Part shown: positions 1 to 64,000 of the stretch, one piece after another
Layout: each line of letters begins with the position of its first letter
How positions within the stretch are numbered: the stretch's first letter is position 1
Assembly (NCBI RefSeq): GCF_007997155.1
Contig: NZ_VORT01000002.1
Location: forward strand, 1-64,000
Length of the DNA stretch: 64,000 nucleotides
Origin: Aequorivita antarctica
GTDB lineage: Bacteria > Bacteroidota > Bacteroidia > Flavobacteriales > Flavobacteriaceae
Direction: 5' to 3'
Position numbers and translations under genes: made by a program
The notes under the pieces: model-generated
Databases searched by the model: none
The model's input: only the letters and a program-made list of their open reading frames with translations
What the model was told of the DNA's origin: nothing

Positions 1-1
1 T

Positions 2-91
2 TCATTAAATAAAATGAAACCAACAGAATTTGAAACTTATGTTGATAGCTTAACCAATAAGCATAAACCAAAATATAAGATAAACTATTAA
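2..91 (+). CDS. C-terminal fragment of a protein cut by the window edge
   Basis: An open frame enters from the left edge and ends at a TAA at 89-91, giving about 29 residues rich in Lys and Asn (ending KYKINY). No domain can be recognised in so short a piece. It lies 76 bp upstream of a LytTR response regulator on the same strand. A partner sensor histidine kinase would be the usual neighbour in that position, but nothing in the fragment itself proves this. An internal ATG at 14 is unlikely to be a real start because the frame is open to the edge. Confidence 0.45.
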   Translation, partial: SLNKMKPTEFETYVDSLTNKHKPKYKINY

Positions 92-123
92 CCAGAAAAA
101 AGGCAACCTTAATCAGGCAAGCT

Positions 124-166
124 CAAACCATCAACCATCAACCATCAACCAACCAACCAACCAACT
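124..166. repeat. CAACCAT / AACC short tandem array
   Basis: About three near-copies of a CAACCAT heptamer are followed by four AACC tetramers, ending immediately before the ATG at 168. The array occupies the place of the ribosome-binding region of the LytTR gene, so length changes could alter its translation. That effect is inference. Confidence 0.75.
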
Positions 167-167
167 A

Positions 168-923
168 ATGAATGTACTAATCATTGAAGACGAAAAACCT
201 TCCGCTCGCTATCTTCAGCGTATGCTTGAGAAACAGGATGTGAAAGTGAACCAAATGTTGCACAGTGTGGAAGAAGCTGTGAATTGGTTCCAAAACAATC
301 CACATCCAGATCTTATTTTTCTTGACATCCAGTTGAGCGATGGCCTTTCTTTTGAGATTTTTGATATTGTTGAAGTGAATAGCGCCATCATTTTCACCAC
401 CGCTTTTGATGAATATGCGCTTCAAGCCTTCAAATTGAACAGTATAGATTATTTACTGAAACCGATTGACGAAGATGAATTACAGGCTGCTGTTAAAAAA
501 TACAAATTCCTAAAACCTGCAACCCAAAATGTACAGTTCAATTTTGAAGATATCAAAAAACTGCTCGTTAATCCTATGGAACGCGACTACAAAAAACGTT
601 TTACCACAAAAATTGGGCAGCATATAAAAATGATATCTGTAGATGAAATTGAGTGTTTCTATTCTGAAAATAAAGGTACATACGCACATACAGTGGACGG
701 ACGTGATTATCTTTTGGAAACTACGCTAGAACAGTTGGAACAGGAACTTTCACCCGAAACGTTTTTCCGTATTAGCCGGAAATTCTATATAAACATAAAT
801 TCAATAAAAGATATAATTTCTTATACCAATTCTCGACTTCAACTAAAATTGAACAGTTACAAAGTTCAAGAAGTAATTGTTGCTCGTGAGCGTGTGAAGG
901 ATTTTAAACTCTGGCTGGAATAA
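168..923 (+). CDS. LytTR-family response regulator
   Basis: This 251-residue cytoplasmic regulator has an N-terminal receiver domain (about residues 2-115) with acidic residues E7 and D8 and the phospho-acceptor Asp53 in an FLDIQ motif. A C-terminal LytTR DNA-binding domain (about 145-250) has the typical ISVDEIECFYSENKGTYAHT and FFRISRKFYIN patterns. LytTR regulators normally work with a LytS/YehU-type membrane kinase, and the truncated gene just upstream may be that partner. The start ATG directly follows the AACC repeat, with no Shine-Dalgarno site, as is normal in Bacteroidota. The target genes cannot be inferred. Family assignment is secure. Confidence 0.93.
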   Translation: MNVLIIEDEKPSARYLQRMLEKQDVKVNQMLHSVEEAVNWFQNNPHPDLIFLDIQLSDGLSFEIFDIVEVNSAIIFTTAFDEYALQAFKLNSIDYLLKPIDEDELQAAVKKYKFLKPATQNVQFNFEDIKKLLVNPMERDYKKRFTTKIGQHIKMISVDEIECFYSENKGTYAHTVDGRDYLLETTLEQLEQELSPETFFRISRKFYININSIKDIISYTNSRLQLKLNSYKVQEVIVARERVKDFKLWLE

Positions 924-925
924 CT

Positions 926-2149
926 TTATTTTTTCTTTTTGTCAACTTCAATTCTATTTTCCTGAAATGAAGATGGTAAAAGCTTCGGGATAAATTTCAC
1001 TAAAAGGGGTAAAAGTACTGTTCCGCCTGGAAGCAAGAATATGGTGAGTGACGGAATGGTTTTGCAAACATCTAGCAATTGTTCTTTCACTTTTGTTTTT
1101 TCCTCAGCAGACAGATCGCGCACAGTGGAGTGGCCCAAAAGGACCACCAACTCACCGCTTTCCTCTAGCTCGCGTGCTAAGCGGTCTTTATTCCTTATAA
1201 TCAAAAGCTTAACCGTTGCGGCAGATTGCTTGTAAAACTGCTTCACAGGATTTGAATATTCAAAAAGAAGGATTTTTTCGGTATATCTTTCTGAAAACAT
1301 AGCCAAGTCAGAAAGACTTTTCCGCAGTTCCTCTTCAGAAAGATTTAGCGTTACCAATAATTGTTGCAAAAACTGCTGTTCGGAAGGGTCAAGTTTTAAA
1401 TCTTCCCAAACTGTGAGGTAACATAGGTCCAGTATATATTTTTTTTCCAAGGAATCCTCATCATTGTCTAAATAATTGAGACTATCTAAAAAAGTTGCAG
1501 AACCACCTTCGCTTTCATCAATTATATATCCCGATGAGGTTTCAAAAAGTTCAATCAACAACTTGTCGTATTTTGATTTTTTCTTTTTGGACTTTAAAGT
1601 GTAAAAACAAGCAGTCAGCACAATGGTTTCTTGCTGTCTGTAGTATTTTTTAGCTGAATTTGGATCTTTTTGCCAATACTTATAGGACAGTATATCCAGA
1701 TAGAGCAGGGCATGGGTAAGCAGGGAAATTGTGTTTTTCTTTAAAAGTGAATTGGCCGACTGCAAGCGAGCAGACAATATATGCTCTAATGAGTTTGAAG
1801 GGCTATGCGAAAGTGAAAATTTTTGAAAGAAGCCCGTTTTTCCCTTTTCAAGTTGATTGTAAAACAGCAAAATATTACTGATGGCTTCCTCATAAGAGCT
1901 ATTTTTGTTTGTTTGAAAAAACTGAAATAGCAATGCATGAAATAGATTTATTTTAGTAATCTCTTCTTTGGTAAGTTTCAAATTGCCAAGAGATTTTTTG
2001 GGCAGGGCGGAAACAGAGACTCCATAAATGAAACCGGTTTGTTTTAAGGCTTCATAAAACTGGTGGTTGTTTTTAAAGGCATCTATAAGTTCTTCTTTTT
2101 CAAAAAGATTCAGAAATTTTAAAATCCAATCGGATGCAGAAGGGTTCAT
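926..2149 (-). CDS. LETM1-related protein
   Basis: A 407-residue protein with no signal peptide and a mostly helical, lysine-rich body. The last ~110 residues resemble the LETM1 ribosome-binding-like domain: a VLLGHSTVRDLSAEEKTKVKEQLLD segment, then the hydrophobic FLLPGGTVLLPLLVKFIPKLLPSSF hallmark, then a basic tail. Bacteroidota homologues are often named LETM1-related (biofilm-associated) proteins and their biochemical role is unknown. The gene converges on the LytTR gene with only 2 bp between stop codons and is divergent from the DUF4331 gene. The 146-bp region between 2149 and 2296 must hold both promoters. I see no consensus -7 box there. Confidence 0.7.
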   Translation of the reverse strand: MNPSASDWILKFLNLFEKEELIDAFKNNHQFYEALKQTGFIYGVSVSALPKKSLGNLKLTKEEITKINLFHALLFQFFQTNKNSSYEEAISNILLFYNQLEKGKTGFFQKFSLSHSPSNSLEHILSARLQSANSLLKKNTISLLTHALLYLDILSYKYWQKDPNSAKKYYRQQETIVLTACFYTLKSKKKKSKYDKLLIELFETSSGYIIDESEGGSATFLDSLNYLDNDEDSLEKKYILDLCYLTVWEDLKLDPSEQQFLQQLLVTLNLSEEELRKSLSDLAMFSERYTEKILLFEYSNPVKQFYKQSAATVKLLIIRNKDRLARELEESGELVVLLGHSTVRDLSAEEKTKVKEQLLDVCKTIPSLTIFLLPGGTVLLPLLVKFIPKLLPSSFQENRIEVDKKKK

Positions 2150-2295
2150 TGAATTATTTATGGTTATTTTAGGGCTCTTAAACCACAGTTTTCCTTGTTA
2201 ACAAAAGATTAACGCTTTTATAAAAACCATGAACTTACAATTAAACGTAAGTATAGCGAACAAGTAAAAATAATTAATTAAAACCAACAAAAAAG

Positions 2296-2991
2296 ATGAA
2301 AAAATCAAAAATTTTTGCAATAATCGGTGGACTCGGTATAGCCACACTATCGATATTTTTAATATCGGCAGATCACATTGATGCACCGTCTGTTACAGGT
2401 ACAAAAGCAGATATTACAGACTTTTATGCCTTTCAGGGATCGAACAGCAGTAATTTTGTTTTTGCTGCTAACGTACAAGGGCTTTTACCTCCAGGGACAC
2501 CTACAGACCAAGCAACGTTTGACGAAACCATATTGATTGAGTTCAATATAGATTACAACAATGATCTTAAAGAAGACTTAGTGATCCAAGCCATAAAGCG
2601 TGGTGACTCTATGTATTTCTTTGGTCCTTCGGCTCCAGCTTTTAGCGGTTCGGAAGGTATTAAAAGTATTATTGCTACTTCAGCGCCTAACAGTGTAAAG
2701 ATTTCTACTAGAGACGATGTTCAAATAGCAGATAAAAACGGAATGAAGTTTTTTGCGGGGCCTCGGGAAGATCCTTTCTTCTTTGACTTTAATAAGTATA
2801 ACGAAGTTCTTGCAGGAACAGCTACAGGTTTTGATAATCCAGGTGACGATACTTTTGCAGGTAAAAATGTTTTAAGTATAGTAGTTGAATTTCCAAAATC
2901 CATGCTTCCCAATGGAACTGCAGGCGTAAATCCGTTTGCCTCCAGCACTCCTATGTATAATGTTTGGGTGGAAACCAAAAGAAAACAATAA
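2296..2991 (+). CDS. DUF4331 family exported protein
   Basis: This 231-residue protein starts with a Lys-rich, hydrophobic N-terminus (residues 1-25) that looks like a signal peptide or signal anchor. The ADHIDAPSV motif at the start of the mature part is characteristic of DUF4331 proteins. Asp- and Gly-rich loops (DYNNDLKEDLV, FFFDFNKYNEVLAG) follow and the protein ends at VWVETKRK. Homologues can be two to three times longer, so this is a short member. Function is unknown. Four bases later comes a lipoprotein gene on the same strand, suggesting an operon. The start is preceded by an A-rich tract. Confidence 0.75.
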   Translation: MKKSKIFAIIGGLGIATLSIFLISADHIDAPSVTGTKADITDFYAFQGSNSSNFVFAANVQGLLPPGTPTDQATFDETILIEFNIDYNNDLKEDLVIQAIKRGDSMYFFGPSAPAFSGSEGIKSIIATSAPNSVKISTRDDVQIADKNGMKFFAGPREDPFFFDFNKYNEVLAGTATGFDNPGDDTFAGKNVLSIVVEFPKSMLPNGTAGVNPFASSTPMYNVWVETKRKQ

Positions 2992-3021
2992 GAATTGCTA
3001 ACCTTAAAAAATTATAAAAAG

Positions 3022-3648
3022 ATGAAAACATTTAAATATATAACCCTTTTTGCCGCAATAACAACATCACTATTGTTTGTGCAATGTAAAGATGAAGACG
3101 ATAACGTAATTATTAATGCTACCTGCTCAGATGGAATATTGAATGGGAACGAAACGGGCATTGACTGTGGAGGAACGGCTTGTTTGCCTTGTGGCGAAGT
3201 ACTGGATTTCAGTGGAACCTATATACAGGAAGATCAAATGGGTCGTCCAGGTATCAATACCGTATTTGGATCTACTGGTTTTAAGGATGCCTTTAACGTA
3301 ACTGTGCCTTCTGAAATGCAGGCGGCATTCCAAAGCAAGTTCCAGACGAACCTTCTTACATTGAATGCAGGTTATACAACAAATGCTTTAGGCTTAAATG
3401 CAGAAGTATTTACAACAGTACTTTCAAACGATGTATTGTGGTTGGCACAAACTGGAATAACCACCTATTTCAACGGAACCGAAATATTGACAGGAAGAGC
3501 ATTGAGTGATGACGTAATAGATGTATCGTTATTGTTGATTTTTGGTGGTCCTGATGGAACCGAAAATCCTACTTTGACAAGCGATGGAGTACCAGCTAAT
3601 GATGTTGCTTTCTCCAGCACTTTCCCTTATATGGTTGGACCATTTTAA
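3022..3648 (+). CDS. Secreted lipoprotein with Cys-rich DCGG motif
   Basis: I chose the ATG at 3022 (208 residues) because it follows an A-rich tract and begins a clear lipoprotein signal with Cys22 in LLFVQC. Downstream, residues ~34-57 carry a Cys-rich stretch of the pattern C-SDG-NGNETGIDCGG-C-C. That motif recurs near the N-terminus of many Bacteroidota surface lipoproteins. The remainder is Thr/Gly/Asn rich with no recognised fold. It follows the DUF4331 gene closely and is followed by a strong terminator, so the two probably form one transcript. An upstream TTG at 2995 in the same frame is unlikely to be used. Function unknown. Confidence 0.7.
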   Translation: MKTFKYITLFAAITTSLLFVQCKDEDDNVIINATCSDGILNGNETGIDCGGTACLPCGEVLDFSGTYIQEDQMGRPGINTVFGSTGFKDAFNVTVPSEMQAAFQSKFQTNLLTLNAGYTTNALGLNAEVFTTVLSNDVLWLAQTGITTYFNGTEILTGRALSDDVIDVSLLLIFGGPDGTENPTLTSDGVPANDVAFSSTFPYMVGPF

Positions 3649-3666
3649 TTAGGTTGATTTTAATTC

Positions 3667-3695
3667 AAAAAAGAGAACGTTTTGTTCTCTTTTTT
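3667..3695 (+). terminator. Intrinsic terminator
   Basis: A perfect 12-bp stem (AAAAAAGAGAAC with its complement) around a 5-nt loop, 18 bp after the lipoprotein stop. The A and T tracts at the two ends make it usable in both directions. Confidence 0.85.
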
Positions 3696-3747
3696 GGTTT
3701 AAAACGTATTTTAAAAAAAGCGCAACCAAAAAAAATATTTTAAAAAG

Positions 3748-5025
3748 ATGAAAAAGATAATAACATTACTACTTGTCGCAGTTCTTTTTGGATGTCAAGA
3801 AAAGCCCAAAAATATTACTGACAGTAAAGATTACGACCCCTATTTGATTACGAACAATACTCCTTCCAAAGATCTCATTCAGGAAGAGTTTGAGTATTGG
3901 CAGAAAGAATTCGATAACGATTCTACACATTTGATGGAAATGAGCCGTTTGTCAGGCATTCACGCAGCAATGTTTGCAAGCTCAGGAGATATTACCGAAT
4001 TGAAAACTTCGGAAAAACTCATTAAGAAATCGCACGATGTTTCGGCTAGAAACAAAGATTCCTATTTGCGAAGTTTAGCGCATAATTACGTCTCGCAACA
4101 TCGTTTTAAAGAAGCACAGGTTTTGCTGGATAGCGCATATACTTATCCCGATAATCATAAAGATACCGAAATGATGCTTTTTGATGTTGCAATGGAAATG
4201 GGTGAATACAGCCGTGCAGATACTTTATTGGGAAAAATTAAAGACCCAAAAGATTTCAATTATTTAATTCGTTTGGCGAAATGGAGCGATCACAATGGCA
4301 ATCTTGATGCAGCTATAAAATATATGGAACAGGCTAAACAAATAGCTGAAGAGCGCGACAATAAAGGGTTAAAGGTTTGGGTATATAGCAACATTGGCGA
4401 TTTTTATGGCCATGCCGGAAGACTTCAGGATTCATACAATAGCTATTTGAAAACCTTGGCAATTGAGCCAGACAATCATTATGTGAAAAAACAACTTGCG
4501 TGGATGGTTTATTCTTCTGAAAGAAACACCAAAGAAGCAAATCGCATTTTGGATTCCGTAATGGTAAACCACAAAGCGCCTGATTATTACCTTTTAAAAG
4601 GGCAAATAGCAGCATATGAAGGCAATACTTCCGAAGCGAACAAAGAATACGATATGTTCATAAAGGCGACGGAAAACCCTGATTATGGAGGAATGTACAA
4701 TGCTTATCTCATAGATCTTTACGCAGATCTTGAGCCGCAAAAAGCACTGAAATTAGCAGCAAAAGAAATTACAAACCGCGCTACACCGGAAACATATCAG
4801 TTATTAGCGTATTCACAATTAAAAGCTGGCGACAAAGAAGCTGCACTGAAAACAATTGAGGAATATGTAGAAGGCAAAACTTCGGAGCCGAAAGCACTCT
4901 TTCACTCCGCTTTGATTTATAAAGCAAATGGGATGAAGGATAAAGTGGCTTCTTTAAAAGAAGAATTGATGGGTGCTGCTTATGAATTGGGACCGGTAAA
5001 ATCTAAAGAAATAGAAAGATTATAA
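3748..5025 (+). CDS. TPR-repeat lipoprotein
   Basis: A 425-residue protein with a lipobox at VLFGC (Cys16), followed by a helical region with several tetratricopeptide-like repeats between about residues 120 and 410. Examples are the segments around GNLDAAIKYMEQAKQIAEE, GRLQDSYNSYLKTLAIEPDN and GDKEAALKTIEEYVEG. TPR proteins act as interaction scaffolds, and this one is probably anchored in the cell envelope. No catalytic domain is visible. It stands alone: a terminator precedes it and a cluster of hairpins follows it. Confidence 0.75.
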   Translation: MKKIITLLLVAVLFGCQEKPKNITDSKDYDPYLITNNTPSKDLIQEEFEYWQKEFDNDSTHLMEMSRLSGIHAAMFASSGDITELKTSEKLIKKSHDVSARNKDSYLRSLAHNYVSQHRFKEAQVLLDSAYTYPDNHKDTEMMLFDVAMEMGEYSRADTLLGKIKDPKDFNYLIRLAKWSDHNGNLDAAIKYMEQAKQIAEERDNKGLKVWVYSNIGDFYGHAGRLQDSYNSYLKTLAIEPDNHYVKKQLAWMVYSSERNTKEANRILDSVMVNHKAPDYYLLKGQIAAYEGNTSEANKEYDMFIKATENPDYGGMYNAYLIDLYADLEPQKALKLAAKEITNRATPETYQLLAYSQLKAGDKEAALKTIEEYVEGKTSEPKALFHSALIYKANGMKDKVASLKEELMGAAYELGPVKSKEIERL

Positions 5026-5034
5026 TAAATTGAA

Positions 5035-5124
5035 AACCAACCTTACACTTTTTACGTAAATAGAGTTGAGGTTGGTTATCTATCAAGAAGTTGATAGATT
5101 TTACAAAACCGGTTTTCCGGTTTT
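5035..5124. other. Three consecutive stem-loops after the TPR gene
   Basis: Three perfect inverted repeats follow one another: AACCAACCT at 5035-5043 with 5069-5077; ATCTATCAA at 5078-5086 with 5091-5099 (loop GAAG); and AAAACCGG at 5105-5112 with 5117-5124 (loop TTTT). The last can act as a weak terminator. They lie in the gene-free 5026-5297 stretch. Confidence 0.7.
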
Positions 5125-5144
5125 ACAGAGTTTTTTGTTAGTTG

Positions 5145-5172
5145 AAGCGTCCGCCATTATTGGCGGGCGCTT
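5145..5172 (+). terminator. Intrinsic terminator
   Basis: A 12-bp GC-rich stem (AAGCGTCCGCCA with TGGCGGGCGCTT, one G-T pair) with a 4-nt loop TTAT, followed by a T run. It terminates transcription of the upstream TPR gene. Confidence 0.8.
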
Positions 5173-5192
5173 TTTTATGGACTCCTTTTTAC

Positions 5193-5232
5193 CACGACTG
5201 CATGAATTTTCTGATAAATTCATGCAGTCGTG
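5193..5232. repeat. Perfect 17-bp palindrome, ACCACGA-type repeat
   Basis: CACGACTGCATGAATTT at 5193-5209 is exactly complementary to 5216-5232 with a 6-nt loop. Together with the preceding bases it closely matches the hairpin at 24404-24446 (shared TTTACCACGA.TGCA.GAAT), so both are probably copies of one dispersed palindromic element. Confidence 0.7.
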
Positions 5233-5246
5233 TCTGTCCTTATAAA

Positions 5247-5276
5247 AAAAACCTGAACGAGTCTGTCCAGGTTTTT
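5247..5276 (-). terminator. Terminator of the sigma/anti-sigma operon
   Basis: AAAAACCTG (5247-5255) pairs with CAGGTTTTT (5268-5276). On the minus strand the stem is followed by eight T, 20-50 bp after the anti-sigma stop codon. Confidence 0.75.
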
Positions 5277-5297
5277 AATTCAAGTTATTATTTCTTC

Positions 5298-6092
5298 TTA
5301 AATGGTTATCATTCCCAAGGTATATAATTGGGAGAGGGTAGGTGTTTCGCTTCCGCCTTCAGGCTCTAAGGTTATTCCAAAAGCCTCAGGAGTTGGGAAG
5401 TTTACAAACTTATAGATTCCTTCGCCAGCTTTATTTTGGGAAGCGATCAAACCAACGCTGGTTGGAGTAAGCGGTTCCATTTTGAGGGACCACACTTGGT
5501 AAACCTTTCCGCGGGGGGGAGTAGGTAAACCTTTAACATCTATATAAGCCACATTTTCCTTTTTGTTCAAATATACCTTGGCAAAAGCTTCGGGCGCAAC
5601 TGCTTGATTTCCCGGAAGCGTATATGCTTGGTAATCTTTAGATCTTAAAACCTCAAGAATTTCGTTGTTTTCAGCAAGTTGATTTTCAAAAGTTGAATTT
5701 TCTTCCTTTAAAACCGTGTTTTCGATTGTAGTTACTTGTATTGAATTGTTTAAATCATTAGTTTGCTTCAACATCCACAAAATTCCGCCCATAAACAAGA
5801 TGGCAGCAGCCCAGCCTGTGATTGTTGGCCAATTAAGGGTTCTTACTTTATTGTCTCCTAAATCTTTTACATTTCTAATTGAGTTTAAAATATAGGTCCA
5901 AGACATTGCCTGTACTGGTGGTGCTACTGTTTCGGCTAGGTGCAAGAGAGACTCTTCAATAAGTTCAATTTCACGCTTCACTTCGGGATGCGCGGCAATT
6001 GCTACTTCCACTTCAATAGCTTCCTCTGGTGACAATGCGCCACATACGTAAAGCTCTAAATTTCCTGATGCTATGATTTCTTCTGGGGTCAT
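5298..6092 (-). CDS. Anti-sigma factor, RskA-type C-terminal domain
   Basis: A 264-residue membrane protein. Residues 1-60 form a helical cytoplasmic zinc-finger-like anti-sigma region without the Zn ligands (ELYVCGALSPEEA... EVEVAIAAHPEV). One transmembrane helix spans about 85-108 (WPTITGWAAAILFMGGILWML). A short coiled-coil-like stretch (111-150) follows, then an extracytoplasmic RskA domain with the GKVYQVWSLKMEPLTPTSVGLI signature. RskA-class proteins bind and hold an ECF sigma factor. The ECF gene lies directly upstream on the same strand (6 bp gap), so the pair is almost certainly a cognate sigma/anti-sigma unit. The inducing signal is unknown. Confidence 0.9.
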   Translation of the reverse strand: MTPEEIIASGNLELYVCGALSPEEAIEVEVAIAAHPEVKREIELIEESLLHLAETVAPPVQAMSWTYILNSIRNVKDLGDNKVRTLNWPTITGWAAAILFMGGILWMLKQTNDLNNSIQVTTIENTVLKEENSTFENQLAENNEILEVLRSKDYQAYTLPGNQAVAPEAFAKVYLNKKENVAYIDVKGLPTPPRGKVYQVWSLKMEPLTPTSVGLIASQNKAGEGIYKFVNFPTPEAFGITLEPEGGSETPTLSQLYTLGMITI

Positions 6093-6098
6093 AATATT

Positions 6099-6632
6099 TT
6101 ATCCTAAAACCATTACCCGCAATTCATTGATGCAGGTTCTGTTTCTTGTTTTTATTGTTCCTAACGGTATATCCAGTGTTTTTGAAGCCTCTGCCTGTGT
6201 GAACCCTTTAAAATATAAAAGATCAATTATCTTAATACACGCAGGTTTAAGGGCATTCACAAACTTTTTTAATCCAATGGCGTTTGTCGCTATGTTTAAA
6301 CTATCTGAGGATGATAATATATCTACGAAGTTAGTGGTACTTAGGTTTTTTCTGGAATTTTTAAATGCTTTGGAACGGGTTTCGTCTATAGCCGTATTTC
6401 GTGCAATATTTAAAAGCCACGTAAAGAAACGACCTTTATTGACAGAATATGAAGAAGCATTATTCCAGACTTTTATGAAAACATCCTGCAACAATTCTTC
6501 TGCAGTATTTTCGTCCAAAACAATACTATAAATGATACCATAGGTGGCTTCGCTATACATTGTATACAAACGTGAAAAAGCTTTTTCGCTTCCGTTTTGC
6601 ATCTCTATAATGAGATCGTTGGGTTGTTCCAT
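6099..6632 (-). CDS. ECF RNA polymerase sigma factor
   Basis: With the ATG at 6632 this is 177 residues, the normal ECF length. Longer starts would run into the divergent peptidase promoter. Region 2 (about 20-85) holds AEELLQDVFIKVWNNASSY and the FFTWLLNIARNTAIDETRS core-binding/-10 segment. Region 4 (about 120-175) has KIIDLLYFKGFTQAEASKTLDIPLGTIKTR, the helix-turn-helix for -35 recognition. It is co-directional with the anti-sigma gene below it. Such pairs usually autoregulate, and the 6633-6843 divergent region would hold that promoter. Confidence 0.93.
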   Translation of the reverse strand: MEQPNDLIIEMQNGSEKAFSRLYTMYSEATYGIIYSIVLDENTAEELLQDVFIKVWNNASSYSVNKGRFFTWLLNIARNTAIDETRSKAFKNSRKNLSTTNFVDILSSSDSLNIATNAIGLKKFVNALKPACIKIIDLLYFKGFTQAEASKTLDIPLGTIKTRNRTCINELRVMVLG

Positions 6633-6762
6633 AGAACTTTTTTTTGAGAGTAAAAGTAATGAAATTATTACTTTGGAACTTAAAGAGTTTTTGATTGTTC
6701 TGTAAAATAGGTAGTATTTTAAATATAGATATGTTAAATTTCCTTTGTATTTTAAGATAAAG

Positions 6763-6792
6763 TTGTGAAAAAAATATTTTTTAATAGCTTTA
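6763..6792 (+). promoter_or_regulatory. Candidate Bacteroidota promoter of the M36 peptidase gene
   Basis: TTG at 6763-6765, then 19 bp, then TAGCTTTA at 6785-6792. This is one mismatch from the TTG-N19-TAnnTTTG consensus of the Bacteroidota primary sigma factor and leaves a leader of about 45 nt before the ATG at 6844. Confidence 0.45.
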
Positions 6793-6843
6793 CAAAAACT
6801 TAACCTGCTAAAAACTAATATTAATCCAAACAAATCAAAAAAA

Positions 6844-9800
6844 ATGAAAAAAGTTACCCGGAGTTTCTTCCTGGCAATTATGTTGGTGTTTTCGGGCACT
6901 ATGATTGCACAAAACTTTTCAGGAGTGATCAACAAACAGTTGAATCATTTTCTAGAGCAAAATGAATTATTGCCACAAGATGTTCAGTGGCAAATAACAA
7001 GTGAATCTGTTAGTAAGACAAGTGGTATTCAGCACTTATATTTCAGACAATTATTAAACGGAATCGAAATTTATGGAACCGAATCAGGCATCCATACTTT
7101 AGCGAACGGAGAAGTAATTTCAAAAGACAACAAATTTATAAAAAGTACTGCAGAAAAATTGTCAGGATCCAACCAACCTGGACTTACTGCTGCACAAGCA
7201 GTACAAGCTGCAGCTATGCAACTGGGATATTCTATCAACGGTTCCCTGTCTGTACTGGAAGGTTCTAGAGGAATTGCCAAGGAAACATTGCTTAGTGATG
7301 GCGGAATTTCTTTAAGCCCGATACCTGCAAAATTGATGTATGCTCTTTCAGAAACTGACCAATTGGTTTTATGCTGGGATATTTCAATTCAGGAAAAAAG
7401 CCAACAAGACTGGTGGAGCCTAAGAGTTAATGCAACTACAGGCGAGATTGTAAATAAAGCGAACTGGATGGTTAGTTGTGCAATTCATCACGATCATAGT
7501 AATGACGTGAAAGAGATGAACTTCAACACCAATTTATATGATATTCCAAATTATGCTGAAGTTGTGGCTAACCAACCTGCGGCCTGTACAGAATGTTATG
7601 AAGTTATAGCATTACCACTTGAAAGCCCATATTACGGAGCGCGAACCATTGAGGTTCAACCTGCAGATGCAACTGCCTCACCGTTTGGATGGCATGATAC
7701 CAATGGTGCTGCTGGTGCTGAATTTACTACAACACGTGGAAACAACGTAAACGCATACGAAGATGGGAACAACTCGGGCTATCAACCAGATGCAGGATCA
7801 AATTTGGAATTTACAGGCTATCCTTTTAGTCAAATTTATACTAATGGAAACCAATATGAGGACGCTGCAATAACCAACCTATTCTATATGAACAATGTTT
7901 TTCATGACATTATGTATCAATATGGTTTTGATGAGGTGAGTGGTAACTTTCAAGAAAATAACTATGGAAACGGTGGCGCCGGAAGTGATTCTGTAAATGC
8001 AGAAGCACAAGATGGTTCAGGTAGTTGTAACGCTAACTTTGGAACTCCTCCAGATGGTAGTAACCCAACAATGCAAATGTACATTTGCAATGATAAAGAT
8101 GGTGATTTTGACAACTTGGTAATTCTTCACGAATATGGTCATGGAATTTCAAACCGTTTAACAGGAGGTCCTAATGCATCTAATTGTTTGCAAAACCAAG
8201 AGCAGATGGGAGAAGGATGGAGTGACTTTTTCGGAGTAATATTGACTATTGAGCCTGGTGATGTAGGCACAGATTCTCGTGCCGTAGGAACCTACCTTTT
8301 TGGCCAAGGCCAAGGAGGTGGTGGTATTCGTGATTACCCATACAGTACAGATATGGGCGTGAATCCACAGACGTATGATTTTATTAAAACAGCAGCCGTT
8401 CCTCACGGAGTAGGCTCTGTTTGGGCACAAATGCTATGGGAAGTAACCTGGGCATTAATTGATGAGCACGGAGTTGATCCAAACCCATACAATTTTACAG
8501 GTAATGTTAACCAAGATGCTGGAAACATTCAAGCATTGGCATTGGTTACCGAGGGTATGAAATTGCAACCTTGTAGTCCTGGTTTTGTAGATGGTCGTGA
8601 TGCAATTTTAGCCGCAGACCAAGCTCTTTATGGTGGTGCGAACGAATGTTTACTTTGGGACGCATTTGCAAAAAGAGGTTTAGGTTACAGTGCAAGTCAA
8701 GGATCTTCTGGAAGCAGAAGTGACGGAACTCAAGCATTTGACACTCCTTCACAAACAGCTACTTTATCTGTTTTGGAAGAAGTTTGTGCTACTTCTGATG
8801 TACTGACTGGTTTAACGGGAGGAACTCCTAGTGGTGGTACTTATAGTGGGCCTGGAGTTACTGATGATGGAAATGGATCTACATTCACATTTGATCCAGC
8901 AGCAGCAGGTGTAGGTGTTCACACTATTACTTATGATGTTCAAGCTGGCCCTTGCTCTATAGCATCATCCGCCACAGATACTATAGAAGTATTATCAGTA
9001 CCTGCTGGACCAACTACTACAGGAGTAACAGATTTCTGTGTTGGTGATCCCGTAACCGTAACAGCTACGCTAAACGACCCTAACAACGTAATCAGATGGT
9101 TTGATGCCCCAACAGGAGGTAACTTCCTTTTTGAAGGTACATCATATACGTTTACACCAACAGGGACTATAGATGTATATGCACAGGAAAGTGCTCCTGG
9201 ACCATTGTCAAAATTGGTTATTTCAGAGATCAGTTTGGAATCCCCTGATAGATTTGAAATTCAAAATGTAGGTGTAGCTACTGATTATACCGGCTATAAA
9301 GTTGCAGTTAGTGATACTCCATATGCTGATATTAATACTGTAAATACAATAGTGAAAACCCTTGGAAATATGGGTGCAAACACTGTTGTTGATTGGAATG
9401 ACGATTCGGGTGCAGGATATTGGGGTAATAATTTATTCTGGGACAATTCTGGAACAGGATGGATATTGATTTTAGATCCAAGTGGAGATGTAGTTGATTC
9501 CGTATTCTGGAATTTTAGTGCTGGTGAAATCGCTGGTTTTAACGTTACAGTCTCAGGTTTTAATGTTACCGCCGCTGATCTTGATTGGAATGGTACAGGT
9601 GCTTCTCTGGTTTCAGAATGCGGTTCTGATTCTTTCAGGAGAACTGGTGATACAGATTCTGCAGCAGACTGGTCTGGAACTTGTGAAACCTCAGATTTTG
9701 GCACACCAAACAGCGATATTAATTTAGGAGCTTCAGGTTGCGCAGGCGAACGTACGCTTACCGAAGTTATCGCTGAAACAGTAGACCCTGTGATTACTTG

Positions 9801-10293
9801 TCCTGCCGATGTTACCGTTTCGGTACCTTCTGGTCAGCAATATACATTGCCAGATTACACAGGTGATGCATCTGCAACAGACAACTGTAACCCAGACCCA
9901 GTTATAACACAAGTCCCTGTCGCAGGAACTATGGTTGGTGTGGGTGTTACAACCATGACAATGACTGCAACCGATGCTGCAGGTAATGACGATACGTGTA
10001 CTTTCACAGTTACTGTGGATGAATTAATAGGAATTGGCGAAAATGAATTTGCCAACAACTTGTTGCTTTATCCAAACCCAACTACTGGTGAACTCACACT
10101 GAAAAATAATACAACAGCACAATTGAGCAACCTAGTCATTACGGATGTGAAAGGTAGAATTATTAAAAATATAGACCTTTCCGAAGCTGGTTTAGAAACC
10201 AATTTCTCATTGGATGACCTTGCAACAGGAATGTATTTTGTGAAAATAAATGCTGAAAACACAAGTGTTGTAAAACGCATTGTGAAGCTATAG
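6844..10293 (+). CDS. Fungalysin-like M36 metallopeptidase, T9SS cargo
   Basis: An 1149-residue secreted protease. In order: signal peptide (1-23, ending at IAQ), an FTP-type propeptide (~40-210), and the M36 catalytic domain. Its zinc site is H429-E-Y-G-H433, followed by a downstream Glu in EGWSDFFG. Next come Ig-like/PKD-like repeats (~645-780), a lamin-tail-like domain (LVISEISLESPDRFEIQNVG, ~790-960) and a HYR domain (~980-1055). A type A T9SS sorting domain (LLLYPNPTTGELTL... GMYFVKI... VKRIVKL) closes the protein. It should be exported by the gliding/T9SS machinery and attached to the surface or released. It probably degrades extracellular protein. It is monocistronic, with a strong terminator following. 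Confidence 0.92.
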   Translation: MKKVTRSFFLAIMLVFSGTMIAQNFSGVINKQLNHFLEQNELLPQDVQWQITSESVSKTSGIQHLYFRQLLNGIEIYGTESGIHTLANGEVISKDNKFIKSTAEKLSGSNQPGLTAAQAVQAAAMQLGYSINGSLSVLEGSRGIAKETLLSDGGISLSPIPAKLMYALSETDQLVLCWDISIQEKSQQDWWSLRVNATTGEIVNKANWMVSCAIHHDHSNDVKEMNFNTNLYDIPNYAEVVANQPAACTECYEVIALPLESPYYGARTIEVQPADATASPFGWHDTNGAAGAEFTTTRGNNVNAYEDGNNSGYQPDAGSNLEFTGYPFSQIYTNGNQYEDAAITNLFYMNNVFHDIMYQYGFDEVSGNFQENNYGNGGAGSDSVNAEAQDGSGSCNANFGTPPDGSNPTMQMYICNDKDGDFDNLVILHEYGHGISNRLTGGPNASNCLQNQEQMGEGWSDFFGVILTIEPGDVGTDSRAVGTYLFGQGQGGGGIRDYPYSTDMGVNPQTYDFIKTAAVPHGVGSVWAQMLWEVTWALIDEHGVDPNPYNFTGNVNQDAGNIQALALVTEGMKLQPCSPGFVDGRDAILAADQALYGGANECLLWDAFAKRGLGYSASQGSSGSRSDGTQAFDTPSQTATLSVLEEVCATSDVLTGLTGGTPSGGTYSGPGVTDDGNGSTFTFDPAAAGVGVHTITYDVQAGPCSIASSATDTIEVLSVPAGPTTTGVTDFCVGDPVTVTATLNDPNNVIRWFDAPTGGNFLFEGTSYTFTPTGTIDVYAQESAPGPLSKLVISEISLESPDRFEIQNVGVATDYTGYKVAVSDTPYADINTVNTIVKTLGNMGANTVVDWNDDSGAGYWGNNLFWDNSGTGWILILDPSGDVVDSVFWNFSAGEIAGFNVTVSGFNVTAADLDWNGTGASLVSECGSDSFRRTGDTDSAADWSGTCETSDFGTPNSDINLGASGCAGERTLTEVIAETVDPVITCPADVTVSVPSGQQYTLPDYTGDASATDNCNPDPVITQVPVAGTMVGVGVTTMTMTATDAAGNDDTCTFTVTVDELIGIGENEFANNLLLYPNPTTGELTLKNNTTAQLSNLVITDVKGRIIKNIDLSEAGLETNFSLDDLATGMYFVKINAENTSVVKRIVKL

Positions 10294-10318
10294 TAAATTA
10301 AATATTCAATTTTTTTAG

Positions 10319-10349
10319 AAACCCACGTCATTTTTTTTGACGTGGGTTT
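10319..10349 (+). terminator. Intrinsic terminator
   Basis: Perfect 12-bp stem AAACCCACGTCA / TGACGTGGGTTT with a T7 loop and a trailing T run, 25 bp after the M36 peptidase stop. Confidence 0.9.
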
Positions 10350-10369
10350 TTTTAAACACTCCATTTCAA

Positions 10370-10377
10370 TAACTTTG
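10370..10377 (+). promoter_or_regulatory. TAACTTTG -7 box
   Basis: Matches TAnnTTTG and ends 4 bp before the ATG at 10382, so the transcript would be nearly leaderless. No clear -33 TTG is seen. Confidence 0.4.
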
Positions 10378-10381
10378 ACAG

Positions 10382-10924
10382 ATGAAAAAAATTCTATTCC
10401 TCGCTGGGAGCAACAGCAGTAAATCCATCAATTATAAACTTATTGTTTTTACGGCTTCTCAATTTGCAGAACAGACAGTTCAAATTATTAAACTAACAGA
10501 CTTCGATCTCCCCATGTTTGGTGAAGATATTGAACGCGAAAAAGGTTATTCCGTAGATTTGAAAATGCTTTACAACAAAATAAAAGATGCCGAAGCGCTC
10601 GTTATTTCAGTAAACGAACACAATGGAACGGTTTCAGCATATTTCAAAAACACAATTGATTGGCTTTCAAGGCTAGATCGAAACTTTTTGGAAGATAAAA
10701 AAGTATTGTTGATGAGCACTTCCAATGGAAAACGCGGCGCTGCATCGGCTTTAGAATATACAAAAAATGTGCTTCCAAGATTTGGAGCTACCGTTGTTGA
10801 AAGCTTTAGTTTCCCTTCCTTTTCAGAGAATTTTTCTGAAGAAACCCAGTCAATTTCAAATGAAATTCTGTTATTGGGATTTACCGATGTACTCCAAAAT
10901 TTTATGCATCAAATTGAGCAATAA
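10382..10924 (+). CDS. NAD(P)H-dependent FMN reductase family protein
   Basis: A 180-residue flavodoxin-fold protein. The N-terminal FLAGSNSSKSINYKL loop binds FMN phosphate. The middle VISVNEHNGTVSAYFKNTIDWLSRL stretch and the LLMSTSNGKRGAASALEYTKNVLPRFGA region are typical of the SsuE/ArsH/YieF NADPH-dependent FMN reductase family. Members reduce FMN, quinones or azo compounds, and the physiological substrate is not visible from sequence. Its stop overlaps the next start (TAATG), so it is translationally coupled to pabB. Confidence 0.87.
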   Translation: MKKILFLAGSNSSKSINYKLIVFTASQFAEQTVQIIKLTDFDLPMFGEDIEREKGYSVDLKMLYNKIKDAEALVISVNEHNGTVSAYFKNTIDWLSRLDRNFLEDKKVLLMSTSNGKRGAASALEYTKNVLPRFGATVVESFSFPSFSENFSEETQSISNEILLLGFTDVLQNFMHQIEQ

Positions 10925-12225
10925 TGCGAGCTGTAAAGAAATATCCTTTTTCTTTAACTGAAGATTCTAAAAATTGCTTGCTCCAATGGGCGCAGCAGTT
11001 TGAAGAAGTTGTTTGGCTGGACAGCAATAACTATTCGCAAAACCATGAAACCTATCAAGCAATTCTTGCGGTTGATGCCTTTACGGCCTTAAAAACCGAT
11101 TCCCAAAATGCTTTTAATAAGCTGAAGGAATATCAAGCCATTACGGCTGACTGGATTTTTGGATATCTTTCCTACGATCTTAAAAACGATATGGAAAAAC
11201 TTCATTCCAACAATTTTGATAGTCTAGATTTTCCCGATTTGTATTTTTTCGAACCAAAAAAAATGTTTCTTTTTTCTGAAAATAGTGTTGAAGTGCTTTA
11301 TTTGAATATGGTTGCCGATGAAATGGAAGCGGATTTCAATGCTATTTCTGAAATTATCCAACAACCCGAGGAATCCGAAATCTCAACGACTATAAAAATA
11401 AGCATCCGAACTTCCAAAGACAGTTATCTTCAGAAAGTGGGAGAGGTGCTTGAACATATTAAACGTGGAGATATATATGAAGTGAACATCTGTCAGGAAT
11501 TTTATTCCGAAGATGTTGAAATCAATCCGTTGGAAACATTTCTTCACCTTAATAAAATTTCAAAGCCACCCTTTTCAGTTTTTCTGAAGCTGAACAATTT
11601 TTTTGCGCTTTCAGCTTCACCAGAGCGCTATATAAAAAGAACTGGAACCTCTGTTATATCCCAACCCATAAAAGGAACGGCAAAGCGTTTAAAAGATAAA
11701 GAGGAAGATATAAAAATGGCTCAGCAATTGGCCAAAGATCCCAAAGAGCGCAGCGAAAATATAATGATTACAGATTTGGTGCGAAATGACCTTTCTCGAA
11801 TTGCCGAAAAAGGCAGTGTTTCTGTGGAAGAACTTTGCACCATTTATACTTTTGAACAAGTGCACCAAATGATTTCCACGGTTACTTGTAGCGTTGCGCA
11901 AAATACTTCCAGCGTTGAAATTTTAAGAAATACCTTTCCAATGGGCAGTATGACAGGTGCGCCAAAAATTTCTGCAATGCAAATTATTGAAGAAATAGAA
12001 GATGCCAAACGCGGACTTTACAGCGGTGCTATTGGTTATTTTTCACCTTCGGGAGATTTTGATTTCAATGTTGTTATAAGAAGCATTCTCTATAATTCTT
12101 CAAAAAAATACGTTAGTTTTTCTGTAGGTAGTGCCATTACCATTAATTCTATTCCCGAAATGGAATACGAGGAATGTTTGCTCAAAGCAAAAGCAATGCG
12201 GGAAGTATTGAATTCTGCTTTATGA
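10924..12225 (+). CDS. pabB: Aminodeoxychorismate synthase component I
   Basis: A 433-residue chorismate-binding enzyme. The C-terminal domain (about 165-430) has SKDSYLQKVGEVLEHIKRGDIYEVNICQ, FFALSASPERY, PIKGTAKR, ENIMITDLVRNDLSRI, FPMGSMTGAPK and YSGAIGYFSPSGDFDFNVVIRS. The PIKGT form, with Lys, is characteristic of PabB rather than TrpE (PIAGT). This predicts aminodeoxychorismate formation for p-aminobenzoate and folate. The glutaminase subunit (PabA/TrpG) is not in the window. The gene is coupled to the FMN reductase by a 1-bp overlap. Isochorismate synthase and anthranilate synthase are the alternatives; the motif set argues against both. Confidence 0.85.
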   Translation: MRAVKKYPFSLTEDSKNCLLQWAQQFEEVVWLDSNNYSQNHETYQAILAVDAFTALKTDSQNAFNKLKEYQAITADWIFGYLSYDLKNDMEKLHSNNFDSLDFPDLYFFEPKKMFLFSENSVEVLYLNMVADEMEADFNAISEIIQQPEESEISTTIKISIRTSKDSYLQKVGEVLEHIKRGDIYEVNICQEFYSEDVEINPLETFLHLNKISKPPFSVFLKLNNFFALSASPERYIKRTGTSVISQPIKGTAKRLKDKEEDIKMAQQLAKDPKERSENIMITDLVRNDLSRIAEKGSVSVEELCTIYTFEQVHQMISTVTCSVAQNTSSVEILRNTFPMGSMTGAPKISAMQIIEEIEDAKRGLYSGAIGYFSPSGDFDFNVVIRSILYNSSKKYVSFSVGSAITINSIPEMEYEECLLKAKAMREVLNSAL

Positions 12226-12247
12226 TGTTCGGAATTCATAAATAATT

Positions 12248-12328
12248 TTATTAGTCTTTACGCTTATAAACCGTACTTATTAGTCTTTACGCTTATAAAT
12301 ACACTTTATTAGTTTAAAAGCTAATAAA
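12248..12328. promoter_or_regulatory. Three phased 23-bp repeats, probable operator array
   Basis: Units at 12248-12270, 12277-12299 and 12306-12328 begin exactly 29 bp apart. Units 1 and 2 are identical (TTATTAGTCTTTACGCTTATAAA) and unit 3 is TTATTAG...CTAATAAA with a changed centre. Each is an imperfect dyad (TTATTAG against CTAATAA or CTTATAA). A further TTATTAG half-site lies at 12348-12354, next to the start codon. The array ends 4 bp before a TATATTTG -7 box and so covers the -33 region. This fits binding by a repressor, plausibly the HTH protein encoded just downstream. Confidence 0.75.
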
Positions 12329-12332
12329 TTTA

Positions 12333-12340
12333 TATATTTG
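12333..12340 (+). promoter_or_regulatory. TATATTTG -7 box of the SatD-like gene
   Basis: An exact TAnnTTTG match 16 bp before the ATG at 12357, immediately after the third repeat unit. Confidence 0.55.
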
Positions 12341-12356
12341 AATAAAATTATTAGGA

Positions 12357-13043
12357 ATGAATTATTCAGTTATATCTGGAGATATTGTTTCATCAACAAG
12401 TTTAAGCGTTAAAGACAGCAAGTTTGTTGAAGACAACTTAAAAAATATGCTCATTGATCTAAGGCGAGAATTCAATGTCTATGGGCGCATCATAAAAGGT
12501 GATTATCTGGAATGTGTAGTCCCAAACGCCGCTGAAGGTCTGCAAGTAGCTTTGGCCATTAAAAGTTTTGTGAAAGCAATTCCCGTAGAAACCAAAAAAT
12601 ATAAAAAGGAAGACAACCGTGTAAAACAATTTAAAATACACGGAATAAGACTCGCAATAGGCTATGGCGAATTAAGCCGTTACAACCCCGAAGAAGGAGT
12701 GATTGACGGCGAAGCAATCTATTTATCGGGTCGTGAAATTAGCGGTGAAACCACATACAATAAGGAACGTATTGTTATAAAGAACACCTTGTTTTTTGCT
12801 TCAAAAAACGAAGATTTAAATAAAAATTTCCAACCTTTACTGGCTTTGCTGGACGTTTTGTTCAGTAAAGCAACATCAAGGCAATGCGAAGTTTTATATT
12901 TAAAACTAATGAACAAACAAGAGGAAGAAATAGCAAAACGCCTTGGTATAGGGCAATCTGCCGTCAATCAACATTCCACAAGCGTAGGCTGGAACGCTAT
13001 TGATGAAGCTGTAAACTATTTTAAAATGGTGATTTCAAAGTAG
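12357..13043 (+). CDS. SatD-like protein: cyclase-fold domain plus C-terminal HTH
   Basis: This 228-residue protein begins VISGDIVSSTSL, like the first metal-binding strand of class III nucleotidyl cyclases. It continues with IIKGDYLECVV (second metal Asp position), IRLAIGYGEL and IDGEAIYLSGREI in the order of a cyclase homology domain (about 1-150). The C-terminus (about 170-225) has QCEVLYLKLMNKQEEEIAKRLGIGQSAVNQHS, a helix-turn-helix. This layout matches the SatD family, whose activity is not established. The phased repeats upstream suggest autoregulation. DUF3307 follows after 5 bp and tilS 13 bp later. Cyclase activity is not claimed: residues for base recognition are unclear. Confidence 0.75.
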   Translation: MNYSVISGDIVSSTSLSVKDSKFVEDNLKNMLIDLRREFNVYGRIIKGDYLECVVPNAAEGLQVALAIKSFVKAIPVETKKYKKEDNRVKQFKIHGIRLAIGYGELSRYNPEEGVIDGEAIYLSGREISGETTYNKERIVIKNTLFFASKNEDLNKNFQPLLALLDVLFSKATSRQCEVLYLKLMNKQEEEIAKRLGIGQSAVNQHSTSVGWNAIDEAVNYFKMVISK

Positions 13044-13048
13044 AAGCT

Positions 13049-13753
13049 ATGGGATTAAAAGAATTATTACTGCTCCAATTTATTGCGCATCTGTGTTTGG
13101 ATTACTTTTTTCAGACCGGCAAATTGGCAAAGCAAAAAAATACAATCGGTTTTAAGAGTCTTTTTTTGTATTGGCACGCGCTGACGTGTTTTGCACTATC
13201 TTGGCTTTTCTCTTTGCAGTTTGGCTTCGCCTTAGCCGCGGCAATTATCGCCATAACTCATTTCCTGACGGACGGGTTTAAACGCCACCTCATCAGTAGT
13301 AAACATTTTGGGCGCTATGCATTTTTTATAGACCAAGCCATGCATTTGGCTATTATTGCGATAGTTGTAATGCTGTATTCTCAATGGCATGGAATACATC
13401 CTTCATTTGATATTGCCATCAATTTTAAATATTTACTGATGATAACTGGATATTTGGTGTGCCTAAAACCGGCCAATATATTTATAAGAGAAATTTTTAA
13501 AGTCACAGAAATACAGGTTAGCAGCGACAATGAAATGCCAAACGCTGGAAAGGTTATCGGTGTTTTAGAACGTATTTTAACAGTCACATTTATAATAGTT
13601 TCACAATATTCGGCGGTAGGCTTTTTAATTGCGGCCAAATCCATTCTGCGCTATGGCAATAATGAAACTTTAAAAACAGAATACGTGCTTATTGGCACTA
13701 TGCTTAGCTTCGGAATTGCTGTTATCGCTGGAATTATTATTAATCTCTTTTAA
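13049..13753 (+). CDS. DUF3307 membrane protein
   Basis: A 234-residue integral membrane protein with about six to seven hydrophobic helices. The first third carries the DUF3307 pattern: LLLLQFIAHLCLDYFFQTGKLAKQK, LFLYWHALTCFALSWLF and the charged ITHFLTDGFKRHL loop. DUF3307 genes are found beside SatD-like genes in many bacteria (family knowledge), and the 5-bp spacing here points to one transcript. Its function is unknown. A sensor or transport partner for the cyclase-fold protein is an inference. Confidence 0.82.
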   Translation: MGLKELLLLQFIAHLCLDYFFQTGKLAKQKNTIGFKSLFLYWHALTCFALSWLFSLQFGFALAAAIIAITHFLTDGFKRHLISSKHFGRYAFFIDQAMHLAIIAIVVMLYSQWHGIHPSFDIAINFKYLLMITGYLVCLKPANIFIREIFKVTEIQVSSDNEMPNAGKVIGVLERILTVTFIIVSQYSAVGFLIAAKSILRYGNNETLKTEYVLIGTMLSFGIAVIAGIIINLF

Positions 13754-13766
13754 AATAATCATATAA

Positions 13767-15071
13767 TTGCTCGTTCGCTTCAAACAAAATATTGAAACTA
13801 ATTTTTCTTTTTTAATAGGAAAAAAACTGCTTGTTGCTTGCAGCGGAGGGTTGGACAGTGTGGTCTTGACACATTTAATAAACCAAATAGATTGCGAGAT
13901 TGCTTTGGCACACTGCAATTTTTCGCTCCGCGGAAAAGAAAGCGATGGTGATGAAATGTTTGTTATTGGCTTGGCAAAAAGCATAGAAATACCAGTATTT
14001 GCCGAAACCTTTGACACGAAAAAGTATGCCGAAGAACACAAAATTTCCACCCAAATGGCGGCGCGCGACCTTCGCTATAATTGGTTTTCCGAAATTTTAA
14101 AAGATTTTAAATACGAATATTTATTGACAGCCCACCATTTAGACGACGATTTGGAAACTTTTTTCATCAATCTCTCACGAGGAACAGGCTTAAACGGACT
14201 TATTGGAATACCGAAAAAAAACAATAAAATAGTCCGACCACTTTTAAGTTTTTCGCGTGTCGAAATTTTACAATATGCAGAACAAAACAATTTAAAGTGG
14301 CGCGAAGATAGTAGCAATAAAAAAACAGACTACCTTCGAAATAAGTTGCGTTTGGAAGTTTTGCCGCAATTCAAAGAGACTAATGAAGCGCTTTTGAAAA
14401 ATTTTCAGAAAACACAGCAGAACATGCAAGCTTCACAGAATCTTATAGAAGATTACATGGCTTTAGTTTATAACTTGGTTGTTACAGAAGATACGGATTC
14501 CTATAAAATCAATATTCAAAAAATCAAAGAACTGCCGCATACCAGTGCATTACTTTATGAATTGTTGAATGGTTTCGGATTTACCGAATGGGAAGATATT
14601 TCGAATTTATTGGATGCGCAAACGGGCAAACAGATTTTGTCTAAGACGCATCGGCTTTTAAAGAATAGAAATGAACTATTACTAACAGCGATTGATTTAG
14701 AAATAAGGAATGATGAATTTTTAGTTTCCGAAAAAGGAATCAGTTCACCAATAAACTTAAAGATTGAAACATCAAAATATATAGGCGAAACCGAGAAAAA
14801 CTTGATTTATGTTGCTTCTGAAAAATTAAAATTTCCTTTAAAACTTAGAAAATGGAGGAGTGGTGATAGTTTTCAACCTTTCGGAATGGAGGGGAAAAAG
14901 AAGTTGAGTAAATTTTTCAAAGACGAAAAAATTGCTTTAAATGAAAAGAAAAAAATCTGGCTACTTTTAAATGACGAAAAAATAGTTTGGGTAATTGGAC
15001 ACAGAATGGATGACCGTTTCAAAGTAAATAAAAACACAAAAAGGATTTTGAAGATAACTTTCTGGAATTGA
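13767..15071 (+). CDS. tilS: tRNA(Ile)-lysidine synthase
   Basis: A 434-residue N-type ATP pyrophosphatase that makes lysidine at C34 of tRNA-Ile(CAU). The PP-loop SGGLDS is at residues 26-31. It is followed by LAHCNFSLRGKESDGDE, TQMAARDLRYNWF, LTAHHLDDDLETFFINL and a C-terminal TilS domain (LKLRKWRSGDSFQPFGMEGKKKLSKFFKDEKI). The start is a TTG at 13767: an in-frame TAA sits at 13764-13766 and the next in-frame ATG would remove the PP-loop, so the non-ATG start is forced by the sequence. Overlap and spacing suggest co-transcription with the two genes upstream. Confidence 0.95.
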   Translation: MLVRFKQNIETNFSFLIGKKLLVACSGGLDSVVLTHLINQIDCEIALAHCNFSLRGKESDGDEMFVIGLAKSIEIPVFAETFDTKKYAEEHKISTQMAARDLRYNWFSEILKDFKYEYLLTAHHLDDDLETFFINLSRGTGLNGLIGIPKKNNKIVRPLLSFSRVEILQYAEQNNLKWREDSSNKKTDYLRNKLRLEVLPQFKETNEALLKNFQKTQQNMQASQNLIEDYMALVYNLVVTEDTDSYKINIQKIKELPHTSALLYELLNGFGFTEWEDISNLLDAQTGKQILSKTHRLLKNRNELLLTAIDLEIRNDEFLVSEKGISSPINLKIETSKYIGETEKNLIYVASEKLKFPLKLRKWRSGDSFQPFGMEGKKKLSKFFKDEKIALNEKKKIWLLLNDEKIVWVIGHRMDDRFKVNKNTKRILKITFWN

Positions 15072-15081
15072 ATATATATAA

Positions 15082-15112
15082 AAAGAATCCCGACCATTGG
15101 CCGGGACTCTTT
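15082..15112 (+). terminator. Probable terminator after tilS
   Basis: An 11-bp stem (AAAGAATCCCG / CGGGACTCTTT, one A-C mismatch), 10 bp after the tilS stop. The rest of 15113-15311 is AT-rich and shows no other clear feature. Confidence 0.6.
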
Positions 15113-15311
15113 AACAAACCTAACTTAGTAAACTTTAAAGTGCACTAAGAATATTTTCTATCCCCACAAAAAATATTGCTTTGTGCATTATCCACTAATT
15201 CTATGGTTCAAATATAAGGCAGGAATTTAATCTACACCATACGTACTTACACGTATATTTTTGTGATTAATATCATTTTGATTTGTAAACAATAATAGTA
15301 ACTTTCCATTT

Positions 15312-16295
15312 ATGAAAATACCAAAAAAAATTGGGGTTCTAACTAGCGGGGGAGATGCCCCTGGAATGAACGCTGCAATCCGTGCGGTAGTTAGATCTTG
15401 CACGTATTATAATCTTGAATGTGTTGGGGTATACCGTGGCTTACAAGGTTTGATAGAAGGAGATTTTGAAGATCTGAATGCACGTTCTGTAAAAAACATA
15501 ATCAATCGTGGCGGTACTTTTCTTAAATCGGCTAGGTCTAAAGATTTCTTGACTTTTGAAGGGAGAAAAAAGGCTTTCAATAACCTGCAGAATGAAAACA
15601 TCGATGCCTTAGTTGTTATTGGTGGCGACGGAACATTTGCAGGAGCTTCGGTATTTATAAAAGAATTCAATTTTCCCATTGTTGGCATTCCGGGAACTAT
15701 TGACAATGATATTAACGGAACCGATTATACCATAGGCTATGACACTGCTTTGAATACTGCTGTTGAAGCGATTGATAAAATTCGAGACACCGCAAATTCA
15801 CACAATCGTCTTTTTTTGGTGGAAGTAATGGGGCGAGATGCAGGCGATATAGCTTTGAATGCAGGCATTGCCGCAGGCGCAGAGGAAATTTTAATTCCCG
15901 AGCAAAACCTGGGCCGCGAACGTTTGCTGGAATCATTAAGCCGAAGTAAAAAATCTGGAAAAACTTCCAGTATCGTTGTAGTTTGCGAAGGCGACCAAAT
16001 AGGAAAAAATATTTTTGGCCTTGCGGAATATATTGAAGAAAACTTGAAAGAATACGAAGTAAGAGTTACTGTACTCGGCCATATTCAGCGCGGTGGGTCT
16101 CCCAGTTGTTATGACCGGGTGCTTGCTAGTCGTTTGGGGGTTGGGGCGGTAGATGCACTTTTGCGAGGCGAAACAAACATAATGATTGGTATTGTTCACA
16201 ATAGGGTAACCTCGGTACCTTTTTCCGAAGCAATAAAAGGAAGCAATGAAATTGACGAAGAATTGATACGCGTTGCAGATATCATTTCAATATAA
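15312..16295 (+). CDS. pfkA: ATP-dependent 6-phosphofructokinase
   Basis: A 327-residue cytosolic enzyme that phosphorylates fructose 6-phosphate. The ATP-binding loops [19 protein letters not shown] and [12 protein letters not shown], the catalytic [33 protein letters not shown] and [22 protein letters not shown] are all present in normal order. Length is standard for the bacterial tetrameric PfkA. The GGDGT context (Gly after GGD) indicates the ATP-dependent rather than PPi-dependent type. It is the first gene of pfkA-gap-kinase, with 22 bp to gap. Confidence 0.96.
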
Positions 16296-16317
16296 AAAAA
16301 AACAGAAAAATTCAGGA

Positions 16318-17316
16318 ATGAAAACTAAAATAGGAATCAACGGCTTTGGCCGAATAGGGCGTATAGCATTTAGAATAGCATCCCAAAGAAATGATATTGA
16401 AATAGTTGCAGTAAACGATTTACTAGAAGTAGATCATCTCGCATATTTATTGAAATATGATTCCGTTTACGGAAAATATCCTGGTACCATTGAAGTGAAG
16501 GAAGGAAATTTAATTGTTAACGGAAAAAAAATAAGGGTTACTGCCGAAAAAAATCCAGAAAATTTAAAATGGGATAAAGTTGACGCAACAATCATAATTG
16601 ATTGCACTGGAGTTTTCAAGGAAGTTGATTCAGCATCGGCGCACCTAAAGGCTGGTGCCAATAAAGTAATTCTTTCAGCGCCATCCAAAACGGCACCAAT
16701 GTTTGTTATGGGCGTGAATCATAAAAAAGTAAAGGCAACAGATACAATAATCTCGAACGCCTCCTGCACCACCAACTGTCTTGCACCAATGACAAAAATA
16801 ATCAACGACGAATACGGTATTGTTGAAGCATTGATGACCACGATTCATTCCGTAACGGCCTCGCAGTCCACGGTGGACCAACCTTCAAGGAAAAACTATC
16901 GTATGGGCAGAAGCGCACTGAGCAATATTATTCCAACAACTACTGGCGCCGCAGTTGCTGTTACCAAAGTTCTTCCTGAATTAAAAGGGAAACTAACTGG
17001 AATGGCATTCCGTGTACCAACTACAGACGTCTCTGTGGTAGATTTAACTGTTCGCACAGAAAAACCAACGACTTACGAAGAAATAAAAGCGCTTTTCAAA
17101 AAAGCTTCTGAAAATGATTACCACGGAATTGTGAATTATACAGAGGATGAAGTAGTTTCGCAAGATTTTGTGTCCGACCCACATATTTGTACTTTTGACG
17201 CCAACGCTGGTATTGCACTTAACGATAATTTCTTTAAGTTAGTGGCCTGGTACGATAACGAATACGGCTACTCCGCAAAATTGGTAGATTTGGCCGCTCA
17301 CGTTGCAACTCTATAA
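16318..17316 (+). CDS. gap: Type I glyceraldehyde-3-phosphate dehydrogenase
   Basis: A 332-residue enzyme. The Rossmann start is [18 protein letters not shown] and the catalytic Cys150 lies in [13 protein letters not shown]. The [14 protein letters not shown] and [21 protein letters not shown] segments and a C-terminal [15 protein letters not shown] complete the family pattern. The ATG at 16318 gives the canonical N-terminus, and an upstream in-frame extension would only add a Lys-rich tail. It is co-directional with pfkA (22 bp) and the BadF-type kinase (3 bp). Confidence 0.96.
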
Positions 17317-17319
17317 ATT

Positions 17320-18165
17320 ATGACCCTAATAACCGATGGCGGTTCTACAAAATGTGATTGGGTATTGCTGGATCATTCTGGCAAAGTCGTCTTTAAAACT
17401 GTTACTTTAGGGTTGAATCCCACAGTTGTTCCAAAAGAAGAATTACTACTTCGCATTTCTTCAAATGAAGTTTTGAAAGATGTATTCGAAAACACTGAAA
17501 TACTTGATTTTTATGGTGCGGGTTGTGGTACTACAACACCAAGAAGTATTTTAAAGGAAGTGTTGGAAGAATTATTTATAAATGCGAAAGTTAACGTTTC
17601 CGAAGATATGTCGGCCGCTGTTTTTGCCGCGACTACTAAACCAGGAATAGTTTGTATTTTAGGTACGGGAAGCAATAGTTGCTATTTTGACGGAACTGAA
17701 ATACAAGCGCCAATTCCAGCTTTAGGCTATATTTTGATGGACGAGGCCAGCGGAAACTATTTTGGAAAAAGATTGATCCGCGATTTTTTTTACAACAGAA
17801 TGCCTTTGAAAATAGCTTCAGAATTTGAAAAGCGATTTAATTTGGAAGCTGACGAAATAAAGATGAATCTTTACAAAAAACCGAACCCGAATGCATATTT
17901 GGCATCATTTGCACAATTCATTTTTACACAGAAAGAAATAAACCCATACTTTTACACGCTCATTAAAGAAGGCATTTCAAATTTTATAGAATGTCGAATT
18001 CTTTGTTATGAAAAAGCACACGAAGTCCCCGTTCATTTTATTGGTTCCATAGCACATTTTTCAGAAGAAATAATAAAAGAATGTTTTAAAGAACACAATC
18101 TTGAACTTGGAAATATCGTTCAACGTCCCATCGATGGCTTAATTGAGTATTACAGAAACAAATAA
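17320..18165 (+). CDS. BadF/BadG/BcrA/BcrD-type ATPase, probable N-acetylglucosamine kinase
   Basis: A 281-residue sugar-kinase/Hsp70-fold ATPase. The phosphate-1 loop is LITDGGSTKCDWVLLD, the ribose/substrate region is FYGAGCGTTTPRS, phosphate-2 is GIVCILGTGSNSCYFDG, and adenosine binding is near PVHFIGSIAHFSEEII. The family includes GlcNAc kinases and 2-hydroxyglutaryl-CoA dehydratase activators, but the lack of CxxC ligands favours a sugar kinase. Its place in a glycolytic cluster (pfkA, gap, pgi) supports amino-sugar or cell-wall recycling. The exact substrate is inference. Confidence 0.82.
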   Translation: MTLITDGGSTKCDWVLLDHSGKVVFKTVTLGLNPTVVPKEELLLRISSNEVLKDVFENTEILDFYGAGCGTTTPRSILKEVLEELFINAKVNVSEDMSAAVFAATTKPGIVCILGTGSNSCYFDGTEIQAPIPALGYILMDEASGNYFGKRLIRDFFYNRMPLKIASEFEKRFNLEADEIKMNLYKKPNPNAYLASFAQFIFTQKEINPYFYTLIKEGISNFIECRILCYEKAHEVPVHFIGSIAHFSEEIIKECFKEHNLELGNIVQRPIDGLIEYYRNK

Positions 18166-18177
18166 ACTATAATGTAT

Positions 18178-18197
18178 GGTCGAGTGCAATCGAGGCC
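18178..18197. repeat. Small dispersed palindromic repeat
   Basis: GGTCGAGTGCAATCGAGGCC is an imperfect palindrome in the 49-bp gap before pgi. It resembles short GGTCTCGACTGC-type repeats scattered between Bacteroidota genes (recalled, not searched). Confidence 0.45.
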
Positions 18198-18214
18198 TAA
18201 ATAATAACTCCTAA

Positions 18215-19789
18215 ATGTCTTTACACTCCGTAAACCCTACAAAAACAGAATCTTGGATAGCTCTTGAAAAACATTTTCAAGAAATCAAAGAGCAACAAAT
18301 GCAGGATGTTTTTGAAAAGGATGCCAACCGAGCAATTCGTTTTAAGATTGAATGGCAGGATTTCTATATAGATTATTCTAAGAATAGAATTACAGACGAA
18401 ACCCTTTCACTTTTATTAAAGCTCGCTGAGGAATTAAAGTTGAAGGAAGCAATCGGAAAACAATTTTCAGGAAAAAAAATAAATCAAACTGAAGATCGAG
18501 CCGTACTGCACACTGCCCTGCGCGATTTTGAGCATATGAAGCCAGAAGTGAAGGACACACTTCAAAAAATGCAACATTTTTCAGGAGAAGTGATTAGTGG
18601 TGCCCACAAAGGTTTCACAGGTAAAGCGATTACAGATTTAGTTAACATTGGCATCGGTGGCAGTCATTTGGGACCAGAAATGGTTGCGGAAGCCCTTTTG
18701 TTTTATAAAAATCATTTAAAAACGCACTTCATAGCAAATATTGATGGCGATGGGGTAGCTGAAAAACTCAAAAATTTAAATCCCGAAACAACACTTTTCA
18801 TTATAGTTTCCAAGAGTTTCACCACACAGGAAACCATTGCAAATGCTTCGTTTATAAAAGATTGGTTCTTGGAAAAAGGAAGTGATGAGGACATTCAAAA
18901 ACATTTTGTAGCTGTTTCGGCCAATGTTGAGGGCGCAAAAGATTTTGGTATTTCCGAAGAAAATATTTTCCCGATGCAAGATTGGGTTGGCGGTAGATTT
19001 TCACTTTGGAGCTCAGTGGGTCTTTCCATTTGCTGCGCCATAGGTTTTAAGAATTTTGAAGCAATGCTGAAAGGCGCTTTTGAAATGGACAATCACTTTA
19101 AAAATGAAAATTTTGACGAAAATATTCCTGTCAAACTTGCTTTAATTTCAATTTGGTACAACAACTTTTTTCAAGCTGAAAGTGAATCAGTTGTTGCGTA
19201 TTCACAATATCTCAATAAACTTGTTCCCTACCTTCAGCAAGCCGTAATGGAGAGCAATGGAAAAAGCGTGGACAGAAATGGCGAAAGGATAAATTACCAA
19301 ACTGGAACTATAGTTTGGGGAAATGTGGGTAGTAATTCGCAACACGCTTTTTTTCAGCATTTGCATCAAGGTACAAAACTCATCCCTACTGATTTTATAG
19401 GTTTTTCGGAATCCTTGCACGGCAACGTTAAAAATGACAATATCCTGATGGCAAACTTTTTCGCCCAAACTGAGGCTTTGTGGGAAGGAACATACAACAA
19501 AAATGTTGAGAATCCATTCAAATATTTTGATGGCAACAAACCAACCAATACTATACTCATAAAAAGGCTGACCCCCAAAAACCTCGGAAGTCTGATTGCA
19601 ATGTATGAGCACAAACTTTTTGTCCAAGGTATTATTTGGAATATTTTCAGTTACGACCAATGGGGTGTAGAGCTTGGTAAAACGGTTGCCGAAGAAACTT
19701 TAAGTGCCATTGATAATAAGAAGCCCGCGAAGATTGGAAATCCTTCCACAGCAAATCTTTTAAGATTTTTTCTAAAAAATCAACAATAA
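18215..19789 (+). CDS. pgi: Glucose-6-phosphate isomerase
   Basis: A 524-residue cytosolic isomerase interconverting glucose 6-phosphate and fructose 6-phosphate. Signatures include the sugar-binding NIGIGGSHLGPEM and the SKSFTTQETIANA segment. QDWVGGRFSLWSSVGLSIC, NGKSVDRNG, GNVGSNSQHAFFQHLHQG and the C-terminal QWGVELGK are also present. Length is at the short end of the long Pgi class. It is the fourth sugar-metabolism gene in the run and lies 49 bp after the kinase. Confidence 0.96.
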   Translation: MSLHSVNPTKTESWIALEKHFQEIKEQQMQDVFEKDANRAIRFKIEWQDFYIDYSKNRITDETLSLLLKLAEELKLKEAIGKQFSGKKINQTEDRAVLHTALRDFEHMKPEVKDTLQKMQHFSGEVISGAHKGFTGKAITDLVNIGIGGSHLGPEMVAEALLFYKNHLKTHFIANIDGDGVAEKLKNLNPETTLFIIVSKSFTTQETIANASFIKDWFLEKGSDEDIQKHFVAVSANVEGAKDFGISEENIFPMQDWVGGRFSLWSSVGLSICCAIGFKNFEAMLKGAFEMDNHFKNENFDENIPVKLALISIWYNNFFQAESESVVAYSQYLNKLVPYLQQAVMESNGKSVDRNGERINYQTGTIVWGNVGSNSQHAFFQHLHQGTKLIPTDFIGFSESLHGNVKNDNILMANFFAQTEALWEGTYNKNVENPFKYFDGNKPTNTILIKRLTPKNLGSLIAMYEHKLFVQGIIWNIFSYDQWGVELGKTVAEETLSAIDNKKPAKIGNPSTANLLRFFLKNQQ

Positions 19790-19833
19790 ACAGCAAACCA
19801 CAATCTCGAAACTTTCAAACTTTTTTAGTATCT

Positions 19834-19841
19834 TACATTTG
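19834..19841 (+). promoter_or_regulatory. TACATTTG -7 box
   Basis: An exact TAnnTTTG match 28 bp before the YifB start codon. Confidence 0.45.
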
Positions 19842-19869
19842 TAAACTCCCCGTTTATACTTAATGAATT

Positions 19870-21411
19870 ATGCTCACAAAAGTTTATGGAAGCGCCGTCT
19901 TTGGCGTTGAGGCCACAACAATTACAGTTGAAGTAAATGTTGATAAAGGGGTAGGGTACCATTTGGTTGGCCTGCCCGATAATGCCATTCGTGAAAGCAA
20001 TTTTCGTATAGCCGCCGCGCTACAAAACAACGGTTACAAAATTCCTGGAAAGAAATTAATTCTCAATATGTCACCAGCTGACCTTCGGAAAGAAGGCTCT
20101 GCCTATGATCTTACGTTGGCTATGGGAATCCTCATTGCTACGGAACAAATTGAAGAGCGAAATCCACTTTCGGAGTACATCATTATGGGTGAACTTTCAC
20201 TCGATGGGAACTTACAGCCCATAAGAGGCGCGTTGCCCATTTCCTTAAAAGCGAAAGAAGAAGGCTTTAAAGGGTTTATTCTTCCGAAGCAAAATGCAAA
20301 AGAAGCAGCTATTGTTGAAGGAATAGAAGTTTTTGGAATAGAGAACATAAAAGAAGTAATCGATTTTTTCAATGAAAATATACCACTAGAAAAAACCTTA
20401 GTGGATATGGAAGCGGAATTCTATGACCACCTAGAACATCCCGAATTCGATTTTGCAGATGTAAAAGGGCAGGAGTCTATAAAACGTTGCATGGAAATTG
20501 CCGCAGCAGGCGGTCATAACATTATTTTAATTGGCCCGCCTGGTTCAGGAAAAACAATGCTTGCAAAGCGTTTGCCAAGCATTTTGCCTCCGATGACCTT
20601 GCAAGAAAGTTTGGAAACCACAAAAATCCACAGTGTTGCAGGGCGTACCATGGAAAAAGGCGGAATTATGACTTCGCGGCCTTTCCGAAGCCCACACCAC
20701 ACAATAAGTGATGTTGCTTTGGTGGGCGGCGGACAATATCCTCAGCCGGGCGAAATAAGTTTGGCGCACAACGGCGTTTTATTTTTAGATGAACTGCCCG
20801 AATTTAAACGCGGTGTCTTGGAAGTGATGCGCCAACCGCTTGAAGATCGTGATGTAACCATTTCGCGTGCAAAATTTACAGTTACCTATCCATCCAGTTT
20901 TATGTTGGTTGCAAGTATGAACCCAAGTCCCGGTGGCTATTTCAACGATCCTGATGCGCCTGTAATGTCATCGCCTGCTGAAATGCAGCGTTATTTGAGT
21001 AAAATTTCAGGACCTTTATTAGACAGGATTGATATTCACATAGAAGTAACCCCAGTACCTTTTGAAAAATTAAGCGACGAACGCCGCGGAGAGTCTAGTA
21101 TTATTATCCGTAAACGGGTTACTAATGCTAGGAAACTTCAATCAGAAAGATTTTCAGAATTTGAAAACATACACTACAACGCCCAAATGGGTGTGAAACA
21201 AATTCGCCAATTTTGCAAGCTGGATGAAACTTCACTTCAACTTTTAAAAACGGCGATGGAACGTTTGAATCTTTCTGCGCGTGCTTATGACCGAATTTTA
21301 AAAGTTGCAAGAACCATTGCCGATTTGGAAGCTTCCGAAGAAATTAATGGCAACCATATTTCCGAAGCAATCCAATATAGAAGTTTGGATAGGAGTGGGT
21401 GGTTTGGGTAG
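19870..21411 (+). CDS. YifB/ComM family Mg-chelatase-like AAA+ ATPase
   Basis: A 513-residue cytosolic ATPase. The N-terminal Lon-protease-like ChlI domain (about 1-165) starts [23 protein letters not shown]. The AAA+ core has Walker A GPPGSGKT from residue 222 and Walker [18 protein letters not shown]. Sensor motifs and a C-terminal Mg_chelatase_C domain (about 410-510) follow. ComM homologues act as hexameric helicases that extend recombination branches during natural transformation. In Bacteroidota the role is untested as far as I know. It is probably monocistronic. Confidence 0.93.
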
Positions 21412-21512
21412 AATATCATTCTGAAAAATATCAGCCTCGTTTTAACTTTTTTTTAAGAGTAAAAGCTACTTCGGATAGTATCTTTAAAACTTTCTAAAAA
21501 AAATCATTAATT

Positions 21513-24380
21513 ATGTTTAAAAATTCTTTAAAAACTAGTGTTTTAGTCTTCGCTTTGACCTCGCTAATCGTTTTTTCTTGTAAAACGAACCAAGAAGCTA
21601 CTACAGATGATAATGCTAAACTTTCGGTGGAATTCGAAAAATACGAGCTTGAAAACGGGCTCGATGTAATTCTTCACCAGGACAAAAGCGACCCAATTGT
21701 TTCACTCGCCATACAGTACGGCGTAGGTTCCAATCGTGAAAAAACAGGACGAACAGGGTTTGCTCACTTGTTTGAACACATGCTTTTTCAGGAGTCTGAA
21801 AACGTACCACAGGATCAATTCTTCAAAACAATCCAAGATGCCGGAGGAACACTTAACGGAGGAACTTGGAAAGACGGAACCGTTTATTATGAAATTGTTC
21901 CAAAAAACGCAATGGAAATTGTAATGTGGCTTGAAAGCGACCGAATGGGTTATTTGATAAACACCGTAACCGAAGCTGCTTTTGAAAATCAACAGGAAGT
22001 GGTTCAAAATGAAAAGCGCCAGCGTGTAGACAACAATCCTTACGGACATACAAGTTGGGTGATAGACAAAAATCTGTATCCAGAGGGCCATCCATATAAT
22101 TGGCAAGTAATCGGCGAATTGGAGGATCTTCAAAATGCAACCGTGGAGGACGTAAAAGAGTTTTACGATAGATTTTACGGCCCTAATAATGCTACTTTAG
22201 TTTTGGCAGGTGATTTTGACACAGCCGAAGCCAAAAAAATGATAGAAAAATATTTTGGTGAAATTAAACGCCGCCAAGAAGTGGAACCGTTAAAGGCACA
22301 ACCTGTAACATTGGCTGAAACCAAAAGGCTTTATCATGAAGACAATTTTGCAACTGCCCCACAATTGAATATGGTTTGGCCAACTCTAGAACAATACACT
22401 GAAGATGCTTATGCACTGGACTTTTTGGGGGAAATTCTTTCTCAAGGGAAAAAGGCACCGCTTTATAAAGTATTGGTAAAAGAAAAAGATTTAACTGCTA
22501 GAACAACAGCCTATAATAGTTCAAATGAATTGGCCGGAGATTTTCAAATTTCTATAACCGCAAATAATGGCGTTGATTTAGATTCTGTTGAAAGCGGGAT
22601 AAATGAAGCCTTTGTTCTTTTTGAAAAAGATGGAGTTACAGATCGTGATATTGAAAGAATTAAAGCTGGCTTGGAAACGCAATTTTACAATGGAATCAGC
22701 AGTGTTTTAGGTAAGTCCTTTCAATTGGCGCAATACAATGTATTTACTAACGATCCTGGTTTTATAACCAAAGATATCGAAAACATCAAAAAAGTCACAA
22801 AAGAAGATGTGATGCGGGTTTATAACAAATACATTAAAGATAAACCTTATGTAATGACCAGTTTTGTTCCTAAAGGACAGCTGGAGCTTATTACAGAAAA
22901 TTCTGAAAAAGCAAATATTGTAGAGGAAGAAATTAAAGAAAATGTAAGTAAAACAGTTGAAGAAACAAACACTGAAATAGCAAAAACTCCTTCAAACTTT
23001 GACCGTTCTATACCGCCAACCCAAGGTGTTTCTCCAGAACTTTCCATCCCTGAAATGTGGACTGCTAACTTGGAAAATGGTATAAAAGTATTAGGAATTG
23101 AGCAAAACGAGATTCCAACCGTAAACTTCAGCTTGGTGGTTGAAGGTGGTCATTTACTTGATGACATGAAAAAGAACGGTGTAGCAAATTTAATGAGCGA
23201 CATCTTGATGGAAGGAACTGCCAATAAAACTCCCGAAGAATTGGAAGAGGAAATAGATCTTTTGGGTGCCAGCATCAGAATGTACACTACAGATGAGTCT
23301 ATCGTAATTCGTGGAAACACACTAACACGCAATTTCGATAAAACGATGGATTTAGTAACCGAAATCCTTTTGGATCCTCGTTGGGACGAAGAAGAGCTTG
23401 GACGTATAAAAACCAAAACAATTAACCAGATTGAACGATCCGATGCCAACCCAAACACTGTGGCAAATCGGGTATACAATAAAGTTCTTTACGGTGATGA
23501 CCATATTTTTAGCTATCCAACTGTGGGTACCGTGGAATCTGTAAGAAGTATAACAATGAATGATTTGAAGGAATACTACAACAAGAATTTTTCACCTTCA
23601 ATAAGCACCTTTCAAGTTGTTGGAAAAATTGACAAAGACGCTGTTTTAAAGGATTTAAAAGGTTTGGAAGAGCGTTGGGCTGCCAAAGAAGTTAATATAC
23701 CAGATTATCCTGTAGCCAACAATCGCGATAAGGCTTCGCTTTACTTCGTGGATATCCCAAATGCCAAACAATCTGTTATCAGCATTGGCTATATTGGGTT
23801 ACCGCGAACCGATGCAGATTTTTATCCAGCAGAAGTAATGAACTATAAATTGGGCGGTTCTTTTTCTGGAAATGTAAATTTAATTCTACGTGAAGAAAAA
23901 GGATATACTTATGGTGCTCGCACCGGTTTCAGTGGAAGTAAAATTCCGGGGACGTTTACTGCTTCGTCAAGTGTAAGAACAAACACGACTGGTGAATCTG
24001 TCCAGATTTTTAAAGATGAAATTTCAAAATACAAAGAAGGAATTTCGCCAGAAGATCTTGAGTTTACGAAAAATGCACTTATAAAATCAAATGCACGACG
24101 TTTTGAAACACAAGGTTCACTTCTGGGAATGTTGCAGGATATCAATGAGTATAATCTTCCAGCAAATTATATTGAAAAAGAAGAAGCCACAATCAATAAT
24201 ATGACATTGGAGCAGCACAAAGCGTTGGCCAATAAATATTTGGATGCTTCCAAAATGGCCTATTTGGTGGTTGGTGATGCCGCAACCCAATATGCACAGT
24301 TCAAAAATATGGGCTTTGATGAAGTAAAGCTTCTTGATAAAAATGGAGAAGAAGTGAAACTTGAGGATGTAAAATTGTAA
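21513..24380 (+). CDS. M16-family zinc metallopeptidase, lipoprotein
   Basis: This 955-residue pitrilysin-like peptidase has a lipobox at VFSC (Cys23), so it is probably membrane-anchored in the envelope. The N-terminal half carries the inverted zinc motif H85-L-F-E-H89 with the downstream Glu in AAFENQQEVVQNE. The C-terminal half (about 515-955) repeats the fold but its equivalent motif is degenerate (VANLMSDIL), as expected for the non-catalytic half of fused M16 enzymes. A Glu-rich linker near 465-500 joins them. Substrates are probably peptides. A hairpin with a T tract follows the gene. Confidence 0.92.
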   Translation: MFKNSLKTSVLVFALTSLIVFSCKTNQEATTDDNAKLSVEFEKYELENGLDVILHQDKSDPIVSLAIQYGVGSNREKTGRTGFAHLFEHMLFQESENVPQDQFFKTIQDAGGTLNGGTWKDGTVYYEIVPKNAMEIVMWLESDRMGYLINTVTEAAFENQQEVVQNEKRQRVDNNPYGHTSWVIDKNLYPEGHPYNWQVIGELEDLQNATVEDVKEFYDRFYGPNNATLVLAGDFDTAEAKKMIEKYFGEIKRRQEVEPLKAQPVTLAETKRLYHEDNFATAPQLNMVWPTLEQYTEDAYALDFLGEILSQGKKAPLYKVLVKEKDLTARTTAYNSSNELAGDFQISITANNGVDLDSVESGINEAFVLFEKDGVTDRDIERIKAGLETQFYNGISSVLGKSFQLAQYNVFTNDPGFITKDIENIKKVTKEDVMRVYNKYIKDKPYVMTSFVPKGQLELITENSEKANIVEEEIKENVSKTVEETNTEIAKTPSNFDRSIPPTQGVSPELSIPEMWTANLENGIKVLGIEQNEIPTVNFSLVVEGGHLLDDMKKNGVANLMSDILMEGTANKTPEELEEEIDLLGASIRMYTTDESIVIRGNTLTRNFDKTMDLVTEILLDPRWDEEELGRIKTKTINQIERSDANPNTVANRVYNKVLYGDDHIFSYPTVGTVESVRSITMNDLKEYYNKNFSPSISTFQVVGKIDKDAVLKDLKGLEERWAAKEVNIPDYPVANNRDKASLYFVDIPNAKQSVISIGYIGLPRTDADFYPAEVMNYKLGGSFSGNVNLILREEKGYTYGARTGFSGSKIPGTFTASSSVRTNTTGESVQIFKDEISKYKEGISPEDLEFTKNALIKSNARRFETQGSLLGMLQDINEYNLPANYIEKEEATINNMTLEQHKALANKYLDASKMAYLVVGDAATQYAQFKNMGFDEVKLLDKNGEEVKLEDVKL

Positions 24381-24403
24381 AAATTCCGATTAGGAATAAA
24401 TTT

Positions 24404-24446
24404 ACCACGAATGCACGAATACTTTTTTAATTCGTGTATTCGTGGT
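24404..24446. repeat. ACCACGA-type palindromic repeat, possible terminator
   Basis: ACCACGAATGCACGAA at 24404-24419 pairs with 24431-24446 (15 of 16 bp) around an 11-nt T-rich loop, followed by a T run. It is the second copy of the element seen at 5193-5232 and lies right after the M16 gene. Confidence 0.65.
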
Positions 24447-24481
24447 TTTATATTTTATCTTTATTTGAAATTTTCAGTGCT

Positions 24482-25606
24482 ATGAATAAATTTTTTCTGC
24501 TTTTTTTCTTTACACCCCTTCTTTTCAGTTGTAAAGACAAAAAATCCGATATTTCTGAGATTACCAAAGACCAAGTTATAGCTGTTCAAAAGTTTCCTGA
24601 GCCCATATTCACTTTGGCCGAAGCCAATAAACTTATAGAACTTCCCTTGCATTGCGTAGGTACAGAATATCCGTACAAGCCTGGTGAAACTTTGGAAAGC
24701 AAAGCAGATTTGGTGGAGCCAACTGCCGTCCATCCTATATTCTACGGCTGTTTTGACTGGCACAGCGCTGTGCATGGGTATTGGTCTATGGTTTCGTTAC
24801 TAAAGCAATTCCCAGAAATAGACAAAGCTGATGAAGTAAGAAAATTGCTGAAAGAAAAAATCACAGCTGAAAATGTGGCTACTGAAGTTAAATATTTTGA
24901 AAAGTCCATCAATAAATCTTTTGAAAGAACGTATGGCTGGGCGTGGCTTTTAAAACTTTCCGAAGAACTTCACAGTTGGGACGACCCAATGGCAAAAGAA
25001 CTGGAACAAAACCTAAAACCGTTGGCTGATATTATTGTGCTTCGGTATAAAGAATTCCTACCAAAACTGAATTACCCAATCCGTGTTGGAGAGCACACCA
25101 ATACTGCTTTTGGATTAACATTTGCATATGATTATGCAGAAACGCTGAAAGATTTGGAACTGAAACAACTCATAGAAAAGCGTGCTCGCGATTTCTATTT
25201 CAATGATGAAAACTGCCCGATAACTTGGGAACCCAGTGGCTATGATTTTCTTTCGCCCTGTTTGGAAGAAGTGGATGTTATGCGCCGGGTGCTTTCTTCG
25301 CAAGAATTCACGGCATGGATGGATGTTTTTTTGCCACAGCTTGCTGATGAATACTATCATTTAAAAGTAGGGGAGGTGAGCGACCGCACCGATGGCAAAC
25401 TTGTGCATTTGGATGGATTGAACTTCAGCCGAGCTTGGGTTTTTTATGGCTTGGCGAAACAATACCCTAAATATAAACACCTTCTGAATCTTGCCAATGA
25501 ACACGTGGCATATTCATATCCAAATCTTGTAGGCGATAGCTACGAAGGTGGTCATTGGCTGGGCAGTTTCGCTATTTATGCACTGAATATATTGCACGGA
25601 AAATAA
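24482..25606 (+). CDS. DUF2891 family lipoprotein
   Basis: A 374-residue protein starting at the ATG at 24482, which gives a lipoprotein signal with Cys18 in LLFSCKDKK. The body matches DUF2891: HPIFYGCFDWHSAVHGYWSMV, FERTYGWAWLLKL, YPIRVGEHTNTAFGL, WEPSGYDFLSPCLEE and GLNFSRAWVFYGL. The conserved His, Trp and Asp positions suggest an alpha/alpha-toroid enzyme fold, but the activity is unknown. It is separated from the M16 gene by the 24404 palindrome. Confidence 0.82.
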   Translation: MNKFFLLFFFTPLLFSCKDKKSDISEITKDQVIAVQKFPEPIFTLAEANKLIELPLHCVGTEYPYKPGETLESKADLVEPTAVHPIFYGCFDWHSAVHGYWSMVSLLKQFPEIDKADEVRKLLKEKITAENVATEVKYFEKSINKSFERTYGWAWLLKLSEELHSWDDPMAKELEQNLKPLADIIVLRYKEFLPKLNYPIRVGEHTNTAFGLTFAYDYAETLKDLELKQLIEKRARDFYFNDENCPITWEPSGYDFLSPCLEEVDVMRRVLSSQEFTAWMDVFLPQLADEYYHLKVGEVSDRTDGKLVHLDGLNFSRAWVFYGLAKQYPKYKHLLNLANEHVAYSYPNLVGDSYEGGHWLGSFAIYALNILHGK

Positions 25607-25775
25607 TTTTTGAACAAGAACAGTTTTCTACGCTAATTACAATTTGGAGCTAATTTTTTTTTAAAACATATAGATAAATATTTTACGTGATTATCTGTTT
25701 TAAGACAGTGCTTTAATTGAATTAGAATAGGCTTTTTTACTTTTTTCTATGTAGAGAAAACCCTTACAAAGGCAT

Positions 25776-25810
25776 AGGAAAAACCCTTTTTTTTAAAGGG
25801 ATTTTTCCTA
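25776..25810. terminator. Hairpin, probable terminator
   Basis: AGGAAAAACCCTTT pairs with AAAGGGATTTTTCCT (one bulged base). It is the only clear structure in the 282-bp gene-free stretch 25607-25888. The distance from the upstream stop (170 bp) is unusually long for a simple terminator. Confidence 0.5.
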
Positions 25811-25888
25811 TTTGTTGACTTCAAAAAATGGCGTTTTGATTGTTTTTACTACATTCGTTCCTATAAACCAATTAAATCAATTTCAATT

Positions 25889-26239
25889 ATGTCAAAACCA
25901 TCAAACTGTATTACCGTAGCCGAAGCAAGGCAATTGCAAGATAACTGGGTAGCAACACGTGCCGTGGATATTGAACGCGCCATGGGCTCTGCCGACACCC
26001 GCGAGTTTTTATTCAGCGTTGCTGAACTTCAGCAGTTTTTAGATTATATAAGTTCTGGATCTGGTATAGGCCCACAGCCGGGCGTTCGCATTTATTTTGC
26101 GGCTTACGACAATGCTACTTCAGATAAAGCAACAGTTTTTTTGGCGCCAACCAGTGGAATAACTGCAGGATCACCTAACAATTATAATTTGGAGCCTTTG
26201 AATAAAGGAATAACTGGGTTTCCCCCAAAAAATTATTAA
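25889..26239 (+). CDS. Small conserved protein of a signalling operon
   Basis: A 116-residue soluble protein with no signal peptide, which I do not recognise. It starts MSKPSNCITVAEARQLQDNW and contains a VAELQQFLDYI helix, a VRIYFAAYDN strand and a Gly/Pro/Asn-rich tail ending FPPKNY. Only 4 bp separate it from a GTG-started membrane protein, followed by an overlapping histidine kinase and response regulator. It is the first gene of a four-gene unit. A role in sensing is inference from position only. Confidence 0.7.
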   Translation: MSKPSNCITVAEARQLQDNWVATRAVDIERAMGSADTREFLFSVAELQQFLDYISSGSGIGPQPGVRIYFAAYDNATSDKATVFLAPTSGITAGSPNNYNLEPLNKGITGFPPKNY

Positions 26240-26243
26240 TTCA

Positions 26244-26948
26244 GTGATAGCAGGGCTACTTATAAACTTTTTTGAAATTTTAGCATTTCTTACCGGAATA
26301 TTTTATTATCAGAAAAATAAAACCAAACCTACATTATATCTGGTTTGGTTTTTAGGTATAACTGTGTTTTCCGAACTTTTTAGTTGGTATACTTATTTTG
26401 TCGAAAGCGGATTTTTACATTTTTTAAAAGGCACTCGATTGGAAATGAATTACTGGTGGGGAAATATGTATTCCATAATAAGCTATTTATTCTATATAAA
26501 TTATTTTAAATGGTATTTGTCAGCCAAAAGGTCAATAAGCATTCTTAACAGTGTTTCGGTCATAGTGTTTGTAGTGAGCATTTTGGAAATTATTTTTTCT
26601 GAAGGCTTTTTTATAAGGTTTATGCCCATTTCCAATGTTATTGGAACATTGTTCGTTTTCTTGAGCATCTCTTTTTACTATTTAGAATTACTGAAAAGCG
26701 ACCAAATTCTGCAAGTACAAAAAACCTTGCCATTCTATATATCTGTGGGCGCATTGCTTTTTCACCTTTGCACTACGCCTATATTTATTTATAGTATTTA
26801 TTTCAGTAATTCTGTAGACCCAAGTTTTGTTAGCTTATACAAGCTAATTATCTTTAGTGCCAACTATTTGTTATATTCTATTTACATTGCTGGATTTTTA
26901 ATATGCTTACGGAAAAAGGACCCTTACTCCCCCAAGAAAAACTTTTAA
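26244..26948 (+). CDS. Polytopic membrane protein upstream of histidine kinase
   Basis: A 234-residue protein with about seven hydrophobic segments (e.g. LLINFFEILAFLTGIFYY, ILNSVSVIVFVVSILEIIF, VIGTLFVFLSISFYYLELL, ANYLLYSIYIAGFLICL). The start is GTG at 26244, 4 bp after the previous stop. Its 3' end overlaps the kinase gene by 46 bp. The kinase has only one transmembrane helix and no sensor domain. A split sensor is therefore plausible, this protein serving as the membrane input module, but I know of no experimental support. Confidence 0.72.
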   Translation: MIAGLLINFFEILAFLTGIFYYQKNKTKPTLYLVWFLGITVFSELFSWYTYFVESGFLHFLKGTRLEMNYWWGNMYSIISYLFYINYFKWYLSAKRSISILNSVSVIVFVVSILEIIFSEGFFIRFMPISNVIGTLFVFLSISFYYLELLKSDQILQVQKTLPFYISVGALLFHLCTTPIFIYSIYFSNSVDPSFVSLYKLIIFSANYLLYSIYIAGFLICLRKKDPYSPKKNF

Positions 26949-27700
26949 TAGTTTACTTTATTGCAGTACTACTGTTTTTTACGGTCTTTGCTATAGTTTT
27001 TGTAATAGTCTTTCAGCGAAAAAAAAATAAATTTCTCAAAGAACAATATGAAGCTGAGAAACGCTACCAAAGAGAACTTGCCAATTCGCAAATTGAAATA
27101 CAAGAACAAACCCTTAAAAATATTGCTTGGGAATTACATGACAATGTGGGGCAGTTGCTATCTGTTATCAATATTCAATTGAATGTATTGATGAATTCAG
27201 TCCCAGAAACGTATCATAACCAAATAAAGGAAACAAAGGGTGTGGTACAAGAAACCGTGCAGGAAATACGATCGCTTTCTAAAGTACTCAATAACGATGT
27301 AGTCCTGAAAAATGGGCTAATAAAATCACTACAAGTGGAACTTGACCGATTTAACCGTTTGGACTATTTGAAAGCTTCCTTGGAAATCTCCGGAGATATA
27401 GTACCATTGAACAATGCTAGCGAAATCATTATCTTTCGTATCATCCAGGAATTCCTTTCAAACGTTATCAAACACGCAAAGGCTTCAAAATTATTCGTAC
27501 ATTTAGATTATAAAGATAAAACACTTGAAATATCAGCCAAAGATGATGGAGTTGGTTTCAATACCTCAAAGAAAACAGACAGTTCCGGAATGGAAACAAT
27601 GAATAGTCGTGCTGAGCTACTGAACGCTGAATTTTCTATTGTTTCGGAGATAGGAAAGGGTACAAGGTTATTTATAAAATATCCCTATAAAAGCATATAA
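26903..27700 (+). CDS. Sensor histidine kinase, HisKA_3 type
   Basis: A 265-residue NarX/DesK-class kinase. One transmembrane helix (about 14-37) is followed by a short coiled coil. The dimerisation box carries phospho-acceptor His79 in IAWELHDNVGQLLS. A HATPase_c domain (about 170-262) has the N box EFLSNVIKHAKAS, DDGVGFN and GKGTRLFIKYP. It lacks any periplasmic sensor domain. The start overlaps the upstream membrane gene by 46 bp and its stop overlaps the regulator start (TAATG), so all three are translationally coupled. Confidence 0.9.
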   Translation: MLTEKGPLLPQEKLLIVYFIAVLLFFTVFAIVFVIVFQRKKNKFLKEQYEAEKRYQRELANSQIEIQEQTLKNIAWELHDNVGQLLSVINIQLNVLMNSVPETYHNQIKETKGVVQETVQEIRSLSKVLNNDVVLKNGLIKSLQVELDRFNRLDYLKASLEISGDIVPLNNASEIIIFRIIQEFLSNVIKHAKASKLFVHLDYKDKTLEISAKDDGVGFNTSKKTDSSGMETMNSRAELLNAEFSIVSEIGKGTRLFIKYPYKSI

Positions 27701-28353
27701 TGACCAAAGAAAAAAAACATACTGTAGCTATAGTTGACGATCACTCTCTTTTTGCCGGTTCTTTGGAAAAACTTATCAATTCTTTTCCCAATTTCACGGT
27801 GCTTTTTCATGCAAAGAATGGTGTGGAATTGCAGGAGCGCATTGAAAACGGAAATGATTTGCCCGACATTATTTTGCTCGATATCAATATGCCAGTAATG
27901 GATGGTTTTGAAACAGCTGAATGGTTAATGCAAAATCATCCTAGAATAAAAACTCTCGCACTTTCTATGGAAGATGATGAACAGACCATACTCCGAATGT
28001 TGCGCAAAGGTGTAAAAGGATATCTACTGAAGGACATTCATCCAGAAATCTTGAACACTGCCCTAGAAGAATTGATGGATAAAGGATATTACCATTCTGA
28101 AAAAGTTTCCGAAACTCTTTTACATTCCTTAAATCCTGATGAAGAGTCGGCGCTACTGGATTTTAAAGAAAATGAACTCACCTTCATCCAATTGGCGTGT
28201 TCTGAGATGACCTACAAAGAAATTGCAGAAATAATGAATCTGAGCCCTAAAACTATTGATGGCTACAGACATGATCTTTTCAACCGACTTAAAATTAAAA
28301 ATAGGGTAGGACTAGTGATTTTTGCTTTGAAGAAAAATTTGATAAAGCTTTAA
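27700..28353 (+). CDS. NarL/FixJ-family response regulator
   Basis: A 217-residue regulator. The receiver domain (about 7-125) has D13, D14, phospho-acceptor Asp61 in LLDINMPVMDG and Lys in KGYLLKD. The C-terminal LuxR-type HTH (about 150-215) contains LTFIQLACSEMTYKEIAEIMNLSPKTIDGYRHDLFNRLKIKNRVGL. It is the cognate partner of the overlapping HisKA_3 kinase. It converges on the pseudouridine synthase gene with a 4-bp overlap at the 3' ends. Confidence 0.93.
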   Translation: MTKEKKHTVAIVDDHSLFAGSLEKLINSFPNFTVLFHAKNGVELQERIENGNDLPDIILLDINMPVMDGFETAEWLMQNHPRIKTLALSMEDDEQTILRMLRKGVKGYLLKDIHPEILNTALEELMDKGYYHSEKVSETLLHSLNPDEESALLDFKENELTFIQLACSEMTYKEIAEIMNLSPKTIDGYRHDLFNRLKIKNRVGLVIFALKKNLIKL

Positions 28354-28982
28354 TTGCACGCATTCCAGATAGAATCTTCGGGCGTTGGTGCTTCAATAGT
28401 AATCTCTTCTTTTTGGACCGGATGGATTAACGTTAACTTTTTTGCGTGAAGATGAATGCTGCCGTCTGGGTTGCTTCGATCAAAACCATATTTCAAATCT
28501 CCTTTTATCGGACAACCAATAGCCGAAAGTTGAGACCGTATTTGATGATGCCTTCCAGTTTCAAGAACCACTTCCAATAGATAATAATTATCTAATTTTT
28601 TCAGAATTTTATAATGGAGTATCGCTTTTTTACTGTCTGGTACTTCTTTGATGTGGGCGTAAGATTTGTTTTGCTTCGGATTTCTTTTTAAATAATGTAT
28701 TAAAGTATCTTCCGGTTTGGGTGGATGGTTTTTTACAACTGCCCAATATATTTTTTCGGTTTCTCTTTCGGAAAACATTTTGTTCAAACGAGTTAAGGCT
28801 TTTGAAGTTCTTGCAAAAACCACAATCCCACTCGTGGGACGATCCAATCTGTGAACTACGCCAAGAAAAACAGCTCCCGGCTTATCGTATTTTTCACCAA
28901 TATATTCCTTTACTACTTCTGAAAGTGGAGCATCGCCCGTTTTGTCGCCTTGCACAATATCGCCTGGGCGTTTGTTGACCAC
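28350..28982 (-). CDS. RluA-family pseudouridine synthase with unclear start
   Basis: The catalytic domain shows GVVHRLDRPTSGIVVFARTSKALTRL (catalytic Asp in HRLDRPTSG), ETGRHHQIRSQLSAIGCPIKGD and IHLHAKKLTLIHPV, all RluA class. Which RNA is modified cannot be told. The first usable conventional start is GTG at 28982, giving 210 residues. Yet the frame stays open to 29112 and the residues just upstream (NLQVLFEDNHLIV) are the conserved N-terminal strand of the family. No ATG, GTG or in-frame TTG exists there. Translation therefore begins at a rare codon (CTG at 29004-29006 or an ATT/ATA further up), or the gene is truncated. Confidence 0.8.
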   Translation of the reverse strand: MVNKRPGDIVQGDKTGDAPLSEVVKEYIGEKYDKPGAVFLGVVHRLDRPTSGIVVFARTSKALTRLNKMFSERETEKIYWAVVKNHPPKPEDTLIHYLKRNPKQNKSYAHIKEVPDSKKAILHYKILKKLDNYYLLEVVLETGRHHQIRSQLSAIGCPIKGDLKYGFDRSNPDGSIHLHAKKLTLIHPVQKEEITIEAPTPEDSIWNACN

Positions 28983-29041
28983 AATTAAATGGTTGTCTTC
29001 AAACAGAACTTGAAGATTGTCTTTGGTGCTATGTATATTGG

Positions 29042-29081
29042 ATTTTTGGATGGTTGGGTTTTTAGATGGTTGGATTTTTGG
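29042..29081. repeat. 16-bp tandem repeat, 2.5 units
   Basis: ATTTTTGGATGGTTGG (29042-29057), GTTTTTAGATGGTTGG (29058-29073) and ATTTTTGG (29074-29081). It lies at or just before the 5' end of the RluA-type gene and may explain the loss of a normal start codon there. Confidence 0.65.
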
Positions 29082-29151
29082 AATTTTAGATTGATGAATT
29101 TTAAAATTTTTCTAATTATCTGAAAATCCAATAATCTAACAATCTTCGCAA

Positions 29152-29970
29152 CTAATATTGCTCGCTGTCATTCGGAAAATCACCACTTTTCACGTCAGTG
29201 CTGTATTGGCTGAAAGCATTTTTCATATCGGTATATAAATCTAAATACCTTCTGAGAAAACGTGGATTGAACTCGTGAGTCATGCCAAGCATATCGTGCG
29301 TTACCAAAACTTGACCATCAACACCATTTCCAGCACCGATGCCAATTACGGGAATACTTATTTTTTCGGCAACTTCTTTGGCCAACTTAGCGGGAACTTT
29401 TTCCAAAACCACTGCAAAACAGCCCGTTTTTTCAAGCAAGATAGCATCTTCAATCAATTTTTCAGCTTCTTCTTCCTCTTTCGCGCGAACAGTATAGGTT
29501 CCGAATTTATAAATGGATTGTGGTGTTAAACCTAAGTGGCCCATCACGGGAATTCCCGCGTTCAGAATTCGTTTTATGGATTCTTTTACTTCCTTTCCGC
29601 CTTCAAGCTTTACAGCGTGCCCGCCACTTTCTTTCATGATCCTAATAGCAGAACGCAATGCTTCCTTTGGATCGCTTTGATAGCTTCCGAAAGGTAAATC
29701 CACAACTACCAAACTGCGCTCAATTCCTCGAACCACCGAAGCTGCATGGTAAATCATTTGATCCAAAGTAATAGGTAATGTAGTTTCGTGACCCGCCATT
29801 ACATTTGAAGCCGAATCGCCTACCAGAATAACATCTATCCCTGCACTATCCACAATCTTGGCCATTGTAAAATCGTATGCCGTAAGCATCGAAATTTTTT
29901 CACCTTTCTTTTTCATATCTACCAACGTCTTTGTGGTAATACGCTTGTATTCTTTTTTGGCTGTTGACAT
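29152..29970 (-). CDS. panB: 3-methyl-2-oxobutanoate hydroxymethyltransferase
   Basis: A 272-residue TIM-barrel enzyme of pantothenate synthesis, adding a hydroxymethyl group from methylene-THF to 2-oxoisovalerate. Family motifs: [39 protein letters not shown] (metal Asp), [38 protein letters not shown] and [22 protein letters not shown]. Length is normal. It lies alone on the minus strand upstream of the RluA-type gene. The rest of the pantothenate pathway is not in the window. Confidence 0.95.
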
Positions 29971-30007
29971 ATTTCTAAAATATATATATATTAGAGTGTA
30001 AAAATAC

Positions 30008-30015
30008 TATTTTTG
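30008..30015 (+). promoter_or_regulatory. TATTTTTG -7 box
   Basis: A TAnnTTTG match 26 bp before the ATG at 30042, in the 71-bp gap divergent from panB. Confidence 0.4.
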
Positions 30016-30041
30016 AGTAGTAACCACTTAAATTTTTGAAT

Positions 30042-30506
30042 ATGAAATCTGCTTTATTACTTTTTTCATTTTTTATATGTACCATTTGTTTTTCTCAAGA
30101 ATCACTTTCCACGGCAAATGGAAAAATAATTGTTGATATTTTTATGAATGGTTATAAAGCTGGAGATACCTTAAAGATGAAATCTGTAATGCATCCCAAT
30201 ATGACAATGCAGAGGGCTTATCTTAACAAAGAGCAGCAAAATGTGTTGATTTATATAAAACCATCTGATTTTTTAAAATACGCGGCTACATCTGGACAAA
30301 ACCAAGAATGGGATGAAAAGCTGACGGATTATGTTGTTAATAGCGATGGAAACGTAGCCCATGTTTGGACTTCCTATGAATTCTATACGGATGGAAAATT
30401 CAGTCATTGTGGTGCAAATTCTTTCACATTAATCTATACCGATGAAAGTTGGAAAATTTTTAATTTAATAGATTCCGTTCGTATAGGAAGTTGTAATAAA
30501 GAATAA
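30042..30506 (+). CDS. Secreted NTF2-like (lumazine-binding-like) protein
   Basis: With the ATG at 30042 the protein has 154 residues and a signal peptide (MKSALLLFSFFICTICFSQ). The mature part resembles small SnoaL/NTF2-fold proteins: IIVDIFMNGYKAGDTLKMKSVMHPNMTMQ, DGNVAHVWTSYEFYTDGKFSHCGANSFTLIYTDESWKIFNLIDS. These often carry no catalytic residues and bind small ligands. It is exported, probably periplasmic. It converges on sdaA with 8 bp between stops. Function unknown. Confidence 0.72.
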   Translation: MKSALLLFSFFICTICFSQESLSTANGKIIVDIFMNGYKAGDTLKMKSVMHPNMTMQRAYLNKEQQNVLIYIKPSDFLKYAATSGQNQEWDEKLTDYVVNSDGNVAHVWTSYEFYTDGKFSHCGANSFTLIYTDESWKIFNLIDSVRIGSCNKE

Positions 30507-30514
30507 GGCCTTTC

Positions 30515-31939
30515 CTAACAGTCGCTAATATTCACCTGAACCGCTAATCCACCTTCACTGGTTTCTTTATATTTTGAAGTCATATCTTTCGCCGTTTCCC
30601 ACATAGTAGCAATCACTTTGTCCAATGGTACTTTTGCTTTTGAAGGATCACTATCCAAAGCCATTTCACACGCATTTATAGCTTTTATAGCACCCATCGC
30701 ATTGCGTTCAATACAAGGAATTTGTACCAAACCTGCAATCGGGTCACAAGTCATTCCCAAATGATGTTCCATTGCTATTTCGCTAGCCATTAAACATTGT
30801 TCGGGGGTTCCGCCCATCAATTCACAAAGTGCACCAGCAGCCATTGAGGAGGAAACGCCAATCTCGGCTTGACATCCGCCCATCGCCGCCGAAATGGTAG
30901 CCCCTTTTTTGAAAATACTACCAATTTCACCCGAAGTGAGCAAAAATTTACGGACATCCTCAAAATTGGCGTCGTGGTTTTCAATTACCATATAATACAT
31001 CATCACGGCAGGAATTACGCCTGCACTTCCGTTGGTTGGCGCGGTAACTACGCGACCCAGGGAAGCATTCACTTCGTTTACAGCGAGTGCAAAACACGAA
31101 ACCCATTTCAGGATTTGTCGAAATTTCACCTCGGTGTTTCTTATTGCAGCAATCCATTCATCTGCATTTGTATATTTGTTATCGCCAATAAGGTTTTTGT
31201 TCATGTCAAAAGCCCTTCGTGTAACATTGAGTCCGCCTGGCAAGATGCCTTCGGTATGGGCGCCAACATACATTGAATCGAGCATTACATCCCAGATTTT
31301 CTTTAAGCCGTCGTTTATTTCAGCTTCGCTTCTGAGTGATTTTTCATTTTCGAAAACTACTTCAGATATACTTTTGCCTTCGGCTTTGCAATATGCTAGA
31401 AGTTCAGTTCCTTTTTCAATAGGGAAGGGAAACAGAGCAAATTTCGCCATTTTTATTTTTTTGCGTTTCCGCTCTTCCTTCACAGTGAAACCACCACCGA
31501 TGGAGTAGAACGATGAAGATTTTTTGGAACCATCTTTCAATGTTGCCGTAAAAGTCATTCCGTTGGGGTGAAACTCTAAAAACTTTCGGTTGAAGATGAT
31601 GTTTTGTTTCGGAAAAAAGGGAACTTTCAATTCGCCATTCAGCTTCAGTTTATTTTCCGAAGTGATAAAATCAATTTCTTTCTCGATGTTTTCAATAGGA
31701 AAAGTTACCGGGTCAAAGCCTGAAAGCCCCAACATTAAAGCAATATCTGTTGCGTGACCCTTTCCGGTAAGAGACAACGAGCCATAAAGGTCCACTGAAA
31801 TTTCTACAACATCTTCGAATTGATTTTTTTCTTTCAATTCGCCAATCCAACGTAGCGCAGCACGCCACGGTCCCAATGTGTGGGAGCTGGATGGACCAAC
31901 TCCTATTTTTAACATGTCAAAAACACTGATGCTTTCCAT
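30515..31939 (-). CDS. sdaA: L-serine ammonia-lyase, iron-sulfur type
   Basis: A 474-residue fused alpha/beta serine dehydratase converting L-serine to pyruvate and ammonia. The beta domain starts [25 protein letters not shown]. The alpha domain contains [57 protein letters not shown]. The Cys residues in GGC, MTCDP and IPC are the expected [4Fe-4S] ligands. Length and domain order match the single-chain type. It is divergent from umuDC (122 bp). Confidence 0.95.
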
Positions 31940-32017
31940 AAATTTTATCTTAATTCAAACCTAAGAAATTTTAAGGGATCTTGCTAAAAGGAAACAAGGA
32001 ATTGTTTATAATTTATA

Positions 32018-32057
32018 TTGGAAATATTCCAAATAATAGGAAATATTCCTATTTTTG
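32018..32057 (+). promoter_or_regulatory. Two GGAA-ATA-TTCC dyads overlapping the umuDC promoter
   Basis: TTGGAAATATTCCAA (32018-32032) and TAGGAAATATTCCTA (32037-32051) are hyphenated palindromes whose centres are 19 bp apart. The second runs directly into TATTTTTG (32050-32057), a TAnnTTTG -7 box 4 bp before the umuD ATG. A repressor on these sites would block the promoter, so they are the best candidate for the DNA-damage operator of this operon. Confidence 0.7.
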
Positions 32058-32061
32058 AAGT

Positions 32062-32430
32062 ATGGAAACCTTCACTTCAGGAAAACTCACAAAAGTAAAA
32101 AGTAGGCACGAGCCAGGTGTTTCAAAACAGACTGGTTTTGCAAGCCCTGCCACACATTATTTAGAACCCACCATTGATTTGAATCAAGAACTTATTGTGA
32201 ACCGCGACGCTACTTTTTTTGTACGGGTTGATGGAGACGCTTTTAAAGAACACAACATTCTCAATAAAGATGTGTTGATTATTGACCGATCATTATCACC
32301 AGATTTTGACGTTTTGGCATTGGTTATTCAGGATGGGGAATTTAAAATGCGCCGCATACCTTTTGGTTTTACTGAAGAAGAATTCACCGTTTGGGGAATT
32401 ATTACCTATATAATCCATTACGCCCGATGA
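32062..32430 (+). CDS. umuD: UmuD homologue lacking the Ser-Lys dyad
   Basis: A 122-residue S24-fold protein. GFASPATHYLEPTIDLNQELI and FFVRVDGDAFKEHNILNKDVLIIDRSL align without gaps to E. coli UmuD as I recall it. On that alignment the nucleophile Ser60 is Ala (GDA), the general base Lys97 is Arg (GEFKMR) and the Cys24-Gly25 cleavage site is Thr-Gly. The C-terminal part is about 17 residues shorter than in E. coli. It should fold and dimerise but not cleave itself or LexA-type partners. It overlaps umuC by 4 bp (ATGA), so it is retained as the umuC partner. Confidence 0.85.
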   Translation: METFTSGKLTKVKSRHEPGVSKQTGFASPATHYLEPTIDLNQELIVNRDATFFVRVDGDAFKEHNILNKDVLIIDRSLSPDFDVLALVIQDGEFKMRRIPFGFTEEEFTVWGIITYIIHYAR

Positions 32431-33701
32431 TTGCCTTGGTAGACTGCAACAGCTTTTACGCCTGCTGCGAGCAGGTTTTCCGCCCCGATCTTTTGGGAAA
32501 ACCCGTCGTGGTACTCAGCAACAATGATGGTTGTATAATTGCCGCAAACAAAGAGGCGAAGGCAATTACAGACATTCCAATGTTCGAGCCTGTCTTCAAG
32601 ATAAAAGATCAATTGATGGCACATAAAGTGAACTTTTTCTCCTCAAATTATACGCTTTATGGCGAAATGTCGCAGCGGGTGATGAACATTCTCGGAACGT
32701 TTTCCCCAAATGTAGAAGTATATAGTATTGATGAAGCTTTCGCAGATCTTTCGGGGATGAAAAATGTTTCATTGAATGAATATGGACATTTAATAAAAGA
32801 CACTATCTTCAAAAACACAGGATTACCAGTAGGCGTAGGCATTGCACCCACCAAAGGATTGGCAAAGCTTGCCAACAAAATGTCCAAAAAAATCACAGAA
32901 AACAACCACGTTTTTGTCATCGATTCCGAAGAAAAAAGAATTGAGGCGCTAAAATGGTGCAAGATTGGCGATGTATGGGGTATTGGCAGAAAACACGCAG
33001 AGCGATTAAAAAACATAGGTGTTTATAATGCTTTCCAGTTTACCGAGATCTCACTGAAGTGGGTCCGCAAAGAAATGACCGTAGTGGGCGAGCGCACTTG
33101 GCGAGAGCTGAAAGGCGAACCGTGTAATAAATTTGTAATACAACCGCCTCCTAAAAAAGGAATAGGCACCGCAAAATCCTTCGGTATAAAATTGCCGGAT
33201 TTAGAACGTATTGAAGAAGCTTGCGCTTATTACATCAGCGAAGTGAGCGAAGTATTGCGTGCGCAAAAATCCTGTGCTACCTATGTTCAGGTTTTTATTG
33301 TAACCAATTATCACAGTAATGTAGACAAACAATATTCCAACAGTCGTACGATAACTCTGGATATTCCAACAAACGATACTTTCAAACTTATTGCGGTTGC
33401 GCGAAAAGCTTTAATTGAAATTTATAAACCTGGCTATCGCTACAAGAAAGTAGGAGTGAACCTTACTGGCATTATTCCCCAAGATTACGTGCAGGGCAAT
33501 TTGTTTCACCAGCCTTCAAAACTGAACAATGATAAGCTTATCAAAACTTTTGACGCCATCAACCGGAAATTTGGAAAGGCAACCATTTCTTCAGGTTTGG
33601 TAGGTACGCGCGTGAAAGAGTGGGAACTTATCAAAAAAGAACGAAGTCCGCGTTATACGACGCAATGGGGAGAGCTTCTTAAAGTTGGTAGTAATAAGTA
33701 A
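32427..33701 (+). CDS. umuC: Y-family DNA polymerase V catalytic subunit
   Basis: A 424-residue translesion polymerase. The ATG at 32427 overlaps the umuD stop and gives the canonical MIALVDCNSFYACCEQVFRPDL palm start with the first catalytic Asp. The second acidic pair is in VYSIDEAFADLSG. A helix-hairpin-helix segment (KIGDVWGIGRKHAERLKNIGV) and the IMS C-terminal DNA-binding domain with a DUF4113-like tail (RYTTQWGELL) follow. All catalytic residues are intact, unlike those of its UmuD partner. It is SOS-type mutagenic repair, probably induced through the dyads upstream of umuD. Confidence 0.95.
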   Translation: MIALVDCNSFYACCEQVFRPDLLGKPVVVLSNNDGCIIAANKEAKAITDIPMFEPVFKIKDQLMAHKVNFFSSNYTLYGEMSQRVMNILGTFSPNVEVYSIDEAFADLSGMKNVSLNEYGHLIKDTIFKNTGLPVGVGIAPTKGLAKLANKMSKKITENNHVFVIDSEEKRIEALKWCKIGDVWGIGRKHAERLKNIGVYNAFQFTEISLKWVRKEMTVVGERTWRELKGEPCNKFVIQPPPKKGIGTAKSFGIKLPDLERIEEACAYYISEVSEVLRAQKSCATYVQVFIVTNYHSNVDKQYSNSRTITLDIPTNDTFKLIAVARKALIEIYKPGYRYKKVGVNLTGIIPQDYVQGNLFHQPSKLNNDKLIKTFDAINRKFGKATISSGLVGTRVKEWELIKKERSPRYTTQWGELLKVGSNK

Positions 33702-33704
33702 ATT

Positions 33705-35189
33705 TTAAAGAGAAACCTTCTTAAAAACAATGTTTCCGTTTCCATCAATTACTTTATATACCCCAAAAGGGGCATCTTCGTTAATGATTAAAAAACTTTC
33801 ATCATTTTCAAGATAGTTGCAGTAAGCATCATTTTCCGCGAGGTATGAAAATAAAACTCTGAATAAGTTGACATTGGTTTTAAGTTCGTCATCAAAATGA
33901 GGTGCTTCATTATTGGGCCATTTTATGGCGAGCATAGCAGTAAACATAGAATTGATAAGCTTTGGGTCGGTTAAATTTTTACGACGTTCGCCAGTATAAT
34001 TTAAACCAACATATCCTCCATGGTCAGCAATAATGACCACTAATGCGGAAGGATCGTTTTTAGTTATTAGGGTAATCATTTCGCGTAGCCAAATATTTGC
34101 TTTTTTAAAGTCTTCAATGTAAACTTTTCTTTCCTCCTCCTTGCCTTTGGATTGGTTTTTTGTGACCGAAATATGCCCTGGAATTATCTTTTCTATAAAA
34201 TAAAAGTTAGCTTGATCTTTATTTTCTTCCAGAGCCTTTTCCATTTCATCAAGGCTGTTTACTGCCATATCAAACCCACGAGATAAAAAAGAAAGTTCTT
34301 TATAAGAAATGGAACAATAATCATAGCCCAGGGTGGGCCTGTTTACAATAACGTATGGAGACTCAATGATTAAGGATGTTTTATAATCATTGTTGTTGAA
34401 GATAGACACAACCGCATTATTGCCCGCAATACTTTTGCGCAATCCGTATGGTTCATTCGTGTTTGGCTTCGGGTTTTTGTAAAAGTGATGTTTCATTGCA
34501 AACAACGAACTGTTGGAAGTAATTGTATTGGAATAATTGCTTCGAAAGTTGGGATAAATCTTGAAATCTCTTTCAGTTAAAAAACGTTCAAACTCACTAT
34601 TGTCAATATTGTAAGGTTCCTTTTTTAAACTGCTTGGATTGGCATAACCATCGGGTTGAATAATATAAACATTTGGTTTTTTCTTAAAGGAAGCTTCCGC
34701 AATGTTATCGGGAAGTTGCTTCCACTCTGAAGAAAAATTAATATTACTATTAACATAATAGATTAATTGAACGCTTACAATTATTGCAAGTGAATATTCA
34801 ATTAATAAAACCTTGCTTAAATGTTTTTTTAATAGAAATGCAAGTCCAATGGTAAGGATTATAATTAAAAGAATAAGTTTTTTCTTAGCCCCTACCATAC
34901 TAAAGGTAATAAATGTGGCAAAGCCTATTAGGTTTGAAAGCGTTAATAATAACGTATAGTTTTTGGAAATGAAGATTGATTTTTTTGAAGAAATTTTCAG
35001 GATAATGTTTACCGTAATAGGAAAAACTAAAAAGAATACCACGAAAAATAATAGCTGACTTAAGGAATCTACCAATGTGAAATTTGACCAATAATTATAA
35101 AGGAAGGGATAGAGTCCCGAAGCTAAGCCTACCGTTACAGGACTTATTTTAATAAATTCTTTTTTCAAAAACAATGTTTTAAGTGCCAT
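33705..35189 (-). CDS. Membrane-anchored sulfatase/alkaline-phosphatase-fold protein
   Basis: A 494-residue protein with about five transmembrane helices in the first 150 residues and an extracytoplasmic sulfatase-like domain. Metal-site candidates are the Asp in VYIIQPDGYANPSS, a Thr in SNYSNTITSNSSLFAM (nucleophile position of phosphotransferase members) and VVIIADHGGYVGLNYTGE. This layout resembles LtaS/EptA-type phosphoglycerol or phosphoethanolamine transferases, but the substrate is unknown. It converges on umuC with a 3-bp gap and is divergent from dnaK. Confidence 0.75.
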   Translation of the reverse strand: MALKTLFLKKEFIKISPVTVGLASGLYPFLYNYWSNFTLVDSLSQLLFFVVFFLVFPITVNIILKISSKKSIFISKNYTLLLTLSNLIGFATFITFSMVGAKKKLILLIIILTIGLAFLLKKHLSKVLLIEYSLAIIVSVQLIYYVNSNINFSSEWKQLPDNIAEASFKKKPNVYIIQPDGYANPSSLKKEPYNIDNSEFERFLTERDFKIYPNFRSNYSNTITSNSSLFAMKHHFYKNPKPNTNEPYGLRKSIAGNNAVVSIFNNNDYKTSLIIESPYVIVNRPTLGYDYCSISYKELSFLSRGFDMAVNSLDEMEKALEENKDQANFYFIEKIIPGHISVTKNQSKGKEEERKVYIEDFKKANIWLREMITLITKNDPSALVVIIADHGGYVGLNYTGERRKNLTDPKLINSMFTAMLAIKWPNNEAPHFDDELKTNVNLFRVLFSYLAENDAYCNYLENDESFLIINEDAPFGVYKVIDGNGNIVFKKVSL

Positions 35190-35245
35190 AAAACTACGAA
35201 ATAAAATTTCGACTTAATTACTGCCATCATGTCATAATCTTTCCG

Positions 35246-35262
35246 CTGGCACAATCATTGTC
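35246..35262 (+). promoter_or_regulatory. Sigma-54-like promoter upstream of dnaK
   Basis: CTGGCAC at 35246-35252 and TTG at 35258-35260 match the sigma-54 consensus YTGGCACGRNNNTTGCW with GG and the -12 G exactly 12 bp apart. The -12 C is replaced by T. The site lies 65 bp before the dnaK ATG. No TAnnTTTG box is visible nearby. A GTCAT sequence at 35231-35235 could belong to an upstream activator site. Confidence 0.5.
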
Positions 35263-35327
35263 TTGTACAGAATGTAAATAAAAATTTCAGAAATAAATAA
35301 TTATATTAATAACAATAAACAATAGAT

Positions 35328-37244
35328 ATGAGTAAAATAATTGGAATCGACTTAGGTACAACCAACTCCTGTGTTGCCGTAATGGAAGGTAGCGAGCCAA
35401 CGGTTATTCCTAATGCCGAAGGAAAAAGAACAACCCCTTCCGTAATTGCATTTGTGGAAGGCGGCGAAATTAAAGTAGGTGATCCTGCAAAACGTCAGGC
35501 CGTTACAAACCCTACAAAGACCATTAGCTCCATTAAAAGATTTATGGGGAACAAGTATTCAGAATCAAAATCTGAAGCGGAACGCGCTGCTTATAAAGTA
35601 GTGAAAGGTGACAACGATACCGCCCGTGTTGACATAGACGGTCGTTTATACACGCCACAGGAATTGAGCGCGATGATTCTTCAGAAAATGAAGAAAACCG
35701 CTGAGGATTATTTGGGACAACCAGTAACCCGTGCGGTAATTACCGTTCCTGCATATTTTAACGACAGCCAGCGCCACGCTACTAAAGAAGCAGGTGAAAT
35801 TGCCGGTCTTAAAGTAGAGCGAATCATTAACGAACCAACTGCTGCGGCACTTGCGTACGGACTTGACAAAAAAGGTACAGACCAAAAAGTTGTAGTATTT
35901 GACTTTGGTGGTGGTACACACGATGTTAGTATCCTTGAATTAGGTGATGGCGTTTTTGAAGTACTTGCTACCGATGGTGATACACACTTAGGTGGTGATG
36001 ATGTTGACCAGAAAATTATCAACTGGATGGCAGACGAGTTTAAGGCTGAAGAAGATTTTGATCTTCGCAAAGACCCAATGGCATTGCAACGTTTGAAAGA
36101 AGCTGCTGAGAAAGCAAAAATTGAACTTTCTTCCGCAACGCAAACTGAAATCAACTTGCCATATGTTACGGCTACCGCCAGCGGACCAAAACACTTGGTA
36201 AAAACTTTGACTCGTGCAAAGTTTGAGCAATTGATTGATGATTTGGTAAAAAGAACAATGAAGCCTTGCGAAACGGCAATGAAAGCTGCTGGTTTGAGCA
36301 AAAGCGATATAGACGAAGTAATTCTTGTAGGTGGTTCTACCCGTATTCCTGCAGTTCAGGAAGCTGTTGAGAAGTTCTTCGGAAAAAAACCACACAAAGG
36401 TGTAAACCCAGATGAAGTAGTTGCCGTAGGTGCTGCTATTCAAGGTGGTGTATTGACCGGAGATGTGAAAGACGTACTACTTTTAGATGTAACACCACTT
36501 TCTCTTGGTATTGAAACTATGGGAGGTATAATGACTCATTTAATTGAAGCCAACACAACCATTCCTACCAAGAAAAGCCAAGTGTTCTCTACTGCGGCAG
36601 ATAATCAGCCGAGTGTTGAGATTCACGTATTGCAAGGAGAGCGCCCAATGGCGAATGACAACAAGACAATAGGTCGTTTTCACTTGGACGGAATTCCACC
36701 AGCACAACGCGGTACGCCACAAATTGAAGTAACGTTTGATATTGATGCCAACGGTATCATTAAAGTAAGCGCTACAGATAAAGCTACCAACAAAACGCAA
36801 GACATCCGTATTGAAGCTTCTTCAGGATTGACCGAAGATGAAATCAAAAAGATGAAAGCAGATGCTGAAACAAATGCTGAAAGCGATAAGGCTGCCAAGG
36901 AAAAAGTAGAAAAGTTGAACGAAGCTGATGGAATGATCTTCCAGACTGAAAAGCAACTAAAAGAGTTTGGTGAAAAATTATCTGACGATAAAAAGAAACC
37001 AATTGAAGATGCTTTGGAAGAACTGAAAAAAGCTTACGAGACCAAGGAAGTTGAAACCATTCAACCAGCTTTAGATAAAATAAATGAAGCTTGGAAAGTT
37101 GCTTCTGAAGAAATGTACAAAGCCCAAGCCGATGGCCAAGGCGCCCCAGCTGGTGATGCCGAAAAAGGAGCAGAGCAAGGCGGCAAAGAAGGCGGATCTG
37201 AAAACAGCGATGTTGAAGACGTAGACTTCGAAGAAGTCAAGTAG
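35328..37244 (+). CDS. dnaK: Hsp70 chaperone DnaK
   Basis: A 638-residue ATP-dependent chaperone. The ATPase domain opens [18 protein letters not shown] and contains [48 protein letters not shown] and [13 protein letters not shown]. The substrate-binding domain has the [17 protein letters not shown] linker. The lid ends in a Gly-rich tail and the EEV-like end DVDFEEVK. It is complete. The codons for DFEEVK and the stop recur 47 bp downstream, around a small repeat. dnaJ and grpE are not adjacent. Transcription is probably from the sigma-54-like site upstream. Confidence 0.98.
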
Positions 37245-37248
37245 CCTG

Positions 37249-37291
37249 TCCTGAGCGAAGCCGAAGGATAGATTTTGAAGAAGTGAAGTAA
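37249..37291. repeat. Dispersed palindrome with duplicated dnaK tail
   Basis: TCCTGAGCGAAGCCGAAGGA at 37249-37268 belongs to the widespread CTGAGCGAAG/CTTCGGCTTCGCTCAG type of repeat. Immediately after it, 37271-37291 reads GAT TTT GAA GAA GTG AAG TAA, a second DFEEVK-stop. This matches the true dnaK end at 37224-37244 except for synonymous changes. Confidence 0.65.
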
Positions 37292-37335
37292 GCAGAGAGC
37301 CTTTTTCGCATTAAGCGGAAATGTGCGAATCGCTT

Positions 37336-37356
37336 ATCCCGAAGTCGATTCGGGAT
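37336..37356. repeat. Small inverted repeat
   Basis: ATCCCGAA (37336-37343) and TTCGGGAT (37349-37356) around GTCGA, in the dnaK downstream region. It may be another small dispersed palindrome. Confidence 0.5.
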
Positions 37357-37387
37357 CTTTACAAGCAAAATTATTATAGATTTATGC

Positions 37388-37417
37388 AAAACCGCAACCT
37401 GAAAGGGTTGCGGTTTT
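37388..37417 (+). terminator. Intrinsic terminator of dnaK
   Basis: Perfect 12-bp stem AAAACCGCAACC / GGTTGCGGTTTT, 6-nt loop and trailing T run, about 145 bp after the dnaK stop. Confidence 0.85.
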
Positions 37418-37451
37418 TTTTGTTTAGGTATTTTTTAAAATTAAAAGAACA

Positions 37452-38438
37452 TCATAATTTAAAAACCTCAGCAATCTGCCCAACCCGAAAGCCTTGCTGC
37501 AAAACATTCTTGGCCTCTTCGCTATTAAAATCAATCAACGGATTGGTATGGTTAAAATGGATAAAGATTATTTTGCTTTTTTCATTTGGGCTTAGGTCTT
37601 TAAAGCGTTCCATGCTTTCAATAACAAAAGGGTGGGGGATTCCAGAGATATCGCGAGCGCTTATTTCTTCGCCGCTGTAAAAGGTGGCGTCTAAAAAGGC
37701 ATAATCCACTTTTTTAATTTCCTCGACAATGTTTTTATCCCACTTGTCCCATTTGTCAATATCCGGGATAAACAGGGCGCTTTTGTTTGGCCCTTTTATA
37801 CGGTAACCAACTGTTTCGGAATATTCATCCCTATGTGGCACGAGAAAGGGTGTGATTTCTAGTTTGCTGGAAAGTTGCACAGGCTCTTCATTTTCCAAAG
37901 ATTTTATAGAAATATTGTTCAGACTAACAAGCTGACCCCAAGGTCCATTGTTTTCCAGAAAAGTCTTCATCCGCGGCATTGCATAGACCGGTACATTTTT
38001 TGAATTTGTCGCTTCCCTTCCTAAAAACATTAGCCCAGTGTAATGGCCCATGTGTGCGTGGGTCAAAAAAATACCGTCCGCGAGTTCGGTATCGCTTTGC
38101 ACACTAAAGTTTTTTAAAGCTTTCATTTGTGTTGTAATGTCTGGGGTAGCATCAATTAGATATTTCTTCTTGGTGGAACTGTCAAACAGTCCCAAAGAAA
38201 TCACTTGCCTGTCTGGATCGGGATTTTTAAAAAGGTTTTTACAGCATTCCTTTTTGCAGCCAATGTGCGGGGAGCCACCATCTTGGATGGTTCCCAAAAG
38301 AACGATTGAAGTATCACTAATGCTTGGTTCTATTTTATCTTTTGATATGGAAGCTGGTTTGTCTTGGCAAGCGAATAATAAAATAATGAATAGGAAGCTT
38401 GCGTATTTTACCAATGATGATTTGGAAGTTAATATCAT
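37452..38438 (-). CDS. PqqB-like metallo-beta-lactamase-fold lipoprotein
   Basis: A 328-residue protein. The N-terminus is a lipoprotein signal (FLFIILLFAC, Cys24) and the rest is an MBL-fold hydrolase. It opens LLGTIQDGGSPHIGCKKECCKN, typical of PqqB-like proteins, and has GIFLTHAHMGHYTGLMFLGREA as the HxHxGH-type metal motif. VDYAFLDATFY and IIFIHFNHTNP come later. In HAHMGH the Asp of HxHxDH is missing, as in PqqB. No other pqq genes are present, so a role in PQQ synthesis is unlikely. The substrate is unknown. Confidence 0.78.
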   Translation of the reverse strand: MILTSKSSLVKYASFLFIILLFACQDKPASISKDKIEPSISDTSIVLLGTIQDGGSPHIGCKKECCKNLFKNPDPDRQVISLGLFDSSTKKKYLIDATPDITTQMKALKNFSVQSDTELADGIFLTHAHMGHYTGLMFLGREATNSKNVPVYAMPRMKTFLENNGPWGQLVSLNNISIKSLENEEPVQLSSKLEITPFLVPHRDEYSETVGYRIKGPNKSALFIPDIDKWDKWDKNIVEEIKKVDYAFLDATFYSGEEISARDISGIPHPFVIESMERFKDLSPNEKSKIIFIHFNHTNPLIDFNSEEAKNVLQQGFRVGQIAEVFKL

Positions 38439-38514
38439 TGTATAAATATAACTAAAAATGAATTATTTAAAAGATGGAGGAAACAGAAAGCATATTCATC
38501 TGAGTTATTTATAA

Positions 38515-38931
38515 TCAATTATGCTCCGTATACTTTTTAAAATTATCCAAAATGGCTTGCCAACCACTGCGCTGCATTTCCAAAGGGTTTTCACTTTCAG
38601 AATCAAAAGTGGTGATTACTTTCGTTTTGCCACCAAGCTCTTCAAAAGTGGTGGTGGATTTTCTTCCGTCTTCCATGGTATAACTGATTTTATTTTGTGG
38701 CACTACTTCATCATATATTACATTGAAATCAAACCCAAAACTGCCGTCTTTGGCTTCCATCCGAGAAGAAAGTTTACCACCCACACGTAGGTCGTTTGTG
38801 ACTTTTGGGCAATGCCAATTTGGGCTGGCAAAATTCCAGTTTGTAATGTGTTTGGGTTGGTTCCAGTATTCCCAAACCTTTTTGGGTCCAGCGTTTACCG
38901 TGCTTTCTACAGTGATTTTTGTTGTACTCAT
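38515..38931 (-). CDS. SRPBCC-family (AHSA1-like) protein
   Basis: A 138-residue START-like protein. It begins TKITVESTVNAGPKKVWEYWNQPKHITNWNFASPNWHCPKV and continues with the GGKLSSRMEAKDGSFGFDF and TTTFEELGGKTKVITTFDSESENPLEMQRSGWQAILDNFKKYTE patterns of AHSA1/polyketide-cyclase-like proteins. These bind small hydrophobic ligands or assist chaperones. No specific substrate can be read. It stands alone, followed on the minus strand by the MBL gene. Confidence 0.85.
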   Translation of the reverse strand: MSTTKITVESTVNAGPKKVWEYWNQPKHITNWNFASPNWHCPKVTNDLRVGGKLSSRMEAKDGSFGFDFNVIYDEVVPQNKISYTMEDGRKSTTTFEELGGKTKVITTFDSESENPLEMQRSGWQAILDNFKKYTEHN

Positions 38932-39027
38932 AGCAAGAGATTTTGAAAAACAATGGGCTTATTCAAAAATAATAAAATTTCCCATTGAAATTTTTAAGCT
39001 ACTGCATTTCATTTTAAATAAAAAAAA

Positions 39028-39049
39028 GAGCGACCTAAAAAGGTCGCTC
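39028..39049 (-). terminator. Hairpin with minus-strand T run
   Basis: A 9-bp stem GAGCGACCT/AGGTCGCTC with an AAAA loop. On the minus strand it is followed by seven T. It would end a minus-strand transcript entering from the right, either read-through from the LRR gene or a separate RNA. Confidence 0.65.
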
Positions 39050-39086
39050 GATTTAAAAGCTATTTTAACCAAATATTAAGCTTTAG

Positions 39087-39125
39087 GGTCTTTGAAGTGG
39101 GTGGGGGCCACTAGGTTCAAAGACC
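39087..39125. ncRNA. Candidate structured RNA element
   Basis: GGTCTTTGAA (39087-39096) pairs with TTCAAAGACC (39116-39125). Inside, GTGG pairs with CCAC around a G-rich loop, giving a long bulged hairpin. Flanked by two terminator-like stems (39028-39049 and 39207-39228), it looks like the core of a short independent transcript or a 3'-UTR element. No known RNA family is recognised with confidence. Confidence 0.35.
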
Positions 39126-39206
39126 TGACCGCAATCTACTATTATTTTCTAAGTTGGCAATGTCTTTTGGCGATAAATTATGCTTTTTAACGTGATTTTA
39201 AAAGTT

Positions 39207-39228
39207 AAACGGCCCTTTCGGGCCGTTT
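39207..39228 (-). terminator. Terminator of the LRR gene
   Basis: 9-bp GC-rich stem AAACGGCCC/GGGCCGTTT with a 4-nt loop, 24 bp after the LRR gene stop on the minus strand. Confidence 0.65.
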
Positions 39229-39251
39229 GGAAATGAGGAAATAGAATAGTG

Positions 39252-39965
39252 TTAATCTTCAGATTCGTCCCGTTCCACAGCTATTATGGATCGGACGGGT
39301 TCAATATGTGGGGAGGTGTTGAGTAAATCTATATTAGCTCCAGAATTAGACAGTAGCACTACTGAAAAATCATTGGGGTTGTTAAAATTATTTTCTGCAA
39401 CCATTAGTTGTTTTAGGTTTGGACATTTGGCCAGTTGCGTTGGCAACATTCCCGACAGATCGTTATCAAAAACATTGAAGACTTCAATTTCATTAAGGTT
39501 TCCCAAACTTTCAGGAATGTTTCCGCTTAATTTGTTACTACTTAAATGCAATTGTTTTAAATGCGAAAGTTTACCCAATTCAGCGGGAATGTTTCCTTGA
39601 ATTTCAGTGCCATTTAATGCCAAAACTTCCAAGTTTTCCAAATTGCCCAATGCTGCAGGAATGTTCCCTGAAATTGGATTGAAGGAAAGTTCTAGTTTCT
39701 TTAAGCCCTTTAATTGGCCCAAAGATGCTGGCAGTGATCCATCAACATTGTTGAATAACATATGGATGTCTGTTACCGTATTATTTTCCACCGTTACACC
39801 ATACCAATTTGACACAGGCTCTTCCAAATTCCAAGTAATGTTCCAAGCTTGCCCATTGGTCGCTGAATAAAAATCTAAAAGAACTTGTTTTTCTTGTTTG
39901 CTCACTTGAGCTACCATTAAAGTAGCTATGAACAGAAATCCACCGGTTAGTAACGCCTTTTTCAT
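39252..39965 (-). CDS. Secreted leucine-rich repeat protein
   Basis: A 237-residue protein with signal peptide (MKKALLTGGFLFIATLMVAQ). The N-terminal cap is LLDFYSATNGQAWNITWNLEEPVSNWYGVTVENNTV, as in plant-type LRR proteins of Bacteroidota. About five 23-24-residue repeats follow with the pattern LPASLGQLKGLKKLELSFNPISGNI. It is probably a surface or periplasmic binding protein. There is no T9SS sorting domain: the C-terminus is acidic (AVERDESED). The ligand is unknown. Confidence 0.85.
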   Translation of the reverse strand: MKKALLTGGFLFIATLMVAQVSKQEKQVLLDFYSATNGQAWNITWNLEEPVSNWYGVTVENNTVTDIHMLFNNVDGSLPASLGQLKGLKKLELSFNPISGNIPAALGNLENLEVLALNGTEIQGNIPAELGKLSHLKQLHLSSNKLSGNIPESLGNLNEIEVFNVFDNDLSGMLPTQLAKCPNLKQLMVAENNFNNPNDFSVVLLSNSGANIDLLNTSPHIEPVRSIIAVERDESED

Positions 39966-40060
39966 AGTTTGGGGCTATTGTTTTTTTAAAGCGAAGTAAA
40001 AGAACGGCAAAACAAGTTAAAGAACAAACTTATTCGTTGAAATGCACAATAAATGTTAAA

Positions 40061-40702
40061 TCAATTTGAAAATTTCAGTAAGAATTCTCTGTTAACCTCG
40101 TGAATTCCTTCAAAAACCTCAATTTTTAAACGATTTTGGAAGAGTTTGCTACCTTTTAGTTTTTCCTCGGTTTCTCGGGCTTCGGTTATGTATTGATCTT
40201 TATTTCCGTAGAGATAAATTACTTGTGCAGTAGGTTTCAAAAACTCAAAATCTTGGGTTTGTAATTCGTTTGGAATTCCCCCGGAATGGAGTATCAATGT
40301 ATCACACTGAATTTTTCGGCTTGCAACCCAGCGCATAGCAATGGAAACTCCTTGCGAGTAGCCCAAAACAATTAAATTAGGTTTAACGTCAGAAAGTTCC
40401 TTTCCAAAAACCGCATCTACATAATTCAAAATATTTTGGGTTTCTGTGATAGTATTTTCTCGGGTCAGCCAGGACGCACCCACATGTTTAAAATTCTTCC
40501 CTTGATAATATTTTGAAGGGGCTTGCGGCGCAATAATGAAATTTTCTTCAGCATTCAATTCTGAAAAATAGCTGATGAAATATTTACTCAAATAGCCCAT
40601 TCCGTGGAAAACCATCCAAACATTTTTAGTTTTCTCAGTTAAAGTATTTAGGGTGGAATAGGTATTTGTAGTATTGTAGGAAGCTTCTTTTTCGTTGCTC
40701 AT
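40061..40702 (-). CDS. Alpha/beta-hydrolase (carboxylesterase-like)
   Basis: A 213-residue cytosolic protein similar to the phospholipase/carboxylesterase (YpfH-like) group. VWMVFHGMGYLSKYFISYF is the oxyanion region, the nucleophile elbow is VLGYSQGVSIAMRW, the acid is in YLYGNKDQYI and the His in VFEGIHEVN, so the triad looks complete. The substrate is unknown. It is divergent from the men-type thioesterase gene with a 45-bp gap, so the two promoters must overlap. Confidence 0.83.
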   Translation of the reverse strand: MSNEKEASYNTTNTYSTLNTLTEKTKNVWMVFHGMGYLSKYFISYFSELNAEENFIIAPQAPSKYYQGKNFKHVGASWLTRENTITETQNILNYVDAVFGKELSDVKPNLIVLGYSQGVSIAMRWVASRKIQCDTLILHSGGIPNELQTQDFEFLKPTAQVIYLYGNKDQYITEARETEEKLKGSKLFQNRLKIEVFEGIHEVNREFLLKFSN

Positions 40703-40747
40703 TTTGTTGAATTCAATTTTGTACTTTTACAAATGTAAACGAATAGA

Positions 40748-41173
40748 ATGAAGTACACCAACGAAGAAATTTTGGCCGGCTGCAACAAAATGTGCCAAAA
40801 CACCCTAATGGAAACCTTGAGAATAGAATTCACTGAAGTAGGTGATGATTTCATTGTTGCTCGAATGCCCGTAACCCCAAGAATTCATCAACCTGATGGT
40901 GTTTTGCACGGTGGAGCTTCTGTAGCTTTGGCAGAAAGTGTGGGCAGTGCCGGCGCATACTTTTTCTTGAATTCAGATGAAATTGTTATACGCGGAATTG
41001 AAATAGCTGCCAACCACGTTAAAAGCGTCCGTGACGGCTATGTTTATGCCCACGCTACTATTGTTCACAAAGGAAGAACCACGCAGCTCTGGCAAATAAA
41101 AATTACAAATGAAGCAGGAGAGCTCGTCTCGCTCGTAAAGCTTACAACCCTTACCTTACCAAAAAAGAATTGA
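40748..41173 (+). CDS. Hotdog-fold acyl-CoA thioesterase, probable DHNA-CoA thioesterase
   Basis: A 141-residue PaaI/MenI-like enzyme with MPVTPRIHQPDGVLHGGASVALAESVGSAGAYF, the conserved HGG and active-site Glu of the 4-hydroxybenzoyl-CoA thioesterase group, and GIEIAANHVKSVRDGYVYA. Its stop overlaps the start of the isochorismate synthase gene (TGATG) and menD follows. The natural reading is hydrolysis of 1,4-dihydroxy-2-naphthoyl-CoA in menaquinone synthesis (MenI role). That assignment rests on context. Confidence 0.85.
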   Translation: MKYTNEEILAGCNKMCQNTLMETLRIEFTEVGDDFIVARMPVTPRIHQPDGVLHGGASVALAESVGSAGAYFFLNSDEIVIRGIEIAANHVKSVRDGYVYAHATIVHKGRTTQLWQIKITNEAGELVSLVKLTTLTLPKKN

Positions 41174-42240
41174 TGGATTATAACCTACTGATCGAAAAAC
41201 TTTTAAAGCATCATAGCAAAAATTTGCCTTTTGTCGTTTTTTCATTACCCGAAAGCAATAGCATGAATGCCTTTTTTCAAAAAGATATGCAGTTGTGCAC
41301 TGTTAATAAGCTTACAGAAAATGGCTTTGTTTTTGCTCCTTTTGATTATAAAGACACCACTTTTTTTATTCCTGAAAATGATTCTGAAAGTTTGCAATGT
41401 GAGTTCATAAATCACAATATTGAATTGACTTCAGTTACTGTTTCAGACGATATAGAAGAGAAAGAAAGCTACATTAAATTAGTCGATAAAGCAATTGAAG
41501 CTATAAAAAAGCGAAGTGCGAATAAAATTGTTGTTTCTCGTCAAAAAGATTTTGAGTTGAAAGATTTCTCCATTGAAAAACTTATAGAAAGACTATTTTC
41601 ATCGTATCCCACTGCTTTTAGATATATATGGTACCATCCCAACACTGGATTATGGTGTGGTGCCACACCGGAAACACTGGTGCAAATTGAAAACAATTCC
41701 TTCAAAACAATGGCGTTGGCAGGCACACAGCCCTTTACGAATAGAGTGCCCGTATTTTGGGGGTCGAAAGAACTAGACGAACAACAACTGGTAACAGATG
41801 TAATAATTGATAGTCTGCAGCGGGTTACCTCTGTTTTGAAAGTTTCCAATCCGTTTACATATCAGGCGGGATCTTTGTTGCACCTCCGGACAGACATTAC
41901 TGGGGTTCTAAAAAACGGCAAAGCTACATTGACCACAATTACTGCTGCACTACATCCAACACCGGCTGTTTGTGGAAGTCCACAGAAATTTGCAAATGAG
42001 TTTATACTTGAAAATGAAGGATATAATCGCGAGTTTTATACAGGATTCCTGGGGCCAATTCTTGAAAATGGTCAGTCTGCTTCATTAATGGTAAATCTTC
42101 GATGTATGAAAATTGAAGGTAATATCGCCCATGTTTTTGTGGGCGGCGGCATAACATTGGGTTCACAACCGCAGGATGAATGGAATGAAACCCAAAATAA
42201 AATGCAAACTATGCTACAAGTATTGCAGCCTATGCTGTAA
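41173..42240 (+). CDS. menF: Isochorismate synthase
   Basis: A 355-residue chorismate-binding enzyme starting at the ATG at 41173, which overlaps the thioesterase stop. Motifs are IKKRSANKIVVSRQKDF, WCGATPETLVQIENNSFKTMALAGTQPF, LHLRTDITGVL, HPTPAVCGSPQKFANEFI and FYTGFLGPILENGQSASLMVNLRCM. The ALAGT and HPTPAVCG forms are those of MenF/EntC-type isochorismate synthases, not PabB or TrpE. With menD downstream the role is menaquinone, not siderophore. Confidence 0.9.
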   Translation: MDYNLLIEKLLKHHSKNLPFVVFSLPESNSMNAFFQKDMQLCTVNKLTENGFVFAPFDYKDTTFFIPENDSESLQCEFINHNIELTSVTVSDDIEEKESYIKLVDKAIEAIKKRSANKIVVSRQKDFELKDFSIEKLIERLFSSYPTAFRYIWYHPNTGLWCGATPETLVQIENNSFKTMALAGTQPFTNRVPVFWGSKELDEQQLVTDVIIDSLQRVTSVLKVSNPFTYQAGSLLHLRTDITGVLKNGKATLTTITAALHPTPAVCGSPQKFANEFILENEGYNREFYTGFLGPILENGQSASLMVNLRCMKIEGNIAHVFVGGGITLGSQPQDEWNETQNKMQTMLQVLQPML

Positions 42241-42257
42241 TATTTTCGGCGTCTTCG

Positions 42258-42265
42258 TACCTTTG
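42258..42265 (+). promoter_or_regulatory. TACCTTTG -7 box before menD
   Basis: An exact TAnnTTTG match 6 bp before the menD ATG. It suggests a nearly leaderless menD transcript in addition to read-through from menF. Confidence 0.4.
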
Positions 42266-42271
42266 TGCAGC

Positions 42272-43936
42272 ATGAAATTTTCAAACAAAATCCTCTCCCA
42301 GACTCTCGTACAATTATGTTTTGACAAGGGCATTGAACATATTGTAATTTCGCCTGGTTCACGAAATGCCCCGCTCACAATTGGTTTTGGAGAACATCCA
42401 GACTTTAAGTGCTTCAGTATTGTAGATGAGCGTTGTGCTGCGTTTTTCGCTTTGGGTATGGCACAGCAAATAAAAAAGCCAGTGGCTGTTATTTGCACTT
42501 CTGGATCTGCCTTACTCAATTATTATCCCGCCGTAGCGGAAGCATTTTACAGCGATATTCCATTGGTGGTCATTGCTGCGGATAGACCTTTAGATCGAAT
42601 TGATATAGGTGATGGACAGACCATTCGCCAGCAGAATGTTTTTGAAAACCACATTCTTTATAGTGCCAATTGCATCGAAGGCGAGGAATTTCAGATTAAA
42701 AATGAAACCGAAATAAATATTGCATTGAACACGGCAATAGAGCTGAACGGGCCAGTACACATCAACATTCCTTTTACAGAACCTTTATACCATACCACGG
42801 AAAGTCAATTAGTTTGGCCGCAGAACGTAATACCACGAATGGATGTTGAAACTTTGAAGGAAGATTTAAACCCTTTCATCAAGCAATGGAGTAGCAGCAA
42901 ACGTAAAATAGTATTGGTTGGAGTTTTGCCTCCAAATAGTTTGGAACAGCGCTTTGTGGAGCAACTTGCAAAAGATGAAAGCGTTTTGGTTTTGACAGAA
43001 ACCACTTCAAATCTTCACAATATAAATTTCATTTCAGCAATTGATCAACTTATCGCTCCTTTAACGGACGAGGATTTCAAGAAACTACAACCCGATATAT
43101 TGCTCACCTTTGGCGGAATGGTGGTTTCAAAGAAGATAAAAGCATTTTTACGCAGTTTTTCACCAAGAGAACACTGGCATGTAGATTCAAAAAAAGCATA
43201 CGATACTTTTTTTGTTTTGAAACATCATTTCAAAACAAGTATTAATTCTTTTTTAGCTGAATTTCTTCTAAAGACCGTGCCGGTGCAAACTGATTATAGA
43301 AACCAGTGGCTTGCAATAAAACGTCATAGATTACAACGCCATGAAACCTACGTATCCGAAATTCCATATGCAGATTTCATGGTTTTTTCTGAAATATTTA
43401 AACAACTTCCTCAAAATGTCCAGCTGCAATTGAGCAACAGTGCTACTATTCGGTATGCGCAACTTTTTGATATAAACACCTCAGCAAAAGTATTTTGTAA
43501 TCGAGGAACTAGCGGAATTGATGGAAGCACAAGCACTGCAGTGGGAGCGGCTTACGCTTCAAAACTACCGACTGTTTTTTTAACGGGCGATCTTAGTTTT
43601 TTCTATGACAGCAATGCGCTTTGGAATAATTATATTCCTAAAAATTTCAAAATAGTAGTAGTGAACAATGGTGGTGGCGGTATTTTCAGAATACTTCCTG
43701 GAGAAAAGGATACAGAGCTTTTTGACACTTTTTTTGAAACGAAACACAATTTAAGTGCAAAACAACTTTCAGAAATGTACGGTTTCAAATACCAAACTAT
43801 TTTCAAGAAAGAAGAACTTTTAGAAAAGGTTAACGATTTCTTCAGTAAGAATGATGGTCCTGCCTTGTTGGAAATCTTCACGCCTTCAACAGTGAATGAC
43901 AAAGTGCTTTTGGATTACTTCAAGTTTATTTTATAA
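42272..43936 (+). CDS. menD: SEPHCHC synthase
   Basis: A 554-residue ThDP-dependent enzyme (2-succinyl-5-enolpyruvyl-6-hydroxy-3-cyclohexene-1-carboxylate synthase) using isochorismate and 2-oxoglutarate. The ATG at 42272 gives the normal start KILSQTLVQLCFDKGIEHIVISPGSRNAPL. VICTSGSALLNYYPAVAEAFYSDIPLVVIAADRP and the ThDP site GTSGIDGSTSTAVGAAYAS... FLTGDLSFFYDSNALWN (Mg-binding) follow. It is complete. The stop overlaps the end of the convergent 134-residue gene by 6 bp. Confidence 0.96.
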   Translation: MKFSNKILSQTLVQLCFDKGIEHIVISPGSRNAPLTIGFGEHPDFKCFSIVDERCAAFFALGMAQQIKKPVAVICTSGSALLNYYPAVAEAFYSDIPLVVIAADRPLDRIDIGDGQTIRQQNVFENHILYSANCIEGEEFQIKNETEINIALNTAIELNGPVHINIPFTEPLYHTTESQLVWPQNVIPRMDVETLKEDLNPFIKQWSSSKRKIVLVGVLPPNSLEQRFVEQLAKDESVLVLTETTSNLHNINFISAIDQLIAPLTDEDFKKLQPDILLTFGGMVVSKKIKAFLRSFSPREHWHVDSKKAYDTFFVLKHHFKTSINSFLAEFLLKTVPVQTDYRNQWLAIKRHRLQRHETYVSEIPYADFMVFSEIFKQLPQNVQLQLSNSATIRYAQLFDINTSAKVFCNRGTSGIDGSTSTAVGAAYASKLPTVFLTGDLSFFYDSNALWNNYIPKNFKIVVVNNGGGGIFRILPGEKDTELFDTFFETKHNLSAKQLSEMYGFKYQTIFKKEELLEKVNDFFSKNDGPALLEIFTPSTVNDKVLLDYFKFIL

Positions 43937-44335
43937 ATATCCCTTGCCCCAAACAACGGCTTCAGTAAGATTATCAAACATTTGGAACGGTTTTTTGCAG
44001 AATTTAGCCTCCAGTTCGGCATTGGAATGACCTAGCTCATAGTAATTGACAACTCCCACAGCCCGTAAAGTAGGTACTTTGTTTAGGTACTTATAATCCA
44101 TAGGCTTGATGGAATAAGAATGCACTCTGTTTGAAAGATAAACCCATGGTTTGGCTCCCAAATAATTAAGACCTTTAAGCAAAATGGAAAAACCAGTTTT
44201 ATATGACATAATAATGCCTTCTTTTGCTTCGAAAACAACAATATTTTCATAAAAATAAACCATTCCAATCTCTGTTTCCAACGTTTTTTTCAGTCGGAAA
44301 CCAGGAGGAAGATTATGTATATGAATTTTTTCCAT
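43931..44335 (-). CDS. SpoIIAA-like small protein (paralogue 1)
   Basis: A 134-residue soluble protein with no signal peptide. It shares with the product at 47956-48351 the C-terminal pattern YLSNRVHSYSI... SNAELEAKFCKKPFQMFDNLTEAVVWGKGYL. The alternating strand/helix pattern resembles STAS/SpoIIAA-like folds. Such genes are common in Flavobacteriia and their function is unknown. The C-terminal ends of menD and this gene overlap. A second paralogue sits just after menB, so both copies neighbour menaquinone genes. Confidence 0.68.
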   Translation of the reverse strand: MEKIHIHNLPPGFRLKKTLETEIGMVYFYENIVVFEAKEGIIMSYKTGFSILLKGLNYLGAKPWVYLSNRVHSYSIKPMDYKYLNKVPTLRAVGVVNYYELGHSNAELEAKFCKKPFQMFDNLTEAVVWGKGYL

Positions 44336-44405
44336 TTCAGCGTGAATTTACATTTTAAGTTTGATTTGTATATACGTGTTCTATTATTTTTTAACAATAA
44401 TATAG

Positions 44406-44413
44406 TACCTTTG
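44406..44413 (+). promoter_or_regulatory. TACCTTTG -7 box before cvfB
   Basis: An exact TAnnTTTG match only 5 bp before the ATG at 44419, pointing to a leaderless mRNA. Confidence 0.5.
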
Positions 44414-44418
44414 CAACT

Positions 44419-45249
44419 ATGATAAAACTGGGTGAATACAATACTTTAGAGATTCTTCGGGAAACCGAACCGGGTCTTTATTTGGGCGATGATGAGGAAA
44501 ATGTAGTGCTTTTGCCACATAGATATAAGCCAGAAGAATATGAAATTGGCGATAAAATTTCGGTTTTCATCTATCTTGATAACGAAGAGCGGCCCATTGC
44601 CACAACTTTGGACCCTTTTTTGCAATTGAACACATTTGGATACCTACACTGTAGCGATGTAACGGAATATGGCGCCTTTATGGATTGGGGATTGGAAAAG
44701 CAACTCTTCGTTCCTTTTAAAGAACAGGCGCGCCCAATGAAAAAAGGTAATTGGTACATTGTCTACCTATATATAGACGAGAAAACCAATCGTTTGGTGG
44801 GTTCCAGCAAGACAAATCATTTTCTTCAAAACGAAACATTGACTGTTGAACCTTTTCAAGAAGTAGCAATTTTGGTTACACATCTAACGGAAAAAGGCGC
44901 AAATGTTATTGTAAACGGTGTTCACAAAGGATTGATTTATATTGAAGATATTTTTGAAGACATTCGCACGGGCGACCGTATGAAAGCTTATATTAAAAAG
45001 ATTCGTGAGGATAATAAAATTGACATTGTGCTACAAACGCCGGGCTACAAAAGCATTGAGCCCAATGCAAACTTTATTCGTGAAGAATTGGAAGCAGCTG
45101 GAGGGTTTTTGCCACTTCACGATAAATCAGACCCAGATACTATTAAGAATATGTTGGGGATGAGCAAGAAAAGTTTCAAAAAAGCAATTGGCACGCTCTA
45201 TAAAGACAAGCAGATTACGATTAAGGAAGACGGGATAGAATTATTGTGA
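44419..45249 (+). CDS. CvfB-type S1-like RNA-binding protein
   Basis: A 276-residue protein made of three S1-like OB folds and a C-terminal winged helix, as in the CvfB/YitL family. It starts LGEYNTLEILRETEPGLYLGDDEENVVLLPHRY. A second OB fold around YLHCSDVTEYGAFMDWGLEKQLFVPFKEQ and a third near GANVIVNGVHKGLIYIEDIFEDIRTGDRMKAYIKKI follow. The WH end is DPDTIKNMLGMSKKSFKKAIGTLYKDKQI. CvfB binds RNA and affects virulence in Staphylococcus; its role here is open. The stop overlaps the convergent gene by 9 bp. Confidence 0.88.
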   Translation: MIKLGEYNTLEILRETEPGLYLGDDEENVVLLPHRYKPEEYEIGDKISVFIYLDNEERPIATTLDPFLQLNTFGYLHCSDVTEYGAFMDWGLEKQLFVPFKEQARPMKKGNWYIVYLYIDEKTNRLVGSSKTNHFLQNETLTVEPFQEVAILVTHLTEKGANVIVNGVHKGLIYIEDIFEDIRTGDRMKAYIKKIREDNKIDIVLQTPGYKSIEPNANFIREELEAAGGFLPLHDKSDPDTIKNMLGMSKKSFKKAIGTLYKDKQITIKEDGIELL

Positions 45250-45723
45250 AGGCGTTCCATAAATCCCATAGCCTACATGGAAACCGCTACGCCTAGTAGG
45301 GCGCTGGTAAAAACCGTAAGTATACGGCATAAGCTCTGGTCTTAAATATCCTCGGGACTCTTTATAGGAAATGTTTTTAACGGCCGTTGAGCCATCTGCG
45401 GTATAACTGCTGTTACCGCCATAAACACCATATTCTTTTGGATCTAAAGAAATTTTAATGTCAGATTTTACGTAGCTTTCGTTTGTGGCCATCACGTCAA
45501 ACATACTTACAGCCTCTCTGTAGTTTTCTTTGCTCAATTTAAAAGAAGGAAGTTTTTTTGGAATTGTTTTGGAAAAACTTGAATTAGAAGGTAGGGAAAT
45601 ACTCATTAAACTTTCAACCTCAGGTAGTTTCACAAAATCCAATTTAAATTTATTGGACTCATAATCCAGCTGGGCCGAAAGTATTAGCGGAAAGAATAAT
45701 AAAAGAAGCAGCAATTTTTTCAT
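45241..45723 (-). CDS. Secreted hypothetical protein
   Basis: A 160-residue protein starting at the ATG at 45723 (a GTG at 45729 is also possible). The N-terminus is a clear signal peptide (KKLLLLLLFFPLILSAQ). The mature part has no recognisable domain. It is Ser/Lys rich with a Tyr/Gly/Pro-rich tail (GYLRPELMPYTYGFYQRP) and lacks a lipobox and T9SS domain. It is probably periplasmic. It converges on cvfB with a small overlap. Confidence 0.65.
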   Translation of the reverse strand: MKKLLLLLLFFPLILSAQLDYESNKFKLDFVKLPEVESLMSISLPSNSSFSKTIPKKLPSFKLSKENYREAVSMFDVMATNESYVKSDIKISLDPKEYGVYGGNSSYTADGSTAVKNISYKESRGYLRPELMPYTYGFYQRPTRRSGFHVGYGIYGTPSQ

Positions 45724-45806
45724 CTCCACAAAGATAGCAAAAGTTGAGCCAACTTTAAAGAGGTTAGAATGCTGTATATGGTTGATAGTTTATAAATAAA
45801 ATTAAG

Positions 45807-45839
45807 AACCCTTTCAGCTTTCTAGAGGATGAAAGGGTT
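45807..45839 (-). terminator. Terminator of the C1 peptidase gene
   Basis: 10-bp stem AACCCTTTCA/TGAAAGGGTT with a 13-nt loop containing TCTAGA, directly after the peptidase stop on the minus strand. Confidence 0.7.
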
Positions 45840-45845
45840 ATGTTA

Positions 45846-46964
45846 TTATAAACTTAAGTTTTTAGCTGTATTTTTTGGTAGTGCACCTTTATGGACGGTA
45901 ATACTTATGGCCTTTAAGCGCATATATGCTTCACTGAAATACACATAACCGCCGTTGGCAACACGAGTCTCATCTGTACCCCAACTGTTTTTTACTTTGT
46001 AATATTTAGTACCGTTTTGATCGCGAAGTATTCCTGTGATATGCATTAAATGGTCGTCGGTGGTTTCATAGTTTTCGAACTCATCTTGACGGTAATCTTG
46101 GGTGATTTTCTTTTCTGGATAGATGCCTTGAAGTGCTTTCACATTATTATCAGCATTTTCCGGGATAATCGCCACACCATCTTTAGATGAAAAAGTGCGC
46201 TCGCTTACATCGCAATCCAATTCTACGGTGAAACCTTTATCCAAAGCATTGTCTATGGTCGCTATCATTTCGTCCAATGGCACGTTGTAAAAACTGCCGT
46301 TGCTCCAATTGTCAGGAATGTCCAGAATGAATTTTGAATAGAATGGTGCTTGGGTAAAACTGGTGATGTTCACATAATCCGCTGGTTGAATTTTGGTCAT
46401 TGCCAAAAAGGTTTGCGGAGTGTATTGCTTTCCTTCAAAAGTGAAACTGTTGACGTTTTTTCCAATATAAATGTCCAAAATACTTTCAATTGACGCCCTC
46501 CACTTTTTGCTTAGTTTCCTACCTGGATTATCTACGTAGGTTTTAAGCATGGCCTCTAGTACCGCAGCCATTTCTGCGTGGTTGTAAGTGGTTTCCCCAA
46601 AAAACAAACCACTGAAGGCTTCTTCGGGAACCAAACCATTTCTTTCTACGGAATTCATCACATCGTGCGCCAATCCGCCTTCGCCAAATTGGGTTCGTCC
46701 CTGCCGCATAATATAATTTTCAGCTTTTGCGGGATAGGTATTTCGCACTTGGTACATTTCACTTAAATCAATAGGTTTTCCTGTAAGGCGAATGATTTCG
46801 CTTTCCAAAAAAGAAGTACTGCTAAAACTCCAGCAAGTTCCTGTTGCTCCTTGACTTATTACGGGCGTTGTTTCAAGGTCTGTAACGGTTGTGAATTTAT
46901 AAGCCTCTTGGGCAGTTAGGTTTAATGTGAAAAGAATTCCGAAGAAGAGAAGAAAATGTTTCAT
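45846..46964 (-). CDS. Secreted C1-family (papain/PepC-like) cysteine peptidase
   Basis: A 372-residue exported peptidase with signal peptide ending near LTAQ (residue 19). The catalytic Cys44 is in QGATGTCWSFSSTSFLESE and the oxyanion Gln38 precedes it. The His is in DDHLMHITGILRDQ and the Asn in KVKNSWGTDE. The pattern is that of the bleomycin hydrolase/aminopeptidase C branch (C1B). There is no propeptide of typical papain length. Its exported location differs from cytosolic PepC. It is divergent from menB across a heptamer-repeat region. Confidence 0.9.
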   Translation of the reverse strand: MKHFLLFFGILFTLNLTAQEAYKFTTVTDLETTPVISQGATGTCWSFSSTSFLESEIIRLTGKPIDLSEMYQVRNTYPAKAENYIMRQGRTQFGEGGLAHDVMNSVERNGLVPEEAFSGLFFGETTYNHAEMAAVLEAMLKTYVDNPGRKLSKKWRASIESILDIYIGKNVNSFTFEGKQYTPQTFLAMTKIQPADYVNITSFTQAPFYSKFILDIPDNWSNGSFYNVPLDEMIATIDNALDKGFTVELDCDVSERTFSSKDGVAIIPENADNNVKALQGIYPEKKITQDYRQDEFENYETTDDHLMHITGILRDQNGTKYYKVKNSWGTDETRVANGGYVYFSEAYMRLKAISITVHKGALPKNTAKNLSL

Positions 46965-46982
46965 TTTTGTTTTGGGTTTATT

Positions 46983-47034
46983 GTTTATAGTTTGTGGTCT
47001 TCAACGGCTAAACAACAAACCATAAACCACAAAC
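46983..47034. repeat. Inverted pair of 7-bp repeat tracts
   Basis: GTTTATA-GTTTGTG (46983-46996) faces AACAAAC-CATAAAC-CACAAAC (47014-47034) across a short spacer. This gives heptamer periodicity in opposite orientations between the peptidase and menB promoters. Confidence 0.6.
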
Positions 47035-47040
47035 AATTTA

Positions 47041-47048
47041 TATCTTTG
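47041..47048 (+). promoter_or_regulatory. TATCTTTG -7 box of menB
   Basis: An exact TAnnTTTG match 18 bp before the menB ATG. Confidence 0.5.
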
Positions 47049-47066
47049 GAAACAAAAGTAATAATT

Positions 47067-47906
47067 ATGTCTTCACCCAACTGGAAAACCGTTAAAGAAT
47101 ATTCTGATATAACCTATAAAAAATCAAATGGCGTGGCGCGAATCGCTTTCAACAGGCCCGATGTGCGCAATGCTTTTCGCCCACAAACCACTTTCGAATT
47201 GCTAGATGCTTTTCACGATGCACAGGAAGATACGTCCATTGGGGTTGTTCTGCTTTCTGCGGAAGGACCTTCTTCCAAAGATGGCGTGTATAGTTTTTGT
47301 AGTGGCGGTGATCAAAAGGCGCGGGGACATCAAGGATATGTGGGGGATGATGGATATCACAGATTGAATATTCTTGATTTGCAACGTATGATTCGCTTTA
47401 TGCCGAAAGCAGTTATTTGTGTTGTTCCAGGCTGGGCTGTTGGTGGTGGACATAGTTTGCATGTGGTTTGTGATCTTACTCTTGCTAGCAAAGAGCACGC
47501 AATCTTTAAACAGACCGATGCCGATGTTACCAGCTTTGACGGCGGTTACGGAAGTGCCTATTTAGCCAAAATGGTAGGGCAGAAGCGGGCGCGCGAAATC
47601 TTTTTCCTCGGAAGAAATTACAGCGCACAGCAAGCTTTTGAAATGGGGATGGTGAACGCTGTGGTTCCGCACGATGAATTGGAAAATACAGCTTACGAAT
47701 GGGCGCAGGAAATCCTTGCGAAGAGTCCAACTTCAATAAAAATGTTGAAATTCGCTATGAATTTAACTGATGATGGCATGGTGGGCCAGCAGGTTTTTGC
47801 AGGCGAAGCTACCCGTCTTGCCTATATGACGGACGAAGCAAAAGAAGGGCGTGATGCTTTTCTTGAAAAACGGAAGCCGAATTTTGATAAGAAGTGGTTG
47901 CCTTAA
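47067..47906 (+). CDS. menB: 1,4-dihydroxy-2-naphthoyl-CoA synthase
   Basis: A 279-residue crotonase-fold enzyme closing the second ring of menaquinone from o-succinylbenzoyl-CoA. The ATG at 47067 gives the usual MSSPNWKTVKEYSDITYKKSNGVARIAFNRPDVRNAFRP start. MenB motifs include CSGGDQKARG, VPGWAVGGGHSLHVVCDLTLAS, QTDADVTSFDGGYGSAYLAKMVGQKRAREIFFLGRNYSA and the C-terminal tail KRKPNFDKKWLP. It is separated from menF/menD by about 3 kb, so the pathway genes are dispersed. The gene has its own promoter. Confidence 0.96.
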   Translation: MSSPNWKTVKEYSDITYKKSNGVARIAFNRPDVRNAFRPQTTFELLDAFHDAQEDTSIGVVLLSAEGPSSKDGVYSFCSGGDQKARGHQGYVGDDGYHRLNILDLQRMIRFMPKAVICVVPGWAVGGGHSLHVVCDLTLASKEHAIFKQTDADVTSFDGGYGSAYLAKMVGQKRAREIFFLGRNYSAQQAFEMGMVNAVVPHDELENTAYEWAQEILAKSPTSIKMLKFAMNLTDDGMVGQQVFAGEATRLAYMTDEAKEGRDAFLEKRKPNFDKKWLP

Positions 47907-47910
47907 TTTA

Positions 47911-47945
47911 GTATTGAGTATTGAGTATTGAGAAGTGAGTAGTGA
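47911..47945. repeat. GTATTGA heptamer array (5 units)
   Basis: Three exact GTATTGA copies followed by GAAGTGA and GTAGTGA, head to tail with a strict 7-bp period, between the menB stop and the convergent gene. Confidence 0.8.
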
Positions 47946-47955
47946 AACGTTTTGG

Positions 47956-48351
47956 TTAATTTCCATGAGTGGCTTCACTTTCTGCCAATTGTTTTTGAAC
48001 CCAGCCCATTGCTTCGCTTAGGGTGTCGAAGATTTCAAATTTCTTTTTGTAGAACATGCTTTCCAGTTTGGCGTTTGATTTTGCCATCTCGGTATTGGCT
48101 ACTATGGCCATGGCCACAAGGTTGTGGATTTTTGAGGTTTCTAGATAGGTGAGGGGATCTACAGCGTAATTGAAATGTCTGTTTGAGATATACACTATTT
48201 TTTTGTTTGCAAAATGATCATCTAGCACCTTTCGCAGTTTATCATTGTGGGCAGGAATTACGGTGACTCCTTCCTTTATCTGATTGACGAGGAAATTATC
48301 AAAAATGAAGACTTCAGAATCTTTGAAGTCATAGTAATGGAACATACTCAT
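47956..48351 (-). CDS. SpoIIAA-like small protein (paralogue 2)
   Basis: A 131-residue soluble protein paralogous to the 134-residue product at 43931-44335. Shared features in the same order are YISNRHFNYAVDPLTYLET, an Ala/Val-rich helix (LVAMAIVANTEMAKSNAKLESMF) and KKKFEIFDTLSEAMGWVQKQL. A STAS/SpoIIAA-like fold is likely and the function is unknown. It converges on menB with the GTATTGA array between. The two paralogues are about 30% identical by eye in the C-terminal half, so duplication is old. Confidence 0.68.
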   Translation of the reverse strand: MSMFHYYDFKDSEVFIFDNFLVNQIKEGVTVIPAHNDKLRKVLDDHFANKKIVYISNRHFNYAVDPLTYLETSKIHNLVAMAIVANTEMAKSNAKLESMFYKKKFEIFDTLSEAMGWVQKQLAESEATHGN

Positions 48352-48434
48352 AGCTTAGCGATTTGGTTAGGTTTTTTAAAGATAGGTAAGTTTTAAAATA
48401 TTCCTCTGAAATAGCATTTTTTTATATAAAAAGA

Positions 48435-48459
48435 TATATTTGTTTTTCTTAAACAAATA
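48435..48459 (+). promoter_or_regulatory. TATATTTG -7 box inside a 9-bp dyad
   Basis: TATATTTG (48435-48442) overlaps TATTTGTTT/AAACAAATA (48437-48445 and 48451-48459, loop TTCTT). The dyad could be an operator over the promoter or a hairpin at the mRNA 5' end. Confidence 0.4.
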
Positions 48460-48468
48460 CCTTCATCT

Positions 48469-48981
48469 ATGGAAGAAACTATTACGCTTAACGATACCGA
48501 AACTACCAAAATAGAAATTGTCACGCTTCAAAAATTTGTTATCCTTAGCATTATCAGTTTTGGTCTTTACGCTATTTGGTGGATGTATAAAACCTGGAAG
48601 TTTTTTAAAGAGAAGGATAACCTAGATATAATGCCAGTGCCACGTGCCCTTTTTGCCATCTTCTTTTTGAATGGTCTTTTTGATAGGGTGCAGGAGTTTG
48701 CACAGTCTAAAGGCTATAAAAAAACCTTTTCGTCGATTGGGTGTTTTCTTGGGGTAATAGGTTTAAATTTTGCGGGGAAGTTGCCAGAGCCTTATTTTCT
48801 GATTTCCTTTCTTTCCTTTTTGTTTTTCTTGCCTGCGGTGGAAGCATTAAATTTTGGCATCCGTAATAGTGTTGGCTATGAGGTGAGGGACACCGAAAGC
48901 TTTAATGCTCGGCAGTTAATATTACTTATTGTTGGCAGTATTATTTGGATTCTTGTGTTGATGGGGCTTTCTATGGAGTAA
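48469..48981 (+). CDS. DUF4234-like membrane protein
   Basis: A 170-residue protein with about four transmembrane helices. The first segment (KFVILSIISFGLYAIWWMYKTWKFFKEKDN) has the GLYAIWW-YK pattern typical of DUF4234-like proteins. Further helices lie near IGCFLGVIGLNFAG, FLISFLSFLFFLPAVEALNF and LILLIVGSIIWILVLMGL. Function is unknown. It stands alone with its own promoter. Confidence 0.65.
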   Translation: MEETITLNDTETTKIEIVTLQKFVILSIISFGLYAIWWMYKTWKFFKEKDNLDIMPVPRALFAIFFLNGLFDRVQEFAQSKGYKKTFSSIGCFLGVIGLNFAGKLPEPYFLISFLSFLFFLPAVEALNFGIRNSVGYEVRDTESFNARQLILLIVGSIIWILVLMGLSME

Positions 48982-49064
48982 ACGTTTATGTGGTTTGATA
49001 AACTTTTTTAAACATTTAATTTTGAAACAGACCATGGAAAGCTTTGCTACATTAGAGAATTGTT

Positions 49065-49631
49065 CTATTTCAATTTCAATGGTGGCCCAATTACATCCAT
49101 ATCATTATCAGCAAATATCTTTTTGATTTCTTCTTGGGTAGGTTCGTGATCCAATGCCGCCATTGTTACAAAAAAATCCTCCAACTTTCCAGCGGGTTGC
49201 ACAATCACGGTCATTTTACCGGTTTCAGATTTTTGTGTCCAAGCGTGTGGCACCTTGCGGGGTAAAAATATGCTATCGCCTACGGTCATATCATACTTTT
49301 CATCGCCCACCTGAAAATAGTATGCACCTTCCCTAACATAGAATATTTCGTCCTGCGAATTATGGATATGCAGTGGCGTTCCTCGACCTTGCGAAAGCGA
49401 AGTCTGCTCAAAAATCGCCAAGTCGCCATCGGTATCTTTGCCGGAAATTTTTACGTCCAAAATATTGGCATTTACGCCTTTTAGTTTTAAGTGGCCGTGC
49501 AATCTGCCTTCGCCGCTACTTATTTTAAACCCTTTGTCTTTTCTTTTTGTAATTTTTTCAAGTGGTGAAAATGCCCACATTGGTAGTGTTATAAACACAA
49601 GAAGCCCTGCAATGAATCCTTTTCTTTTCAT
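49065..49631 (-). CDS. Exported cupin-domain protein
   Basis: A 188-residue protein with a signal peptide (RKGFIAGLLVFITLPMWAFS). The single cupin barrel (about 75-160) has motif 1 GTPLHIHNSQDEIFYVREGAYYFQVG and motif 2 GDSIFLPRKVPHAWTQ, including the metal-binding His/His/Glu/His set. Cupins of this type may be dioxygenases, isomerases or sugar binders, and the substrate is not evident. The 193 bp that follow before the broken abiH gene show no clear feature. Confidence 0.82.
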   Translation of the reverse strand: MKRKGFIAGLLVFITLPMWAFSPLEKITKRKDKGFKISSGEGRLHGHLKLKGVNANILDVKISGKDTDGDLAIFEQTSLSQGRGTPLHIHNSQDEIFYVREGAYYFQVGDEKYDMTVGDSIFLPRKVPHAWTQKSETGKMTVIVQPAGKLEDFFVTMAALDHEPTQEEIKKIFADNDMDVIGPPLKLK

Positions 49632-49824
49632 GTTTTAAATATTTGAAGATTATTTAAACAATTTCAAAGCACTGTATGTGAATTGCTTAAACTAAAGATA
49701 ATCAATAAATCATTCCATTTTGGAAATCTGTGTGGAATAAAAATGGCAAAGGAATATTGTACCCATTGGGTTGAAATGATAATAAACCTTTAACGAATGG
49801 GACGCTCGTGTCAGCTATGGTGTA

Positions 49825-51084
49825 TTAATTTTTCTTTTCGGTAAACCTAATATTTTGAGGAAGTTCAACACTCAAGGTTTTATCAACAATCTTTTCTCTC
49901 ATCAATGCTTTTTTATTAAAATGACGAGATATATTTTGAGTCAATTCAGTGTAGTTGTCACCGTTTCCATTTTTGTGATAGAATATTTTAATTGAACGAC
50001 AATTTGAATTTTCGAAAATAGTATTGAGTAATTTACGATCTGATAAACCACAGGAATGTCCAAAAATGTATACTTGAAATTTTTTATCTGAATTAATCCA
50101 GTTAAGTAGTTGTCTATAATTTGAAGAATGTAAATATTAAAATGATTTAATGTTTGTTAGATATTGGTTATCGTTAGTTTTTTCAATAACACTATAATGG
50201 TCATCCATTTCATCTCCAAATCCAAAATTTATTTTATTTTCTTTAGAATTAATTTCACCATGAATATGAATTTGTGAAGCGGTTCCATAACTCTCAATCT
50301 GAGCGTTTATTAGCTTTATATATTTCTCTACGCTAGATGTGTAATTAAAGTTTAGAAAAAGATTATCAGGCAAATAGTCCAATTCTTTTTGTTGATATTC
50401 ATTTCTACTTGCCAACAATAATTCATCAAATTCTATTATCCCTTTCTTGTCTTCTGGAGGAAATTCATTAAAATATGGGTGATCCTTAATTTTTGAAAGA
50501 TGGCGCACATACAAGCGAAAATGTTCCAACAATTCGGAAGAATTTCTAGATAAATTATTAAAATCAAATTTTTCTAAAACCATCTGGTTTAAAAAAAATT
50601 CTAAAGTACTTTTTACATCGTCAAACTCACGATTTAACTTAGATATAGTCCCTTTGTAGTTATGTTTATTTTTTTCTGGATTTACAATACCAATTAAAAT
50701 TTCATAATATATATATTCGATATCTACCCATTTACTAACTGATTCTAAAGTAATAATTTTAAAAAAATCATTTTTAAATTCAAAAATTCTTGTTGCTGAG
50801 GAATTTGGTCCATATAGAACATTTCTAGTTGGTTCGAATTTCATACCATATTCTTTGGCATATCCAACCATATTCTTAACTAAGTCTTTATAATTCTTGA
50901 CGGGATAATCCTCATAAGTTAAAAAACCATTATAACTATCATTGACCATTACCATTTTTTTTATAAAATCATCATTATAATTTTTATGCAATGATTCCCA
51001 AAAATTATCCATATAATCTGCATAGGATGTAGGTAATCCATGTGCTAAATCAAAACCATTACCTACTATTACAAGTCTATTCAT
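49825..51084 (-). pseudogene. abiH: AbiH-family defence gene with in-frame stop
   Basis: From the ATG at 51084 the frame opens NRLVIVGNGFDLAHGLPTSYADYMDNFW, the AbiH signature, and runs to a TAA at 50137-50139 (after TNIKSF). The same frame continues without another stop for 103 codons to 49825, reading YLHSSNYRQLLNW, VYIFGHSCGLSDRKLLNTIFEN and ISRHFNKKALMREKI, which is the conserved AbiH C-terminus. One codon, probably AAA to TAA, therefore separates the two parts. The region is richer in A+T than its neighbours, consistent with acquisition by transfer. AbiH aborts phage infection by an unknown mechanism. This copy may be inactive or need readthrough. Confidence 0.85.
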
Positions 51085-51227
51085 TTCTAAAATGCTTTTT
51101 ATTTCTCTCAAATTTACCCAAAAACCTTACCTATTGAAATTTAACTTATGCGAACTTATAAACGTTTTCTTATGAAAATTCATAAAAAGCCAGTAACTTA
51201 AATATCTATCATTTTTGTAACTGTTCA

Positions 51228-52895
51228 CTATTTCCCATAAGCATCCGCATGCACATTTTTAACAGCCCGTCCACTTGGGTCGTTCATATTCTTAAAGCTT
51301 GCATCCCATTCCAACGCAATGGGGCTGCTACACGCCACAGAGGGTACTGAAGGCACGCTCAGCGCCGCGGTATCGCTTGGAAAGTGTTCAGCGAAAATGC
51401 TTCGGTAATAAAACTCTTCCTTGCTGCTTGGCGTTTGTAGCGGGAACTTGTATTTGGCGTTTGCCAACTGCTCGTCGGTTACTTTTTCGTTTACCATTTC
51501 TTTTAAAGTGTCTATCCAACTGTAGCCCACGCCATCACTAAATTGTTCCTTTTGGCGCCAAGCCACACTTGCAGGCAACATATCTTCAAAAGCTTTGCGG
51601 AGTATCCATTTTTCCATGCGTTCGCCGTTTATCATTTTGTCCTGTGGGTTGATGCGCATGGCTACGTCCATAAATTCTTTATCGAGGAAAGGCACGCGCC
51701 CTTCAATCCCCCAACTAGCCAGCGATTTGTTGGCGCGCAGGCAATCATACATATGCAGTTTGTCCAGTTTGCGCACGTTTTCCTTGTGGAATTCCTCTGC
51801 GTTTGGCGCTTTGTGGAAATAGAGATAACCTCCAAAAATTTCATCAGCGCCTTCGCCACTGAGTACCATTTTTATGCCCATCGCTTTGATGGCACGCGCC
51901 ATTAAATACATAGGTGTGCTAGCGCGGATGGTGGTAATATCATAGGTTTCCAGATGATAGATTACATCTTGAATGGCATCAATTCCTTCCTGGATTGTAA
52001 ATTTTATTTCGTGGTGTACGGTTTTTAAATGATCTGCCACTTTTTGTGCGGCGGCAAGATCAGGACTGCCTTCAAGTCCGATAGCAAAACTATGGAGCTG
52101 TGGATACCAAGCACCTTCAGTGTCTTCGCTTTCAATACGCTTTTCGGCATACTTCTTTGCGATGGCAGAAGTGATGCTGCTATCCAATCCGCCAGAAAGT
52201 AAAACGCCATAAGGTACATCGCTCATCAGTTGGCGGTGTACGGCGGCTTCCAAAGCTTTGCGAAGCTCGGCGATTTCGGTTGCATTGTTCTTTACGTTCT
52301 CATAGTCCATCCAATCACGGGAGTACCAGCGTTTCAGTTCGCCTTCGCGGCTGTCCAAGTAATGGCCTGGAGGGAAGAGCTCAATTTTTGTGCATATACC
52401 TTCCAAAGCTTTTAATTCTGAAGCAACATAAAAGGTTCCGTTTTGGTCCCAGCCTATATACAAAGGAATAATGCCCATATGGTCGCGGGCTATAAAGTAA
52501 TTATCGTTTTCAATATCATAAAGCGCAAAGCCGAAGATGCCGTTCATTTCATCTAAAAACCCAGCGCCTTTTTCTTTGTATAAAGGAAGGATTACCTCGC
52601 AGTCGCTCTTGGTTTGAAAGTTATAGTTTTTGAATTGTTTGCGAAGTGCCATATGATTATAGATTTCGCCATTGGCGGCCAAAACCAGATTGCCATCACT
52701 GCTGAAAAGCGGTTGCTTTCCTGAAGTGGGATCTACAATAGCAAGCCGCTCGTGCGCCATAATAGCTTTGTCGTTACTAAAAATTCCGCTCCAGTCTGGC
52801 CCACGGTGACGGATACATTTTGCCATTGACAATACTTGAAGTCTGAGTGCCTCTGCGGGCTCTTTAAGTTTGAATGCACATACAATTCCACACAT
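51228..52895 (-). CDS. asnB: Glutamine-hydrolysing asparagine synthase B
   Basis: A 555-residue two-domain enzyme converting aspartate, glutamine and ATP to asparagine. The N-terminal class II amidotransferase domain begins MCGIVCAFK with nucleophile Cys2, and RHRGPDWSGIF, HERLAIVD and LAANGEIYNH follow. The synthetase domain has the PP-loop GVLLSGGLDSSITSAIAKKYA and LSGEGADEIFGGYLYF. It is complete. Upstream on the same strand lie an Asn-rich leader peptide and a terminator, so the gene is probably controlled by transcription attenuation. The nearest upstream gene is the fused E1 dehydrogenase. Confidence 0.97.
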   Translation of the reverse strand: MCGIVCAFKLKEPAEALRLQVLSMAKCIRHRGPDWSGIFSNDKAIMAHERLAIVDPTSGKQPLFSSDGNLVLAANGEIYNHMALRKQFKNYNFQTKSDCEVILPLYKEKGAGFLDEMNGIFGFALYDIENDNYFIARDHMGIIPLYIGWDQNGTFYVASELKALEGICTKIELFPPGHYLDSREGELKRWYSRDWMDYENVKNNATEIAELRKALEAAVHRQLMSDVPYGVLLSGGLDSSITSAIAKKYAEKRIESEDTEGAWYPQLHSFAIGLEGSPDLAAAQKVADHLKTVHHEIKFTIQEGIDAIQDVIYHLETYDITTIRASTPMYLMARAIKAMGIKMVLSGEGADEIFGGYLYFHKAPNAEEFHKENVRKLDKLHMYDCLRANKSLASWGIEGRVPFLDKEFMDVAMRINPQDKMINGERMEKWILRKAFEDMLPASVAWRQKEQFSDGVGYSWIDTLKEMVNEKVTDEQLANAKYKFPLQTPSSKEEFYYRSIFAEHFPSDTAALSVPSVPSVACSSPIALEWDASFKNMNDPSGRAVKNVHADAYGK

Positions 52896-52936
52896 AATCT
52901 CTAATTTTTAAATGGTTCGTTTATAAGTAAAAAAAA

Positions 52937-52965
52937 AGCCCGTCAGGAAAAAAACCTGACGGGCT
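52937..52965 (-). terminator. Attenuator terminator before asnB
   Basis: A perfect 11-bp GC-rich stem AGCCCGTCAGG/CCTGACGGGCT with a 7-nt loop, followed on the minus strand by about nine T. It lies 21 bp after the leader-peptide stop and 41 bp before the asnB ATG, the position of an attenuator. It may also end transcription from the E1 gene. Confidence 0.85.
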
Positions 52966-52981
52966 GTATATCGCGACAAGT
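52954..52981 (-). promoter_or_regulatory. Candidate antiterminator hairpin
   Basis: On the minus strand ACTTGTCG (52981-52974) can pair with CGTCAGGT (52961-52954): seven pairs, one of them G-U, with a U-U mismatch and a 12-nt loop. This structure would use up the 5' arm of the terminator at 52955-52965, so the two are mutually exclusive. It starts 5 bases after the leader stop, where a ribosome waiting at the stop codon would cover it. Confidence 0.5.
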
Positions 52982-52986
52982 TTTTG

Positions 52987-53034
52987 TTACGGCAGCACGT
53001 TATTATTATTTGTATTTAGGCTGAAATGTAACAT
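52987..53034 (-). CDS. Asn-rich leader peptide of asnB
   Basis: A 15-codon frame, ATG at 53034 to TAA at 52987, encodes MLHFSLNTNNNNVLP. Five of 15 residues are Asn, four of them consecutive (three AAT, one AAC), and the product limited by AsnB is asparagine. The frame sits between the E1 gene and the attenuator terminator, on the asnB strand. A TACTTTAG sequence about 30 bp upstream (minus strand, 53071-53064) is one mismatch from the TAnnTTTG -7 box. Chance occurrence of four Asn codons is possible in AT-rich DNA, but the combination with the terminator and competing hairpin is persuasive. Confidence 0.7.
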   Translation of the reverse strand: MLHFSLNTNNNNVLP

Positions 53035-53119
53035 AAACTCGTTTTTATTTATTTAATGAGTTACTAAAGTAATATAAATTTTTAAACTAAAAAAAATAAA
53101 ATTATTCTTAAAGCTATGC

Positions 53120-55534
53120 TTAACGAAGCTTTGGAAATTCTGAGGGATTTACCTCGTGCATAATTTCATAAACCTTTTCATAAACATCTTCCACAGAAGG
53201 TTTGCTGAAATAATCGCCATCCGTTCCATAAGCGGGACGGTGATCTTTAGCGGCAAGCGTTTGTGGTTTGCTGTCTAAATGTTTGTATCCACCTTGAACA
53301 TCTAAAATGTTTTGAAGTATATAAGCTGAAGCCCCACCAGACACGTCTTCGTCAATAACGAGTAAACGGTTAGTTTTGGCTACGCTTTTTACCATATCGT
53401 GATTAAGATCTAAAGGAAGCAAAGATTGCACGTCAATAATTTCGACATCTATTCCTGCTTGTTGCAGCTCTTTTGCGGCTTCTTCTACAATTCGCAATGT
53501 ACTTCCGTAAGAAACCAAAGTAATATCTGTTCCTTCTTTAATGGTTTCAACAACACCAATTGGGGTTTTAAGTTCGCCGAGGTTGTTCGGCATTTTTTCC
53601 TTTAAACGGTAGCCGTTCAAACATTCAATAACCAATGCAGGTTCGTCAGTTTCAAGCAAAGTGTTGTAAAAACCTGCAGCTTTGGTCATATTTCGCGGCA
53701 CAAGAATATACATTCCGCGTAGTAAGTGGATTAAACCTCCCATTTGCGAACCACTGTGCCAAATTCCTTCTAGTCTGTGACCACGGGTTCTAACAATCAA
53801 TGGTGCTTTTTGGGTGCCATTTGTGCGGTAGCGCGTGGTTACCAAATCGTCACTCATTATCTGGAGGCAATACAATATATAATCTAAGTATTGAATTTCA
53901 GCAATAGGGCGCAGTCCGCGTAATGCCATCCCAATTCCCTGACCGAGAATTGTAGCTTCACGAATTCCAACATCGGCAACTCTTAGTTTGCCGTATTTTT
54001 CTTGCATGCCTTCCAAACCTTGGTTTACGTCGCCAATCTCGCCACTGTCTTCCCCAAAAATTAATACTTCGGGATGTTTTGTGAAAATAGCATCAAAGTT
54101 GTCACGAATAATTAAACGTCCATCTACTTCTTCTGCATCTTTAGCATAGGAGGGAAGTACCTCTTTTATGGTTTTTCCGTTCTCTTTTGCTTCACTATAA
54201 AGGTGCGCGCTGTATTTGGGTTGAATTATTTCGAAATAATTTTCAATCCAATCCTGAAGCTGTTTCTTTTCTGAAGAATCTTCGCCCACCACATAGCGCA
54301 GCGCTTTTCTGGTTGAGGCGATAATATCTTTACGAAGTGGTTCTTTTTCAGAAGCCAATTCGTTTTTTATTTTTTCAATGAAATTTTTGTTTGCGCTGTT
54401 CTCAGCTAAATTGCCAAGCAATAAAATGGCTTCCTCTTGCTCATTTTTCTGAGGAGCTAGAAAAGCCGCCCAGGCCGCTTTTTTACCATCGCGAACTTTT
54501 TTCTTTATATCGTTTTCAATTTCTACGAGGGTTTCTTCCGTGGCAATATCGCTACTAATCATCCACTCGCGCATTTTTACGTTACAGTCGTATTTTGCTT
54601 CCCATTCCAAACGTTCCTTGCTTTTGTAGCGTTCGTGAGAGCCGCTAGTACTGTGGCCTTGTGGTTGGGTTAACTGTTGCACGTGAATTAAAACGGGAAC
54701 GTGGTCTTCTCTTGCAATTTTTGAAGCACGGTTGTAAACCTCGATCAATTCGGGGTAATCCCAACCTTTTACACGGATTATTTCGTAACCATCTTCTTCT
54801 TCATTGCGTTGAAACCCTTTTAATACTTCAGAAATGTTTTCTTTGGTGGTTTGATATTTTGCGTGAACTGAAATTCCGTATTCATCGTCCCAAACACTCA
54901 TTACCATTGGCACTTGCAAAACACCGGCGGCGTTTATGGTTTCCCAGAAAAGGCCTTCGCTGGTGCTGGCGTTTCCAATAGTTCCCCAAGCAACTTCGTT
55001 ACCATTGATGGAGAAATTGGTTTTGTTTTCAATTCCTTTTATGTTTCTAAAAATCTTTGAAGCCTGTGCCAAGCCCAGCAAACGTGGCATTTGCCCCGCA
55101 GTAGGTGAAATATCGGCACTGCTATTTTTTTGCTGTGTAAGGTTTTTCCAACTACCATCCTCGTTCAGACTGTGAGTGGCGAAGTGGCCTCCCATTTGTC
55201 TTCCCGCGCTCATTGGGTCTGCTTTTATGTCTGTATGTGCATAAAGCCCTGCAAAAAACTGTTCAATAGTCAGCTTTCCAATGGCCATCATAAAGGTTTG
55301 GTCCCTGTAGTACCCACTACGCCAGTCGCCATTTTTAAATGCTTTGGCCCAAGCCAGTTGTGGCACTTCTTTTCCGTCACCGAAAATTCCAAATTTTGCC
55401 TTACCGGTAAGCACTTCGCGACGGCCCAACAAACTACATTCACGGCTGGTTACTGCTATTTTATAATCGTTAATAACGGTTTCCTTAAAATCGTCAAAAG
55501 AAATCTCTCCGTTGGTTTTTGGGTTTGTCTGCAT
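53120..55534 (-). CDS. Fused alpha/beta E1 component of 2-oxoacid dehydrogenase
   Basis: An 804-residue ThDP-dependent E1 with alpha and beta subunits in one chain, as is usual in Flavobacteriia for branched-chain 2-oxoacid (2-oxoisovalerate) dehydrogenase. The alpha half (1-~420) has YYRDQTFMMAIG, AGRQMGGHFATHSL and NGNEVAWGTIGNASTSEGLFWETIN (ThDP/Mg motif). The beta half (~480-804) has FGEDSGEIGDVNQGLEGMQEKYG, IREATILGQGIGMALRGLRPIAEIQY and LLVIDEDVSGGASAYI. The ATG at 55534 is preferred over a TTG at 55558. It feeds odd/iso-branched acyl-CoA primers for iso-fatty acids. E2 and E3 are elsewhere. Confidence 0.92.
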   Translation of the reverse strand: MQTNPKTNGEISFDDFKETVINDYKIAVTSRECSLLGRREVLTGKAKFGIFGDGKEVPQLAWAKAFKNGDWRSGYYRDQTFMMAIGKLTIEQFFAGLYAHTDIKADPMSAGRQMGGHFATHSLNEDGSWKNLTQQKNSSADISPTAGQMPRLLGLAQASKIFRNIKGIENKTNFSINGNEVAWGTIGNASTSEGLFWETINAAGVLQVPMVMSVWDDEYGISVHAKYQTTKENISEVLKGFQRNEEEDGYEIIRVKGWDYPELIEVYNRASKIAREDHVPVLIHVQQLTQPQGHSTSGSHERYKSKERLEWEAKYDCNVKMREWMISSDIATEETLVEIENDIKKKVRDGKKAAWAAFLAPQKNEQEEAILLLGNLAENSANKNFIEKIKNELASEKEPLRKDIIASTRKALRYVVGEDSSEKKQLQDWIENYFEIIQPKYSAHLYSEAKENGKTIKEVLPSYAKDAEEVDGRLIIRDNFDAIFTKHPEVLIFGEDSGEIGDVNQGLEGMQEKYGKLRVADVGIREATILGQGIGMALRGLRPIAEIQYLDYILYCLQIMSDDLVTTRYRTNGTQKAPLIVRTRGHRLEGIWHSGSQMGGLIHLLRGMYILVPRNMTKAAGFYNTLLETDEPALVIECLNGYRLKEKMPNNLGELKTPIGVVETIKEGTDITLVSYGSTLRIVEEAAKELQQAGIDVEIIDVQSLLPLDLNHDMVKSVAKTNRLLVIDEDVSGGASAYILQNILDVQGGYKHLDSKPQTLAAKDHRPAYGTDGDYFSKPSVEDVYEKVYEIMHEVNPSEFPKLR

Positions 55535-55629
55535 TAGAAATGGTTTTGATATTTGCAAAAATAGCGAAATTGAGGGTGTTTCACAACGCTTTGCACAGGT
55601 GATTTTTGAAAAGAAATAGTTTTATGAAC

Positions 55630-55854
55630 TCAAGCTTTTTTGGTCGGAACTAGCTTAAGTATCAATAATCTAATCAAGAGGACGAAAGGCAATCCATGGA
55701 ACAAAACATCGAACCAATCTGCGGCTTGCATCCCTTGGGCACCGCCAGCAATCCATTTTAGTTTCCCCCAAATGTGTGGCTCTGGGAGGAAAGGGGCCAG
55801 CCCCAGCGTGAGGCAAAGAAGGATGATGATGCGCCAGTTGTTTAATAGTTGCAT
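55630..55854 (-). CDS. Small two-helix membrane protein
   Basis: A 74-residue protein with two transmembrane helices (IIILLCLTLGLAPFLP and FDVLFHGLPFVLLIRLLIL) around a conserved-looking loop KLKWIAGGAQGMQAADWFD. Such small proteins recur in Flavobacteriia and I know of no function. It lies 95 bp upstream of the E1 gene on the same strand and could be co-transcribed with it. Confidence 0.6.
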   Translation of the reverse strand: MQLLNNWRIIILLCLTLGLAPFLPEPHIWGKLKWIAGGAQGMQAADWFDVLFHGLPFVLLIRLLILKLVPTKKA

Positions 55855-55872
55855 GCTGAGATTGGTTAATTC

Positions 55873-55897
55873 GACACTTCGACAAGCTCAGTGTGTC
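55873..55897. repeat. CTTCGACAAGCTCAG-type dispersed palindrome
   Basis: GACAC...GTGTC flank CTTCGACAAGCTCAG, the reverse-complement type of the repeat after dnaK (37249-37268). It sits just upstream of the small membrane protein gene. Confidence 0.6.
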
Positions 55898-55939
55898 AAA
55901 TTTGTTTATTTAACATTTGAAAAGGTTTGAGGTATAAAA

Positions 55940-55963
55940 AAATCCTCGGCGAACCAAGGATTT
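55940..55963 (-). terminator. Terminator of the YegP-like gene
   Basis: 7-bp stem AAATCCT/AGGATTT with a 10-nt loop and a minus-strand T run, 17 bp after the stop. Confidence 0.65.
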
Positions 55964-55979
55964 CATTTATGAAAAAAAA

Positions 55980-56300
55980 TTACTCCACTTCTTTTACAGA
56001 AGCTCCAGGAGCATTTTTGCGTACAGATTCAATTCCATTTTTAGCGCCACTTTCTGCAGCATACATTTGGCTACTGCCAATAATCTGACCATTTGTAGCT
56101 TTAATATTGAAATGGATTTTCCCGTTTTTGGCAGTTTTCATTTCAAAACTGTCATCCTTTCCACAGTTCTTTTGAACAGATTCAATGCCGTTCATTGCTG
56201 AAGCTTTAGTAGCATACATCTGGCTTGAGAGTATTACTTGCCCGTTACTTGCTTTTAAAGTAAAGTGAAATTTATCACCGCTTTTTTTGAGTTCAAACAT
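55980..56300 (-). CDS. YegP-family protein with two DUF1508 repeats
   Basis: A 106-residue cytosolic protein with two copies of the DUF1508 unit. The first (1-49) reads FHFTLKASNGQVILSSQMYATKASAMNGIESVQKN and the second (51-98) IHFNIKATNGQIIGSSQMYAAESGAKNGIESVRKN. Each forms a small beta-beta-beta-alpha unit; YegP homologues are of unknown function. It is followed by its own terminator. Confidence 0.9.
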   Translation of the reverse strand: MFELKKSGDKFHFTLKASNGQVILSSQMYATKASAMNGIESVQKNCGKDDSFEMKTAKNGKIHFNIKATNGQIIGSSQMYAAESGAKNGIESVRKNAPGASVKEVE

Positions 56301-56403
56301 AATTTAGGTGTTTAAAGATTACTGAATATTTGAAAGCTCAATATCGTGAAAAACGAGATGTTTTAAAAATAACTGAAAGCTTTTTTATTAATAATTTCAT
56401 TAT

Positions 56404-56727
56404 TTATTTAAACATATCCAACCCTGGAATATTTGGCATTCCATCTTTGGCAACTGCAGCAATTTCGGTTTCGTTTACGTTTGTGGCTTTTTCAATGGCC
56501 TTGTTCAATGTCAAAACTAGGTAATCCTCTAACTGTTCTTTGTCTTCCAAAAGGCTATCAGCAATTTCAATAGTTTTAATTTTTCGGTTTGCGGTTAGCG
56601 TTATTTTCAAAAGTCCGTCGCTGCTACATTCGTCAATAAGCACTGTATCCAATCGTTTTTTTGTGGCCTCCACTTTTGCCTGTGTCTCTTTCAGTTTGCC
56701 CATCATTCCCATTAAATCTCCAAACAT
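56404..56727 (-). CDS. YbaB/EbfC nucleoid-associated protein
   Basis: A 107-residue DNA-binding protein. [77 protein letters not shown] shows the helix-strand-helix of the YbaB dimer. It binds DNA with little sequence specificity. In Proteobacteria it is linked to dnaX-recR; here neither is nearby. It is divergent from the oligopeptidase gene (61 bp). Confidence 0.88.
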
Positions 56728-56788
56728 ATTTTTTTGTTTTAGTTTGCTGCAAATTTACTAATTTGTCTCGCTATTCAACAACCTTATA

Positions 56789-58927
56789 ATGATGAAAAAA
56801 TTCGCCTTAGTTTCAATTGCTTCCCTTATTTTTGCAGCTTCAATAAATGCGCAGGAAACTTCAACAGCTATTATGAAAATTACTCCCCCAAAAGCCGAAA
56901 AAATCGCTAAGGAATTAAAAACCCAAAGCGACGTTCGCATTGATAATTATTATTGGCTCAACAATCCCGAAGACGAAAAAGTAATTGACTATTTAAAGGA
57001 AGAAAACAATTATTATGAGGAGATGACCGCAAACACCAAAAAGTTCAAAGTAGATCTTTTTGAGGAAATGAAGGCAAGAATAAAAGAAGATGACGAATCT
57101 GTTCCTTACAAACTGAACGGTTATTATTATATAACTCGTTTTGAAACTGGAAAGGATTACCCGATTTATACGCGAAAAAAAGGTTCGCTGGACGCAACAG
57201 AAGAAATTCTTTTTGACGTAAATGAAATGGCGAAAGACCATTCCTATTACAATCTTAGCGGGCTGAATGTTTCCGAAGACAACAAACTGGTTTCTTTTGG
57301 TGTTGACACTTTAAGCCGAAGGAAATACGACATCTTCATTAAAAATATTGAAACAGGCGAAATTTATCCAGAAAGAATTCCTTTAACAACTGGAAGCGCT
57401 ACCTGGGATAGCGATAACAAAGTACTTTTTTACACTCGAAAGGACGAAAAAACCCTTCGAGCAGATAGAATTTACCGTCACATTTTGGGAACGGACCCAA
57501 TTACGGATGAACTTGTTTTTACTGAAGGAGACGAAACTTTTGGAACCTATGTTTACAAAACAAAGTCGAAAAAATTTATCGTAATCGGTTGTTACAGTAC
57601 GCTTACTTCAGAATATCGTGTTTTAGAATCCAATAATCCAATGGGGGAATTTAAAATATTTCAACTGCGTGAAAGAGGTTTGGAATACAGTATTTCGCAT
57701 TATGAAAACAATTGGTACGTTTTGACCAATAAAGATAAAGCACTCAATTTTAAATTGATGAAAACTTCGGAAGGTAAAACTTCCAAAGAAAATTGGGTTG
57801 ATATGATTCCGCACAGAACCGATGTTTTGTTGGAAGACATTGACATTTTCAAGGATTATTTGGTTGTTAGTGAGCGAAACAACGGGCTTACGCAAATCCG
57901 TATAAAAAAATGGGATGGTAAAGAAGATTATTACCTTCCTTTTGATAACGAAACCTACACAGCCTATTCCTCGCAAAACCCAGAGTTCGATACAAAAATA
58001 TTGCGTTACGGATACAATTCATTGAATACGCCTGCTTCGGTTATTGATTTCAATATGGAAACCAAAGAGAAAACAGTTTTAAAGGAAACTGAGGTTTTGG
58101 GCGGCAAGTTTGATAAAAATAATTATGAAACCGAGCGTTTATGGGCAACGGCCTCTGACGGAACCAAAATACCGATGTCGGTTATATATAGAAAAGGAAT
58201 CAAAAAAGACGGCAAAAACCCATTATTGATTTACGGTTATGGCTCATATGGAGCCACGATTGACCCATATTTTTCAACTGTAAGATTAAGTCTTTTGGAC
58301 CGCGGATTTATCTTTGCAATCGCACACGTTCGTGGTGGAGAGTATATGGGAAGACAATGGTACGAGGATGGCAAGCTGCTAAAAAAGAAAAATACTTTTA
58401 CTGATTTTATTGATGCTTCAAAATATTTGATTGCCGAAGGTTATACTTCCAAAGAACATCTATACGCTTCTGGTGGTTCTGCTGGCGGACTTTTGATGGG
58501 TGCCATTGCGAATATGGCTCCCGAGTTATATAACGGGATAATAGCTTCAGTTCCGTTCGTGGATGTTGTTACGACTATGCTCGACGATTCAATTCCATTA
58601 ACCACAGGCGAATATGACGAATGGGGAAACCCAAATGAGGTGGAATATTATAATTATATGAAAAGTTATTCACCGTATGATAATGTAGAAGTGAAAGCCT
58701 ATCCAAATATGCTTGTAACAACTGGTCTACACGACAGCCAAGTGCAATATTGGGAACCTGCAAAATGGGTTGCCAAGCTTAGAGATTTAAAAACCGACAA
58801 TAACATTCTTTTATTACAAACGAATATGGATGCAGGACACGGCGGGGCTTCTGGGCGTTTTGAAGCTTTAAAGGAAGTAGCGATGGATTATGCCTTTTTA
58901 TTGGATTTGGAAGGAATTAAGAAGTAA
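56789..58927 (+). CDS. Exported S9-family prolyl oligopeptidase (oligopeptidase B-like)
   Basis: A 712-residue serine peptidase with signal peptide (KFALVSIASLIFAASINAQ). An N-terminal beta-propeller domain (about 40-460) is followed by the alpha/beta-hydrolase domain. The Ser564 nucleophile is in YASGGSAGGLLMGA. The Asp is in TTGLHDSQVQYWEPAKW and the His in MDAGHGGASGRFEA. IAHVRGGEYMGRQWYEDGKLLKKKNTF is the classical S9A segment. The triad is intact. Two ATGs in tandem (56789, 56792) leave the exact start open by one residue. It is exported, so it acts on peptides in the periplasm or outside. Confidence 0.92.
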   Translation: MMKKFALVSIASLIFAASINAQETSTAIMKITPPKAEKIAKELKTQSDVRIDNYYWLNNPEDEKVIDYLKEENNYYEEMTANTKKFKVDLFEEMKARIKEDDESVPYKLNGYYYITRFETGKDYPIYTRKKGSLDATEEILFDVNEMAKDHSYYNLSGLNVSEDNKLVSFGVDTLSRRKYDIFIKNIETGEIYPERIPLTTGSATWDSDNKVLFYTRKDEKTLRADRIYRHILGTDPITDELVFTEGDETFGTYVYKTKSKKFIVIGCYSTLTSEYRVLESNNPMGEFKIFQLRERGLEYSISHYENNWYVLTNKDKALNFKLMKTSEGKTSKENWVDMIPHRTDVLLEDIDIFKDYLVVSERNNGLTQIRIKKWDGKEDYYLPFDNETYTAYSSQNPEFDTKILRYGYNSLNTPASVIDFNMETKEKTVLKETEVLGGKFDKNNYETERLWATASDGTKIPMSVIYRKGIKKDGKNPLLIYGYGSYGATIDPYFSTVRLSLLDRGFIFAIAHVRGGEYMGRQWYEDGKLLKKKNTFTDFIDASKYLIAEGYTSKEHLYASGGSAGGLLMGAIANMAPELYNGIIASVPFVDVVTTMLDDSIPLTTGEYDEWGNPNEVEYYNYMKSYSPYDNVEVKAYPNMLVTTGLHDSQVQYWEPAKWVAKLRDLKTDNNILLLQTNMDAGHGGASGRFEALKEVAMDYAFLLDLEGIKK

Positions 58928-58941
58928 TAAAAATATTTGCT

Positions 58942-58989
58942 TACCTTTGTGCGGTTAAAATTTTCAGTTTCAAACTGAAGTCATTTTAA
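58942..58989 (+). promoter_or_regulatory. TACCTTTG promoter box and 5'-UTR double hairpin
   Basis: TACCTTTG at 58942-58949 is an exact -7 match. The leader starting about 5 bases later folds into TTAAAAT (58955-58961) with ATTTTAA (58983-58989) and, inside, TTCAGTTT (58963-58970) with AAACTGAA (58972-58979) around a single C. A hairpin at the very 5' end may stabilise the mRNA or be a regulatory site. Confidence 0.45.
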
Positions 58990-59005
58990 AACGAACTCCC
59001 TCTTT

Positions 59006-60043
59006 ATGAAAGAAGAAATAAAAGCCCACAATAACGTGTTGGAACTTATAGGTAACACACCGTTGATAAAGCTTAACAAAATTACCCAAAAGATGAAGGG
59101 TAATTATTTCGCAAAAGTAGAAGCGTTCAATCCTGGTCATTCTACCAAAGACCGTATTGCACTCTATATTATTGAAGAAGCCGAAAGAAAAGGAATCCTT
59201 AAACCAGGCGATACCATTATTGAAACCACAAGTGGAAATACCGGTTTCAGTATTGCGATGGTAAGCATTATTAAAGGATACGAATGTATTTTGGCGGTAA
59301 GTTCAAAATCTTCGGCGGATAAAATTGATATGCTGAAAACAATGGGCGCGAAGGTATATGTATGCCCAGCTCACGTTAGTGCGGATGATCCACGTTCGTA
59401 TTACGAAGTAGCAAAAAAACTTCACAGCGAAATAAAAGGTTCGGTTTACATCAATCAATATTTCAACGAACTAAACATTGATGCGCATTATCTGACCACT
59501 GGCCCTGAAATTTGGGAACAAACCGCAGGAAAAATCACACATTTGATAGCATGCAGCGGAACTGGAGGAACCATTTCTGGAACGGCACGTTTCTTAAAAG
59601 AAAAAAATCCAAATATTAGAGTAATCGGAATTGACGCTTACGGCTCGGTTCTTCAGAAATACCATCAAACCAAAGAGTTTGACGCTAATGAAATTTATCC
59701 TTACCGCATTGAAGGTTTAGGAAAAAATTTGATTCCTACCGCTACAGATTTCAATATTATAGACAAGTTTGAAAAAGTAACTGATGAGAGCAGTGCGCAT
59801 ACCGCACGCGAGCTTGCAAAGACAGAAGGACTTTTTGTAGGTTATACCAGCGGCGCAGCTATGCAGGGTATAAAACAACTTGAGGAAGAAGGTGAATTTA
59901 ACGAAAACAGCAACATTGTTGTAATCTTCCCAGATCACGGTTCTCGCTATATGAGTAAAATTTACAATGACGAATGGATGCAACAGCAAGGTTTCTTCGA
60001 TTCCGAAACTGCTGAAATTCATCAAATTGAATATATAAAATAA
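59006..60043 (+). CDS. Cysteine-synthase-fold PLP enzyme, candidate cysteate synthase
   Basis: A 345-residue fold-type II PLP enzyme. The PLP Lys48 is in [16 protein letters not shown], the phosphate loop is [15 protein letters not shown], and [15 protein letters not shown] and [13 protein letters not shown] complete the site. Members include O-acetylserine sulfhydrylase, cystathionine beta-synthase and the O-phosphoserine-dependent cysteate synthase of capnine synthesis. The next gene downstream is an alpha-oxoamine synthase. In Bacteroidota that pairing is reported for sulfonolipids (CapA-CapB), so cysteate synthase is my preferred reading. Ordinary cysteine synthase remains possible. A terminator lies between the two. 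Confidence 0.8.
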
Positions 60044-60063
60044 ATTACAAAATAGATTTTTTT

Positions 60064-60094
60064 AAATCCCGATTGGTATTCGCCATCGGGATTT
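60064..60094 (+). terminator. Intrinsic terminator
   Basis: Perfect 10-bp stem AAATCCCGAT/ATCGGGATTT with an 11-nt loop and T run, 20 bp after the PLP enzyme stop. Confidence 0.8.
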
Positions 60095-60171
60095 TTGATT
60101 TTTAAGTTGATTGCTTTCTAAAATCTCATGTCCAAAACCTAAAATCTTACAATAATTTAATTAATTTTGTC

Positions 60172-60179
60172 CCGTATTT
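60172..60179 (+). promoter_or_regulatory. TAATTTTG -7 box
   Basis: A TAnnTTTG match 15 bp before the ATG at 60195, giving the oxoamine synthase its own promoter after the terminator. Confidence 0.45.
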
Positions 60180-60194
60180 TAACAATAAACGTTG

Positions 60195-61460
60195 ATGAGA
60201 GATTTATTCGATAAAATTTATAAAGATAAAGGCCCTTTGGGAAAATGGGCTGAACAAGCGGAAGGCTATTTTGTGTTCCCAAAACTGGAGGGTCCCATTT
60301 CCAATAGGATGAAATTTAAGGGCAAAGATGTAATCACTTGGAGTATCAACGATTATTTAGGTCTTGCAAATCATCCCGAAGTTAGAAAAGTAGATGCCGA
60401 AGCAGCTGCCAAATGGGGCTCAGCTTATCCAATGGGCGCCCGAATGATGAGCGGTCACACAGATCTTCACGAGCAACTTCAAAGAGAGCTCGCAGCATTT
60501 GTGAGTAAAGAAGCGGCATATTTACTGAATTTTGGTTACCAAGGAATGGTTTCAACAATAGATGCACTGGTTTCAAAAGACGATGTGATTGTTTATGATG
60601 TTGATGCCCATGCTTGTATTATTGACGGGGTTCGCCTTCACTTGGGGCAACGCTTCACCTACAGGCACAACGATATGGAAAGTATCGAAAAAAACCTACA
60701 GCGCGCTACAAAAGTTGCCGAAAAAACTGGCGGTGGAATTCTTCTTATCTCTGAAGGTGTTTTCGGAATGCGCGGGGAGCAAGGAAAATTGAAAGAAATT
60801 ATTGAACTTAAGAAAAAGTACAAATTCCGCTTTTTTGTGGATGATGCACATGGTTTTGGTACTCTTGGTAAAACAGGAGCCGGAGCAGGTGAGGAACAAG
60901 GTGTACAAGATGGAATTGATGTGTATTTTGCCACTTTCGCAAAGTCAATGGCAAGTACAGGAGCATTTATTGCTGGTGATGAAGAAATAATGAATTACCT
61001 AAAATACAATTTGCGCTCACAAATGTTTGCAAAATCATTACAGATGGTTTTGGTGGAAGGTGCTTTGAAGCGTTTGGATATGCTTCGCACTATGCCTGAA
61101 TTGAAAGAAAAACTTTGGGAGAACGTAAACGCACTGCAAGGCGGACTAAAAAAGAGAGGTTTTGATATTGGAACAACGCAAAGTTGCGTAACGCCAGTTT
61201 ATTTGAAGGGAAGTATTCCAGAAGCAATGGCATTGGTAAAAGACCTTCGTGAAAACCACGGAATTTTCTGTTCAATCGTTGTTTACCCAGTAATTCCAAA
61301 AGGATTGATTCTTTTAAGAATGATTCCGACAGCTTCACATAATTTACAAGATATTGAAGAGACCTTGGAAGCGTTTTCAGCAATCCGTGAGCGATTGGAG
61401 AATGGAATTTACAAACGTCTTTCTGCGGCTGTTGCTGAAGCGATGGGAGAGAAAATCTAA
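60195..61460 (+). CDS. Alpha-oxoamine synthase (serine palmitoyltransferase / cysteate acyltransferase type)
   Basis: A 421-residue PLP enzyme condensing an amino acid with an acyl-CoA or acyl-ACP. Motifs: WSINDYLGLANHPEV, GARMMSGHTDLHEQLQRELAAF, LNFGYQGMVSTIDAL, DAHACIIDGVRL, the PLP Asp/His pair in FFVDDAHGFGTLGKTGAGAGEEQG, and the Schiff-base Lys250 in TFAKSMASTGAFIAG. Length and N-terminus fit Spt/CapB rather than Kbl or BioF (about 395 residues). With the cysteine-synthase-like gene upstream, cysteate is a likely co-substrate (3-ketocapnine synthesis). It shares a terminator with the convergent GNAT gene. Confidence 0.85.
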   Translation: MRDLFDKIYKDKGPLGKWAEQAEGYFVFPKLEGPISNRMKFKGKDVITWSINDYLGLANHPEVRKVDAEAAAKWGSAYPMGARMMSGHTDLHEQLQRELAAFVSKEAAYLLNFGYQGMVSTIDALVSKDDVIVYDVDAHACIIDGVRLHLGQRFTYRHNDMESIEKNLQRATKVAEKTGGGILLISEGVFGMRGEQGKLKEIIELKKKYKFRFFVDDAHGFGTLGKTGAGAGEEQGVQDGIDVYFATFAKSMASTGAFIAGDEEIMNYLKYNLRSQMFAKSLQMVLVEGALKRLDMLRTMPELKEKLWENVNALQGGLKKRGFDIGTTQSCVTPVYLKGSIPEAMALVKDLRENHGIFCSIVVYPVIPKGLILLRMIPTASHNLQDIEETLEAFSAIRERLENGIYKRLSAAVAEAMGEKI

Positions 61461-61477
61461 GAAGTTAAATTTATATA

Positions 61478-61511
61478 TTGAAAAATCCACCTTCTATGGT
61501 GGATTTTTCAA
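61478..61511. terminator. Bidirectional terminator
   Basis: Perfect 14-bp stem TTGAAAAATCCACC/GGTGGATTTTTCAA with a 6-nt loop, lying exactly between the two convergent stop codons. Both ends carry A/T tracts. Confidence 0.9.
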
Positions 61512-62630
61512 TTAAATATCTTTCCTAAAAGTACTCCGCTCCTTATGCTGCATAGGATTATAATCCTTCCAAAGCAACTGTACGGCAGTGTTTTCCTTTA
61601 ACTCAGGGTTGGTTTCAACGGTATGTATTCCTTTGGAGTTGAAAAGGTATTGCATCTCTTCAAATATAATTGCCGTAACACCCTTTCCTTGGTATTCGGG
61701 GTCAATTCCTATTAAATAAAAAGCGGCGGTATCGTTCTTTTTCTGTGCTTGAAGCACATAGTTCCAGCCAATTGGAAACAGTTTTCCGTTTGCTTTTTTC
61801 AAGGCTATGGAAAAGGAAGGCATCACTATTGAGAAAGCAATCAGTTTTCCGGTTTCATCTTTTATACAGCAGATATAATCTGGATGAATGAAACTGAAGT
61901 ATTTTTTTTTGTAATAATCAATTTGATATTGCTGAATGGGTACAAAAGTCTGAAGCGTATTGTAGGTCTTGTTCAACAAACCGAACATCTCATCCACATA
62001 AGGAAGAATTTCTTTTTTATCCTTAAAACGAATTACTGAAAGTTTGTAGCGTTCTCGTATAATTTTGGAAAATTTCGCCACCTTTTCAAAAATTGCTTCT
62101 GGAATCTTTAATCGGTATTCCACCCAAGTTGCCTGCTTTTCATAACCGAGTCTTTCCAGATGTTCAGCGTAATATGGGTAATGATACCAAGTAATCATGG
62201 TGTTCATTTCTTCAAACCCCATAGTGAGGATTCCAGCTTTTTCCATATTACTGAAACCTACGGGGCCTTCTGCATATTCTAAATTGTGCTCACGACCTTT
62301 TTCGTATGCTTTTTCCAGAAGCGCTTTGGTTACTTCAATATCGTCCACCATATCAAGCCAACCGAAACGAATTTTTTTCTTTCCCTGTTCGTTTACCTCC
62401 AAATGGTTTAAAATAACAGCGATGCGCCCAACTATTTCATCATTTTTATAAGCCAAATAATACCAAGCCTCGGCATTTTTGAAAACAGGATTTTTTTTAG
62501 AATCTAACGTCTCCATTTCATCCTTAATCAAGGATGGAACCCAGTATTTACTTTCTTTATAAAGCTTAAAAGGAAAAGTGACAAACTTTTTAAGATCACT
62601 TTTGGAGGTTAGTTGTTTTATTGTTATCAT
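61512..62630 (-). CDS. GNAT-fold acyltransferase, candidate sulfonolipid/ceramide N-acyltransferase
   Basis: A 372-residue protein starting at the ATG at 62630; a longer start at 62660 would overlap the upstream gene. It has an N-terminal GNAT-like half (YKESKYWVPSLIKDEME, EIVGRIAVILNHLEV, RFGWLDMVDD, AEGPVGFSNMEKAGIL) and a C-terminal half with FYLIGIDPEYQGKGVTAIIFEEM, the acyl-CoA pyrophosphate loop. The bacterial ceramide synthase of Caulobacter belongs to this enzyme class (family knowledge). Next to an Spt/CapB-type gene it is a plausible N-acylation enzyme. Such proteins are often misnamed GTP cyclohydrolase. Substrate unproven. Confidence 0.75.
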   Translation of the reverse strand: MITIKQLTSKSDLKKFVTFPFKLYKESKYWVPSLIKDEMETLDSKKNPVFKNAEAWYYLAYKNDEIVGRIAVILNHLEVNEQGKKKIRFGWLDMVDDIEVTKALLEKAYEKGREHNLEYAEGPVGFSNMEKAGILTMGFEEMNTMITWYHYPYYAEHLERLGYEKQATWVEYRLKIPEAIFEKVAKFSKIIRERYKLSVIRFKDKKEILPYVDEMFGLLNKTYNTLQTFVPIQQYQIDYYKKKYFSFIHPDYICCIKDETGKLIAFSIVMPSFSIALKKANGKLFPIGWNYVLQAQKKNDTAAFYLIGIDPEYQGKGVTAIIFEEMQYLFNSKGIHTVETNPELKENTAVQLLWKDYNPMQHKERSTFRKDI

Positions 62631-62640
62631 ATATAAAACC

Positions 62641-63624
62641 TTATTTTTCGCCGTTTTCATCCAAATTCAATTCTTCTTGGCGCTCTTCTTTTTTATCTTT
62701 TGCTTTTTCCTTCTTCTTTTCTTCTTTAATAGTTTTATCCTCCAAATATTCGTCCGTGTCGTGCATATCGAATCGATAGGCAACTCCGGCACGTCCATAA
62801 AATTTTGAAGGGGTATCCTTAAAACCATAAGTAAGGGAAAGGTCCACTTGTAAATTTTCATTAATCAATGCCGCCGCGCCGCCGCGAAGCAATTGGTCTG
62901 AGTAGAAATCACTTTTAAAACCTTGGTTTTCAAGAAAAACAGAGAACCAGCGATTGGTGGCATGCGTTAGTGTTAGTATATAGCCATAAGTTGGAAAATC
63001 TGTAGTAACTCGGTCAACGATTATATTGGTAACAAAGACCCAGCCACCCATAAAATTATTTTGGGTTGAAAGGACAAATTTCGGACTTATTTTACCTTCT
63101 AATTCGGGAGTGAAGGGATTGTCTGCAAAATCAAAATTAGCTCCTGCATAAACTGATATTGCAGGAATTAGGTCTGCCCATTGTGTTTTGTGATTAGCTT
63201 TCCAACTGTATAAATTTGGACCCTCTAAATCGCGTTTTCGGTATGGATCGTAAATTAAATATTTTGCTCCAAGGGTATTGCTTTTAAAATTTGAAAGACT
63301 GTATTCTCTTGCTGATGATGAACGATTATCGGTAACCTTGTTCGATTGAAACTCACCCATAAGGTTTACTTCCAGTCGCTCTTTCCAAAAACCATAACGA
63401 ATGGAATAGTCAATAGCCAAACCATTGGTCTCGGTTTCTAAAAGATCGTGTTTCTCCTTTCCGTAGCTAAATCCAGATTCAAACTGAAGCACGTTGGTGC
63501 CCACCGAAAAAGCTCCCTGTGAACCGCCTGGCCGGTTGGTGTTTATCTCTTCGGTATATTGTGCTAATACGGTTGAAAATGAAATAGAGCACAGCAGAAA
63601 TAGAAAGGGGGTTTTGATATTCAT
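62641..63624 (-). CDS. Outer-membrane transporter-like protein (phenol MetA-like)
   Basis: A 327-residue protein with signal peptide (FLFLLCSISFSTVLAQ). The start of the mature part, TEEINTNRPGGSQGAFSVGTNVLQFESGFSYG, and many amphipathic beta strands with aromatic ends (YGFWKERLEVNLMGEFQ, PTYGYILTLTHATNRWFSVFLENQGF, LQVDLSLTYGFK) mark the MetA-pathway outer-membrane barrel family. The C-terminal ~35 residues are an unusual highly charged Lys/Glu tail that should lie outside the barrel. It lies 10 bp upstream of the acyltransferase on the same strand, so the two are probably one operon. Confidence 0.8.
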   Translation of the reverse strand: MNIKTPFLFLLCSISFSTVLAQYTEEINTNRPGGSQGAFSVGTNVLQFESGFSYGKEKHDLLETETNGLAIDYSIRYGFWKERLEVNLMGEFQSNKVTDNRSSSAREYSLSNFKSNTLGAKYLIYDPYRKRDLEGPNLYSWKANHKTQWADLIPAISVYAGANFDFADNPFTPELEGKISPKFVLSTQNNFMGGWVFVTNIIVDRVTTDFPTYGYILTLTHATNRWFSVFLENQGFKSDFYSDQLLRGGAAALINENLQVDLSLTYGFKDTPSKFYGRAGVAYRFDMHDTDEYLEDKTIKEEKKKEKAKDKKEERQEELNLDENGEK

Positions 63625-63705
63625 GGAAAGATGGGTTTAGTTCAAAGATATAAGAATTTACCATTTATTTAATAGTGAACATTCGTCTTTTTCTACATCA
63701 ATTCT

Positions 63706-63713
63706 TATTTTTG
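63706..63713 (+). promoter_or_regulatory. TATTTTTG -7 box
   Basis: A TAnnTTTG match 17 bp before the ATG at 63731. Confidence 0.4.
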
Positions 63714-63730
63714 AAAAGAATTTGACAATT

Positions 63731-63994
63731 ATGATAACATTCCTAAAAACGATATTAATCGTTCTTCTGGTATATTTTGGGTTAAAGTTTCTTATTAGGC
63801 TCGCCACCCCTTATTTAATGCGCTATATTTCAAATAAAGCTGGGCAGCAGTTTGAGCAATTTTTTGGAAACAATCCAAATATGAACTCACAGCGTGAAAA
63901 GGAGGGAAGTATTACTATTGATAAAAACCCATCACAAAATTCCCAATCTAGTAAAAAAGTTGGGGAATATGTGGAATATGAGGAAGTAGAATAA
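63731..63994 (+). CDS. DUF4834 small membrane protein
   Basis: With the ATG at 63731 the protein has 87 residues: one N-terminal transmembrane helix (FLKTILIVLLVYFGLKFLIRL), an amphipathic segment, and an acidic hydrophilic tail ending VGEYVEYEEVE. This is the DUF4834 layout seen widely in Flavobacteriia; function unknown. A TTG at 63722 in frame is an alternative start, but the ATG fits the family. The gene ends 6 bp before the window edge. Confidence 0.82.
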   Translation: MITFLKTILIVLLVYFGLKFLIRLATPYLMRYISNKAGQQFEQFFGNNPNMNSQREKEGSITIDKNPSQNSQSSKKVGEYVEYEEVE

Positions 63995-64000
63995 AAGACG

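Follow-up and report, generated by a model that had tools for sequence, protein, structure and literature searches.

A conserved RNA element directly upstream of asnB in Aequorivita antarctica very likely serves as a ribosome-mediated transcription attenuator for this gene: it would respond to charged tRNA-Asn and probably turns asnB on when asparagine is short. The element was found in a window of 64,000 nucleotides (the whole stretch of DNA that was analysed), and the same anatomy of leader, antiterminator arm and terminator stands before asnB in 48 loci, 41 of which remain distinct when compared over the stretch that runs from the leader start roughly to the terminator (seven duplicates were dropped). 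Sequence, conservation, covariation and geometry are the basis on which we infer a transcription start, translation of the leader, stalling, antitermination and a physiological response. The first-pass annotation of this DNA had seen the leader and the two hairpins and had read them as an attenuator. Its observation is confirmed here, and its interpretation is supported and extended. It had overlooked a short segment at the leader start, and with this segment added the element takes the predicted form of a complete 1:2 / 2:3 / 3:4 attenuator.

The locus and its leader peptide

The identity of the downstream gene is clear from NCBIfam NF006949 (926.7 bits, cut-off 499), and TIGR01536 also matches. 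The genome contains one full-length match to an AsnB-type synthase. A search for a second AsnB gave only a 34% stretch (E 3.8e-4), AsnA had no match, and asnB is the sole asparagine synthase found in this genome, in which a gene for AsnRS (asnS) is present. Upstream of the leader, an ORF of 812 aa for an E1 protein of the 2-oxoacid dehydrogenase type ends at 53120 on the minus strand. Just downstream of asnB (50137-51111, minus strand) lies a phage-defence type gene for an AbiH-family protein (Pfam PF14253, E 3.5e-18). As a further observation on this 99.94%-complete genome, ilvD had no match where 14 of 14 controls matched, and the organism is perhaps auxotrophic for branched-chain amino acids. 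A known RNA family was rejected as an identity for the element, as Rfam gives no match of any family at gathering score within the window; at E values up to 1 only sub-gathering matches were found, one in locus L004 and two in L152, with none in L110.

Table 1. Features of the asnB element and its surroundings in the window
Feature	Position	Strand	Remarks
Possible -7 promoter box TACTTTAG	53064..53071	-	5 of 6 fixed bases of TANNTTTG
Segment 1 (protector) ACGAGTTT	53035..53042	-	directly before leader start codon; potential partner of segment 2
Leader ORF MLHFSLNTNNNNVLP + TAA	52987..53034	-	ATG at 53034; Asn codons 7, 9-12
Segment 2, antiterminator 5' arm AAAAACTTGTCG	52974..52985	-	onset 2 nt past leader stop
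Terminator 5' arm AGCCCGTCAGG	52955..52965	-	terminator scan, fold, alignment
Segment 3 in antiterminator form CGTCAGGTTTTT (inner terminator 5' arm and loop Ts)	52950..52961	-	fold without 3' arm; 90.0% of 448 cells pair, 41 sequences
Segment 4, terminator 3' arm CCTGACGGGCT	52937..52947	-	98.8% of 409 cells pair; both-side changes in 6 of 10 pairs
T tract of terminator (T9)	52929..52937	-	first T is the last stem base (paired)
asnB, asparagine synthase B (glutamine-hydrolysing), presumed regulated gene	51228..52895	-	ATG at 52895; NF006949

The leader had been described as a four-Asn peptide. Its 48-bp frame with a stop is confirmed, but four is the number in the uninterrupted run only, and the 15 codons include five Asn codons in total. 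The earlier proposal had been made to depend on conservation of the Asn run and the start codon, and when this was examined in the element-bearing loci, all 41 distinct ones were found to keep an in-frame start (ATG in 40, GTG in L119) and 3-10 Asn codons in a frame of 11-19 codons. The length and the non-Asn codons vary while the Asn codons are kept, and Asn accounts for 274 of the 585 codons after the start. Because both AAT and AAC are used in 35 of the 41 leaders, it is the amino acid, not a DNA repeat, that appears to be maintained. A pattern of four Asn codons, 9 nt, a stop and the antiterminator arm has a single match in the 3.84-Mb genome, the asnB leader itself; the same pattern read backwards has none.

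The -7 promoter consensus of the Bacteroidota type is TANNTTTG, and its best match within the 47 nt searched upstream of the leader is TACTTTAG, at -37 in the window. In 30 of the 41 loci a box of this type begins 31-39 nt upstream of the leader start, a regularity of weak statistical weight: the mean score, 4.85 against 4.56, lies above all 200 base shuffles, yet the difference is small. With a promoter-like box ahead of the leader, its transcription may not depend on read-through from the E1 gene.

Competing hairpins and the position of the ribosome

The terminator stem (52965-52955 with 52947-52937) has 11 pairs and ranks first among 15 terminator-like sites between 48000 and 58000. The perfect 11-bp terminator with a T9 tail annotated before asnB (minus strand, 52965-52937) is thus verified. 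The antiterminator, given earlier as 52981-52974 with 52961-52954, was correctly paired (a single T-T mismatch and a single G-T pair included) but too short. It extends to A52985-T52950 and comprises 11 pairs; nascent RNA without the terminator 3' arm folds AAAAACTTG-T-CG against CG-T-CAGGTTTTT. Because the antiterminator shares the terminator 5' arm, the two hairpins are mutually exclusive. The RNA from leader to terminator folds with z = -5.57, and none of 200 shuffles was equally stable.

Compensatory changes, on which the earlier proposal had also relied, are present in both hairpins, strongly in the terminator and modestly in the antiterminator. In the 41-row alignment, 47 terminator cells are changed on both sides, as against 11.8 in shuffles. 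The antiterminator has two such pairs and 16 cells, as against 5.9: columns 9/46 change from A-U to G-C in 12 sequences, and columns 19/36 from G-C to A-U in four. When the antiterminator partners are slid by 1-3 columns, only 25-62% of cells pair, compared with 90.0% in the true register; an earlier alignment of 13 rows gave 99.2% paired for the terminator and 94.3% for the antiterminator. The covariation support for the antiterminator is modest because three of its pairs are invariant and hence unable to covary, because 18 of the 41 sequences break its outer pair 18/37 and 17 break 19/36, and because 348 of 500 shuffles reach its number of pairs changed on both sides (351 of 500 for pair types). 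On average the terminator reaches -19.1 kcal/mol and the antiterminator -7.9 kcal/mol, and this gap of about 11 kcal/mol, which counts against the attenuator reading, implies that switching must be decided in time (kinetically), not at equilibrium.

The spacing between the Asn run and these hairpins is nearly fixed. An antiterminator arm with CTTG follows the stop in all 41 loci, at a distance of 6 nt in 38, 8 nt in one and 9 nt in two. If the single Asn of a GNP/GNT tail (five leaders) is set aside, 37 of the 41 leaders place the last Asn of the run three codons before the stop, and 36 combine this with the distance of 6 nt. L006 and L127 have two codons from Asn to stop and 9 nt from stop to CTTG, so that Asn and CTTG are again 18 nt apart, and the exceptions are L135 and L136 (five codons and 6 nt) and L014 (three codons and 8 nt). 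The tail itself, which puts an extra Asn at the last-but-one codon in five of the 41 leaders, counts against the attenuator reading, as a stall there would come near segment 2.

A ribosome covers about 15 nt upstream of its P site and 9 nt downstream of its A site. Masked partition functions were calculated with a footprint of this size for RNA reaching up to segment 3, with segment 4 absent, and their outcome is partly built in by the mask chosen. With the ribosome on the stop, the antiterminator probability was at least 0.5 in only 2 of 41 loci; L006 and L127 leave the antiterminator free in this state. With the ribosome on the first Asn codon, the run start or the run end, the counts were 39, 38 and 37 of 41. 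Without a ribosome, the model still favoured the antiterminator in 29 of 41. The corresponding values for the window are 0.01 (stop), 0.48 (first Asn, one of the two misses), 0.72 (run start), 0.62 (run end) and 0.06 (none). Both halves of the earlier proposal, that a terminating ribosome masks the antiterminator arm and that a ribosome at the Asn codons leaves it free, are thus reproduced in the footprint model.

The modelled cover of segment 2 by a ribosome on the stop is equally what would be expected of a TnaC-like arrest peptide, in which a C-terminal Pro or Thr slows or ligand-gates termination and the Asn run is only a spacer or an arrest motif. TnaC has Pro directly before its stop, and of the 41 leaders here, 28 have Pro as the last sense codon, 12 have Thr and one has Arg. 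However, beyond the last residue and a weak preference nearby the peptide is variable while its Asn content is kept, and no conserved arrest peptide sequence was found in the 41 leaders. Parking at the stop would favour termination, so that arrest would explain the off state and not induction. Moreover, slow release at a Pro-stop fits equally well into the attenuator model, where it may keep the ribosome over segment 2 and aid tight repression. Arrest as the basis of control is for these reasons very unlikely.

The attenuator reading is extended by segment 1. In the window, segment 1 and AAACTTGT form eight contiguous pairs, one of them G-U, and in most loci the segment is a copy of the terminator 5' arm placed at the leader start (CAAGTTT or CAAGTNN; CGAGTTT in the window). 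A 1:2 helix of at least five contiguous pairs over CTTG occurs in 36 of 41 loci; shifted windows give 7, 10, 16 and 12 of 41. Three of the 36 (L013, L117, L128) have the helix 8-20 nt further upstream instead of at the start codon, and five loci are without a 5-pair helix at segment 1. The mean 1:2 duplex of -5.86 kcal/mol is reached by none of 200 shuffles (-3.01, sd 0.22), and windows further upstream give only -1.85 to -2.98 kcal/mol with segment 2. Segments 2 and 1 (in this order) have changed jointly in L110 (GAACTTG/CAGGTTC), L113 (AGCTTG/CAAGCT), L136 (CTTGTGC/GCACAAG) and L011 (TTGTCG/CGACAA). When segment 1 partners were swapped among loci, 209 of 20000 arrangements were equally good, a mild signal in which relatedness is ignored. 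In the partition function without a ribosome, the 1:2 probability is at least 0.5 in only 8 of 41 loci, the window reaching 0.94.

A general role of segment 1 as an initiation motif in leaders of this family was rejected, because the pairing is absent in the 25 His leaders described below: their start-site pairing is -3.17 observed as against -3.43 shuffled, and 79 of 100 shuffles are as low. The same comparison bears on a reading in which the leader reports tRNA-Asn supply or queuosine modification, or translation capacity via initiation at segment 1, and not asparagine. The tRNA that reads Asn codons is of the queuosine type, and with segment 1 at the initiation site leader initiation itself could gate the switch. 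But the His codons of the other leaders belong to a queuosine-type tRNA as well and come without start-site pairing, and the gene behind the element makes asparagine in 48 of 48 loci, which renders a sensor of this kind most improbable.

Occurrence in relatives

The AsnB sample consisted of the best 80 loci fetched out of at least 592 candidate stretches. Of these, 79 were usable; L033, with 7 nt of upstream sequence, was left out of the presence count and the tree, and L044, with only 174 nt, was counted as leaderless. An Asn-rich leader with a terminator within 300 nt was found in 14 loci, among them Aequorivita aurantiaca (AsnB 95% identical) and, by record name, Marixanthomonas, Luteirhabdus, Thermobacterium, Patiriisocius, Planktosalinus and Pukyongia. 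The expected conservation of the leader in relatives holds for all 41 distinct element-bearing loci, but the whole element is missing from 65 of the 79, which are more distant.

A covariance model of the stop-to-terminator stretch (R1; like alignment A2, it leaves out L006 and a duplicate locus, L008) scored 84.2 bits at asnB in the genome of A. antarctica, with the next match at 36.1 bits. No asnB N-terminus was found at 19 further R1 loci of this genome, where leaders were sought without reorienting minus-strand matches. On 299 genomes of the family, 50 matches were opened, of which 34 (own genome included) are linked to asnB and 16, at 35.6-52.2 bits, are not. The scans at the order and class levels covered sampled genomes under stricter filters and could detect R1-like sequences only. 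Among 395 order-level genomes (E <= 1e-4), there were 16 matches, three of them known asnB loci (the window, L131 and L155) and 13 without asnB. The 395 class-level genomes (E <= 1e-5) yielded a single further match, L203, which is located just past another gene and has neither an Asn leader nor asnB. In these sampled genomes no R1-like sequence linked to asnB was found outside the family. The possibility of one RNA frame shared with other amino acids was also considered and not borne out, the element standing before asnB only among the matches opened.

On the AsnB tree (113 rows), the leader/no-leader label requires one change, at a branch with support 85, and among the matches opened the element appears confined to one branch of Flavobacteriaceae AsnB. 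Because 33 of the 48 leader rows were picked for having the element, losses inside the branch would be missed on this tree. Two further observations concern single loci. L103 (genome G027, same genus code) has an attenuator near-identical to that of the window, whereas its asnB DNA is only 74.8% identical, compared with 87.5% for L104, which has the same genus code, and the tree places its AsnB among those of other genera. This may reflect an exchange of the gene behind a retained attenuator. In L003, L103 and L133, G+C-rich, partly palindromic stretches lie between an intact attenuator and asnB, and the leader stop is 127-179 nt from asnB, compared with 91 in the window.

That the element is an ordinary terminator of the E1 gene with a chance poly-Asn frame in A+T-rich DNA, and no regulation, is scarcely conceivable and was rejected: the terminator does begin 154 nt past the E1 stop codon, Asn is common (5.83% of residues) and 8 of the 65 leaderless loci show an ATG frame with at least three Asn (that of L017 overlapping a weak terminator-like hairpin), but frame, codon content, spacing and alternative pairing are kept in 41 distinct loci, the genome holds one match to the pattern, the stop-antiterminator motif occurs in none of the 65 leaderless loci, and the tree label splits at one branch.

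Proposed mechanism and known attenuators

In the proposed mechanism, transcription would start shortly before the leader. With enough asparagine, the ribosome would move past the Asn codons and reach the stop, and there it would cover the next 9-10 nt or so (CAAAAACTTG, segment 2); segment 3 would then pair with segment 4, forming the terminator, and asnB would be off. If the ribosome is released or none is loaded, segment 1 could hold segment 2 and termination would still be allowed. When charged tRNA-Asn is short, the ribosome would stall on the Asn run, which ends three codons before the stop, with its body over or beside segment 1 and its leading edge short of segment 2. In this state segment 2 would capture segment 3 as the antiterminator, and RNA polymerase would continue into asnB.

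A mechanism of this type is already known, and it is the Asn specificity and the placement of segment 1 that appear to be new. No description of an Asn or asnB leader was recognised in the literature searched by title and abstract opening, and an earlier prediction may exist in older surveys (Vitreschak, 2004; Lopatovskaya, 2010). The balance is about even on whether this is the first Asn-specific leader-peptide attenuator, one whose protector at the start codon is a copy of the terminator 5' arm, which reads leader initiation together with the speed of Asn decoding, and which senses a frequent amino acid with long runs as a possible remedy. In window frames of at least 250 codons (15,267 residues), the share of Asn is 5.83%, that of His 1.81% and that of Trp 1.10%. 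The relevant theory is that of Elf and colleagues, who state that a shortage is amplified by one over codon frequency (PMC1183508). An Asn attenuator should thus be less sensitive per codon, and the long Asn runs may compensate for this. If the attenuator reading is true, the list of amino acids sensed through leader peptides would gain asparagine, and this in bacteria with little-studied RNA regulation. The 41 distinct natural variants, with 3-10 Asn codons, shifted stops and compensated pairs, would then allow the theory of attenuator sensitivity to be tested for the effects of codon number and codon frequency.

The closest known system is the attenuator of the Escherichia coli trp operon (trpL), which likewise has tandem codons for the product amino acid, 1:2, 2:3 and 3:4 pairings, and a terminator before the first structural gene. 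The two differ in the codons read, Trp versus Asn, and in segment 1, which in trp lies over the control codons and in the asnB element at the leader start codon. With our own segment cuts, the trp 2:3 and 3:4 helices are about equal (-15.6 and -13.7 kcal/mol), whereas the asnB terminator is far stronger than its antiterminator. A similar stability of the trp terminator and antiterminator is also stated by Elf and colleagues (PMC1183508).

Another known way to the same end is the Asn-specific T-box of the Firmicutes, which, like the proposed asnB attenuator, reads tRNA charging and controls amino acid genes by termination. It binds uncharged tRNA directly and without a leader peptide, whereas the asnB element has one; a T-box riboswitch was rejected, the window containing no Rfam T-box match, and no Rfam match at all, at gathering score. 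If the attenuator reading is true, these bacteria would control by a leader peptide a kind of gene that has an Asn T-box in Firmicutes.

A third comparison comes from the Flavobacteriaceae themselves. In the genome of A. antarctica, a His leader MNRTILHHHHIIFHAHAR followed by a terminator precedes hisG (G000:C22, 351641-352183, minus strand, locus L152), and leaders with at least three His, often ending in QAR, QAS or QAN, were found in 25 of the 26 hisG loci read in the family; L179, L187, L193 and L199, in which the start pattern found no start, were left out of this sample, and 3 of 33 matches were given no locus. The His leaders resemble the asnB leader in their 15-19 codons, a regulatory run from around codon 6-7, a stop and an intrinsic terminator. 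They are unlike it in the amino acid, in the sequence of the element, which is not alike, and in having no complementarity between the start site and the 42 nt from the stop codon on (three windows). Their presence in 25 of 26 loci suggests that leader-peptide attenuation is probably routine in these bacteria, which makes the asnB element less surprising and more plausible.
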